Made by a program: the position numbers and the translations under genes. Shown here one piece after another: positions 1 through 40,510 of a DNA stretch of 40,510 nucleotides. This DNA is from Methanococcoides seepicolus. Lineage in GTDB: Archaea; Halobacteriota; Methanosarcinia; Methanosarcinales; Methanosarcinaceae. The DNA is taken from assembly GCF_023684405.1 (NCBI RefSeq), contig NZ_JAGSOI010000020.1, forward strand, positions 1-40,510, given 5' to 3'. The notes under the pieces are model-generated. The model saw only the letters and a program-made list of their open reading frames with translations, was not told the DNA's origin and did no database searches. Positions within the stretch are counted from its first letter, which is position 1. The number at the start of each line of letters is the position of its first letter.

Positions 1-18
1 GGCAGGATCAACCAGAGT
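1..18 (-). rRNA. 16S rRNA, extreme 5' end (partial)
   Basis: Read on the minus strand, the first bases spell CTCTGGTTGATCCTGCC, which matches the universally conserved 5' start of archaeal 16S rRNA (usually ATTCYGGTTGATCCTGCC). The gene therefore begins here and runs leftwards out of the window. Only about 17 bases are visible, so the exact first nucleotide is uncertain by one or two bases. Confidence 0.75.
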
Positions 19-276
19 TTGTTGTTAAAGCACACTTAAATGGAAGTTAAACTTAAAAATTGTCGGAAAAGAACACTCTAAAGTGAATTAGAGAGTTACT
101 TATTCATGCACAATTTCGATTAGTTCTCGATAGATAGATTTACACTATCAGTCAGAATTAATCGAACTGCCAAATTCAACGTCAGACCGAAAAAGCTCCG
201 GTCTCCACTAATGATCTTGATTTGAAGGTGATTGAAATTCCACACGTTGAGTGGATTTCCTTAAACTCCTCCATGC

Positions 277-288
277 TATATATACGTT
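277..288 (-). promoter_or_regulatory. rRNA promoter box A, proximal
   Basis: On the minus strand this reads AACGTATATATA, an archaeal box A (TATA) element. Transcription would start about 25 bases to the left, near 250, giving a leader of roughly 230 bases. It matches the element at 430-441 in 11 of 12 positions, which supports tandem rRNA promoters. The assignment rests on sequence only. Confidence 0.45.
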
Positions 289-429
289 CCGAATCGGAAA
301 GCATAACCACATTTTTGAGAATGTGAATCCAGTCATGAAAGAGCATAAACGTTTTTGAACCCTCATCCTGATCGTACCGAAAACGGCACCAATCAGCTCA
401 ATGAGAGCACCCCTAACACTACGCTCTCG

Positions 430-441
430 TATTTATACGTT
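430..441 (-). promoter_or_regulatory. rRNA promoter box A, distal
   Basis: On the minus strand this reads AACGTATAAATA, one base different from the proximal element 153 bases nearer the 16S gene. Predicted start is near 405. Tandem promoters are common upstream of rRNA operons in methanogens; that it functions here is inference. Confidence 0.45.
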
Positions 442-746
442 GTGTGACAATGTATAGCATGATTGAGCCATACACCAAAACTTGAATATCTAAAAGAAGA
501 CAGGTTGGTACATGATCGTCAGTGATAGCACGAAAATATGCATCAGCACTGAAGATACCCAGGGACAAAAGCACGCACGTTCATTAATGATCTTGAAATC
601 GAGCTTTCAGACATTAAAACTTAAGCAAACATATATGAAAACCATTAATTATAAGCACATATGAGTTCGCTATGATGAAGACAAATGAAGTATCATTACA
701 ATTTACATAGGTACAATATGATACCATATTATGATTTAGAAGTTGT

Positions 747-1325
747 TCATTCCAATTCAATATCATAAACATTTAAGAGAGAAATAACTTCAGGAATAGA
801 AAATTTTGTTTTCCTTAGAAAATTGTTGTTTGGATCTATATCATAGTTCTTTGCGTTTTTGAACGATGCAAAGCTCAGGTTCGCATTTTGAAAATGACTG
901 TCCTTAAGATCGGAATTTTCAAAATTCGTTTTTGCCAAATTAGTATTTACAAAATCACAGTCATATATCTGGCAATTCGCAAAATTCGTATTTTCTAAAT
1001 TCAGATGAGAAAACACTGACAGGGAAATAAATGAGTCTTCGAAACCAAAAGTGAGTATGAAGTCATTGCATTTTGAAAAGTCCAATCCCAGAACCTTACA
1101 GTTCTTGAATTTAATGTCCTGAAATCTTGTGTTATCCAGATCCACGTTTGATAAATTACAGTTTTCAAAAACACAATCAATGAACTTTGAATTTTTGAAA
1201 GATACGTCTGAAAGGTTAATATCCTTAAAAATTTGAGCTTCAAAGTACTCATTCTGAAATTCCATGGATAACAGATATTGTTGCCCCATTATATTCTTTG
1301 TTAGACTAACCCCTTCATTGATCAT
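747..1325 (-). CDS. pentapeptide-repeat protein
   Basis: The 192-residue product is dominated by pentapeptide repeats (pattern A/N-x-L/F-x-x), for example NLSNVDLDNTRFQDIKF near residues 57-73 and NLENTNFANCQIYDCDF near 109-125. Such repeats fold into a right-handed quadrilateral beta-helix. There is no signal peptide or membrane segment, so it should be cytosolic. Members of this family are functionally diverse (a few mimic DNA and protect gyrase), and nothing here allows a specific role. It starts with ATG, ends in TGA and stands alone between the rRNA leader and trkH. The family call is secure; the function is unknown. Confidence 0.85.
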   Translation of the reverse strand: MINEGVSLTKNIMGQQYLLSMEFQNEYFEAQIFKDINLSDVSFKNSKFIDCVFENCNLSNVDLDNTRFQDIKFKNCKVLGLDFSKCNDFILTFGFEDSFISLSVFSHLNLENTNFANCQIYDCDFVNTNLAKTNFENSDLKDSHFQNANLSFASFKNAKNYDIDPNNNFLRKTKFSIPEVISLLNVYDIELE

Positions 1326-1569
1326 TTATAATTATTTTTTTGATTGATACCATTTCTATTAAAATGAGAAAAAACGAATGTATGAGAGGAAACGAATACA
1401 TCCTGCAAGAATAATTTATCAATCATTAACAACAACGTATGGTATAGTGCACAATTTGCATCACATATCTATAAGTATACAGATTGATTGAGCATGGCAC
1501 ATTAGTAAAAAGGATGCCTTTTGATTGCAATCGAGTCTATTGTAAAAAACAAAGATTTAATAATGTGGT

Positions 1570-2660
1570 GTGATCGGTCTGAGATATAATGTCGTGCTGG
1601 GCGTATTGGGTTCTATTTTCTGGTTACTTGCCGGATTCATGATTATTCCATTGTTCGTTGCTGTTTATTATGGAGAAAGTTTACAGACATTTGCTATCCC
1701 TCTTGCCATTACCGTCGTTGTTGCATCTCTTTTTACATTGTTCTTTAAGAGAAAAGATGAGGAATGGAATCTAAAAGAAGGATTTTTTATTGTTGCAGTT
1801 GGCTGGCTTGTTGCTGCAATATTCTATTCATTCCCCTACATGCTTGAAGGCGTACCCCGATAAGTGCTTTATTCGAATCCATGTCCGGAGTAACAGCTAC
1901 CGGAGCAACTGCACTTACTGACATTGAGAGCCATAGCAGAAGCCTTCTTTTCTGGAGAAGCATGACCCAATGGCTTGGAGGCATGGGAATTATCATGTTG
2001 TTCATTACCATCTTGCCAAAGCTCGGCATTGCAAGAAGGCAAATGTTCCGCGCAGAGGTGCCGGGGCTTCAGGAAGAGCAACTGCGACCGAGGACAAGGG
2101 AGACTGCAAAGATCCTGTGGCTTGTTTATATCGTGCTATCTATTTCGGAACTGCTTATCCTAATGATTGCAGGCTTGTCCCCTTATGATGCCATCACCCA
2201 TACATTTACATCCATCTCATGCTCCGGATTTTCCCCATATTCAGACAGTATAGCAGCTTTTAATGACCCCATGGTCGAAGGGATCATCATGGTGTTCATG
2301 TTCCAGGGAGGAGCAAAATTTGCCCTTCATTATAAGTCGATCTTTTCTGATAGAACAAGCCTGATAAAGGACCAGGAGTTCAAGTTTTATTTTTCGATCA
2401 TTGCAATAGCAACCATTGTTCTTGCCCATATGTTATTCAAGACCGAGGTATATTCGCTTGCTGATGCTTTCAGGTACAGCAGTTTCCAGGTCATTTCAAT
2501 CCTCACGACCACCGGCTATGCGACAGCGGATTTCAACCTCTGGCCGGATTCTTCAAGGTCCATCCTCTTTTTGTTGATGTTCATAGGAGGCTGCGCAGGT
2601 TCTACTTCCGGTGGTGTGAAAGTAATACGTCTGCTTCTTCTATTAAAATATGCACAGAAA
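1570..2660 (+). pseudogene. trkH: TrkH-type K+ transporter, frameshifted and cut by an IS
   Basis: The membrane subunit of a Trk/Ktr K+ uptake system is recognisable. It starts with GTG at 1570 because an in-frame TAA lies just upstream. Pore-loop filter regions are visible: SGVTATGAT, SISCSGFS, ILTTTGYAT and GGCAGSTSGG. The gene is broken twice. The frame of 1570-1863 ends at TAA after EGVPR, while the continuation PISALFESMSG is in the -1 frame; one extra C in the run 1855-1858 would give an uninterrupted VPPISALFES. The second part then reads into the insertion sequence at 2661, after the residues LLLLLKYAQK. The missing C-terminal ~100 residues are not found on the far side of the IS, so insertion came with loss of the 3' end. 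No trkA partner is present in the window. It is almost certainly nonfunctional. Confidence 0.88.
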
Positions 2661-2677
2661 GGGCTCTGTAGAAAACC
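2661..2677 (+). repeat. IS left terminal inverted repeat
   Basis: GGGCTCTGTAGAAAACC pairs with the right end at 3647-3663 with one mismatch. The outermost G may belong to the target, since the solo copy at 17837-18028 ends with GGCTCTG. Confidence 0.8.
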
Positions 2678-2769
2678 TATTTTCCGTTTAATTTTAACAT
2701 AAAATTTTAAAAGGATTAATCCCCTGAGTATTACTTAGCACAAGAAAACACAAAGGGGATGATTGTGTT

Positions 2770-3717
2770 TTGCCTAACAAATATTTAAAGTTTGTTGATA
2801 CAGCGCTAGCTGTATCAGGTAACTCCCACCTCCAGATATATAGTTGCAAGTATTCCAAAAGAAAATATACACAACACCAGTTATTGACATTGGTTTTATT
2901 GAAAGAGTATCTGAATGAGGATTATAGAGATATTGTTGAACTTGTCGAAGTAATGGATGAGGTCAAATCAAGAATCGGACTTAAACAGGTTCCACACTTT
3001 ACGACACTTCATAAATTCACTACAAGACTCAATTCTGTTTATTTCAGCGGATTGCTACAGCAAACACTAAAACTCTTTTATTCTCATGGTGAAAAGATTG
3101 AGGTAACTGCCATTGATTCGAGTGGATTTACGAGTGGTCATTGTAGTTACTATTATTCGTGGAGAACAGAAAAGAAACGAAGATCTTTCCTGAAAACCAG
3201 TATTTCTGTTGATACTAATAAGTTTATTGTCACTGGTTTTAAGATCTCAGGTAAACCTGTACACGATTCAAAGCATGCAATGACATTGCTAAAGCAATGT
3301 CATAAAACTCGCAGATCAAGTTACTATGTCATGGATAAGGGTTACGATTCTGAAGATATACATTCTCTTGCAAGAGAAAAACTAGGGTCAATAGCCATGA
3401 TTCCTTTGAGGCAAAGGAAAAGAAAGAAGATCAAAGGTAAGTACCGTAGAAAAATGATATGGGAATTTGATGAGGAACTGTATCATAATAGAAATCTGGT
3501 AGAAACGATGTCCTCGGTCCTGAAAAGAAAATATGGTGAGGAAATTAGGGCAAACAAGTACTGGAATCAATTAAAAGAGATTAAATTCAAGTTATTAGTG
3601 CATAACCTTGACAGGTATGCCCGGATTATTTTTATTATTCAAATGAGGATTTCTACAGAGCCCAAAATTCAGAAACATTTAATAGTCATTAATTTCAAAC
3701 TTTACATTAAAAATTAA
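2770..3717 (+). CDS. DDE transposase (IS5/IS4-like)
   Basis: This 315-residue transposase starts with TTG at 2770, behind GGGGATGAT. The catalytic pattern of a DDE transposase is visible: first Asp in AIDSSGF (about residue 116), second in [10 protein letters not shown] (about 192) and the glutamate in the [17 protein letters not shown] block (about 240), followed by the family's usual R/K-rich tail. The frame passes through the right inverted repeat (MRISTEP) and continues 18 codons into flanking DNA before reaching TAA, so the last residues are host-encoded. All catalytic blocks are intact, so it may be active. Confidence 0.85.
3647..3663 (-). repeat. IS right terminal inverted repeat
   Basis: GGATTTCTACAGAGCCC is the inverted counterpart of the left end at 2661-2677. 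It lies inside the transposase reading frame. Confidence 0.8.
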
Positions 3718-3730
3718 AAGGTGGGGTCAT

Positions 3731-4852
3731 ATGAAATTGAAAGATAGTCTATGGATGATATTCGTAATTGTATTCTTATTGTTATCTTTAACATCTAATG
3801 CAAGTGCATCCAGTATGTTCGAAAGCGGTAGCCTGGTAATCATCAATGAAACGGTCGAAGATGATGTTTACATTGCGGGGGACACCCTGATAGTGAATGG
3901 GGATGTCCGTGGAGATGTCGTAGCTGCCGGAGGTACTGTGCAGATCACCGGGAACGTTTCCGGGGATCTCATTGTTACTGCAGGTGATGTGACAATTACA
4001 GGCATTATCGGCGATGATGTGAGGGCCGCCTGTGGAACTTTCAAACTTAGCGGCCAGATAGGTGACGATCTTCTGGTAGCTGCCGGCACAGTGTCCACAA
4101 CTGAGAATGCAAACATTGGCGGTGATACGACCATAAGAAGTGGCGATGCCGATCTTGGAGGAAACTTCGGAGGCTTACTTGAGGTCTCAGCAGGTTCACT
4201 GGTGATCTCAGGTAATATCGAAGGAGATGCAAAACTGGATTCGGCCGATATAACCATACAACCCGATTCAAGCATAAAAGGTAACCTGGATTACACCACC
4301 CCCAAAGAAATATCGATACCTACCGGTGTTGTAGGGGAAGATATCAAATTTGACAAGGGAGGAGAATACGACGACAGGTCCGATGCTGATGGAGTATTCA
4401 AAGGGATAGCCATCGTTGGCAAGATCTCATATTACATCTTCCTGTTCGCTCTGGGTGTAATGTCCATCCTGGTCTTCCCGGAAAAGACCGAAGAGATCGC
4501 AAAGAAAATACAGGAAGAACCTTTGAAGAAGATCGCAGTAGGACTGCTGATACTGATAGGCTCATTTATAGGAGCAGTCGTCCTCTTAATAACCATCATC
4601 GGCATCCCAATTGCACTCTTCCTGCTATTGCTGCTGGCCATCGTCCTGGTGATCGCAAAGATATACACTGCAATGTGGCTCGGAGAGGTAACGTTCAGAA
4701 AAGCAGGCTTCAAATATAACCAGTGGGCTGTACTGGCAGTCGGCCTCCTTATAATACTGATCCTTACAGAAATACCATTTGTAGGCGGAATAATCGGCCT
4801 TCTGGTTACACTGGTAGCAATGGGAAGTATGTATTTTGCATTGAAGAATTAA
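3731..4852 (+). CDS. exported polymer-forming (bactofilin-like) beta-helix membrane protein
   Basis: The 373-residue product has a signal peptide (residues 1-27, a hydrophobic core ending in NASASS) followed by about 170 residues of short beta-strand repeats of the type G-D-V-x-x-A-G-T-V-x-I-x-G, as in the polymer-forming/bactofilin family, then about four membrane segments from residue ~235 to the C-terminus. The beta-helical region should sit outside the membrane and the tail anchors it. Such proteins in methanogens are mostly uncharacterised; a cell-envelope role is inference. The start ATG at 3731 follows GGTGGGGT. It begins 68 bases after the IS, whose insertion has replaced its original upstream context. 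Confidence 0.75.
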   Translation: MKLKDSLWMIFVIVFLLLSLTSNASASSMFESGSLVIINETVEDDVYIAGDTLIVNGDVRGDVVAAGGTVQITGNVSGDLIVTAGDVTITGIIGDDVRAACGTFKLSGQIGDDLLVAAGTVSTTENANIGGDTTIRSGDADLGGNFGGLLEVSAGSLVISGNIEGDAKLDSADITIQPDSSIKGNLDYTTPKEISIPTGVVGEDIKFDKGGEYDDRSDADGVFKGIAIVGKISYYIFLFALGVMSILVFPEKTEEIAKKIQEEPLKKIAVGLLILIGSFIGAVVLLITIIGIPIALFLLLLLAIVLVIAKIYTAMWLGEVTFRKAGFKYNQWAVLAVGLLIILILTEIPFVGGIIGLLVTLVAMGSMYFALKN

Positions 4853-4866
4853 TGCAGGGGACGTAC

Positions 4867-4893
4867 TTTTTACTTTTTTACTTTTTTAAAATT
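4867..4893 (+). terminator. T-rich terminator after the polymer-forming gene
   Basis: Three successive T runs (TTTTTAC TTTTTTAC TTTTTTAAAA) follow the stop codon by about 15 bases. Archaeal RNA polymerase terminates at oligo-T tracts without needing a hairpin. Confidence 0.5.
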
Positions 4894-4927
4894 AGACCTG
4901 AACGTGAAAATAGGTATCTATCCGAAA

Positions 4928-4952
4928 AAAGGGCTGTCTGCATAAGCAGACA
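4928..4952 (-). terminator. hairpin terminator after hsdM
   Basis: On the minus strand a 7-bp perfect stem (TGTCTGC/GCAGACA, 4935-4941 with 4946-4952, loop of four) is followed by GCCCTTTTTTCGG. It sits 15 bases past the hsdM stop and closes the restriction-modification cluster against the convergent gene. Confidence 0.6.
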
Positions 4953-4966
4953 ACAGCATAAGATCC

Positions 4967-6451
4967 TCACTCTCCATTGATCACTACCATGATCTCCTTG
5001 AAGCTTTCAAGTGATGCTTCGATATTCTCGATGATCTCGTTTGCGAGAACATCAGGATCAGGCAAATTATCAAGGTCAGCAAGACTTGCATCCTTGAGCC
5101 AGAATATATCCAGATTCGTCTTATCCCTTGCCACGATCTCATCATAGCTGAACTTACGGAATCTTCCTTCAGGAGTTTCGTCGCTCCAGCTTTCCTGACG
5201 ATCGAAGTGGTCTTCAGTATTGTAGCACTGGATAAAGTCTTCCAGGTCGGAGAATTTCAGAGGGTTCTTTTTAAGCGTGTGATGTACATTGGTCCGGTAG
5301 TCGTATATCCATACTTCCTTTGTCCACGGCTCTTTAGCTGCGGGTTTTGCTTCAAAGAAAAGCACGTTAGCCTTGACACCATTAGCATAGAAGATGCCTG
5401 TGGGTAAGCGAAGGATCGTATGCAGGTCGGTGGTCTCAAGGAGCTTCTTGCGCAAGACCTCCCCTGCACCACCTTCGAAGAGAACATTATCCGGCAGGAC
5501 CACTGCTGCCTGACCGCCTGCTTTGAGGATGGTATGGATGTGCTGCACAAAGTTGAGCTGCTTGTTACCTGTGGTCACCCAGAAATCCTGACGGTTGTAG
5601 GTGAGGTCTTCTTTTTCAAGCTCTCCTGCATCGTTGGTGAAGGTCATGCTGCTCTTCTTACCAAATGGCGGATTGGTGAGGATGTAATCATAACGTTCCC
5701 CTGAATCAGCTATTAATGCATCCGAATTGGATATCGAAGGTTCCCCGTCGATCTCCCCGATGTTGTGCAGGAACATGTTCATCAGTGCCAGCCTTCGGGT
5801 TCCAGCAACGATCTCATTGCCACCAAAGGTACCATTCTTCAGGAAACGGCTCTGCTCCCGGTCCATCTGGTTATGCAAGGTCAGGAAGTCATAGGCTGCC
5901 AAAAAGAAACCACCTGTACCACAGCAGGGGTCACCTATTGTCTTCATGGGTTCCGGACGCAGACATTCCACCATCGTCCTGATGAGCGGCCGCGGAGTGA
6001 AATACTGCCCGGCCCCGCTTTTGGTATCCTCTGCATTCTTCTGCAAAAGTCCCTCGTAGATCTCGCCCTTGGTATCGACACCCATCATCACCCAGCTTTC
6101 CTTATCGATCATGTCAATGACCTTGTAAAGCATGGCAGGATCGCTTACCTTGTTCTGTGCCTTAAGGAAGATCTGCCCGAGCATACCCGGCTTTTTCGCC
6201 AGCTCCTCCAGAAGCATCTTGTAATGAGTGTCAAGCTCAGCCCCACGCTTTTGTTTCAGCACATCCCACCTATATTCCTCAGGTATCCCGATATCCCGAT
6301 CATAAGGAGGTTTCCTGTATTCCTCTGCCATTTTCAGGAATATGAGATATGTCAACTGCTCCAGATAATCGCCATAGCTCACTCCCCCGTCACGCAGGAC
6401 ATTACAGAAACTCCACACTTTGGAGACAATGGATGATGTATGTTCGGTCAT
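4967..6451 (-). CDS. hsdM: type I restriction-modification DNA methyltransferase subunit
   Basis: HsdM transfers a methyl group from S-adenosylmethionine to adenine N6 within the sequence chosen by HsdS. The 494-residue protein has the N-terminal HsdM helical domain (about 8-130) and the N6-adenine methylase domain with motif I DPCCGTGGF (about 181) and catalytic motif IV NPPF (about 261). Length is typical of the family. It is the last gene of the minus-strand cluster, and its ATG overlaps the end of the albA-like gene by four bases, so the two are translationally coupled. Nothing suggests it is damaged. Confidence 0.95.
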   Translation of the reverse strand: MTEHTSSIVSKVWSFCNVLRDGGVSYGDYLEQLTYLIFLKMAEEYRKPPYDRDIGIPEEYRWDVLKQKRGAELDTHYKMLLEELAKKPGMLGQIFLKAQNKVSDPAMLYKVIDMIDKESWVMMGVDTKGEIYEGLLQKNAEDTKSGAGQYFTPRPLIRTMVECLRPEPMKTIGDPCCGTGGFFLAAYDFLTLHNQMDREQSRFLKNGTFGGNEIVAGTRRLALMNMFLHNIGEIDGEPSISNSDALIADSGERYDYILTNPPFGKKSSMTFTNDAGELEKEDLTYNRQDFWVTTGNKQLNFVQHIHTILKAGGQAAVVLPDNVLFEGGAGEVLRKKLLETTDLHTILRLPTGIFYANGVKANVLFFEAKPAAKEPWTKEVWIYDYRTNVHHTLKKNPLKFSDLEDFIQCYNTEDHFDRQESWSDETPEGRFRKFSYDEIVARDKTNLDIFWLKDASLADLDNLPDPDVLANEIIENIEASLESFKEIMVVINGE

Positions 6452-7878
6452 GTTTTTTTATCCTTGATATGTGAGTAGTATTTTTGATTTGGGCTATTTG
6501 GTTTATCTGGAATTGTCAGAAGGATTTTTCCTTCTTGAATAAGTGGATTTAAGATTTCTAACCTGAAATGCTTTCTATCCTTTAATCCCATAAATCCTTG
6601 GATTTCTTCCCTGCTTCTTGGTTCAGTACAGTATTCCAATAAGGCTTTAATTTTTTCACTTGTAGCTTGGGGGGTAGCTTGGGGGGTAGCTTGAGGGGTA
6701 GCTTGGGGGGTAACAGGAATAATTGTCTTGAAAATATCCCCTTCTATAAATTGTGTATCGTTCCCACCGGAATATATCCTTGTGTATTTATGGAGCTTGC
6801 GAACTCCTGAACCCAGTTCTTCAGCTCTCCCGATCTCTTTGAAAACGCGGGCAATTACTGGATTTTTGGGATAGGGGGTGAAATTTGAAGGATTGATCAG
6901 ACCATGACCGTGCGGACGGTTCCCATTTTCTGTTATGACCTGATTCTTTTCAATGATCAATTTTGCAGGGAAATTGTTCAGATATTCCCTGTGGATGAGT
7001 ATATTTGCAGCAACTTCCCTGAAAATATGATCACGCAGGCTGATCCTCTGGTCCTTTTCAAGATGGAACGGGTCTGGCAAATGTTTTGCAACAAAGGCCA
7101 TCAGCCTATCATAACTTTCGATAAGATTGGTACGGATGTCATCCCTGTCATCATAGCGGTCAAGATTGACCCTTCGGAGAATGGCATCGGTTCTATATTG
7201 TGGCAGTATGCTCTGTATAACCTCATCTTTCCCAAATAGCAGAACTGCCGCAAGGGTATAACCTTCCTTTCCGCTCTGGTAATCACGCTGATATAAACGG
7301 GCACTGCTCAAAATCTCCTCATCACTCATAGCACCCCACGGATGATCTGGATTTTCAGCACGAACCATTTTCCTTACCCTCTGGAAAAGGTCACTTCTGA
7401 GATCATCCATTCTAACGTAAGGATAAATACGATTTTCAGAGAACGAACTCTGTTTACGAATATACAGATGAGCCACAGCATCGGACTGATTGGTTATATT
7501 CATATCTCCGTCCTCGTTCCTGTCAAATATCTTCCCGTTACAGTGATGAACCTGAGAGCCTTCAGGAATATTAAGATAAAGAACGATCTTCTCATCAATG
7601 ACAATAGTCTCCGGCAAAATATACAAAGGCGGATTGATCTTCTGTGGATTGTTCAGCGCAGTGACCAGATCCTTTTTGATCTGTGGCAAAGCATCCTCAT
7701 CGATCCCCGTAACGACCCCATCATCCCGAACCCCAAGAACGATATGCCCACCACTGCGATTCAGGAACGCACACACACTGTCATAGACATCCTTGTTCAG
7801 CTTATTCCTGCACTCCTTAAATTCCACAGTAAGCCCTTCACCATCCCTGATGATGCCCTTCAATTGCTCCGAGATCAT
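6448..7878 (-). CDS. AlbA_2/Schlafen-like ATP-binding regulator (RecG-related family)
   Basis: The 476-residue protein has an N-terminal AlbA_2 domain (residues ~12-130, with LTVEFKECRNKLNKDVYDSV and GGHIVLGVRDDG), a central region with the HATPase_c_4 signature (FREVAANILIHREYLN near 285-300; EELGSGVRKLHKY near 355), a linker of TPQA repeats and a C-terminal winged-helix domain (about 412-470). The family is often called a putative transcriptional regulator and is frequently found inside type I restriction loci, where its role is unclear. It sits between hsdS and hsdM with four-base overlaps on both sides, so it must be made together with them. Regulation or accessory anti-phage activity is inference. 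Confidence 0.85.
   Translation of the reverse strand: MISEQLKGIIRDGEGLTVEFKECRNKLNKDVYDSVCAFLNRSGGHIVLGVRDDGVVTGIDEDALPQIKKDLVTALNNPQKINPPLYILPETIVIDEKIVLYLNIPEGSQVHHCNGKIFDRNEDGDMNITNQSDAVAHLYIRKQSSFSENRIYPYVRMDDLRSDLFQRVRKMVRAENPDHPWGAMSDEEILSSARLYQRDYQSGKEGYTLAAVLLFGKDEVIQSILPQYRTDAILRRVNLDRYDDRDDIRTNLIESYDRLMAFVAKHLPDPFHLEKDQRISLRDHIFREVAANILIHREYLNNFPAKLIIEKNQVITENGNRPHGHGLINPSNFTPYPKNPVIARVFKEIGRAEELGSGVRKLHKYTRIYSGGNDTQFIEGDIFKTIIPVTPQATPQATPQATPQATSEKIKALLEYCTEPRSREEIQGFMGLKDRKHFRLEILNPLIQEGKILLTIPDKPNSPNQKYYSHIKDKKT
6662..6709 (-). repeat. 12-bp tandem repeat encoding TPQA linker
   Basis: Four head-to-tail copies of GTAGCTTGGGGG (third copy has one change) encode Thr-Pro-Gln-Ala repeats between the ATPase-like and winged-helix domains of the AlbA_2 protein. 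Copy-number change would alter linker length in steps of four residues without breaking the frame. Confidence 0.9.
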
Positions 7879-9878
7879 GCTTTCCCCTTCTTACCGCTGC
7901 CCGCTTTTTCAGCCCTTATCCGTTCCAGCAACAACTCAGCCGGTTCCCAATCCGGCGCACTGTGCACCTCTTCCAGCTCCCGCTTATTGAGCAACTTCCC
8001 CTCGAACGCCCTTTTCAAAATACTCTGCCGCAGTGCCTCGGCTATTTTGAGATTCTCTTCGATGTCCTGCTCGACCTTATCGCATACTGAAAGGCGGGTT
8101 TCGATTTCAGTGACGATAGAATGTTGTTCGAGAAGAGAGCAGAGTGGGAAAACGGTATTTTCTATAATCCCTAAATTTAGATTTGGTTGAACTCCGCCTG
8201 AAGACTTTATTCGAATTTCATCATAGTTTTTCGTCAAGAACCATTTTAAATATGACCTGATTTTTTCTTCAGTTCTTTCCTGAACGATTGCAGCAATAGC
8301 TTGATTCGTTGTTGCTTCAATTAATAATTCAGAGCATTTTCCCCTTGTTTTCCCCTCTCCATAAAGAGCAATAAGCAAAGTATTCTTGGGATGAATTTTT
8401 AGATTTGTTTCTTTCAAGGCAATGTCAGTAACATAATCAGATGCTAAATTCACGTAGGATTCATTGAGTGCACCACTTGTAACCCAAGGGATTGTACCGC
8501 CCTCGTAAAAATCGCTCCTTTTTTTTAATGGTGTAACTCCAGTACCTACTTTTGAAACTTGACCTATTTTTGTCCATTCCCATTTTTCAGGTAGTTTAGG
8601 GAATTCATCTAGTTCGGGTTCTGTAAGTGGTTCAGTTTCCTTGGACTTTTTTGGTTTTGTGGGTTTTTTACCTTCCTTTCCTGCATCTTCCCACTCTCGA
8701 ACTGCCCTTTTCCACTCATCCAGCTTCTTGTTGTAACTCTCTTCCCGCTCTACCTGAATCTGCTCCAGCAAATCCTTCGCTTCCGGCAGATCGGTCTGCT
8801 GTTCCCGCCATTCCCTCGTGAGCTCCCCCTCAAATGCTTTCTTCAGCACTGCCTGCCGGTACACCTTGAGCTGTGCCTGTGCCAGTTTGAGGTTGGCAAT
8901 GCCGTTGTCCAGCTCGCTGAAGAGCTGCTCGATCTTGGAGACTATGACACGCTGTTCGGGGAGTGGGGAAAGTGGAATTATTTCACTTTTCAAAACTGCA
9001 CCTGAAATCGCTTTAAATGTAGTGCCAGTACCTTTTTTATCCAACTCTTTTTCAATTAATCTTAAAAAGTAAAACACATACTTATTACAATAAGAGTAAC
9101 GAATAGCTGCTAATCCTCTACCAATACAACAATTTTGATTGGCAATATTTGTTGTTCCAACTGGGGCTCGAACTGAAATTAGGATATCATTTGATTCAGC
9201 CGCCTTCTTTGGTTTTGAGCACCACTTTGAAACAACTGGGTGCAGTACAGTAAACTCTGCTTTTCCTTGAAAAAATGGGAGTCCAATTCCATTTTCATTG
9301 TAAGTTGAAGATGGTGGCGATTGTCCCATTATAATTTCAGCCATCTGGCTCAATTCGGCATCAATCCATCCAATTCTTTCTTCTACAGATTCAGAACTTT
9401 GGTTAAACTGAGACTTATTCTTATCAATTGCAGATATCTTTGCATCATATTCTTTGTTTTCTTCTGTTAAAAATACAGTTTCATATTTTTTTTCAAAATA
9501 ATTCAACGGTAAATAGCAGTAAGATTGGGGTGGTCTAAAGTCCTTTTTTAATTTATAGGGATCAAACGGCTCAGAAAATGTCTCGAGATTGGTTATTTCG
9601 ATTGCATAAGCAACATCTGAATTTTTGAAATACTCGAAAAAGTCATTTTCGGGAATTCCTCCGTATTTATGGCATTTATCCCACAGTTTTTGAGGTGAAT
9701 CAGCAATGATTCGGGCAATCTCAAAGGAAGCAACTACTTTTTTGACAGGGGAACTCGAATAGATGAATACTTTTCCTAGATCTTTTTTCTTGAAAATAGC
9801 TTTTCTAAACTCGAATATCTTTTTACCTGCTAGGATTTCATCAACATATTTTGGTTTAATTGACAGTAAAACGTTCAT
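7875..9878 (-). CDS. hsdS: ASCH domain fused to type I specificity subunit
   Basis: HsdS selects the DNA sequence methylated or cut by the type I complex. From ATG at 9878 the product has 667 residues. Residues ~1-145 form a complete ASCH (PUA-like) domain, opening MNVLLSIKPKYVDEILAGKK. After a short linker the HsdS part begins (WIDAELSQMAEIIMGQSPPS), with target-recognition domain 1 to about residue 320, a long conserved helix (SELDNGIANLKLAQAQL), a charged spacer rich in Lys/Pro, target-recognition domain 2 from about 435 and a second helix near the C-terminus. Two recognition domains and two helical spacers are normal; the ASCH part is not. An upstream GTG at 9890 is possible, but ATG 9878 sits correctly behind GGTGGC and at the usual ASCH start. 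It overlaps both neighbours. Confidence 0.88.
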   Translation of the reverse strand: MNVLLSIKPKYVDEILAGKKIFEFRKAIFKKKDLGKVFIYSSSPVKKVVASFEIARIIADSPQKLWDKCHKYGGIPENDFFEYFKNSDVAYAIEITNLETFSEPFDPYKLKKDFRPPQSYCYLPLNYFEKKYETVFLTEENKEYDAKISAIDKNKSQFNQSSESVEERIGWIDAELSQMAEIIMGQSPPSSTYNENGIGLPFFQGKAEFTVLHPVVSKWCSKPKKAAESNDILISVRAPVGTTNIANQNCCIGRGLAAIRYSYCNKYVFYFLRLIEKELDKKGTGTTFKAISGAVLKSEIIPLSPLPEQRVIVSKIEQLFSELDNGIANLKLAQAQLKVYRQAVLKKAFEGELTREWREQQTDLPEAKDLLEQIQVEREESYNKKLDEWKRAVREWEDAGKEGKKPTKPKKSKETEPLTEPELDEFPKLPEKWEWTKIGQVSKVGTGVTPLKKRSDFYEGGTIPWVTSGALNESYVNLASDYVTDIALKETNLKIHPKNTLLIALYGEGKTRGKCSELLIEATTNQAIAAIVQERTEEKIRSYLKWFLTKNYDEIRIKSSGGVQPNLNLGIIENTVFPLCSLLEQHSIVTEIETRLSVCDKVEQDIEENLKIAEALRQSILKRAFEGKLLNKRELEEVHSAPDWEPAELLLERIRAEKAGSGKKGKA

Positions 9879-11343
9879 CGAGTTTGCCACCGTTTTTTAG
9901 GGCTAAATATTGCTCATGGTTTATTTCAGTTATTGATTGTGGAGGACCATTGAGTATACCTTTTTGTTTAAGCTCACTCCAATTTAAAGGATTTGGGAAG
10001 TAAAAATGGTGTTTAAAAGGAATAATGAAAACTCCATCCTCTGCTTTTTCTATAAGTTGTTCCTCTGAATACACACTTCTTTTGCCTACAATTCTCTTAA
10101 GCTCATCAATATTGTTATTTCTTATAGGTTCTCGATCAACGATTCCAAGAGAAGTAATAGCTTTTTGGTCATGTGAACGATAGAATAAGACTATATCCCC
10201 TACACTCAATTTTGAAGAAAAACGTGATGAAAGATATGCTTTTTTTATTGTATTTCCAGGAACATTTATCTCAATATAATCTGTCAATTTCATTTGCCTA
10301 TTTCTATATTCAGGAAATAGTATGTCATGAAATCGTGGCTGAATTGGAATTACAAATTTGTTAACACTTTCATCGTCTTTAAAACATGGATAATATTTTT
10401 TTGCAATCTCTAATGGAGATAATTCTTGTTGTTCACCGATGAGTTTTTTCAGATATACAGTTTCATCATTCTTTTTTAGTTTTCCAGCTCTTTCAAAGCC
10501 AAACTTATCAATAAGATGAAACAGACCATCATCTTCAACTTCAAAATGAGTTAAGTAGATTTCAAAAATATCATTATTGATACAATACTCAAAAGCGATT
10601 TTTAGGAAAAGCTCTCCTATTTTGGATCCAGAGAGATTTACTTTCAGTGTTGCAATTTTAACTCTTTTTGCCGCATGAATTGGATTATATGCCTCGATTG
10701 GTTCGTTTTCTTCTTTTAACATGAGAAAGGCTTTAGTTTCCCCATCAACTTCATAAATATAGCATTCACGACTTTCTTTGATACACTTATCATACCATAT
10801 TCTAAAATCGATCTAACCATAATCTTCTTTCAATGAATCAAAAAAAGATTGGTCTATATTTATCTCGTGAGCATACATTTTCCTCAATAAACTGTGACTT
10901 GGAGAAAAACGTTGATACATCACATTAAAATAATCGAGAGCTGCCTCTATAGAAAAGACTCTATCATCGAGATTCAGCAAACTTGCTTTATTCTTGATAC
11001 CTTTATCTTCTGTAATCAGGAAATCGACAAGATTTTTTTGAAGTGAATAAAGAATTTCGTTATCATTTTCATCATGTGAATTTGTAGGAGGACCTACTAA
11101 CGAAATAAAATTATCATCTGGTTTAGGGGGTGAAGGAAGAAAAGGGTAACCAAATAATTTTGATAAAGTAACCTTCCTTCTTCCAATGTCATTATCATTT
11201 TCTATATCCTTTTGGGAAGCAGGATGAATAACCTCTTGATGACCATGTTCTCGGATTATTGCTAATAATGATTGGAGATTGGGAGAAAGTTCTTTTGGGT
11301 CATTAATATGAATCAGAATATTAGTATCATATAAAATTTTCAT
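9856..11343 (-). CDS. PIN-GNAT-EVE protein with in-frame TAG (amber) at codon 177
   Basis: One reading frame runs from ATG 11343 to 9856 with a single internal stop, TAG at 10813-10815. Before it lies a PIN nuclease-like domain (MKILYDTNILIH at the start, DNEILYSL and FLITEDKGIKNKA for the further acidic residues). After it come a GNAT acetyltransferase domain (IWYDKC..., then ATLKV and SGSKIGELFLKIAFEY, about 180-315) and an EVE/PUA-like domain (FVIPIQPRFHDILF to the end). From family knowledge, PIN and GNAT domains occur joined in one protein with the junction SLKEDYPGFDEWF-like; here it reads SLKEDYG-TAG-IDFRIWYDKC. The first ATG after TAG (10722) would cut off the start of the GNAT fold. 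ATG 11343 is preferred over 11361 because box A at 11374-11381 predicts transcription starting near 11350. It could be read through as pyrrolysine, be translated as two proteins, or be a pseudogene. Confidence 0.75.
10813..10815 (-). other. in-frame TAG codon, possible pyrrolysine or nonsense site
   Basis: TAG at this position separates the PIN domain from the GNAT-EVE domains in one continuous frame. The 30 codons between TAG and the next ATG are all sense codons and encode recognisable GNAT-family sequence (IWYDKCIKESRECYIYEV). No other intact gene in the window ends in TAG. Confidence 0.6.
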
Positions 11344-11373
11344 CTTCCACTTCAACTCCATTAATTATCTGAA

Positions 11374-11381
11374 TATATAAA
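11374..11381 (-). promoter_or_regulatory. box A promoter of the PIN-GNAT-EVE gene
   Basis: The minus strand reads a perfect archaeal box A, TTTATATA. Transcription should start about 26 bases on, near 11350, just before ATG 11343 and downstream of the alternative ATG at 11361. The genes downstream of hsdR therefore probably have their own promoter besides any readthrough from hsdR. Confidence 0.6.
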
Positions 11382-11410
11382 CTTCAAATCTCAATAGGTG
11401 TATGACATTT

Positions 11411-11494
11411 TTTACTCCGAACTTTACTCCGAACTTTACTCCGAACCTTTCACCCAACGTATTACCCAACTTACCACCCAATCTTTTACCCAAC
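11411..11494. repeat. seven-unit 12-bp tandem repeat abutting the hsdR stop
   Basis: Seven consecutive 12-bp units fill the space directly beside the hsdR stop codon. The first three are identical (TTTACTCCGAAC); the next four are degenerate (CTTTCACCCAAC, GTATTACCCAAC, TTACCACCCAAT, CTTTTACCCAAC). On the plus strand they would read as (F/L-T/S-P-N) repeats, like the TPN/TPQ linkers of AlbA_2 proteins. On the minus strand they contain stops and follow the end of hsdR. Confidence 0.85.
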
Positions 11495-14251
11495 TTAGAC
11501 CGCCAATGCCTCATTCAATTCACTAATAACCACATTCATCCCGTCACCAAAGAGCTGGTACATCCTGCCACGGCCACCCATAGCATCGAAGGGGGTGTAA
11601 TCGAGGTCTTCGAGGTCCAGGTGGAAACTGGTGGATACGTAATCCTTTATCATTCGGAGCCAGTTCATCTGGTCTTCATTGAACTTGAGGGTTCCGGCCT
11701 GTTTGCTGAATACCCAGTTCTGGAAGTTCCTGTTCACGGTCAGGTCGTAGGCTGTAAGGACGGGGTCGATCTCGGTAACCCTGCGGATGAGGGATACCAG
11801 GGCTGTAAGCTCGTTCTTTGGGGAGTTGCCGTTGGCCTTTTCCAGTTGCTCGTAGGCCTGCCAGACCCGTGAGGGTGCAAGGTGGGGTTTTTCCAGCTTT
11901 AGTTTCTCCAGCACTTCCCTGATCATTTTGAAGGTCACGTCCCTGCGCTGATAGGGCTGGTTGTAGAAGATGGTGAGGGCTGTGATCTCATCCTTGTTGG
12001 CTTCCATATAGGCTTTGAAATCACTGATAAGCTCATCTGCTTTTACAACGGCGTCCTTGTCCCACTCGGCCCTGAGGACTGTGTCGAGATTCACCGTATC
12101 GATGATCTGATCATGCACCCTGCGTACATTCTCTATATACTCGTTAAGCTCTCCTGAAAAGGTCGATCTGGCAACATCGATCAACTCCTGTTGTGCCTGC
12201 TCCTGTACCTCCTGTTCAGGCATCTGGGGTTGCTGTTGCTTTATGCCGGCGGCTCTGGCATCGATTATGTCAGGATTATAGGCACTGAACAGGTCCCTTA
12301 TAGCCGCACTGATATCCTTTCCGTTGGCCTTTTCAGCAAAAGTTGCCCTCTCCTCATCGGTGATCTGTTTGTTCAGCCTTGCCAGCCGGCTGGCCAGTGA
12401 AATATAAAGGTCCTCATCCTGAGCGCCAAACGTTACCGCTTCCAGCAGGGTTTTCAGGGAGATCCCTTTTTTGCGGTCCAGCGGTCTGCTGTCGGTCTTG
12501 AGGTTCTTTGTAACGCCCACGGCATCTACTATCACAAAATGCGTCTTGGCCGAAACTGTCGAGGGTGTCACCTTCTTAAGATCATCGAAACCCATTGTCC
12601 GCGTACCTCTGCCCTTCATCTGCTCGAAATAGTTCCGGCTTTTCACATCCCTCATGAACAACAGGCATTCCAGTGGCTTAACGTCCGTACCGGTAGCGAT
12701 CATATCCACAGTCACAGCAATTCTTGGATTGTAATCATTACGGAACTGCGACAGCACAGATTTCGGGTCTTCCTCGACCTTGTAGGTCACCTTCTTGCAA
12801 AAAGCATTACCTTCCCCGAACTCTTCCCGCACGATCTGTATAATATCATCCGCATGGCTGTCGGTCTTGGCAAATATCAGCGTCTTTGGAACCTCATCCC
12901 TTCCCGGGAATATCTCAGGCAGCTTATCCCTGAAGGTCCTTATCACATTTCTGATCTGGCTCGGGTTGACAACATCCCGGTCAAGCTTATTGCCAGCATA
13001 CGTATAGTCCTCATCAAGCTGTTCCCAGCGCTTCCTGCGGGTAAGTTTCTCCCGCCTGTCCACGAACTCTTTGGCCTTGATCTGAGAGCCGTTCTTAGTT
13101 ATCTCGGTCTCAATAGTGTATACATCATAACCAACATTCACGCCATCGGCTACAGCTTCCTCATGACCGTACTCGCTGACCACATTCTCATTGAAAAATC
13201 CGAAGGTACGCTTATCCGGTGTTGCTGTCAGGCCGATCAAGAATGCATCGAAATAATCGATAACCTGTTGCCACAGGTTGTAGATGGAGCGGTGGCACTC
13301 ATCGACCACAATAAAATCAAACTCCTCAATAGGAATACTCTCATTATAGACAACCGGAAGTGGTTCCTTTTTCTGCCAGTCCTTCTCAGCAGGATTCTGA
13401 GTTTCAGCTTCATCGTCCAGCTCCTCACCTTTAAGGATGGAATACAAACGCTGTATAGTGGAGATACACACCTGACTGTCCGAAGAGATATAATTGGAAC
13501 GTAAACGCTGCACATTGTACAGCTCAGTGAATTTACGGTTATCGTCATTTGGCATATAGGCCATGAATTCCTGCTCTGCCTGCTCCCCCAGATTTCTGGT
13601 ATCAACAAGGAACAGTATCTTCTTAGCATCCACATATTTTAGCAAGCGGTAAATGAAAGTGACAGCAGTATAGGTTTTCCCGGAACCTGTCGCCATCTGT
13701 ACCAAAGCCTTTGGTCGATTGTCCTTGAAGGACCTCTCAAGATTTTCAATTGCCATTATCTGGCAATCGCGCAGACCCTCTGTCTTTAACTCTGGTAGAG
13801 AAAGTAACCTTTCCCTTAATGATATCTCCTTTTTAAGATAAGGAGCGAATGTTTCCGGCCGATGGAAAGAGAAAACTTGTCTGGACCGTGGTTTCGGATC
13901 ACGCTGGTCAGTATATCTGGTCAGCTTTCCGGTACTCTCATAAATAAAAGGAAGCGGATCATTTTTCAGGTATTTCAGTTTGCTCGTAGCATATTCACTT
14001 GCCTGCTCTTCAACAACGGTCAGGTGGTGACCTTCCTCATCCTTTTTAGCTTCAATGATACCAACAGGTCTTTTGTCAACAAAAAGTACATAATCAGCCG
14101 GTCCCACCTCGGTAGAATACTCCTTAACAGCAATGCCACGGGAAGCATTCCAATCAACCTCATTTTTTTTCAGAACTAGCCAGCCGGAATCAGTTAATTT
14201 TTTATCTATACTATCCCTGGCTTTCTGTTCCGGATTCTGATTATCACTCAT
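11495..14251 (-). CDS. hsdR: type I restriction endonuclease/translocase subunit
   Basis: HsdR is the motor and nuclease of the type I complex: it translocates DNA with ATP and cuts at distance. The 918-residue protein has an N-terminal PD-(D/E)xK nuclease domain (GPADYVLFVDKRPVGIIEAKK, about 51-71), a superfamily 2 helicase core with Walker A MATGSGKT (about 187), DECH box (about 317) and motif VI region QMKGRGTR (about 565), and an EcoEI-type C-terminal domain. Length and domain order are normal for EcoEI-like HsdR. It is the first gene of the cluster, with a box A ~100 bases upstream, and is separated from the next gene by the 12-bp repeat array. Confidence 0.95.
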   Translation of the reverse strand: MSDNQNPEQKARDSIDKKLTDSGWLVLKKNEVDWNASRGIAVKEYSTEVGPADYVLFVDKRPVGIIEAKKDEEGHHLTVVEEQASEYATSKLKYLKNDPLPFIYESTGKLTRYTDQRDPKPRSRQVFSFHRPETFAPYLKKEISLRERLLSLPELKTEGLRDCQIMAIENLERSFKDNRPKALVQMATGSGKTYTAVTFIYRLLKYVDAKKILFLVDTRNLGEQAEQEFMAYMPNDDNRKFTELYNVQRLRSNYISSDSQVCISTIQRLYSILKGEELDDEAETQNPAEKDWQKKEPLPVVYNESIPIEEFDFIVVDECHRSIYNLWQQVIDYFDAFLIGLTATPDKRTFGFFNENVVSEYGHEEAVADGVNVGYDVYTIETEITKNGSQIKAKEFVDRREKLTRRKRWEQLDEDYTYAGNKLDRDVVNPSQIRNVIRTFRDKLPEIFPGRDEVPKTLIFAKTDSHADDIIQIVREEFGEGNAFCKKVTYKVEEDPKSVLSQFRNDYNPRIAVTVDMIATGTDVKPLECLLFMRDVKSRNYFEQMKGRGTRTMGFDDLKKVTPSTVSAKTHFVIVDAVGVTKNLKTDSRPLDRKKGISLKTLLEAVTFGAQDEDLYISLASRLARLNKQITDEERATFAEKANGKDISAAIRDLFSAYNPDIIDARAAGIKQQQPQMPEQEVQEQAQQELIDVARSTFSGELNEYIENVRRVHDQIIDTVNLDTVLRAEWDKDAVVKADELISDFKAYMEANKDEITALTIFYNQPYQRRDVTFKMIREVLEKLKLEKPHLAPSRVWQAYEQLEKANGNSPKNELTALVSLIRRVTEIDPVLTAYDLTVNRNFQNWVFSKQAGTLKFNEDQMNWLRMIKDYVSTSFHLDLEDLDYTPFDAMGGRGRMYQLFGDGMNVVISELNEALAV

Positions 14252-14351
14252 AAATTTGTGCCCATTGAAGTTTTTAGCTCTTATTTACCTGGGGTCAAGC
14301 TGCCTATGATGACATTAGCTCATTCTGGCAACAGTTCAATAGTCACAATTA

Positions 14352-14359
14352 ATATAAAA
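14352..14359 (-). promoter_or_regulatory. box A promoter of hsdR
   Basis: The minus strand reads TTTTATAT in the gap between the histidine kinase and hsdR. Start is predicted near 14328, giving a leader of about 75 bases. Confidence 0.45.
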
Positions 14360-14397
14360 ATGATTTCTTTTAGATTTTCGAAAGGACCTTAAAAATC

Positions 14398-16326
14398 TCA
14401 TTCCTCATTTCCACCAACTTCCCCACCATCCCTGACCTTTGGAAGCCTGATATGAACAGTGGTTCCCTTATGGGGTTCGCTCTCGATCCATATCTCACCG
14501 GAATGAGCATCAACGATCTTTTTACAGATGTAGAGACCCAGGCCTGTTCCGCCGTATTTTCGTCTTATGGACGAATCGATCTGGTAGAACTTCTTGAACA
14601 GGTTCGGGATAAGCTCTTTGGGAATACCGATACCGGTGTCACTGACAGTGAGGTGCAGATGATTTTCTTCATCAGATGCTCCAAGGGTGATCATACCACC
14701 GGGAGGAGTGAACTTGATGGCATTATCGACTATGTTGTTCAGCATATCGACCAGGTGGGCTTTATCGGCTTCGATGGTCGGGAGATCTGAAGGTACCTTC
14801 TTTTCGATCTGGAGCTCGTTCGCTTCAACGAGCATGATGGTATCCATAATGGTGCTGTCCATTATTTCCGCTATCCGGTACTCCTTGAAGTCGTATTCAA
14901 TGATCTCTGCCTGTGCCTGGCTTATATATAGCAGGGAATTTACTAGGCGCCTGAGCCTGTCTGCATTGCGAAGCACAGCTCCAAGTGATGTTTTTTGTGG
15001 CCCGTTGATATCACCCAGGGACTCATCATACACATTCTGGGTATAGCCTTTGATGCTGGTAAGCGGTGTCCTTAGCTCATGGCTGACATTTGAGAGGAAG
15101 ACGTCCTTCATCTGGTCCAGTGATTTGAGCTCCTTATTTGCTTTTTCCAGGTCATCCGAATAGATCTGTAGCGAATCAAGGATGTCATTCAGGCCAGAGG
15201 GAATCTTCCTGAAATCCACTACCACATCTGTCTCAGCCCTTCTGTTCAGATCACCTTTCAGGGCAGAATCAGAGATATCTTCAAAATTGGAAACTATCTC
15301 GTTTATCGGACGAGTTATGAATATCGCAACGAGATAGGCTGCACCTGCCATGAAAATAAGTGCAAGCGATGAGATGAGTATAAGTTCATTCCGCAGGGCT
15401 GTGACATCTGATAGCATGTCCTCTTTTGGTATCACCAGAATAAAAGAATAATTGCCTGTACGTACCGGTTCATAGAATATTATCACATCTTCCCCTGTGG
15501 TCGGGTCAGCGGTCTCTATATGACCCCCTTGCCCGACAAGGATATCCTCTGCCATGATCTCTATTTCAGGGTCGTTGAAATCATTAAGGGTCTTCATCCC
15601 GATCCACTCCTTGTGCACAGGATGGGATAACAGTATACCGGTATTGCTAACAGTGAACGCATAACCCTTCTCAAAAGCAGTGACATTGGAAACGATCTCA
15701 TCGATATAGTTAAGCGATACATCAACACCACCGATGCCAATGAACTCATCCTCCCTTATTATCGGGGATACATAACTAACAATCAGTTCCCCCTGATACA
15801 GGTATGGCTCTGTCAGTACTTCCTGTTCAAGTTGTTTTGGCAATTGGTAGTAATCGGAGGTGTCATAGTCCAGAAGAGGTTCCACGAACATGGTACCACC
15901 GATCTTGTTCCAGTAGGGTACAAGCCGGCCTGTGGAATCATACCCTTCAGTACCTGCATATTCAGCATCCTTTCCATCAAAGGCATTGGGTTCAAAACCC
16001 GTATAGGTACCTATTAGATTGGGATTAGCGATCAGCACTTCCCTTAGAATATCATTGACCTCATCCCTGTCAGAGGAATTGTAAACGGTAAGCGTGTTTT
16101 CAATTGTCCTTGCAATGGCCATGTTCGATTGCATATCCGAATTGAACTGGTTTGCATAGTTGCTTGCTTTCTCTATGGACTTTTTATATGCAAGGTCCTC
16201 ATGCTGGGATGTGCTGGTAGAAATAATGATAGCTGTAGTAGCAGCCATCACTAAAAGAACACTGAACCCTATGTATAGGATCAATTTCACTTTTAGAGGT
16301 ACATCATCCATTTTCATGCCGAACAC
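14398..16326 (-). CDS. membrane sensor histidine kinase with extracellular Cache domain
   Basis: The 642-residue protein has a first membrane helix (about 13-33), an extracytoplasmic double-Cache-like sensor region (about 40-300, with the typical motif IIREDEFIGIGGVDVSL), a second helix (about 310-335), a HAMP-like linker, a HisKA domain with phospho-acceptor His in SNVSHELRTPLTSIKGY (about 418), and an ATPase domain with N box NIVDNAIKF, G1 DTGIGIP and G2 YGGTGLGL. It senses an external small molecule and autophosphorylates. No response regulator gene is adjacent, which is common for archaeal orphan kinases. It is transcribed alone on the minus strand upstream of hsdR and divergent from the COG1361 gene. 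Confidence 0.92.
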   Translation of the reverse strand: MFGMKMDDVPLKVKLILYIGFSVLLVMAATTAIIISTSTSQHEDLAYKKSIEKASNYANQFNSDMQSNMAIARTIENTLTVYNSSDRDEVNDILREVLIANPNLIGTYTGFEPNAFDGKDAEYAGTEGYDSTGRLVPYWNKIGGTMFVEPLLDYDTSDYYQLPKQLEQEVLTEPYLYQGELIVSYVSPIIREDEFIGIGGVDVSLNYIDEIVSNVTAFEKGYAFTVSNTGILLSHPVHKEWIGMKTLNDFNDPEIEIMAEDILVGQGGHIETADPTTGEDVIIFYEPVRTGNYSFILVIPKEDMLSDVTALRNELILISSLALIFMAGAAYLVAIFITRPINEIVSNFEDISDSALKGDLNRRAETDVVVDFRKIPSGLNDILDSLQIYSDDLEKANKELKSLDQMKDVFLSNVSHELRTPLTSIKGYTQNVYDESLGDINGPQKTSLGAVLRNADRLRRLVNSLLYISQAQAEIIEYDFKEYRIAEIMDSTIMDTIMLVEANELQIEKKVPSDLPTIEADKAHLVDMLNNIVDNAIKFTPPGGMITLGASDEENHLHLTVSDTGIGIPKELIPNLFKKFYQIDSSIRRKYGGTGLGLYICKKIVDAHSGEIWIESEPHKGTTVHIRLPKVRDGGEVGGNEE

Positions 16327-16730
16327 CTTACTGAAAGGGCACAGAATTCACATCAATTAAATCAAATTATCGGAAGGCAGAAACTCAAAGGAAAGTACAC
16401 AATTCCATTATGTAACGGTTGCACTAACCTCAATCCCCATTGTTATATTTGAATAACTCTCGTATAAATGCCTACCTGTTGCAACTATTTGGCACCCCCA
16501 TAAACGACATCATAGGATAGATCCATATGGGGTAAAATTTCCTCCGCATATCTTTCCGATCATAAAAGATAGATTGCTATTTTAAACTGGTCTTATGCCC
16601 TTATTTTGTGTTGCATTTATGATAGGATCGAACAAAACTAAGAACACTTATATTTATTTTGAGTGACAAAGTTAAGTTATAAATTGCATTTTGTGTCCTA
16701 CATGGTCCAAAAATGAAGGGGGATATGAGT
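16327..16730. other. divergent promoter region, no gene
   Basis: About 400 bases lie between the histidine kinase and the surface-protein gene. Plus-strand box A candidates are CTTATATT (16647-16654) and AGTTATAAAT (near 16675). I see no open frame or RNA gene. Confidence 0.5.
16647..16654 (+). promoter_or_regulatory. candidate box A of the COG1361 gene
   Basis: CTTATATT lies 84 bases before ATG 16731; a second TATA-like element (AGTTATAAAT near 16675) is closer. Either could drive the gene. The ribosome binding site AAGGGGG at 16716-16722 is 8 bases before ATG 16731. Confidence 0.35.
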
Positions 16731-17761
16731 ATGTCAAAAAAGGTGCTGCTGTTGTTAGGAGTCTTTCTACTGCTTGCAGCAACCCCTAATGTTAGTTCTG
16801 AGGTCATTCCTCCCAACATTGGAGAACTCCTGGATGATTACTATGATGTTTCAGGAGAACCACAGCTATCAGGTTCTGTGATAGGGGACCTTGAATTTGA
16901 AAGCGGGGAAACTTCCAAGATATTCGTCCGGTTGCTGAATACCGGTCAGACAACTACCTTTGATACTGAAAATGAGCCATCAGGACCGAATGAGCTCATG
17001 GATGCCAGCACGGAACTTGATCTTGAATACGACATTACCACAGCAATAAATATCCATGGTACCCTGGAAAATCCTGAAGAAGCACCAATAAGGATCTTCA
17101 GCACGCCTCAGAATGTAGAATATCTCAGGAGCGGTGAGATGGCACTCCCAATGGAATTCGACATAGAGATCTTCAAAAATGCACCCTCTGGAACATATGA
17201 GCTCGCATTGGACCTGAACTATCAATACCAGATTGACGTTAAAGTTGAGGGCTATCCGAACCAGAAGATAGATTATTGGTATGTCACGAAGAACCAGACC
17301 CTGCCTATCTATATTGAAGTGAAGCCAAAGGCTGATCTTATCGTTGAGAGTGTAAGATCCCAGCTGATACCAGATCAAAAAAGCCTTCTTTACATCACAT
17401 ACAGGAATACAGGGGATGAGGTGGCTGAGGATGCCGTGGCCAGAATAACAGTATCAGAACCATTCAGCAATACCGATGATCAGGCATTTCTGGGCACCCT
17501 TGGACCCGGCGATTCATACCAGGCGCTTACAGTATAGAAGTGGAAAGTGACGCACTGGCCAAAACATATGGGATCGACACTGAGGTAGAATACAAGGACA
17601 TCCACGGCAATGTCCGGACATCCGATGTGATCAAGGTGTCGGCAACAGTGGAGGAAACGGATGACAGCATGATGTTGTCTGTATACCTGCTTGCCATTAT
17701 AATAGTGGGTGCTGCTGGACTCAATCTCCACATTAAGCGAAGGAAGCAAAATATTCGTTGA
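16731..17761 (+). pseudogene. COG1361-type surface protein, single-base frameshift
   Basis: Start ATG 16731 is chosen over 16713 because AAGGGGG at 16716-16722 sits 8 bases before it and would otherwise lie inside the gene. The product has a signal peptide (SKKVLLLLGVFLLLAATP), an extracellular beta-rich region resembling COG1361/NEW3 S-layer-related proteins (for example the repeat LVIESVRSQL-type start of an Ig-like domain), and a C-terminal membrane helix (LSVYLLAIIIVGAAGLNL) with a basic tail. The first frame stops at TAG 17535-17537 after GPGDSYQALTV. The continuation AYSIEVESDALAKTYGID, the expected end of an Ig-like domain, is in another frame. One base missing near 17524 explains this. 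As written the protein loses its membrane anchor. A sequencing error is possible. Confidence 0.75.
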
Positions 17762-17821
17762 AACGTTCGTTTAAGGTTGTATTATATATGATCAGACGAA
17801 AAATGTGTATGGGGTACGGTT

Positions 17822-17875
17822 ATGAAACGATTATTGATACTTGCAACTATATATCTGGAGGTGGGAGTTACCTGA
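17822..17875 (+). pseudogene. possible gene start cut by the IS fragment
   Basis: An ATG at 17822 begins MKRLLILATIY, resembling the start of a signal peptide, but after five codons the sequence becomes the IS remnant and stops at TGA 17873. It may be the 5' tip of an exported-protein gene whose body was removed when the IS fragment formed. Only a few codons are host sequence, so this is weak. Confidence 0.2.
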
Positions 17876-18028
17876 TACAGCTAGCGCTGTATCAACAAAC
17901 TTTAAATATTTGTTAGGCAAAACACAATCATCCCCTTTGTATTTTCTTGTGCTAAGTAATACTCAGGGGATTAATCCTTTTAAAATTTTATGTTAAAATT
18001 AAACGGAAAATAGGTTTTCTACAGAGCC
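17837..18028 (-). mobile_element. solo left-end fragment of the trkH-interrupting IS (192 bp)
   Basis: On the minus strand this matches IS positions 2662-2853 with one mismatch by my reading: GGCTCTGTAGAAAACC, the untranslated leader and the first 28 or so transposase codons. The rest of the element and the right repeat are absent. High identity means the fragment arose recently or is kept identical by recombination. It lies inverted relative to the full copy, about 15 kb away, downstream of the COG1361 gene and 40 bases from purQ. Confidence 0.88.
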
Positions 18029-18067
18029 AAAAAAAGAATAAAAAGATAATGGGAGTATAACAGGTGT

Positions 18068-18763
18068 TCACCTGCTTGAAATATACTCTACCATTGACTT
18101 GAACATCCTGATCCCGTCATTGGAACCGAGGACTTCTTCAGATGCCCTTTCAGGGTGAGGCATAAGACCCATTACATTTCTGTTGCCGCTGAGTATCCCT
18201 GCAATGTTCTCCTGTGAACCATTGGGGTTTACTTCTTCGGTCACATGACCTTCGCTGTCAACATATCTGAACGCTACGAGATCATTGTCTTCCATTTTCG
18301 AAAGGGTTGCTTCATCTGCGTAGAAATTACCTTCCATGTGGGCTATGGGTATGCGGATGACCTCTCCTTTCTTGAATGCGGATGTAAAAGGTGAATCGTT
18401 CGTCTCGACCCTCAAGTTCGTCCATTCACATCTGAACTTTGGGTATTCGTTGGTGGTAAGTGCTCCATCCAAGAGACCTGATTCTGTGAGTATCTGGAAT
18501 CCGTTGCAAATTCCCATTATAGGCTTTCCTTCGTCTGCCATCTTCTTGATGGAGTCCATAATAGGTGTCCTTGATGCGATAGCACCTGCGCGTAGGTAGT
18601 CGCCGTAGGAGAATCCTCCGGGGATAATTGCACCTTCATACTTATCAAGGTCGTGTTCCTTGTACCAGACAAGTTCTGCATCTGTTCCGACAACATCTTC
18701 CAGTACATGCAGAACGTCAAGATCGCAATTGCTTCCACCAAATTGAATGATGGCGATAGTCAT
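18068..18763 (-). CDS. purQ: phosphoribosylformylglycinamidine synthase, glutaminase subunit
   Basis: PurQ releases ammonia from glutamine for PurL, which converts FGAR to FGAM in purine synthesis. The 231-residue protein is a class I glutamine amidotransferase with nucleophile Cys in MGICNGFQIL (about 88-97), the catalytic His and Glu in the C-terminal MPHPERASEE, and the family's start TIAIIQFGGSNCDLD. It directly abuts purS upstream with no spare bases, so the two are coupled. PurL is not in the window. Confidence 0.96.
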   Translation of the reverse strand: MTIAIIQFGGSNCDLDVLHVLEDVVGTDAELVWYKEHDLDKYEGAIIPGGFSYGDYLRAGAIASRTPIMDSIKKMADEGKPIMGICNGFQILTESGLLDGALTTNEYPKFRCEWTNLRVETNDSPFTSAFKKGEVIRIPIAHMEGNFYADEATLSKMEDNDLVAFRYVDSEGHVTEEVNPNGSQENIAGILSGNRNVMGLMPHPERASEEVLGSNDGIRMFKSMVEYISSR

Positions 18764-19012
18764 TTAAACTTCCCTCAAGTCGATCGTATAATTATGGATC
18801 ATCGGGTTTGCAATAAGTTTCTGGCACATTTCATCAACTTTAGTCTCTGCCAGCTCTGCGGACTCTTCTTCGAGATCGATGATATATCTCTTTGAGGTCT
18901 TGATATCATTTGTGTGGTAGCCAAGGTGTTCAAGTGCTCTCTTGATAGTAGTGCCTTCAGGGTCCAGCATTCCTGACTTACGTTCTATGGTTACTTCTGC
19001 ACGGTATTGCAT
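18764..19012 (-). CDS. purS: phosphoribosylformylglycinamidine synthase subunit PurS
   Basis: PurS is the small dimeric subunit that bridges PurL and PurQ in bacteria and archaea with split FGAM synthase. The 82-residue length and the pattern AEVTIERKSGMLDPEGTTI with the central ALEHLGY segment are typical. ATG follows GAGGAAAAAA. It is the first gene of the purSQ pair; a TATA-like element lies near 19154-19162 on the minus strand. Confidence 0.95.
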   Translation of the reverse strand: MQYRAEVTIERKSGMLDPEGTTIKRALEHLGYHTNDIKTSKRYIIDLEEESAELAETKVDEMCQKLIANPMIHNYTIDLREV

Positions 19013-19166
19013 TTTTTTCCTCTGTGTTTACTTATGATGTGATTATGGCTATTAATGGACACCAAGCAATTAAAAATATCGCTTTGAAAATGATCTCTTC
19101 TTTAATGTGTTGTGGTCATTATCTGATCGATATCTTGTACCTTAAATTATTATCTTATATATAGGT

Positions 19167-19765
19167 TTATAAGGTTTGTTTGGCTTTCCATATCCTTTGT
19201 AAAAGCGTTACGTGTGTAAGTATTGCGATAAGTGCCACTGCGACCATGATCTGAGAACTGAATGCTCCCAGTACCAGTATGATCATACGCTCAGACCTCT
19301 CTGCGATACCAACGTTCATTGATGAAGAGCCTGCGGCTTCGGCACGGGCACGCGTGTAGCTGACCATGTAAGAACCGATCAGCGCGATTATACATAATAG
19401 CCACAATGGTGCCTGTAAGAATGTGGGCTGATGTATAACGCCTGTTATTGAACCGTAGATGATCCCGGCAAAGATAATTGCGTCAGCATATCTGTCACAT
19501 ACCGAATCAAGTACTCCTCCAAAAGGTGTTATCATCCCTGATACCCTTGCAACGGCTCCGTCAAGAACATCAAATATGCCACTTATCATTATATATGCAG
19601 CTCCCATTATCAGATCCCCTGTGGCGAATTCGATGGCAGCCAGAAAACTGATGCCAAGGCCTATCACGGTCAGCACATTTGGTGAGATCGGAATATTCTT
19701 TGCAATTGGCAATGCAAGTGTTCTAATATTGTTCTTCAGTTCATTGAAAATAGTTTATCCCTCAT
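19167..19765 (-). CDS. CDP-alcohol phosphatidyltransferase (archaetidylinositol-phosphate synthase type), start unclear
   Basis: This membrane enzyme joins an inositol-phosphate-like head group to CDP-archaeol in lipid synthesis. The family motif D-x2-D-G-x2-A-R-x8-G-x3-D-x3-D is intact (FDVLDGAVARVSG...GGVLDSVCDRYAD), and there are about five membrane helices. The first in-frame start codon after the preceding TAA is TTG 19712, but sense sequence in this frame extends upstream (FNELKNNIRTLA). An ATG at 19765 begins MRDKLF in a neighbouring frame, and one extra base in the four-base run 19747-19750 would join them as MRDKLFFNELKNNIRTLA. So the annotated interval assumes the ATG; otherwise translation starts at TTG 19712. 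The exact head-group substrate is inferred from family and lineage. Confidence 0.8.
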
Positions 19766-19816
19766 GAGATCAAGGATCATCTGTCTGACTGTACAACTTA
19801 AGGCTGGATCTGATTA

Positions 19817-20434
19817 TTATGCTTCATCGCGTTTTAGTTTTGCCATTGCTGCGGCCATATTGATCTTTGCATCTTTATAATCGGGATCTGCATTCAAGAC
19901 CTTTGCAAAGCAAGTGATGGCTTCTTCATATTTTTGCATGTGGTAGTAAGCGACACCTTTTTTGTTCCATTTAATGGTGTATTTTGAATTAAGTTCCATG
20001 CTACTGTGGACATTCTCATAACATTCAATTGCATCTTCATATCTGCCAAGCATGTCAAATATAATTCCCTTATTTATCCACGCATTATCATATTTTGGGT
20101 CGATATCAAGAGCCTTTGAATAAGATCTGATCGATTCTTCATGCTCACCAACATAAGAATGAGCGATACCCTTGTTGTACCATATATCAGGATTATCGGT
20201 GTCGAGCTCAAGGCCCTTTTCAAAACAGTGGATGGCTTTATCATAAATGCTAAGGTCGCAATATGCAATGCCGGTGTTGGTCCAGACTAATGCGATAGCT
20301 TCTTCGTTCCATAACAGGGGGTCCTTTGATTCGGATTCAAGTACTGCAGAATAGTACTATATCTTCTCATCCGGGTATTCCGCATAGAATCCCATATGGA
20401 ATAGTTGCTCTACTGTCTTGCCTTTCCCTTCCAC
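19817..20434 (-). CDS. TPR protein with in-frame TAG (amber) at codon 26
   Basis: The frame from GTG 20434 (behind AAGGAG) to TAA 19817 encodes 205 positions and contains one internal stop, TAG at 20357-20359. Before TAG: MEGKGKTVEQLFHMGFY and EYPDEKI. After it: YYSAVLESESKDPLLWNEEA, then four tetratricopeptide repeats (IWYNKGIAHSYVGEHEES, AWINKGIIFDMLGRYEDA and others). There is no ATG, GTG or TTG in frame between TAG and ATG 20053, about 100 codons, so the first two repeats can only be made by readthrough. A one-base change GAG to TAG would give a normal protein (KIEYYSAV). TPR proteins mediate protein contacts; partner unknown. It could be a Pyl-containing protein or a nonsense pseudogene. 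Confidence 0.72.
20357..20359 (-). other. in-frame TAG codon, possible pyrrolysine or nonsense site
   Basis: TAG interrupts a frame that is TPR-protein-like on both sides. It is the second such site in the window; the other is at 10813-10815. Confidence 0.6.
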
Positions 20435-20610
20435 TAAAGTCTAACTCCTTTTTTATTTTTGAAACAATAAATAAAAGCATACCGATTATCAAATATACAA
20501 TGTTTTATGGCTTTTTATTCCAAAGGACTTTCACTATTAGTGCATAATTAGAATATATAATCAGTGGTTCATTACTAAATAGTCAGTAATTTTGATGTCT
20601 TATTTTATCA

Positions 20611-20620
20611 CTGTATATAT
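20611..20620 (+). promoter_or_regulatory. box A of the asparagine-synthetase-like gene
   Basis: CTGTATATAT predicts a start near 20641. That rules out the upstream ATG at 20624 and favours ATG 20651 or 20675 as the translation start. Confidence 0.4.
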
Positions 20621-20674
20621 TCCATGTGTCAATTTCCGATACATAAATATATGGTAGACAAGTGTTCAAACTAC

Positions 20675-22150
20675 ATGGGCAGAATCGCAGGTTTCTTCAA
20701 ATTAGCTTCTTCTTCCATCAGTATGGTTAAGATCTTTAATGAAATGGAATCTCGTGGTGACTATAAAGCTTTCATCTATACAGGCGATGGTATTCATAAG
20801 GTGTGTTCTGCCTCTGAAATACAGTCCATGTCACTCAATGAAGCCATGATAGGTTTTGATAGTCTGGCAGCTTCATCCCCATTGAGTTCATCATCAGACC
20901 AGTTCGAATTTATCGGAGATACTGACATCTACAATTTAGATGAGCTTGCATGTGAACTTCATTGTGATGCTGTGGAGAACATGTCAATTCTGACACGACT
21001 TTTGCAGGATACTTTCAGCCTTGATAACTGCAGTGATCATGAGATGTTCCAACGTTTTGATAGTTCATTAAGGACTATTCGCGGGGTTTATGCAATTGCC
21101 TTTCATATAGGTGATAAACTGTTTCTCGCAAGAGATCGGATCGGTATAAAACCTCTCTGGTATGACGTATCTTCCGGTTTTGCATTCGCTTCGGAAAAGA
21201 AGTTCTTAGAGATGTCCGGGCTTCATGAAGTGGTGGAACTTGATCCTCGGCAGATCCTATGCTACGATCTTAAAAACGATACTATAAAGGTATACGATAG
21301 AGAATTTTTGCAGGGACTTGCAGAACATCAGGGATCTTTTGTGGAGGTCCGGGATGGTCTTCTTTCTTTGCTTAAAGACGCGGTCTCTATACGTGTGCCG
21401 GATGAGGATTTTGGTGTAATGTTCTCAGCAGGAATTGATTCCACTATCCTCGCCCTGCTTTGTAAAGGGTTTGCTGAAGCTAAAGGCGTAATATGTAATT
21501 GTTATACGGTGGGACTTTCAGGGCAGGTCCCGTCACCGGATATCACCTGTGCAAGAAAGCTGGCAGATGAGCTTGAACTTGAATTAAATGTGCATGAGAT
21601 CGGTCTCGATACTGTGGAAGAGTATCTAAGTACAGTTGTCCCTTTGATAGAGGATGCGACCGTTCCGAAGACAGGTGTCGCATTGACGATGTATGCGGCA
21701 TGTAAGGCGGCAAAGAATGATGGCATAAATATATTGTTCGCAGGTGCCGGAGCTGATGAACTTTTTGCCGGATATAACAGGTTCAAAAGTTCAGCATCTG
21801 TAAATGAGGATTGTATCAGGGATATCATGGAAATGCATGAAGTGAACACGTATCGCGATGATACGGTCGCGGCGTTCACGGGAGCGAAAGTGCGTCTTCC
21901 CTATCTTGATGAGAAGTTTGTGGAATATGCCCTTGCCATTCCAAAAGAGTATAAGATCTCCGATGAGATGAACAAGATCATCCTGCGAAAGGCAGGTGAG
22001 GAGCTTGGGTTACCAAAGTATGTGACCGAGAGGGGGAAGAAAGCTGCTCAGTATGGTAGCAGGTTCGATCAGGCTTTAAAGAAGCTTGCAAAAAGAGCAG
22101 GTTTTGCGAATAAGACCGATTATATCAATAGTTTTCAGGAGAGTAGATAA
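20675..22150 (+). CDS. asparagine synthetase-like protein lacking the glutaminase cysteine
   Basis: The C-terminal half is an asparagine-synthetase ATP-pyrophosphatase domain with PP-loop FSAGIDSTILALL and the block LFAGAGADELFAGYNRF. The N-terminal half is a class II glutaminase fold (RGVYAIAF, LFLARDRIGIKPLWY). Active glutaminases of this class begin MCGIAGF, with Cys2 as the nucleophile; here the corresponding start reads MGRIAGFF, with no Cys. The enzyme could therefore use free ammonia, or act on a different substrate. ATG 20675 is chosen because it matches the family start and fits the box A at 20611; ATG 20651 in the same frame is possible. It is followed by dph6 with one base between, so the two are probably co-transcribed. 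Confidence 0.82.
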   Translation: MGRIAGFFKLASSSISMVKIFNEMESRGDYKAFIYTGDGIHKVCSASEIQSMSLNEAMIGFDSLAASSPLSSSSDQFEFIGDTDIYNLDELACELHCDAVENMSILTRLLQDTFSLDNCSDHEMFQRFDSSLRTIRGVYAIAFHIGDKLFLARDRIGIKPLWYDVSSGFAFASEKKFLEMSGLHEVVELDPRQILCYDLKNDTIKVYDREFLQGLAEHQGSFVEVRDGLLSLLKDAVSIRVPDEDFGVMFSAGIDSTILALLCKGFAEAKGVICNCYTVGLSGQVPSPDITCARKLADELELELNVHEIGLDTVEEYLSTVVPLIEDATVPKTGVALTMYAACKAAKNDGINILFAGAGADELFAGYNRFKSSASVNEDCIRDIMEMHEVNTYRDDTVAAFTGAKVRLPYLDEKFVEYALAIPKEYKISDEMNKIILRKAGEELGLPKYVTERGKKAAQYGSRFDQALKKLAKRAGFANKTDYINSFQESR

Positions 22151-22151
22151 A

Positions 22152-22841
22152 GTGAAACTCGGCGTTCTTTTCAGTTCAGGCAAGGATTCCTGCTATGCAT
22201 TGCATCTTATGCAGGAAAAAGGAAATTCCATTGAGTGTTTGATCACGATAAAAAGCAAAAATCCTGATTCATATATGTTCCATACCCCGAACATCGACCT
22301 GTCAAGGTTGCAGGCAGAAGCCATGGGATTTCCTCTTCTGGAGACCTTTACAGAGGGAGAGAAGGAGCTTGAGCTTGATGATCTAAAAAATGCCATCCTG
22401 GAAGCAAAGAAGGAATACTGTCTCGAAGGGATCGTGACAGGCGCACTGTATTCCAATTATCAGAAGGACAGGATCGAAAAGATATGCAATGAGCTTGGCC
22501 TCGATGTGTTCTCACCATTGTGGCATATGGACCAGGAGCAGGAAATGCGGGAACTGCTTGACAATGGATTCAGGTTCATTTTCAGCAGTATAGCTGCCTA
22601 TGGTCTTGACAGTGGCTGGGTAGGAAAGGAAATTACTGCTTATGAAGTGGATAAGCTCGTAAAGCTCAATGAAAGGATCGGCTTGAACATTGCAGGGGAA
22701 GGTGGTGAGTTCGAGAGTTTTGTCATCGATGCACCAATGTTCAAAAAGAGGATACAGATAAACAAGTATGATCTTGTCGAGAGGGATGAATATACGGCGA
22801 GGGTAATTATCGAGGATGCTGTGCTTGTGGATAAGGGCTGA
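22152..22841 (+). CDS. dph6: diphthine--ammonia ligase
   Basis: This ATP-pyrophosphatase of the MJ0570 family performs the last step in making diphthamide on elongation factor 2. The PP-loop LFSSGKDSCYAL is at the very start, and the family's EGGEFESFVIDAPMF block is near residue 185. The start is GTG 22152, behind GGAGAG, giving 229 residues and a normal N-terminus (KLGVLFSSGKDS); an upstream in-frame start at 22086 would put about 20 unrelated residues first and overlap the previous gene. It sits one base after the asparagine-synthetase-like gene, a second enzyme of the same ATP-pyrophosphatase fold. Confidence 0.93.
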   Translation: MKLGVLFSSGKDSCYALHLMQEKGNSIECLITIKSKNPDSYMFHTPNIDLSRLQAEAMGFPLLETFTEGEKELELDDLKNAILEAKKEYCLEGIVTGALYSNYQKDRIEKICNELGLDVFSPLWHMDQEQEMRELLDNGFRFIFSSIAAYGLDSGWVGKEITAYEVDKLVKLNERIGLNIAGEGGEFESFVIDAPMFKKRIQINKYDLVERDEYTARVIIEDAVLVDKG

Positions 22842-22960
22842 TATAAGTATTCTTAAGAACTAAATCTGCCAAAATAAGAATGGGATTGGAATATAAGTCT
22901 ACAAATAGGAATAGGAACCTGAATCTCTGTATAAGTGCAGTAAAATAAGGTCAACAGGCT

Positions 22961-23158
22961 TTATTCTGTATCTTTCTTTTCAGTTGCTTTTTTTGTATCA
23001 GTTTCGCCTTCTGAACCCTTGCACCATTCATCGATCACAAGGTCATCAGCACTCTTGCTATCGGAATTTTCAGTGGATATCTCGCACCAGCTTTCGATCT
23101 CATCATCCAATGAAGGTAATTCGATATCTTCTTCCTTTTTGTCTTTTTTGTCTTTCAT
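22961..23158 (-). CDS. small acidic protein of unknown function with two Trp-Cys motifs
   Basis: The 65-residue product is highly charged, with Lys-rich termini and an acidic core. It has two similar segments, DEIESWCEIS and LVIDEWCKGS, each with a Trp-Cys pair preceded by acidic residues. No domain is recognised. It lies convergent with dph6 and stands alone. The repeated motif and normal stop (TAA) suggest a real gene; the paired Cys could bind metal or form a disulfide, which is speculation. Confidence 0.55.
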   Translation of the reverse strand: MKDKKDKKEEDIELPSLDDEIESWCEISTENSDSKSADDLVIDEWCKGSEGETDTKKATEKKDTE

Positions 23159-23525
23159 TGATAGCCCCCATTTAGTATATCTAAAGGAAGTTGAAATATT
23201 TACTGGTTTTTGATGTTGCAGTTACCAATATCTCAAATGCACCTATCTCAAACGAACAGTATTCATTTAAGCCAAAAGACCAATCATTTGATCGGGGTGG
23301 TAGATTTAAACATTGATGTAGCAAAGATCCTAGTCCTATTAGGCTTATTGTGGCTTCTGTTTAAAATTCATGTGGTGCTTAAAGAAATGCATCTATTCCA
23401 ATTGTGAAAGGTATCTTAAATGCAAGTTGGTTAGTTCACACAATAACCTTTATCAGTTCAGTAGCCATTAAATCACACTACGATCATGATATCTATCGTT
23501 CATAATTTCTTAAGAGGTATACTAT
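23159..23525. other. intergenic region with one doubtful small frame
   Basis: Nothing is strongly supported in these 367 bases. A plus-strand frame from GTG 23297 to 23407 would encode a 36-residue single-membrane-helix peptide (VAKILVLLGLLWLLFKIHVV) behind GGGG, but without further support it stays doubtful. Confidence 0.3.
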
Positions 23526-23783
23526 ATGGAAAATGACCCGTTCAAGCAGATCCAGAGGCAGATAGATGAGCTTAAGCGCCAGCTGGATGAGAAGGATAAT
23601 AGGATAGCTGATCTGGATGAACAGATCGTTGAACTGACCACTTATATCAATATGCTTAATGAGAGATTTATAGGGCATTCTGATGAGATGAAAGAGCTTT
23701 TCGATGCAAATCCTTCACAAAAGCGGGGTATTTACGCCCGCGATTCAATTGTCTATTCTGCTGATACTGAAGAGTTGAAATAA
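23526..23783 (+). CDS. small coiled-coil protein
   Basis: The 85-residue product is mostly one amphipathic coiled coil (residues ~6-50, heptads such as IDELKRQLDEKDNRIADLDEQ), followed by a short tail (ANPSQKRGIYARDSIVY). The ATG follows GAGGT by 7 bases. It is monocistronic, 92 bases before pyruvate kinase on the same strand. Function unknown; an oligomerising scaffold role is likely from the coiled coil alone. Confidence 0.75.
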   Translation: MENDPFKQIQRQIDELKRQLDEKDNRIADLDEQIVELTTYINMLNERFIGHSDEMKELFDANPSQKRGIYARDSIVYSADTEELK

Positions 23784-23875
23784 TTGTATTTGTTTTTCCC
23801 TTCTTTTTTTGTAGTCTCTGGTCAAAAAAAGGTAATGTTTTAAGTCAGCCAGTCAATAATTGAGCAGTGAGATAA

Positions 23876-25309
23876 ATGAATCTGCCGGACCACAAGACCA
23901 AGATCGTATGTACTATAGGACCTGCTTCTTCTTCGGAAGAAATGCTGCGTGAGCTTATCTTTGCAGGAATGAACGTAGCGAGGATCAACTTCTCGCATGG
24001 CAGTTTCGAGGACCATAGTAAAGTTATCCGGCTGATAAAAAAGCTGTGTGATGAGCTCAACGTTGTTGTTTCGGTGATGGCAGACCTTCCGGGACCAAAG
24101 ATACGTGTAGGCGAGATCAAAGATTCCCCTATAAATTTACAGAAGGGGGATAAGGTGAAACTGACCACTGAAAGGATCGTAGGGTCAAAGGACCTTATTC
24201 CGGTGGACTTTGATAAGCTTCCTTACTGTATCGCCAAAAAGTCGAATGTTTATTTCAATGATGGTTTCATTCAGATGAGGTGCAGTGGCATTTGTAGCAA
24301 TGAGGCTGAATGTGAAGTGATCGTAGGTGGTCAGCTCTCATCCCACAAGGGTGTGAATCTTCCCGGGATCGATCTTTTGCTTGATCCTGTCACTGAAAAG
24401 GACCTTGAGATCCTGGATTTTGCATTGGAAGAGGGAGTGAACTGCTTCAGTGTCTCGTTCATCGAGCAGGGTTCCGACATACAGAAGATAAGGGACCATG
24501 CTGCTAAAAAAGGAAGGTCAGTATTCCTTGTGGCGAAGATAGAAAGAGGTCCCTCGGTCGAAAATATCGATGACATCATGGACGCTACCGATGCTTTGAT
24601 GATAGCACGTGGTGATCTCGGTGTGGAAATTCCAATAGAGGAAGTTCCCATCGTACAGAAAGAACTGATACATAAGGCCAATCTACGTGGAATTCCGGTG
24701 ATAACCGCTACTCATATGCTCGAATCCATGACCGATAACGTGCGACCAACACGTGCCGAAGCTACGGATGTTGCAAATGCTATTCTTGATGGCACCGATG
24801 CTATCATGCTTTCTGGAGAAACCGCAGTTGGTAAGTATCCGTTGGAGGCCGTTCATACGATGGTCAGGATTGCAAAAAAGACTGAAGCATGGCGTGATAG
24901 TACAGGTAGTGGAATGGGCAACATCAGGGATGCCATTGGTGAGACTGAGATGGGTATAAGTGATGTCATTTCATTGCAGGTCTATGATGCAATTCGTAAA
25001 TTATCCATCGAATTCGTAGTTACACCCACTTACTCCGGGGCCACTCCAAGGCGTATCTCACGCTTTAAGCCGGAGAACTGGATAATCGCCATGAGCCATC
25101 TTGACCTTACATGTGAACAATTGGCATATTCCTACGGTGTCTATCCGCTTTCTGTATACGATGGCAGTGACGATCTTGAAAAGAAAGTGCTTGGTGCCCT
25201 CCTGTCCAGAGGGATAGGCAAGTCCGGTGACACGATCGTTCTGACACAAGGCTATTCTGGCGGCACCAACCTGCTGAAAATAATCGAGATCGAGCATTTG
25301 GTCGAGTGA
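23876..25309 (+). CDS. pyk: pyruvate kinase
   Basis: This enzyme converts phosphoenolpyruvate and ADP to pyruvate and ATP. The 477-residue protein has the N-terminal TIM-barrel start HKTKIVCTIGPAS-like (KTKIVCTIGPASSSEE), the inserted B domain (about 70-160), the active-site block LVAKIERGPSVENID and signature MIARGDLGVEIP, the Mg/K site TRAEATDVANAI and a C-terminal regulatory domain (TPTYSGATPRRISRF). Length is typical. A short inverted repeat (TGATCATTCGATCA) and T-rich stretch follow the stop. Confidence 0.96.
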   Translation: MNLPDHKTKIVCTIGPASSSEEMLRELIFAGMNVARINFSHGSFEDHSKVIRLIKKLCDELNVVVSVMADLPGPKIRVGEIKDSPINLQKGDKVKLTTERIVGSKDLIPVDFDKLPYCIAKKSNVYFNDGFIQMRCSGICSNEAECEVIVGGQLSSHKGVNLPGIDLLLDPVTEKDLEILDFALEEGVNCFSVSFIEQGSDIQKIRDHAAKKGRSVFLVAKIERGPSVENIDDIMDATDALMIARGDLGVEIPIEEVPIVQKELIHKANLRGIPVITATHMLESMTDNVRPTRAEATDVANAILDGTDAIMLSGETAVGKYPLEAVHTMVRIAKKTEAWRDSTGSGMGNIRDAIGETEMGISDVISLQVYDAIRKLSIEFVVTPTYSGATPRRISRFKPENWIIAMSHLDLTCEQLAYSYGVYPLSVYDGSDDLEKKVLGALLSRGIGKSGDTIVLTQGYSGGTNLLKIIEIEHLVE

Positions 25310-25355
25310 TCATTCGATCATTTAATTATTTGTTCTACATGGGGGAGATGTGTTC

Positions 25356-26441
25356 TTAAAGAACGCTCTCCAAAAGCAGTCCAGTAATATCCTTTATCCT
25401 GAACTCTTTTCCTTCTTGTCGGCATACATCCTCAAGATGATGATAGCAGAACGGACAGTAAGAGACAACACCGTCAGGATAATCCTTTGTTTTTTCTATC
25501 GTTATCATGCCGACCTTTGATGAGATTTCCGGGAAGTTCGGTTTCACACCTGCAGGTCCTCCGCAGCATCCGTGTTTACCGCCAAACATCTCCTTGACCT
25601 CGACTTGCATGGACCTTAGTATCTCTCTTGGAATGTCTGACATCTCCAGAATGGCACAGGCATCTCGTATAGCTACTTTTCTGTCCAATGCCTTGGGAAC
25701 GAGCTTGCCTTCCTGTATCAGGTCTCTGAACAATTCAAGAGAATAGACCACTTCGAATTTAGGTTCCCTGAAAAGCCTGGCATATTCTTCCTTCAAGACA
25801 ATATAGCAGCCAGGACAGGAAGCTATTATCTTTTTAATCCCGAGGGATTCAAGATATTCGACATACTCTTTGGCGTATTCCTTTGCTTCTTCCATATGAC
25901 CGTTGTCAATGAGGAAAAGACCGCAGCATTTCTCTTCGGGTATAGCTCTTGGGGTGATACCTGCCTTGTTGAGCAGCTTGATGGTGGAGCGGGCGATATC
26001 CTGATGTGCAAATGCTATCCAACAACCGGTCATGTAAGCAACATCGGATGTTTCGGAAAGCTCGATCTCATCGTTTATCCAGGAGTTCCTCAGTGTGGCA
26101 TCCTTTCTTCCGGGGCTTCCGGCTTCGATGATGTTCTTGCATATCTGTGATGTTCTTGCAGGTTCCTTTCCCTGTTCTGCCAGTATCGTCCTTTCCCTCT
26201 GAATGATATCGGTGATCGGAATGTTCATGGGGCATACATCGTCACAGGCACCACATCTGGTGGAAAGATAAACATCGTCCACCTCGTCCTGATCAAGCTC
26301 ATCACCATCGATAAGTTTCTGTAAAAGCATTATCTTCGATCGGGGTGTATATTTGTTGTCCGTGACCTTTGCGATATGACAGACATCATAACATTTTCCA
26401 CAGTCTATACAATAACTAACGGCAAGCAGGTCTTCATCCAT
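25356..26441 (-). CDS. HdrD/GlpC-like Fe-S oxidoreductase with two CCG domains
   Basis: The 361-residue protein has two N-terminal [4Fe-4S] motifs (CIDCGKCYDVCH at about 11 and CGACDDVCP at about 63) and two cysteine-rich CCG domains (TGCW...EEKCCGLFLIDNG...CPGC, and KHGCCGGPAGV...CPFCYHHLEDVC). This is the HdrD, GlpC and LldE family, which binds special clusters for disulfide or quinone/methanophenazine-linked redox. It is soluble and has no adjacent HdrE cytochrome, so it is not the main heterodisulfide reductase. It is divergent, only 48 bases from a GntP-type permease, and might oxidise an organic acid imported by it; this is inference. Confidence 0.88.
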   Translation of the reverse strand: MDEDLLAVSYCIDCGKCYDVCHIAKVTDNKYTPRSKIMLLQKLIDGDELDQDEVDDVYLSTRCGACDDVCPMNIPITDIIQRERTILAEQGKEPARTSQICKNIIEAGSPGRKDATLRNSWINDEIELSETSDVAYMTGCWIAFAHQDIARSTIKLLNKAGITPRAIPEEKCCGLFLIDNGHMEEAKEYAKEYVEYLESLGIKKIIASCPGCYIVLKEEYARLFREPKFEVVYSLELFRDLIQEGKLVPKALDRKVAIRDACAILEMSDIPREILRSMQVEVKEMFGGKHGCCGGPAGVKPNFPEISSKVGMITIEKTKDYPDGVVSYCPFCYHHLEDVCRQEGKEFRIKDITGLLLESVL

Positions 26442-26489
26442 ATTATTGCTCCGATGCTATCATATATGTCCTGATACATCAAATCTCGT

Positions 26490-27746
26490 ATGGAATCCTT
26501 GCTTTTATTTGTTCTCACGATCATCTTCATCAGTGTCCTTACCATTCGGTATCATGTCACTCCTTTCTTGACCCTGATAGCAGCAGCTTTCCTTTTTGGG
26601 ACTTTCAGCGGAATGGACTGGCTCATACAGTATGTGACAGGTGGAGCAGGACGTATCTTTTCACTTCTGGGTATCCCCATCTATTGTGGTGCGGTCATTG
26701 CACAGTTATTAAGGCATGGTCATTTCATAGAAAAGATAGTCGAAGATGTAAAACGCACCATCAAGGCTCCTGACATGGCAGCCGGAGTTGTCGGTTATCT
26801 TCTTTCCATTCCTTTGATGTGCTGTCTTACTACCTATGTTGTGATGCTTCCTCTTATTGAACAGATGGAAAAGGAACAGTCTTCAGGCGGGAGACTTTTC
26901 TATATGGCAGCATTTGGAAGCGTGCTTTCCTTCGTGCTTATATTGCCGTTGCCGGTCATTTACAGCATGACCACGGCATTCGGAGTTTCCAATTCGGATA
27001 CTTTCAGTATCAATTTCATCACTGTCCCCCTTTCACTGTTCCTTCTGGGTGTAGGTTATGTGGTCGCAAAAAGGCTTTCTGGAGGCTATCAACATCCTCT
27101 TCCGGAGCTTTCGGGTTTGGTCGAACCTGCTATGCTCTCATTGCCACGATGGAAGGTCTGGTTGCCTATTGCATTGCCGATAATCTTGATATCTATTGGT
27201 TATCTGTTCTCCCCGCTTTCAATTATCAGCAACGTCAATATCGCCCTTGTGATATCCGTGTTCGTTTCCCTGATGCTTGTTGACGAAAAGCCTCGCAAGA
27301 TCGCCCTTGAGAAAGGAACGAAGAATGCAGGGATAATTCTCTTTGATCTGTGCGGTGCAGGTGCACTTGGTTTTGTGATAGCTGCCAGCAGTTTTCCGGA
27401 TGATGTTTTTACTATTATCAATGGCGTATTCCCTGTTGTTGTAGTTCCCTTCGTTCTGGCGGTCCTGATCCAAACGGCACAGGGTTCACGTATAGTTACA
27501 GCGGTCATAACGTCCACCATCGTTGCAGGAACTGATATTGTCACATCCGTTCCGACAGTTCCACTTATCCTTATGATAAGTGCCGGCACTTTGATAGTTT
27601 CCTATGTCAGTGACCCATATTTCTGGCTGATACAGCGTTCCACAGGTGACAGCATACCAACCGTTGTACGCAGGTTCACGCTTCCTCTTGCAGGTGCAGG
27701 TGTCCTTATATTTTGCTGTGCTATGGTCTTGTTCATGTTCGCATGA
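26490..27746 (+). CDS. GntP-family permease
   Basis: The 418-residue integral membrane protein has about 12 hydrophobic segments and the general features of the GntP gluconate/organic acid:H+ symporter family (TPFLTLIAAAFLFG near the start; QTAQGSRIVTAVITSTI in the C-terminal half; VSDPYFWLIQRSTGDS near the end). The substrate cannot be read from sequence. It is divergent from the HdrD-like gene and shares a very short promoter region, suggesting joint control. Confidence 0.78.
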   Translation: MESLLLFVLTIIFISVLTIRYHVTPFLTLIAAAFLFGTFSGMDWLIQYVTGGAGRIFSLLGIPIYCGAVIAQLLRHGHFIEKIVEDVKRTIKAPDMAAGVVGYLLSIPLMCCLTTYVVMLPLIEQMEKEQSSGGRLFYMAAFGSVLSFVLILPLPVIYSMTTAFGVSNSDTFSINFITVPLSLFLLGVGYVVAKRLSGGYQHPLPELSGLVEPAMLSLPRWKVWLPIALPIILISIGYLFSPLSIISNVNIALVISVFVSLMLVDEKPRKIALEKGTKNAGIILFDLCGAGALGFVIAASSFPDDVFTIINGVFPVVVVPFVLAVLIQTAQGSRIVTAVITSTIVAGTDIVTSVPTVPLILMISAGTLIVSYVSDPYFWLIQRSTGDSIPTVVRRFTLPLAGAGVLIFCCAMVLFMFA

Positions 27747-27790
27747 GTTCAAGGATAACTATAAGTTCCTATGAATTCCAACAATGATAC

Positions 27791-28315
27791 ATGCTTTCGG
27801 AAAGAATAGTGGTCACTAAAGATGATATTGTAAAACTGAACGTTGATGCAATCGTAAATGCTGCCAACAATTCTCTTCTTGGTGGCGGAGGTGTTGATGG
27901 TGCTATACATAAGGCTGCAGGACCACAACTTCTTGAGGAATGCAGATTTCTCGATGGATGTCTGACAGGTGAGGCTAAAATAACCTCAGGCTATCGTCTT
28001 CCTGCAAAATATGTCATCCACACGGCAGGTCCAATATGGAAAGGAGGCTTTTCGGGTGAGGATAGCATGTTGTCCAAATGTTACCGTAACTCTCTGAAGG
28101 TCGCTGTAAAGAACGGTGTCAGGACGATCGCTTTTCCCTCGATAAGTACGGGTGCATATGGTTTTCCTGTGGAGAAGGCGGCGAAGATAGCCATGCGTGA
28201 GATAGCTGGTTTTCTTGAGAAAAATGGGACCATTGAGAAGGTACTGGTTGTTTGTTTTAATGAGGAGGCTTTCAGGAGCTATTCGAATGCTCTTGAGGAA
28301 GTTTTGGGGAATTGA
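27791..28315 (+). CDS. macrodomain ADP-ribose/O-acetyl-ADP-ribose hydrolase
   Basis: The 174-residue protein is a single macrodomain of the MacroD type. The ligand-binding blocks are present: [20 protein letters not shown] (residues ~18-37), [15 protein letters not shown] and the phosphate loop [12 protein letters not shown]. Members remove ADP-ribose from proteins or deacetylate O-acetyl-ADP-ribose. It stands alone, 45 bases after the permease on the same strand. Its start is ATG 27791; another ATG at 27784 is out of frame. Confidence 0.95.
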
Positions 28316-28559
28316 TTTATCTCACATTTAATTACAAAGGGATATTTACCATGTGGTTTTCATCCCTCTCCCATTTGGTTTTGAATATTTTTATTGTTCT
28401 AAGAAAACAGTTGAATTTGACATGCTTACAACAGTGGCATCATATCATTAATTCGATAAAAAAATGAAATAAAAGATGTGAGCGATCTCATATCAAATAT
28501 AAGATTCTATGCTGCAAGATAAGCTAAGATCAAACTCTTAAAAATGGTGGATCAAAGGA

Positions 28560-29468
28560 TCACTCCACCATTTCCTCGTTCTCTTCTGCCCAGGAAGGCT
28601 GGTTTATGGCAAAGAACTCAAGGTCAAAAATCCCGGTGTTCTCCGTATGCTGCTTTGAATTCGCAGGTATGTGAACAAGCTTTCCTTTGCTAAGCTCAAA
28701 TGGTACATCCTCTATGTAGAGCAAACCTTCACCTTCAAGAACATAATATACCTCCGGGTTCTTCATCATGTGAGGTTCAATGGACTTGTCGGGCTTGATT
28801 ATTACGTGTGCAATGCTGTAATTAACATCCAGCTCTCTATCAGCTTTTGCCGGGTGGAATAAATTACCAATAAATACGTCTCCAAAGCGGCTGAAGTGTT
28901 CAAGATCTTCAACATCATTGGTGTAGATGTAGTCATTAACGTAAAAGCCGGAATGCACAAGGTATGTCTGATTATCGATAGAAGTTCTCTTAACGAAAGT
29001 GGACTTCTTAGAAGGAGTAGTTTCACCTGGCTTTGGCCAGTAGTAATTTACCCAGCCCTCGCCCTCTTCACATAAAGCAGTGTCTATAAGCATTCTGCCT
29101 AATGGTTCGCCGTTATAATCTTCAAGATCGTTCACATCTCCGCCCTCACCACTTACTTTAGGGGGGAAGACAACACGTATTCCTTCAGTCTTCCAGATGG
29201 TTATGTAGGAATCATCATGGTACCATTGACTGTCCTTTTCTCTGAATTCAGGAAATGCAAGCTCTCCTTTTTCATCTATCAGGTCAATAGCAGCATTGAC
29301 TTGGGACACGGTGTATTCTTTCTGGGATAAGAAGGTAGTCTGCTCTTCTTCAATTAGTTGTTCTTCCTGCTCATTAACGTTTGTATCGTCTGGCTGTACA
29401 CAGCCGGCAGCTGCCAACAACAGAACAGCAATGGACAAAATAAAAACTATCTTTTTAAGCTCTTTCAT
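28560..29468 (-). CDS. lipoprotein with Cache-like sensor domain and C-terminal cupin
   Basis: The 302-residue product has a lipoprotein signal (lipobox LLAAAGC, Cys23) and a low-complexity acidic linker. Residues ~55-180 resemble a single Cache domain (AAIDLIDEKGELAFPEFREK; GRMLIDTALCEEGEGWVNYYWPKPG). Residues ~215-290 form a cupin (IEPHMMKNPEVYYVLEGEGL, then HIPANSKQHTENTG), with metal-binding His/Glu positions. It should be tethered on the outer face of the membrane. The combination of a ligand-sensing Cache domain with a cupin in one lipoprotein is unusual to me; a binding or sensing role is inference. The ATG follows AGGTG. Confidence 0.75.
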   Translation of the reverse strand: MKELKKIVFILSIAVLLLAAAGCVQPDDTNVNEQEEQLIEEEQTTFLSQKEYTVSQVNAAIDLIDEKGELAFPEFREKDSQWYHDDSYITIWKTEGIRVVFPPKVSGEGGDVNDLEDYNGEPLGRMLIDTALCEEGEGWVNYYWPKPGETTPSKKSTFVKRTSIDNQTYLVHSGFYVNDYIYTNDVEDLEHFSRFGDVFIGNLFHPAKADRELDVNYSIAHVIIKPDKSIEPHMMKNPEVYYVLEGEGLLYIEDVPFELSKGKLVHIPANSKQHTENTGIFDLEFFAINQPSWAEENEEMVE

Positions 29469-30073
29469 ATTATAACACCTGTCCTATTAAAAAATAAATA
29501 TTAAAAGTAATTTTATAGTTGCAACAGTTTACTTGTTTGTCTGCATTGGGGGTCCACGCTGGACATTAAAGTGCAGTACGTAAACAGATGTTGTTTTCTA
29601 TCATGGATTTGAAATATACTCAAGAGTATTTTACAACATATATATATATCGTATAATGTCGCTGATATGAGTTTAAAATGGGATTAGCGAACTACTGAAT
29701 TTTGCTATCATACTCAAAAATATAGCTTAAAATTTGGTTTGATCTGTGGCTCTGTAGAAATCCTTATATGACGAAAGTATGAAGCTTGCATAACTTGTAC
29801 TTTTAACAAAGAAATATTGTCATGATTAAAATATTAGTTTTCTACAGGATGATCTTTCTCCATTTCCTATTAGATATGACTACAATACAGAGCTGTTCCT
29901 TCTAAAACATCTATGTACTTTTAGTTCCATTGATGTCCTTTTTCATTCAATAAATTGTATCATTTTACAAAAACAACTTCGAAACATTAATGTATGGTAC
30001 TTGTTAACAGATATCAACATCAGTGTGTGTTATGTGGTAGCATATATCAGGCAAAAAATGGCAAGTGATAATT
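29469..30073. other. long intergenic region with IS-derived mini-element
   Basis: These ~600 bases separate the lipoprotein from the symporter operon. A mini-element related to the trkH IS lies at 29748-29850. Before it is an alternating TA stretch (29639-29650) that could be a promoter. The remainder is AT-rich without an open frame I would support. Confidence 0.5.
29748..29850. mobile_element. MITE-like mini-element related to the trkH IS
   Basis: The left end GGCTCTGTAGAAATCC is identical to the outer 16 bases of the IS right terminus. About 85 bases further on, TAGTTTTCTACAG resembles the complement of the IS left terminus (TAGGTTTTCTACAG), but the outermost GCC is changed. No coding capacity lies between. 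It is either a miniature derivative that the IS transposase can act on or a decayed relic. Confidence 0.55.
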
Positions 30074-30193
30074 ATGTTAGGAATTGATGATCCTCAAATC
30101 TGGTTGGCATACATACTGTGCATTGTTAGTGCATTGGGTTGTATGGTGTATGGTCTTTTAAAGTGGAACGAAGAAGAAAGTGAGGAGTGGTGA
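30074..30193 (+). CDS. symporter small accessory protein (39 residues)
   Basis: The 39-residue peptide begins MLGIDDPQIWLAYILCIVSA and ends GLLKWNEEESEEW: one membrane helix followed by an acidic tail. Short proteins with the opening LGIDDPWIWLAY are known to be encoded just upstream of sodium:solute symporters and are thought to be accessory subunits. Its stop is three bases before the symporter ATG, so the two are translated together. Confidence 0.82.
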   Translation: MLGIDDPQIWLAYILCIVSALGCMVYGLLKWNEEESEEW

Positions 30194-30196
30194 TAA

Positions 30197-31789
30197 ATGG
30201 CGGTAAATACTTCAACTCTCGGTATCTTCATTCTTGTATATCTTCTCGCAGTCTTCTATTGTGGCTGGTTGGCTTACAAAAGGACGAAGGATGTAGATGA
30301 CTACATGCTTGCCGGACGGAAAGTAAATCCTTATATCCTTGCTCTTTCTTATGGTGCTGCTTTCATCAGTACAGCGGCTATCATCGGTTTTGGAGGAGTG
30401 ACGGGAACACTTGGTCTTGGAACTCTCTGGCTTGTGTTCATGAATATCTTTGTGGGTATCTTTATAGCGTTCGTGGTATTTGGTGCAAGGACCAGAAGGA
30501 TAGGTTTGAACCTTGGTGCTGTAACTTTCCCTGAACTTCTCGGAAGGCGTTTCCAGTCTCGTTTCATTCAAGGTTATTCCGGTGCTCTCATTGCCCTTTT
30601 TATGCCTCTCTATGCAGGTATCGTCCTTATTGGTGGTGCAAGGTTCATGGAAACCGCACTTTCAATAGATTACAATATTGCAGTACTTATCCTGATAGTC
30701 ATCGTAGCAGCTTATGTTATTACAGGTGGCCTGCTTGCTGTCATGTACACAGATGCACTTCAGGGAACTTTGATGCTTGTTGGAATGGCAATTCTTCTGG
30801 TACTGACCTATGCTAAGCTCGGAGGTGTCGTAGAAGCTCATCAGGCACTTACGAACCTTGCTCCAATGGTTCCTGAATCTCTTGCAGCAGGTGGTCATCA
30901 GGGCTGGACTGCAATGCCTGCATTTGGTTCTCCAATCTGGTGGACAATGGTTTCAACCATCATTCTTGGTGTTGGCATTGGTGTATTGGCACAGCCACAA
31001 CTTGCTGTCAGGTTCATGACAGTCGATAGTAAGAAATCTCTTAATAGAGCAGTTTTCGCAGGCGGTCCGTTCATTCTTATGATGGCAGGCGTAGCATACA
31101 TTGTAGGTGGTCTTTCAAACGTCCATTTCTTCAATACGGTGGAAATGATCTCTATCGATGTCGCAAAAGGAAATCTCGATCTTATCATGCCTGAATACAT
31201 TAACAGTGCAATGCCTGAATTGTTCATTATCTTTTTCATGATAACTTTACTTGCAGCGGCAATGTCCACATTAAGCTCACAATTTCACACAATGGGAACA
31301 GCTATAGGACATGATTTTTACCGTGAGTTCCTCATGAAAGGGAATGCAGGTAATACTGTTACTGTTACCAAATTAGGTATCATTGTGACCATTATATTCA
31401 GTGTCATACTTGCATACATTCTACCTGTCAGCATAATTGGAAGGGCAACAGCTATCTTCTTCGGACTTTGTGCAGCAGCTTTCCTTCCGATGTATATTGG
31501 TGCATTGTTCTGGAAGAGAATGACAAAAGAAGGCGCAATCGCGAGTTTGATCATAGGCACTTTCAGCAGCCTGTTCTGGCTGGCATTCGTGCATGTAAAG
31601 GAAGCAGCACCCCTTGGCATCTGCAAGGCTTTTTTTGGAACCGATACTTTACTTACAGGTACCTGGACAGTCGTTGACCCAATTCTTATTGCCGTTCCTC
31701 TTGCAATGGTAGCTGCAGTGAGTGTCAGTCTTTTGACAAAACCGCCATCAAAGGAACACCTTGATGCGTGTTATGGTAAGAAGTTCTGA
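30197..31789 (+). CDS. sodium:solute symporter (SSS family)
   Basis: The 530-residue protein has about 13 membrane helices and the SSS family pattern: DDYMLAGRKVNPYILALSYGAAFISTAA in the first third (Na+ site region), ITGGLLAVMYTDALQGTLM, and LLAAAMSTLSSQFHTMGTAIGHDFYREF in the second Na+ site. It couples Na+ entry to solute uptake; the solute (an amino acid, carboxylate or betaine) cannot be told. GGAG lies 11 bases before the ATG and inside the end of the small accessory gene. A hairpin/T-run terminator follows. Confidence 0.92.
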   Translation: MAVNTSTLGIFILVYLLAVFYCGWLAYKRTKDVDDYMLAGRKVNPYILALSYGAAFISTAAIIGFGGVTGTLGLGTLWLVFMNIFVGIFIAFVVFGARTRRIGLNLGAVTFPELLGRRFQSRFIQGYSGALIALFMPLYAGIVLIGGARFMETALSIDYNIAVLILIVIVAAYVITGGLLAVMYTDALQGTLMLVGMAILLVLTYAKLGGVVEAHQALTNLAPMVPESLAAGGHQGWTAMPAFGSPIWWTMVSTIILGVGIGVLAQPQLAVRFMTVDSKKSLNRAVFAGGPFILMMAGVAYIVGGLSNVHFFNTVEMISIDVAKGNLDLIMPEYINSAMPELFIIFFMITLLAAAMSTLSSQFHTMGTAIGHDFYREFLMKGNAGNTVTVTKLGIIVTIIFSVILAYILPVSIIGRATAIFFGLCAAAFLPMYIGALFWKRMTKEGAIASLIIGTFSSLFWLAFVHVKEAAPLGICKAFFGTDTLLTGTWTVVDPILIAVPLAMVAAVSVSLLTKPPSKEHLDACYGKKF

Positions 31790-31817
31790 TCTCAGTTCAT
31801 TGAAATATACAATTTTG

Positions 31818-31848
31818 GGCAGCATTTGGCTGCCTCTTTCTTTTTTTG
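31818..31848 (+). terminator. hairpin terminator after the symporter
   Basis: A 6-bp stem GGCAGC/GCTGCC (31818-31823 with 31829-31834) is followed by TCTTTCTTTTTTTG. It ends the accessory-symporter operon. Confidence 0.7.
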
Positions 31849-31870
31849 CCTTTTCAAAATGATGAACATC

Positions 31871-31878
31871 CTTATATA
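31871..31878 (+). promoter_or_regulatory. box A of the DUF1638 gene
   Basis: CTTATATA, a close match to the archaeal consensus, lies 53 bases before ATG 31924; a start near 31902 would give a leader of about 22 bases. Confidence 0.55.
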
Positions 31879-31923
31879 GTTCCGATAATCAACATTATCC
31901 AGCTATTGTATGAGGAATAACAG

Positions 31924-32733
31924 ATGCCTGTAATGAGTCTTATTGGATGCCGGATGTTCGAGGATGAGATAGTCCATCTGGTGGAGAACGATCCGCTGAT
32001 AGATGAGCTTATTGTGGTGGAGAACAAGGATTGTTCCCGTCTGGTGGAAAAGCTTGATGATGTCGGAATTTCCTACAAACTTGTTCCTGCAACATCCCTG
32101 AACTCTGCTTATAAGGGCAATTGTGCGGACAAATACTGTTTTATTATCAATATCCTTGAGTTCGCTCTGCATGCTATACCTCAAAACCTTAAATCTGAGG
32201 TATATAAGGCAGTTGAGGATATGGCCGACTTTTCTGATGGTGTCCTGTTGTTCTACGGGCTTTGTGGAAATGTTCTTGGCAAGATCGAGGAAGATCTTGG
32301 TGATTTGGATTGCAGGATCTGTATTCTTAAGGAAGAGAATGGCGAGATCGTTGATGATTGCATTGGAGCTGTACTTGGTGGCAGGGATGCATATCTTGAG
32401 CATCTTAAAAGTTTCAAGGGTGTGGGTACGTTCTTCCTTACTCCTATGTGGGCAGCCAATTGGGGAGATATGCTCGTTGCCGGAGGGTTTGGTAAAGACC
32501 CGAATGATGTTGAAACCTCAAAATGGGTGTTCGATTCCATTGGCTACAAGAAAGTTGCAAAATTGAATACCGGGCTTCATTACGAAAAGGAGTTCGATAA
32601 TATCGTCAAGGAATTTGCCAATATCTTTGAGTTCGATATTCTGAACATCGAAGGTACCCTTGACCTTGTGGAGAGATGCTATCGTGGTTTCAGGGATGAA
32701 ATTCTTGAAGGTCATCATGAAAAGCTCGATTGA
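31924..32733 (+). CDS. DUF1638 protein
   Basis: The 269-residue protein belongs to the DUF1638 family: the opening SLIGCRMFEDEIVHL, the block LLFYGLCGN (about 107) and the LTPMWAANWGDM segment (about 174). The family is common in methylotrophic methanogens and often lies near methylamine methyltransferase genes, but its function is not established. No methyltransferase gene is in this window. Conserved Cys residues near LCGN and DLDCRICIL suggest metal or corrinoid-related chemistry, which is only inference. Confidence 0.8.
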   Translation: MPVMSLIGCRMFEDEIVHLVENDPLIDELIVVENKDCSRLVEKLDDVGISYKLVPATSLNSAYKGNCADKYCFIINILEFALHAIPQNLKSEVYKAVEDMADFSDGVLLFYGLCGNVLGKIEEDLGDLDCRICILKEENGEIVDDCIGAVLGGRDAYLEHLKSFKGVGTFFLTPMWAANWGDMLVAGGFGKDPNDVETSKWVFDSIGYKKVAKLNTGLHYEKEFDNIVKEFANIFEFDILNIEGTLDLVERCYRGFRDEILEGHHEKLD

Positions 32734-32776
32734 GCATTCTTCATTTACGATTACGGGGTGTAGGGGCTAGAGAAAG

Positions 32777-32797
32777 CCCATGTTCTTTAGACATGGG
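32777..32797 (+). repeat. left-end hairpin of the tnpB element
   Basis: Perfect 7-bp stem CCCATGT/ACATGGG with loop TCTTTAG, the subterminal palindrome expected at an IS605-type end. Confidence 0.75.
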
Positions 32798-32872
32798 ATG
32801 AATCGCCCCCCACTTCTCTTTAATTAAGTTGTTATGGAATCCTTTTTAAGCAATTATGCCATATTGTATATT

Positions 32873-33970
32873 ATGCGTAAAACCTATCGTTATAGGTTAT
32901 ATCCCTCAAAAGCCCAGATGTCCAGATTAGGGGATACTCTGGAATCTTGTAGATGGGTCTATAATGAAACTGTTGCACTACGCAAAACATCATGGGAAAC
33001 CAATGAAGAATCAATATCTTTGTACACAACTAACAAAGAATTGACACAATGGAAAAAAGATAAACAGGAACTTAAACAGGTACATTCTCAAGTGTTGCAA
33101 AATGTACAGGTCAGAGTCGACCTTGCATATAAGGCATTTTTCAGACGTATCAAAAGTGGAGAAACTCCTGGTTATCCACGATTCAAAGGCAAAGGAAGAT
33201 ACGACAGTTTCACGTATCCTCAGTCTGGATTTGAAATAATCGATGATAGAACTATCAAGGTTTCTAAAATCGGTGAAATCAAAGCCAAAATTCATAGAGC
33301 TGTCATTGGGAATGTCAAAACAGCAACCATCAGACGTTATCCCACTGGTAAATGGTATGTCTGTTTTTCGACAGAATGTGACCTAATGCCAGAACCACAT
33401 AAAAATGATAACGCCATTGGGATAGATGTAGGAATTTCAAAGTTTGCTACATTATCAAATGGTTCATATATTCCGAATCCAAGATGGGTTAAACAAGAGG
33501 AAAAAAGTCTTGCAAAAGCTCAACGGAAAATGTCAAAGTTTGCGATGGGGTCGGACGGATGGTTAAAATCCTTAAAAGTAGTTCAAAGGATATACGAGAG
33601 AACTTCAAATAGACGTAAGGATTTCACACACAAACTCAGCAGATCACTTGTCGACAATTATGGCATCATTGTTTTTGAAGATCTGAATATTAAAGACATG
33701 GTTCAGAACAACCATCTCGCAAAGAGCATAATGGATGTTGCATGGAGGATGCTAATAGACACTATCAAGAATAAGGCAGAATGTGCTAGTTCAAAGGTAG
33801 TATTAGTCAATCCTGCATACACTTCCCAGATGTGTTCAAGGTGTGGAACGATTGTCAAAAAGGAATTGAAAGACCGAATACATAAATGTAATTGTTGTAA
33901 TCTTGAAATGGATAGAGATTTCAATGCATCTATCAATATACTGAGATTGGGTCTACAATCTCTTGGCTGA
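32873..33970 (+). CDS. tnpB: TnpB RNA-guided nuclease (IS605 OrfB)
   Basis: TnpB proteins are small RNA-guided DNA nucleases with a RuvC fold, using a guide RNA that overlaps the right end of the element. The start ATG 32873 gives the standard N-terminus MRKTYRYRLYPSKAQ; an ATG at 32834 would add 13 unrelated residues. The RuvC acidic residues are present in GIDVGISKFATLSNG (about 185), IVFEDLNIKDM (about 270) and DRDFNASINIL (about 350), and the zinc ribbon is CSRCGT...CNCC, with all four Cys. Length (365) is normal. It appears intact and may be active. Confidence 0.92.
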   Translation: MRKTYRYRLYPSKAQMSRLGDTLESCRWVYNETVALRKTSWETNEESISLYTTNKELTQWKKDKQELKQVHSQVLQNVQVRVDLAYKAFFRRIKSGETPGYPRFKGKGRYDSFTYPQSGFEIIDDRTIKVSKIGEIKAKIHRAVIGNVKTATIRRYPTGKWYVCFSTECDLMPEPHKNDNAIGIDVGISKFATLSNGSYIPNPRWVKQEEKSLAKAQRKMSKFAMGSDGWLKSLKVVQRIYERTSNRRKDFTHKLSRSLVDNYGIIVFEDLNIKDMVQNNHLAKSIMDVAWRMLIDTIKNKAECASSKVVLVNPAYTSQMCSRCGTIVKKELKDRIHKCNCCNLEMDRDFNASINILRLGLQSLG

Positions 33971-34013
33971 AAAACCATAGAAGCCCACGAACTTTAGTCG
34001 TGGGAGTAGTCAC
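33971..34013 (+). ncRNA. right end of the tnpB element, probable omega-RNA scaffold 3' part
   Basis: The hairpin CCCACGA-ACTTTAG-TCGTGGG (33984-34004) and the ending AGTAGTCAC follow the tnpB stop. In characterised IS605 elements the guide RNA extends from the end of tnpB through this terminal hairpin, with the guide taken from the flanking DNA (here from 34014 onward). The RNA is inferred from position and structure. Confidence 0.5.
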
Positions 34014-34082
34014 ATACTGTTATTAAGGATATTGTCAATGATTAAGGCAAAATTAAGTTATCTATAACTATGGTGATATTTC

Positions 34083-34514
34083 TTGACACGAGTACTTGCT
34101 ACGGGAACTTTTGATCTTCTGCATCCGGGACATGTTTTTTTCTTGACACAGGCACGTAGTTTAGGGGATGAGCTTTATGTCCTTGTTGCAAGGGATTCCA
34201 TGATAAAACACAAGGCACGACCTATTGTTCCTGAAGGACAAAGACTTGAGATGATAAGTGCTTTCGGGGTCGTGGACAAGGCACTTCTTGGAAGTGAGAG
34301 TGATATCTTTGAGCCTTTAAAAGAGATCGAACCTGATATCATCGTTCTGGGGCATGACCAGTTCTTCGATACCCGTGAGCTTGAAAAAAGTCTGGGTGAG
34401 AGGGGCTTTAAAGCAAAGGTAGTACGTGTCGATGATGCGATGAAATGTGAACTTTGTAGTAGTGGAAGAATTATTAAAAGGGTACTTGAAAGGTACGGAC
34501 AGAATGAGGAATGA
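34083..34514 (+). CDS. ribL: archaeal FAD synthase
   Basis: RibL transfers AMP from ATP (or CMP from CTP) to FMN, making FAD. The 143-residue protein is a cytidylyltransferase-like nucleotidyltransferase with the start RVLATGTFDLLHPGHV (HxGH), the segment ARPIVPEGQRLEMISAFGVVD and the C-terminal CELCSSGRIIKRVLERY, with the conserved Cys pair known for the archaeal enzyme. It starts with TTG at 34083 behind GGTGAT. The nearby ribH gives a small flavin-synthesis neighbourhood, though on the other strand. Confidence 0.93.
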   Translation: MTRVLATGTFDLLHPGHVFFLTQARSLGDELYVLVARDSMIKHKARPIVPEGQRLEMISAFGVVDKALLGSESDIFEPLKEIEPDIIVLGHDQFFDTRELEKSLGERGFKAKVVRVDDAMKCELCSSGRIIKRVLERYGQNEE

Positions 34515-34562
34515 AAGTTCTCTCAAAAATGTCTGGAAAAAAGGCAGAAAAAATATGTGAGA

Positions 34563-35705
34563 TCAGAGGAGTGTTTCCTCTATCCTCTGAAGTGCCTGTT
34601 TTATCCTTTCCTGTGATGTTGCGTAGGATATTCTTACGAAATCCTTTCCACTGACTCCGAATGCTGAGCCAGGTGTTACGGCTACGTGTGCTTCCTGAAG
34701 CAGTTTTTCAGCTACTATATCGCCGTTGCCAAATTCACTGACATCGGCAAATGCATAGAAAGCTCCGTCCGGTCTTTTGCATTTGATGCCAATGGAGTTC
34801 AGTCCATCGATGAGGAGATCACGTCTTGCTTTGAACTCTTTGATCATGTCATTGACAGGTTCCTGTGGACCTTCAAGGGCAGCAACACCACCGAATTGTG
34901 CGAAAGTGGTCGCACTGCTTACGGAGTGTGAGTGTATCTTCTTGAACCCTTTCATGATCTCAGGTATTGCTGTTACGTAACCAAGTCTCCAGCCTGTCAT
35001 TGCATATGCTTTTGAGAATCCGTTGACCGTTATGGTACGTTCATGCATGCCGTCAAGTGAACCCATGCTGATGTGCTTTTTCTCATAGATGATCTTCTCA
35101 TATATCTCATCTGACAGCACCAGGAGGTCGTGGTCGATGGCAAGGTCTGCAATGGTCTTGAGCTTTTCCTTGTCAAATACTCCACCTGTGGGATTGCATG
35201 GTGAGTTCACTACAATGAGCTTTGTCTTGTTCGTGATGAGCTCCTCGATTCCGTATGGCATGAAACCGTTCTCTGGATCGGTTGGTGCCCATACGGGGTT
35301 TGCACCTGCCAATTTGATGCAGGGGCTGTAGGATACCCATGACGGGTCCGAAAGGATAGCTTCATCGTTATCATCGAGAACTGACATCATGATCTCGAAG
35401 ATAGCCTGTTTTGCACCAGGTGTGACGAGTACGTCATCGGAGGTTACTTCCAGTTTGTTCTCTGTCTGCAACTTGTTTGCGATAGCTTCCCTCAGTTCAG
35501 GTATCCCTGTGGAAGGTGCGTAATGGGTTTCACCGCGGTACATGGCATCTGCTGCTGCTTTACAGATGTGGTCAGGTGTGTTGAAATCAGGCTCGCCAAG
35601 GCTAAAGCTGATAATGTCGATACCTTCGCTTTTCATCTTGTTTGCAGCATTGGCGATTTTAATCGTTGCCGATTCTTCAACACGTTCAAGTCTGGAGGAT
35701 GGCAT
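34563..35705 (-). CDS. class I/II aminotransferase (aspartate aminotransferase type)
   Basis: The 380-residue pyridoxal-phosphate enzyme has the fold-type I pattern: ISFSLGEPDFNTPDHI near the N-terminus, NSPCNPTGGVF (about 166), LSDEIYEKIIYE, the PLP-binding Lys in VNGFSKAYAMTGWRLGY (about 229-245) and the substrate Arg in FVRISYAT near the C-terminus. Family members use aspartate, aromatic or alanine-type donors; which applies cannot be read here. It is upstream-adjacent to ribH with a 50-base gap, on the same strand. Confidence 0.93.
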   Translation of the reverse strand: MPSSRLERVEESATIKIANAANKMKSEGIDIISFSLGEPDFNTPDHICKAAADAMYRGETHYAPSTGIPELREAIANKLQTENKLEVTSDDVLVTPGAKQAIFEIMMSVLDDNDEAILSDPSWVSYSPCIKLAGANPVWAPTDPENGFMPYGIEELITNKTKLIVVNSPCNPTGGVFDKEKLKTIADLAIDHDLLVLSDEIYEKIIYEKKHISMGSLDGMHERTITVNGFSKAYAMTGWRLGYVTAIPEIMKGFKKIHSHSVSSATTFAQFGGVAALEGPQEPVNDMIKEFKARRDLLIDGLNSIGIKCKRPDGAFYAFADVSEFGNGDIVAEKLLQEAHVAVTPGSAFGVSGKDFVRISYATSQERIKQALQRIEETLL

Positions 35706-35755
35706 TTCAGATCACTCTTTAAATATTCGTTTTTAATTCAAGTATAACTCTAATA

Positions 35756-36172
35756 TCACAGACGCTGAACCAGTTTCACAGCGGCTTCAACGGCACGTTT
35801 AGCATAGTCCACACGCTGATGTGCTTCCATACGTGTCATTCCCGGGCCTGCTATTCCAAGGGTCACCGGCTTGTCATATTCAAGTGAAAGGTCTATTATC
35901 TTCCTTGCTGCCTGCTGTACGACTATCTCATCATGTTTGGTGGCACCTTCGATAACGATCCCAATGGTTATCACAGCGTCAATATCATCCTTCAAACAAA
36001 GCTTCTTGATAGCAAGAGGCATATCATAAACGCCAGGAACAAGGATAGTTTCTGTAACTTCTGCACCAAGGAACTTTGCATGTTCAATTCCCATAAGTTC
36101 CATCTGGTAAGTCAGGTCTCTGTTAAATTCAGCTACTACAAATCCCAATCTAATAGTTTCACTATCACTCAA
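35756..36172 (-). CDS. ribH: 6,7-dimethyl-8-ribityllumazine synthase
   Basis: RibH condenses the ribityl-aminopyrimidine with dihydroxybutanone phosphate, the penultimate step to riboflavin. The 138-residue protein shows the family's substrate contacts: VAEFNRDLT (about 13-21), [12 protein letters not shown] (about 46-57), [13 protein letters not shown] (about 71-83, containing the catalytic His) and [15 protein letters not shown]. Length is typical of the archaeal form. Box A at 36229-36236 lies upstream. The aminotransferase gene follows and may be co-transcribed. Confidence 0.95.
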
Positions 36173-36228
36173 AGCATTAAACTCCTTTATAATGACTTAA
36201 TTTCTTATTTATTAAACATCAATCTTGC

Positions 36229-36236
36229 ATATAAAT
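36229..36236 (-). promoter_or_regulatory. box A of ribH
   Basis: The minus strand reads ATTTATAT, predicting a start near 36206 and a leader of about 34 bases to ATG 36172. Confidence 0.5.
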
Positions 36237-36324
36237 ATACGTATAGGCTATTATAGCATCAAATTTCGATTATTTAAGGCTATCATACACAAGAATAAAT
36301 AGAAATACTTTCAACTACCCGTTG

Positions 36325-37371
36325 ATGCTATCAAATATCGTTGTACTGCTTATCGGGCTGTTACTGCTGGTCAAAGGCTCGGACGTTTTTGTCAGTTCAG
36401 CATCCGCCATTGCAAAAAAACTCGGAGTTTCAGAGTTCATTATTGGCTTGACACTTGTTGCGATTGGAACTTCGATACCTGAACTTGCTTCTTCTATGGC
36501 TGCATCAATTTCACATTCAAGTGGTATCGTGATAGGCAATGTTGTAGGTTCAAATATTGCAAACATAGCTCTTATAGTTGGATGTGCTGCGATCATCTCG
36601 GTGGTGAAGACCCATTCACACATGATACAAAGGGATGGCTACATCATGCTTTTTGCTTTCATTCTCTTCTTAGTTCTTGCATTTGATCTGCAACTATCAA
36701 GAACTGAAGCATCCATCCTTATCCTTCTCTATGTAGCTTATATTTTCTTTTTGTTCGAAGAGACATCAAAATATGAAGGTAAATTCTACTTTAAGGAATT
36801 TATAACTTATTTCGTCAAATTCAAATATGTAAAGACCATGAACCAGCGTATACGAACAGGGATCAATAACCACAACTCCGGTGATGAACAAGAAAATAAT
36901 AAGGAACATAGTGATCTCTACAAAGATCTCCTTATCCTTGCCTTTAGTGGAATTGCAGTGATGTTGGGTGCGAAATACTTTGTTGAGCAAGCAATATTCT
37001 TTGCACAGCTCTTTCAGGTCCCTGACACTTTCATCGGTATCACACTGGTTGCAGTTGGTACATCCCTTCCCGAACTAATGGTGACAATATCTGCTGCACG
37101 CAAAGGCTATGGGAGCATTGCAATTGGGAATGTCATCGGTTCCAACATAACGAATATCCTTCTGGTACTGGGAATCTCTGCATTCGTGTTCCCTCTTGAA
37201 ATAACAGGACTAAGCATCATGTTCACGATCCCGTTCATGATCATGATCAGTGTTGTTCTGTTATGGTTCATCCACACTCACTGGGAGATCAAGAGAATAG
37301 AAGGAATGGTATTGATATTGATGTATTTGATCTTCCTGATATTGTTGTTCAGTTTCGAGTTAGCTATCTGA
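36325..37371 (+). CDS. Na+/Ca2+ exchanger (CaCA family)
   Basis: The 348-residue membrane protein has the two inverted alpha repeats of cation/Ca2+ exchangers: GLTLVAIGTSIPELASS with GNVVGSNIANIALIVG in the first half and GITLVAVGTSLPELMVT with GNVIGSNITNILLVLG in the second, joined by a charged cytoplasmic loop (about 155-200). It exchanges Na+ for Ca2+ across the membrane. ATG 36325 is chosen; TTG 36322 immediately before it would add one residue. It is convergent with the P-type ATPase. Confidence 0.95.
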   Translation: MLSNIVVLLIGLLLLVKGSDVFVSSASAIAKKLGVSEFIIGLTLVAIGTSIPELASSMAASISHSSGIVIGNVVGSNIANIALIVGCAAIISVVKTHSHMIQRDGYIMLFAFILFLVLAFDLQLSRTEASILILLYVAYIFFLFEETSKYEGKFYFKEFITYFVKFKYVKTMNQRIRTGINNHNSGDEQENNKEHSDLYKDLLILAFSGIAVMLGAKYFVEQAIFFAQLFQVPDTFIGITLVAVGTSLPELMVTISAARKGYGSIAIGNVIGSNITNILLVLGISAFVFPLEITGLSIMFTIPFMIMISVVLLWFIHTHWEIKRIEGMVLILMYLIFLILLFSFELAI

Positions 37372-37446
37372 GCATTCCCCTCCAATTAACTTCTCAACTG
37401 TTATTTGGTTAACTAACTAACTAATTAACAGTATAGTTTGACATGA

Positions 37447-40161
37447 TCACCATTTCAGGAAAGTCTTTGCAAGCAACGATCCTTTTCTGATGTAATATTT
37501 CCTTATCTCATCCTGCACGAACAGCAATATTGCAAAAGGCATTGCAAGTACAAGATATTCCATTGAGACCGGTGCTGTTCCAAATATCTTGTTTGCAAAT
37601 GGATGGAACATTATCATGGAAAGTATCACTAATTCGCTCACTACTGCCAGCAGTATCATTTTATTCGTGAACATATTCCTGGATAATGCAGACTCAATTC
37701 TTGTACGGGATACGAGCAAATTTGCTATCTGGCATATTATGACTGCAGCAAAAAATGCCATAATGGCCTGTCTGTAGAGAAGATCATTGCTTAGCAAGGC
37801 CTGTCCCCAGGTCCAGCCTCCATCCAGAAGTACTGCAAAATAACATGTAAAGCCTGCCAGGGCTTCGATGGGTCCTTTCATTCCATAGGATGTCAAAAGT
37901 ACCTGTGGTGTCAGGAGCCTTTCATATTTTGAGCGGGGGGAACGCTTCATTATGTCCCCTTCCCCCTTCTCAACAGCCAGTGCCAGTGCCGGAAGTATAT
38001 CTGTACCAAGGTCGATGGCAAGGATCAACTGCACGTTCATGGGCAGGGGTATCGAAAGGAGGACAAATGCAATGAATGGCAGTATTTCCGGAATATTGCT
38101 TGTAAGGATGTAGGCAATGAACTTCTTGATGTTATCGAAGACGGTCCTTCCTTCTTCCACTGCATTGACGATAGTGGCGAAATTATCATCAAGAAGTATC
38201 ATGTCAGCAGATTCTCTTGCAACATCCGTACCGCTTCCCATGGCGACACCCATGTCTGCGTTCTTTATTGCAGGAGCATCGTTTACACCATCCCCGGTCA
38301 TGGTCACTATCTCTCCCCTTGACTGAAACGCCTGTACTATCTTCAATTTCTGAACCGGGGATGTTCGTGCGAATATAATATACGGAGCCTTCAGTTTTTT
38401 TGAAAGTTCATCAATTGATAATTTGTCCAGCTCAGCACCTGTGATCATCACCGGCTCATGGCCATTGCTACTAAAACCAACGTTCTTTGCAATGGAAAGG
38501 GCAGTTACCGGATGATCTCCTGTAATCATCACTACCTTTATTCCGGCCCGATGACATCTGTTAATAGCATCTTTGACCTCAGGTCTGTGAGGATCGACCG
38601 CACCGGCAAAACCGATAAATGTAAAACCTGTGTCGTATTCGATCTCCTCCTCAGCCCTGCGATATGCAAGAGCAAGCACACGTTCACCTCTTCCTGCGAT
38701 CTTCAAATGCATATCAAGGAGCTCGTTCCGGTCATCTTCTGTAATAGGTACTTCGTCCCCGTCCATCAGGACATGGTCGCACATTTTAATAACAACTTCA
38801 GTTGCGCCTTTCAGGTAGGATTCCTGTTCATCCGAATCAGTATGGTAAATTACCTGCATTCTTTCTTTCAGGGAGTCGAAAGAATATTCCTTCAAGCGAG
38901 TATTATTTTCCCGCATCAGATCAATATCAGTAAACTTGGATGCGTACATCAACAAAGCACCTTCAGTGGGGTCTCCCTTATATCTCGAAGGTCCTTCAAC
39001 GAGCCTTGAATTATTGCAAAGTACTGCTACTTTCATTAGAATGTCCGGTGGAACTTCCCCGTTGCTCACATCAATTTGTTCAAAGCCCAGGGTCATTGAA
39101 TGTATGGCCATCTTATTCTGGGTCAGTGTTCCGGTCTTATCCGTACAAATGACCGTGGTCGATCCAAGGGTTTCCACGGATTCGAGCCGCTTGATAAGTG
39201 CATTCCTTTTTGCCATTCTTTTTGAAGCCAGGCTTAGGGAAAGGGTTACAGTTGGAAGCAATCCTTCGGGGACATTGGCAACTATGATACCTATTGCAAA
39301 AATGAGATTCAACAGGAACAGGTCATGTGTCACAAAACCGATAGTAAAGAATGATATTCCGAGAAATATTGCAATTATTGAGATGATCCGGATGAAATTA
39401 TTGAGCTCTTTGCGAAGAGGTGTTTCAACTGATGTTGTCTGTTCCGTCAGGGTTGCAAGCTTTCCCATCTGTGTATTCTGGCCGGTTCCATAAACAACAG
39501 CTTTTCCGTTACCTGTCAATACAAGCGTTCCTGAGAAGACCATATTCCTGCATTCGAGTATATTTGGGTGGGTACATTCAAGGGAGCGTAACTGTGGCTC
39601 AGCCTCACCGGTCAATGACGAATTGTCAACCTTTAAAGTATTTTCTTCAATGAGCCGGCCATCAGCAGGGACCTTGTCTCCTTCTTCAATGAATATGACA
39701 TCCCCGACAACCAGTTCGGGTGCCAATATTTCCTTTATTTCCCCATCCCTCAATACCTTGGCAACAGGGGGTATAAGTTGGCGAAAACTCGCCATTATCT
39801 GTTCTGCCTGATATTCCTGTATAAAGGTGAACGTGGCATTGAGAATGACAACTCCAAAAAGCGCAATGGCGATGTACAAGTTGCCTTTTCCAGGGTCCAG
39901 CAGCTCTGATGCATATGAAAGCAAAGCCCCTGCAATAAGCAGGACCGAGAAAAAATTGTTGAATTGCTTAAAATACTTTTTAAGAACTGATTCTCCCCCT
40001 ATATTCTCAAAAATATTCCTTCCACATATCTCCAGCCTTTCTAAGGCTTCACGTGTTGTTAATCCCTCGATACCAGCATCGAAGCTTTTGAGAAACTCTT
40101 CAAGAGAAATGCTATGCTCATCGCCTTTTGTCTCGCAATCAGGAACTTTATTGTTGAGTAT
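37447..40161 (-). CDS. P-type cation ATPase resembling Na+/K+-ATPase (type IIC-like), start unclear
   Basis: All P-type signatures are present: actuator SLTGEAEP, phosphorylation site CTDKTGTLTQNKM, TGDGVNDAPAIKNADMGVAMG in the hinge and about 10 membrane helices. Membrane helix 4 reads IVANVPEGLLPTVTLSLSLA and helix 6 IDLGTDILPALALA, followed by EKGEGDIMKRSPR, as in Na+/K+ and H+/K+ ATPases. The simplest start codon, TTG 39924, lies inside helix 2; in-frame sense codons continue upstream with the usual N-terminal domain (SLEEFLKSFDAGIEGLTTRE). No ATG, GTG or TTG occurs there before TGA 40180-40182. ATA 40161 after GGGGGT is a formal possibility; alternatively ATG 40186 joins the frame if the five-C run 40169-40173 has one base too many. 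About 904 residues; transported ion inferred. Confidence 0.85.
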   Translation of the reverse strand: MLNNKVPDCETKGDEHSISLEEFLKSFDAGIEGLTTREALERLEICGRNIFENIGGESVLKKYFKQFNNFFSVLLIAGALLSYASELLDPGKGNLYIAIALFGVVILNATFTFIQEYQAEQIMASFRQLIPPVAKVLRDGEIKEILAPELVVGDVIFIEEGDKVPADGRLIEENTLKVDNSSLTGEAEPQLRSLECTHPNILECRNMVFSGTLVLTGNGKAVVYGTGQNTQMGKLATLTEQTTSVETPLRKELNNFIRIISIIAIFLGISFFTIGFVTHDLFLLNLIFAIGIIVANVPEGLLPTVTLSLSLASKRMAKRNALIKRLESVETLGSTTVICTDKTGTLTQNKMAIHSMTLGFEQIDVSNGEVPPDILMKVAVLCNNSRLVEGPSRYKGDPTEGALLMYASKFTDIDLMRENNTRLKEYSFDSLKERMQVIYHTDSDEQESYLKGATEVVIKMCDHVLMDGDEVPITEDDRNELLDMHLKIAGRGERVLALAYRRAEEEIEYDTGFTFIGFAGAVDPHRPEVKDAINRCHRAGIKVVMITGDHPVTALSIAKNVGFSSNGHEPVMITGAELDKLSIDELSKKLKAPYIIFARTSPVQKLKIVQAFQSRGEIVTMTGDGVNDAPAIKNADMGVAMGSGTDVARESADMILLDDNFATIVNAVEEGRTVFDNIKKFIAYILTSNIPEILPFIAFVLLSIPLPMNVQLILAIDLGTDILPALALAVEKGEGDIMKRSPRSKYERLLTPQVLLTSYGMKGPIEALAGFTCYFAVLLDGGWTWGQALLSNDLLYRQAIMAFFAAVIICQIANLLVSRTRIESALSRNMFTNKMILLAVVSELVILSMIMFHPFANKIFGTAPVSMEYLVLAMPFAILLFVQDEIRKYYIRKGSLLAKTFLKW

Positions 40162-40283
40162 AATGTTACCCCCGTACTCTCAACATATTTGTAGATATAA
40201 CTGTAATAATGGGATATAGATTATTCTATCTGCTCAGCCTTTTAATTTGATAATCTCTTTTTGACGGTATCTGAAGACCAAAA

Positions 40284-40292
40284 CTTATTTAA
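40284..40292 (+). promoter_or_regulatory. box A of the 40357 gene
   Basis: CTTATTTAA lies about 70 bases before ATG 40357, predicting a start near 40314. It shares the gap with the divergent P-type ATPase. Confidence 0.4.
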
Positions 40293-40356
40293 ATTTTGGT
40301 AATTAACGATTAATACTCAGTAATGATTTGTGGTATTAATTATAAGAGGTGGTACA

Positions 40357-40510
40357 ATGGATTTTCACAGTGGAAAACTTACTGTATTGACCGTATGTTT
40401 ATTGATCGCAGGGATGGTAATTCCAGTTTCTGCGTTCGTACCATCGGTGAATGCTCATGATATTTATGAAGAATTGACTATAGATATACCAAAGAGTGGC
40501 TTATACGTAC
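40357..40510 (+). CDS. secreted protein, 5' part only
   Basis: The first 51 codons are visible before the window ends. ATG 40357 follows the strong site GAGGTGGT. A signal peptide is clear (LTVLTVCLLIAGMVIPVSAF, residues ~8-27), followed by VPSVNAHDIYEELTIDIPKS. The protein is exported; function cannot be judged from this fragment. Confidence 0.7.
   Translation, partial: MDFHSGKLTVLTVCLLIAGMVIPVSAFVPSVNAHDIYEELTIDIPKSGLYV

Follow-up and report, generated by a model that had tools for sequence, protein, structure and literature searches.

A gene for a TPR protein in the window (the whole 40,510-nucleotide stretch of Methanococcoides seepicolus DNA analysed here) contains an in-frame TAG as its 26th codon. 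Judged from sequence, this TAG is very likely a sense codon that arose from GAG. Pyrrolysine would be inserted, the full TPR protein of 205 residues would be made, and the change is probably tolerated, that is, neutral. In the scenario that we propose, the Glu codon GAG became TAG in this lineage through one base change, G to T. The UAG would then be read by pyrrolysyl-tRNA, whose anticodon is CUA (pylT, pylS, pylBCD), and ribosomes would insert pyrrolysine at position 26 and continue to the end of the 205 residues. We infer both the incorporation of pyrrolysine at codon 26 and its neutrality: the former because this Methanococcoides has its own pyrrolysyl-tRNA (CUA anticodon), the latter because the site is variable (E, K, R, A, S) and lies in a degenerate hairpin, where pyrrolysine is probably tolerated but not needed.

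The gene lies on the minus strand (19817..20434), has 205 codons, ends with TAA (19819-19817) and contains a single in-frame TAG (20357..20359). Its GTG start codon (20434-20432) is found 10 nt downstream of a Shine-Dalgarno-like AAGGAG (20445..20450, minus strand). An earlier note on this DNA had read the same frame, from GTG 20434 behind AAGGAG through the TAG at 20357-20359, and sequence and translation agree with it. The note had also counted about 100 codons after the TAG that offer no start. There are exactly 101 before the first in-frame ATG, GTG or TTG, which rules out an alternative start just after codon 26. As the note had expected, a standard-code gene caller keeps the last 78 residues from ATG 20053 (table-11 open reading frame 19817..20053, minus strand). 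An extra TAG (20441..20443, minus strand) is found in frame three codons upstream of the GTG, outside the coding sequence; orthologue comparison shows that it is also present in three other genomes (G023, G022 and G016).

The product is a TPR protein, as the note had proposed: Pfam TPR_1 matches the 205 residues in four stretches (8.9e-37). Both before and after the TAG the frame scores highly for coding potential (+19 bits over 25 codons and +131 over 179 codons, respectively). Since coding potential and TPR homology both fall on the 20434-19817 frame, a shadow open reading frame is ruled out. Together with ten uninterrupted orthologues, these observations show that we are dealing with a real gene and not a chance frame.

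The predicted structure is a confident, all-helical TPR stack (mean pLDDT 92.9, pTM 0.86), obtained from a five-sequence alignment with five models that span 62 to 93. Several 34-residue units that form a helix-turn-helix stack, as expected of a TPR protein, are seen in the Pfam match, the model and the PDB comparison. The PDB comparison returned designed and general TPR proteins only, and hence assigns no function. TPR proteins usually serve as protein-binding adaptors. In the model, residue 26 is part of the second helix (21-33), within the first, degenerate TPR hairpin. The neighbouring genes are an AsnB-like gene upstream on the opposite strand (20624-22150) and, downstream, a CDP-alcohol phosphatidyltransferase, purS and purQ.

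Close relatives show where the TAG comes from. A comparison of 112 genomes of the family yields uninterrupted orthologues from ten other Methanococcoides genomes (70-98% identity over 200-odd codons), and in each of them GTG or ATG occupies the same start position. The closest proteins are 98% (SMBSF09 and SMBSF15) and 97% (M. alaskense) identical. The comparison at codon 26 that the earlier note had called for yields Glu in all ten congeners, encoded by GAG in the four nearest genomes. Across the family the residue varies between Glu, Lys, Arg, Ala and Ser, and within Methanococcoides a TAG at this codon is confined to one genome. The TAG is therefore a recent one-base change from GAG on a terminal branch. 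The gene carries no other lesion. It thus has the features of a neutral gain as in Thg1: relatives carry an ordinary residue that is one base away, and the frame is otherwise intact. The window's own TAG is recent and occurs in a single genome; the low dN/dS of the gene against its sisters mostly reflects shared history.

The genome has the means to read UAG. A profile search of the genome found a PylS match above the family cut-off, and pylT-pylS-pylB-pylC-pylD follow each other in this order in one cluster on contig C1. ARAGORN found the tRNA-Pyl with its cta anticodon. Three MtmB and two MtbB genes contain an in-frame TAG at the known pyrrolysine site. TAG is also avoided as a terminator: it is the last codon in 7 of 227 long open reading frames (3%; at least 150 codons, 327 kb of this genome), compared to 18.5% of all stop triplets. 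Two of these seven are in-frame TAGs inside longer genes (10815 in the window and one on contig C114). In the gene set defined by coding potential TAG ends 4 of 289 genes. The same count over 120-520 kb of other genomes gives 2% for G017, 2.4% for the Methanohalophilus genome G034 and 9.4% for the Methanosarcina-type genome G074. Taken together, tRNA-Pyl, PylS, PylB, PylC and PylD, TAG-containing MtmB and MtbB, and the avoidance of TAG as a terminator characterize a pyrrolysine-decoding archaeon.

TAG still occurs as the last codon of some genes in such genomes. Among the matches above the cut-off there is one full-length aRF1 and no second copy that might free UAG; weaker matches also exist. 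The pylB gene (L045) itself ends in TAG; the next stop follows 42 open codons later, and the extension would overlap pylC. A TAG at the end of pylB is on record for M. burtonii, M. mazei and M. acetivorans (PMC2933860). Hence some UAGs may terminate, and reassignment may be incomplete. As a separate observation, the genome encodes a full-length MtmB homologue without TAG (L097, G000:C104:4660-6009), with Met at the place of pyrrolysine (ALMGPGTP vs AVOGPETS). It is possibly a methyltransferase for another substrate.

No stable RNA structure was found in the approximately 100 nt after codon 26 (z = +0.68; 150 of 200 shuffled sequences fold as well or better), so no PYLIS-like element is seen. 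When the PYLIS of mtmB was replaced, insertion was lowered but not abolished (PMC2933860). A PYLIS is thus not required for insertion.

In-frame TAGs also occur in the orthologues of a second genus, g9, which we take as Methanohalophilus (with G033 taken as Methanohalophilus mahii SLP). All eight genomes of this genus contain one or two TAGs in the gene, none of them at codon 26. In the numbering of the window's gene, they are at codons 94 and 97 in six species, at codon 54 in G032 and G037, and at codon 30 in G037 only. In G037 and G034, too, the TPR gene is followed by frames similar to the phosphatidyltransferase and purQ (translations compared by eye), which supports orthology. In the protein tree, which agrees with the genera, the TAG positions fall on separate branches. 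Hence TAG has been gained at least four times in the TPR family, including the gain in the window. The orthologues listed from genera g10 (27) and g11 (5) contain no TAG.

Selection has acted on the protein on both sides of the TAGs in Methanohalophilus. Between G032 and G037 dN/dS is 0.06 before TAG-54 and 0.09 after it (dS >1), and for the part downstream of the TAG P(neutral) = 2e-16. In the six-species group dN/dS is 0-0.07 before TAG-94 and 0.12-0.54 after TAG-97. The weaker constraint after TAG-97 could mean that the C-terminal part is less important or that translation is partial. In G032 and G037 the first start codon follows 6 codons after the TAG, in the other Methanohalophilus genomes 9-26 codons after it. 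Internal initiation is thus possible as far as the supply of start codons goes, but it would need a conserved two-protein arrangement and is the less simple explanation. The window's gene lacks such an escape throughout its 101 start-free codons. The earlier note had offered decoding of the TAG and a GAG-to-TAG mutation as two readings. These do not exclude each other, and judged by sequence both are right: the mutation is seen in the comparison with congeners, while the pyrrolysine machinery, the TAG-containing methyltransferases and the purifying selection around the Methanohalophilus TAGs, a strong argument from outside the genus, speak for decoding.

With 1-2% of genes affected per genome, the recurrence of TAGs in one small family on separate lineages is above expectation, by a rough and after-the-fact estimate. 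In G034 (520 kb, 475 genes scored) six genes carry an in-frame TAG that is flanked on either side by coding signal; judged by sequence, MtbB, MttB and the TPR gene are among them, and two or three of the rest seem to be upstream start errors. Codons 94 and 97 correspond to units 13 and 16 of a TPR repeat (TPR_1 match 82-115), which are not among the usual TPR consensus sites. The TPR gene has long branches in Methanohalophilus (0.42 and 0.64 changes per column), so that rapid substitution at tolerant TPR positions may suffice to explain the repeated gain.

Alternatively, the TAG could be a nonsense mutation that stops translation after 25 residues, leaving either a fresh pseudogene or only the 78 C-terminal residues from ATG 20053. 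We consider this very unlikely. UAG may still terminate in such archaea, as at the end of pylB (PMC2933860), and the TAG is restricted to one genome of the genus. However, the same genome has the complete pyrrolysine machinery along with TAG-containing MtmB and MtbB, and the gene is free of other lesions. Initiation at codon 128 would lose all but the end of the TPR stack. Moreover, the TAG-bearing orthologues in Methanohalophilus are still under purifying selection.

There is a similarly slim chance that the TPR family is a pyrrolysine hot spot in which the residue has a use, for instance as a reactive surface group or because the amount of full-length protein is tied to the pyrrolysine or methylamine state. 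The positions would then shift while the dependence is kept, as it would be in all Methanohalophilus genomes.

That the TAG is a base-calling or assembly error, and the real codon GAG as in the sisters, is highly unlikely. The assembly is a draft of 158 contigs, another gene of the window contains a probable single-base frameshift near 17530, and the TAG occurs in one Methanococcoides genome only. Yet an error that lands exactly on TAG is improbable in itself, and in-frame TAGs recur in the genome (in a second gene of the window, and twice in a TPR gene on contig C114).

Least probable of all is a selected switch, in which an early UAG ties the output of full-length TPR protein to pyrrolysyl-tRNA, and thereby to pyrrolysine supply or methylamine use: the recurrent gains in one family (codons 26, 30, 54, 94 and 97, on separate branches and in all eight Methanohalophilus genomes) would fit, but the positions differ between lineages, neither the other congeners nor the 32 listed g10 and g11 orthologues have a TAG, no RNA structure follows the TAG (z = +0.68), and neutral gain explains changes at variable TPR positions.

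A neutrally gained pyrrolysine codon has its closest parallel in Thg1 (tRNA-His guanylyltransferase) of Methanosarcina, for which later accounts of Heinemann et al. (2009) describe pyrrolysine acquired by neutral evolution (PMC2933860, PMC8211752). In both cases a point mutation placed an in-frame TAG in the gene of a protein outside methylamine metabolism, in an archaeon that decodes pyrrolysine. Thg1, however, is an enzyme whose pyrrolysine has been the subject of published work, whereas here a TPR scaffold has gained TAGs repeatedly at different codons, with incorporation inferred. MtmB, MtbB and MttB share the in-frame TAG in a pyrrolysine-decoding archaeon, and TAG-bearing MtmB and MtbB occur in the very same genome. 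For MttB of M. portucalensis, a Methanohalophilus, the pyrrolysine itself has been detected by mass spectrometry (PMC4928046). Their pyrrolysine is catalytic and their TAG is conserved at one site, while the TAG of the TPR gene replaces Glu in one genome and has no PYLIS-like structure.

Other non-methyltransferase genes with in-frame TAGs have been called pseudogenes or left unexplained. For Methanohalophilus mahii, a citrate synthase with an amber codon in its gene has been proposed (PMC3017947), and transposases of the same sort are reported from Methanosarcina (PMC2933860). These belong to other protein families than the TPR gene, and the citrate synthase case comes from a single genome. 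A screen from 2013 discusses neutral TAG gains (PMC3639795). According to a review from 2021, transposases and Thg1 are the only pyrrolysine proteins known besides the methyltransferases (PMC8211752). Pyrrolysine outside methyltransferases is therefore already known and the TPR case joins a known kind; the fresh point is the repeated gain in one family.

The TPR gene is also what a "Pyl code" predicts, a genome-wide code in certain methanogens in which, as Kivenson and colleagues reportedly described in 2025, all TAGs mean pyrrolysine. Gene callers that use the standard code would truncate or miss the TPR protein in the window's Methanococcoides as well as in Methanohalophilus. With it, a non-catalytic family with repeated independent TAG gains would join the few pyrrolysine proteins known besides the methyltransferases. 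Codons 26, 30, 54, 94 and 97 form a natural series in which to study how well ordinary archaeal proteins tolerate pyrrolysine, and whether UAG behaves in them like any other sense codon.

The window contains a second gene with an in-frame TAG (9856..11361, minus strand; 501 codons, TAG at 10813-10815), which has a C-terminal EVE-type domain according to a weak Pfam match. Relatives from several families encode this gene as one uninterrupted frame of about 495 codons (78% identical in G008, 58% in G107 and G123). The G008 protein has Asp at the place of the TAG and its gene has no internal stop. Elsewhere in the genome, another TPR gene (L073, G000:C114:7178-8599, minus strand) contains two in-frame TAGs, with coding signal in all three pieces. 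Finally, a secreted, membrane-anchored-looking protein (16713-17749, plus strand) shows an apparent single-base frameshift near 17530, which may be either a real lesion or an assembly error. The frame that reads ...SYQALTV resumes in another frame as SIEVESDALAKTYG... and continues to a C-terminal transmembrane segment.

What the first reader, a model, noticed from the sequence alone, without database searches (positions are those of the whole stretch)
20675..22150. Asparagine-synthetase-like enzyme without the glutaminase nucleophile, paired with dph6
The N-terminus reads MGRIAGFF where active enzymes have MCGIAGF. The synthetase domain is intact. It is joined by one base to dph6, another ammonia-using ATP-pyrophosphatase. 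It may be an ammonia-dependent amide or acyl-adenylate ligase with a new substrate.
Basis: partly seen in the sequence, partly recalled or inferred. Interest (0 to 1): 0.5.

Follow-up and report, generated by a model that had tools for sequence, protein, structure and literature searches.

The report
Glutaminase-dead asparagine-synthetase-like partner of Dph6
A methanogen enzyme that looks like an asparagine maker has lost the part that takes nitrogen from glutamine, yet keeps its energy-using half and stays tied to a gene that finishes a modification of a protein-synthesis factor, so it probably uses free ammonia to make a still unknown amide.

Summary
The gene at 20675-22150 (Methanococcoides) encodes a full asparagine-synthetase fold that begins MGRIAGFF; 11 of 11 genus genomes lack Cys2, so it is no sequencing error. 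dph6 follows after one base. In the family, 65 of 99 homologues are dph6-linked, 52 fused and 13 adjacent, and the trees read best if the window's two genes are a split of an ancestral fusion. A 2012 paper described that fusion and proposed that its glutaminase feeds ammonia to Dph6. The paper's own example, Methanohalophilus mahii, lacks Cys2 too, as do 20 of 64 readable dph6-linked copies. The ATP-binding half stays constrained while the glutaminase half drifts. Best reading: an ammonia-dependent, ATP-pyrophosphatase amide ligase beside Dph6, with an unknown substrate, perhaps in the translation machinery, because stand-alone relatives sit upstream of gatC-gatA in 12 archaeal families. Plain asparagine synthesis is not excluded. 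The boldest open reading is that the family amidates carboxymethyluridine at the tRNA wobble position, a step whose enzyme was still called unknown in 2025. Nothing here shows the substrate.

The parts
20675..22150 (+). AsnB-like protein, 491 aa: GAT-II domain without nucleophile plus PP-loop synthetase domain
   Evidence: ORF; PF00733 and PF13537; AlphaFold2 model pLDDT 89.4, pTM 0.90; E. coli AsnB Z 35.9, beta-lactam synthetase Z 33.9
20675..20698 (+). N-terminal MGRIAGFF, the place of the MCGIAGF nucleophile strand
   Evidence: no Cys2 in 11 of 11 genus genomes
20912..20935 (+). IGDTDIYN in place of the glutamine-site motif NGEIYN
   Evidence: alignment columns
20675..21325 (+). GAT-II domain (about residues 1-217), folded but relaxed
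   Evidence: omega 0.32 against 0.10 for the synthetase domain and 0.04 for Dph6, 21 unsaturated pairs; fold also matches GAT domains of PurF and GlmS
21425..21442 (+). PP-loop motif SAGIDS
   Evidence: S[GA]GxDS in 146 of 147 family loci, some genomes counted twice
21743..21760 (+). GAGADE, at the place of GEGSDE (Glu348) of E. coli AsnB
22037..22063 (+). family signature KKAAQYGSR, at the place of KEQFSDG of E. coli AsnB, Lys conserved
   Evidence: K.[AS].Q[YFS][GSA], a pattern made after seeing the alignment, is in 144 of 147 family loci and 0 of 5 AsnB-type archaeal proteins
22152..22841 (+). dph6, diphthine--ammonia ligase, GTG start one base after the AsnB-like stop
   Evidence: TIGR03679 300 bits, cut-off 197
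18068..19012 (-). purQ and purS, nearby context shared with four loci of the stand-alone type
   Evidence: tblastn to L092, L093, L094, L096; names read from the sequence
20612..20621 (+). possible TATA box (sequence reading only)
   Evidence: inference

Best explanation
It is a member of a widespread archaeal AsnB-like PP-loop ligase family whose glutaminase domain is dead in this lineage. The synthetase half most likely binds ATP, adenylates a carboxylate with release of pyrophosphate, and lets free ammonia attack to give an amide. It does this beside Dph6, which performs the same chemistry on diphthine of EF2 and also takes free ammonia (established knowledge). The window's two genes arose by splitting an ancestral AsnB-like-Dph6 fusion, and the pair probably still forms one complex through coupled translation. 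The N-terminal domain survives as a scaffold, not as a glutaminase. In my reading the substrate is not aspartate but an acid group in the translation apparatus. Shown by sequence: Cys loss, linkage, constraint on the synthetase half; supported by models and trees: fold, split of a fusion. Inferred: ammonia use, complex with Dph6, type of substrate.
For: No Cys2 in 11 of 11 Methanococcoides and in 20 of 64 readable dph6-linked genes of the family. Dph6 linkage in 65 of 65 such loci: 52 fused, 13 adjacent. The PP-domain trees and the Dph6 tree place the split genes among fused ones. omega GAT 0.32, synthetase 0.10, Dph6 0.04. Relatives with open frames of 288-407 aa, without a full GAT domain, are common across the phylum, so the synthetase half can work without one. 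Of 55 stand-alone loci read, 22 have gatC as the next recognised gene and 8 more have it within about 3 kb. Family members coexist with a separate AsnB over cut-off in G006 and G022, and with AsnB-type proteins of 633-650 aa in G202, G211 and G229.
Against: No activity is known. Ammonia use is inferred from the dead glutaminase; beta-lactam synthetase, of the same fold and recalled to have no working glutaminase, uses no ammonia. Most family copies keep Cys2 (44 of 64). The GAT domain at omega 0.32 is still constrained. G019 has a good Dph6 and no AsnB-like match, so Dph6 does not need it; L147 of the dph6-linked clade is not next to dph6. The fused model has pTM 0.68, so the domain arrangement is not settled.
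Confidence: 0.52

Rival explanations
1. It is an ammonia-dependent asparagine synthetase: the same reaction as AsnB, without the glutaminase, supplying free asparagine.
For: Closest solved structures are asparagine synthetases. Stand-alone relatives in G095 and G020 pass the TIGR01536 cut-off (L086 also). The window genome has no AsnB over that cut-off. Relatives neighbour gatCAB, the genes that make Asn-tRNA. Raised from 0.20 to 0.23 after the TIGR01536 result was weighed.
Against: The window protein misses the TIGR01536 cut-off (192 of 267 bits). Family members coexist with other AsnB-type genes in at least five genomes. No AsnRS over cut-off in 10 of 10 genomes, so free Asn is not needed for translation (inference). 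Linkage to dph6 is unexplained. Residues of the E. coli enzyme are replaced, but this does not discriminate.
Confidence: 0.23
2. It is an accessory or regulatory domain of Dph6 that no longer catalyses: an ATP-sensing scaffold that helps amidate diphthine.
For: Fused to or next to Dph6 in 65 of 65 family loci of its clade; PP-loop altered to SAGIDS in 10 of 11 genus genomes.
Against: omega 0.10 in the synthetase half; the Asp-Glu of GxGADE and the Lys of KxAxQY are invariant in 39 aligned sequences. In the family no genome showed both the dph6-linked and the stand-alone form at E up to 1e-10 (0 of 99), which suggests that one replaced the other in a shared job; but G053 and G081 each have a second match to the PP profile that was not listed and not examined.
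Confidence: 0.12
3. The glutaminase domain feeds ammonia to Dph6, as proposed in 2012 for the fused proteins.
For: Published proposal (PMC3541065, passages). Cys2 is kept in 44 of 64 readable relatives.
Against: Cys2 is absent in the window genus and in M. mahii, the paper's first example. I take G017 for M. mahii because the contig has 2,012,424 bases. The glutamine-site motif NGEIYN is degraded in both. Even Cys-bearing copies read LHSMV or LHSLV where AsnB has RLSII or RLSIV, so the Arg recalled to hold glutamine is missing (by eye, sequences).
Confidence: 0.03
4. It joins a carboxylate to an amine within one molecule or to a bulkier amine, as beta-lactam synthetase does, without ammonia.
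For: Beta-lactam synthetase follows the asparagine synthetases in fold (Z 33.9 against 35.9) and is the recalled precedent for a dead GAT domain.
Against: The frames beside it that I read look like purine, lipid, TPR, dph6 and pyruvate kinase genes, no biosynthetic cluster (by eye). The family is found in most genomes of the phylum, unlike a secondary-metabolite enzyme.
Confidence: 0.1

Closest known systems
AsnB-DUF71 (Dph6) fusion proteins of Methanohalophilus mahii and others (de Crecy-Lagard et al. 2012, PMC3541065)
   Different: In the window the genes are split, and both it and G017 lack the Cys that the 2012 proposal needs
Glutamine-dependent asparagine synthetase AsnB (TIGR01536, PDB 1CT9)
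   Same: Full-length fold, Z 35.9 over 434 residues; DE of GxGxDE and the Lys near position 449 kept
   Different: No nucleophile, below the family cut-off, QY signature near the Lys instead of FSD
Beta-lactam synthetase (PDB 1JGT, 1MBZ)
   Same: AsnB fold, Z 33.9; recalled to lack a working glutaminase
   Different: 20% identity, different context; substrate not comparable here
Stand-alone archaeal AsnB-like proteins, often upstream of gatCAB
   Same: Same PP-loop family, separated from an AsnB-type outgroup with SH-aLRT 100, and KxAxQY signature; many lack a full GAT domain
   Different: Separate clade, linked to gatC-gatA in 30 of 55 loci read and to dph6 in none of them
Eukaryotic ASNSD1 / yeast YML096W, function unknown
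   Different: No database sequence was available; an E. coli AsnB fragment scores as well with stand-alone members (75 bits), so the test is weak

Membership tests
Glutamine-hydrolysing asparagine synthetase (AsnB) | N-terminal Cys nucleophile | tested here: not met
   MGRIAGFF; 11 of 11 genus genomes without Cys2
Glutamine-hydrolysing asparagine synthetase (AsnB) | Score over the TIGR01536 cut-off | tested here: not met
   191.9 of 267.1 bits; two stand-alone relatives do pass
Glutamine-hydrolysing asparagine synthetase (AsnB) | GAT-II plus PP-loop fold | tested here: met
   1CT9 Z 35.9, 434 aligned, on a predicted model
Glutamine-hydrolysing asparagine synthetase (AsnB) | Aspartate as substrate | not testable with these tools
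   Residue comparison does not discriminate
PP-loop ATP pyrophosphatase | SxGxDS loop | tested here: met
   SAGIDS; S[GA]GxDS in 146 of 147 loci
Working class II glutaminase (Ntn) | Cys2 and glutamine-site NGEIYN | tested here: not met
   G2 and GDTDIYN
Dph6 diphthine--ammonia ligase (the downstream gene) | TIGR03679 over cut-off | tested here: met
   300.1 of 197.3 bits
AsnB-like-Dph6 fusion family | Both domains group with those of fused proteins | tested here: met
   PP tree clade of 37 rows, 100/99, 33 rows with SH-aLRT 92 when AsnB-type proteins are added as outgroup; Dph6 tree
Beta-lactam synthetase | Fold and substrate | tested here: inconclusive
   Fold matches; substrate not tested
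ASNSD1 | Sequence kinship | tested here: inconclusive
   Only a recalled fragment could be scored
cm5U34-amidating enzyme | Presence tracks Elp3 and the modified base | tested here: inconclusive
   Elp3 over cut-off in 26 of 28 genomes without the family

The most novel reading that the evidence does not exclude
The AsnB-like PP-loop family is the missing amidating enzyme of the tRNA wobble position. It turns Elp3's carboxymethyluridine (cm5U34) into carbamoylmethyluridine (ncm5U) with ATP and ammonia, and in archaea perhaps further into the nitrile cyanomethyluridine (cnm5U), as QueC goes from acid to nitrile in its own pathway. The eukaryotic counterpart would be ASNSD1/YML096W. Fusion with Dph6 would join two amidations of the translation machinery, echoing yeast, where Kti11/Dph3 serves both Elongator and diphthamide. 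In Methanococcoides this enzyme runs on free ammonia.
Probability: 0.12. Interest if true: 0.92.

Novelty: new variant of a known kind. Interest (0 to 1): 0.58.

Why it matters
It contradicts, by sequence, the published proposal for these fusions: the first-named example has no nucleophile. It also reopens the question a reviewer of that paper asked in 2012, namely what the second PP-loop domain does. The family profile matches in 274 of 295 genomes of the phylum (at least 3 of these matches are other AsnB-type proteins), its members sit upstream of gatC-gatA or are joined to dph6 in many loci, and I found no assigned function for it. If its substrate is a carboxylate in tRNA or a translation factor, it could fill a gap such as ncm5U or cnm5U formation, which papers of 2019, 2020 and 2025 describe as lacking a known enzyme.

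Tried and rejected
Sequencing error or mis-called start: rejected, since 11 of 11 genus genomes agree and the upstream MC start is not conserved in L006. Chance neighbour: rejected, with 65 of 65 loci of the clade in the family linked to dph6. Diagnostic residues (Thr321, Thr322, Arg324/325, Glu348 of E. coli AsnB; roles recalled): I hoped these would exclude asparagine synthesis, but five AsnB-type archaeal proteins (two over TIGR01536, three judged by length, N-terminus and weak match) lack them too, so they decide nothing. Co-occurrence with Elp3: matches in 52 of 52 genomes, 50 over cut-off, so the profile does not discriminate; 26 of 28 genomes without the family have it over cut-off, some of these genomes being incomplete, which counts mildly against the wobble hypothesis. 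In the first tree the five full-GAT rows (L025, L148, L159, L169, L171) were sister to the dph6-linked clade; with AsnB-type proteins added they group with the stand-alone clade instead (SH-aLRT 80), so their place is open, as is that of genus g8. Literature: I saw no paper on the Cys loss or on the gatCAB linkage in the listings, an open-licence library only; of those papers I opened only PMC3541065. The fused AlphaFold model did not settle the domain arrangement (pTM 0.68). The genome-contig scan gave only three loci, all close relatives.

Full report
Observation. The window ORF 20675-22150 (+) and dph6 at 22152-22841 are as described. The first protein carries PF00733 and a GATase_7 match and falls short of the asparagine synthase model (192 of 267 bits); the second passes Dph6_archaeal. 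The three named relatives, at 92-96% identity, are Methanococcoides. All 11 genomes of the genus, the window's included, have MGRIAG or MSRIAG.

Distribution in the family. Of 111 genomes of the family, 99 have a homologue at E up to 1e-10. They fall in two groups: 65 like the window (E below 1e-80) and 34 weaker ones (best E 1e-15 to 1e-48, two of them fragmentary); no genome showed both in that search. G053 and G081 of the first group have a second match to the PP-loop profile that was not listed and not examined. I read all 65 loci of the first group: dph6 is fused in 52 (five frames cut by the end of a contig or stretch) and adjacent in 13, namely the 11 Methanococcoides and two genomes of genus g5. 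I read 14 of the 34 weaker ones and saw no dph6 in the flanks read. In the first group Cys2 is present in 44, absent in 20 and unreadable in 1. The 20 are 11 Methanococcoides, one of genus g13 and 8 of 8 of genus g8.

Identity of g8. G017 of g8 lies on a contig of 2,012,424 bases. The M. mahii genome paper gives a chromosome of 2,012,424 bp (PMC3017947, one part of eight read). So I take G017 for M. mahii, the first example in the 2012 paper that proposed glutamine hydrolysis by the fused GAT domain as the ammonia source for DUF71/Dph6 (PMC3541065, outline and passages read). Its protein starts MQKLISIF and reads DSGLCE where active enzymes have NGEIYN. The mechanism therefore cannot hold for that example as read here. 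A reviewer had asked what the AsnB-like PP-loop domain does; the listing showed no later answer.

History. In a tree of the PP-loop domain (82 rows) the dph6-linked proteins form one clade of 37 rows with 100/99 support, including fused proteins of two other archaeal families, f10 and f20, and one row, L147, without dph6 beside it. With five AsnB-type proteins added, the family stands apart from them (SH-aLRT 100) and the dph6-linked clade holds with SH-aLRT 92. The split genes of Methanococcoides lie beside the fused gene of g13 in the PP trees and among fused ones in each tree, so a fission is the simplest history. In the Dph6 tree the Dph6 parts of the fused proteins fall in one clade with f4 and f27 and apart from the Dph6 of two stand-alone-type genomes of the same family (G095, G020), as if the fused gene had travelled as a unit. 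In f10 and f20 five rows keep MC (L137-L140, L176), four have no Cys2 or no GAT domain (L141, L142, L145, L175) and one is unclear (L146), so glutaminase loss probably happened several times. The window has purQ and purS nearby, as do four loci of the stand-alone type (L092, L093, L094, L096).

Constraint. Within Methanococcoides (10 loci) omega is 0.32 for the GAT domain, 0.10 for the synthetase domain and 0.04 for Dph6 (21 unsaturated pairs). In g8, also Cys-less, it is 0.33, 0.16 and 0.11 (16 pairs). In two Cys-bearing genera GAT omega is 0.16 and 0.15 (6 pairs each), and in group g4 0.10 (only 3 pairs). The glutaminase half is relaxed though not free; the synthetase half is not.

Structure. 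AlphaFold2 gives pLDDT 89.4 and pTM 0.90. Foldseek and VIA-align put asparagine synthetase first (1CT9, Z 35.9, 2.7 A over 434 residues), then beta-lactam synthetase (Z 33.9). The fused protein L015 gives pLDDT 85.5 but pTM 0.68.

Wider family. A profile of the PP-loop domain matches in 274 of 295 genomes drawn from the phylum (E up to 1e-15); the list of places was cut, and at least three of the 274 (G139, G162, G212) match only through other AsnB-type proteins of 618-633 aa. Of 20 further genomes checked by place, 20 have a family match; 19 of these loci and one more (L228) were put in the second tree and fall in the stand-alone clade. Many members have open frames of 288-407 aa and lack a full GAT domain. 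I read the flanks of 55 stand-alone loci outside the dph6-linked clade and outside the full-GAT rows L148, L159, L169 and L171. In 22, gatC is the next recognised gene downstream, followed by gatA (gatB in 20, topA in 19 within the stretch); in 8 more gatC-gatA lie within about 3 kb; 25 have neither, 11 of them L086-L096. The 22 span 12 families. Gene names are from NCBIfam on representatives. The signature K.[AS].Q[YFS][GSA] is in 144 of 147 loci and in 0 of 5 AsnB-type archaeal proteins.

Mechanism. Chemistry of PP-loop ligases (established knowledge) plus a dead glutaminase suggests adenylation of an acid and attack by free ammonia, as in Dph6 and NH3-dependent NAD synthetase. That the two forms were not seen together in the family suggests that the dph6-linked form does the job of the stand-alone form. 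Coexistence with other AsnB-type genes argues that this job is not bulk asparagine synthesis, but does not prove it, and two stand-alone relatives pass the asparagine synthase model (G095, G020).

The bold reading. The enzyme that makes ncm5U from cm5U was 'not known in any organism' in 2019 (PMC6412123, passages) and 'yet unknown' in 2025 (PMC11696611, passages); cnm5U of archaea arises 'through unknown mechanisms' (PMC7694415, passages) and is also found in Thermococcus kodakarensis (PMC11323500, passages). YML096W had no known function in 2013 (PMC3854871, passages). An ATP- and ammonia-using ligase linked to gatCAB and dph6 would fit. Yeast Kti11/Dph3 links Elongator and diphthamide (PMC10468694, start of abstract in the listing). 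Among the archaeal control genomes PF00733 rings in M. jannaschii, H. volcanii and M. acetivorans and not in S. acidocaldarius, while the Elp3 model rings in all four (which controls pass its cut-off is not stated). This agrees with the review's statement that cnm5U occurs in haloarchaea, M. maripaludis and M. jannaschii and is absent in other archaea, but PF00733 is broader than this family and the sample is tiny. Against it, Elp3 is over cut-off in 26 of 28 genomes that lack the family. I give it 0.12.

Verdict.

Noticed in passing
L003 and L032 (Methanococcoides sp. SMBSF15), dph6: The dph6 frame is interrupted by a stop codon in this metagenome-assembled genome.
   Followed up: no
L143, L144, L149, L150, L152, L153, L155, L157, L158, L160-L162, L164-L166, L168, L170, L172, L225-L227, L030: The stand-alone AsnB-like gene precedes gatC-gatA (in most also gatB and topA) in 12 archaeal families.
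   Followed up: partly
L086-L096, L026, L027: A MinD/CooC-like ATPase gene follows the stand-alone AsnB-like gene in 13 of the 14 loci of this type read in the window's family; L024, with a short flank, shows none.
   Followed up: no
L239: Dph6 of family f4 lies in a 405-aa open frame, longer than usual, and groups with the fused Dph6 clade.
   Followed up: no
L209, L213, L214, L216, L218, L220, L221, L222: In families f13, f18, f23, f30 and f31 (presumably haloarchaea) the AsnB-like gene lies about 2-3 kb from gatC-gatA, with TFB-like and NUDIX-like frames on the other strand near or between them in several (names from reading the sequence).
   Followed up: no
window 27791-28315: A macro-domain-like protein by its N-terminal sequence (read by eye).
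   Followed up: no
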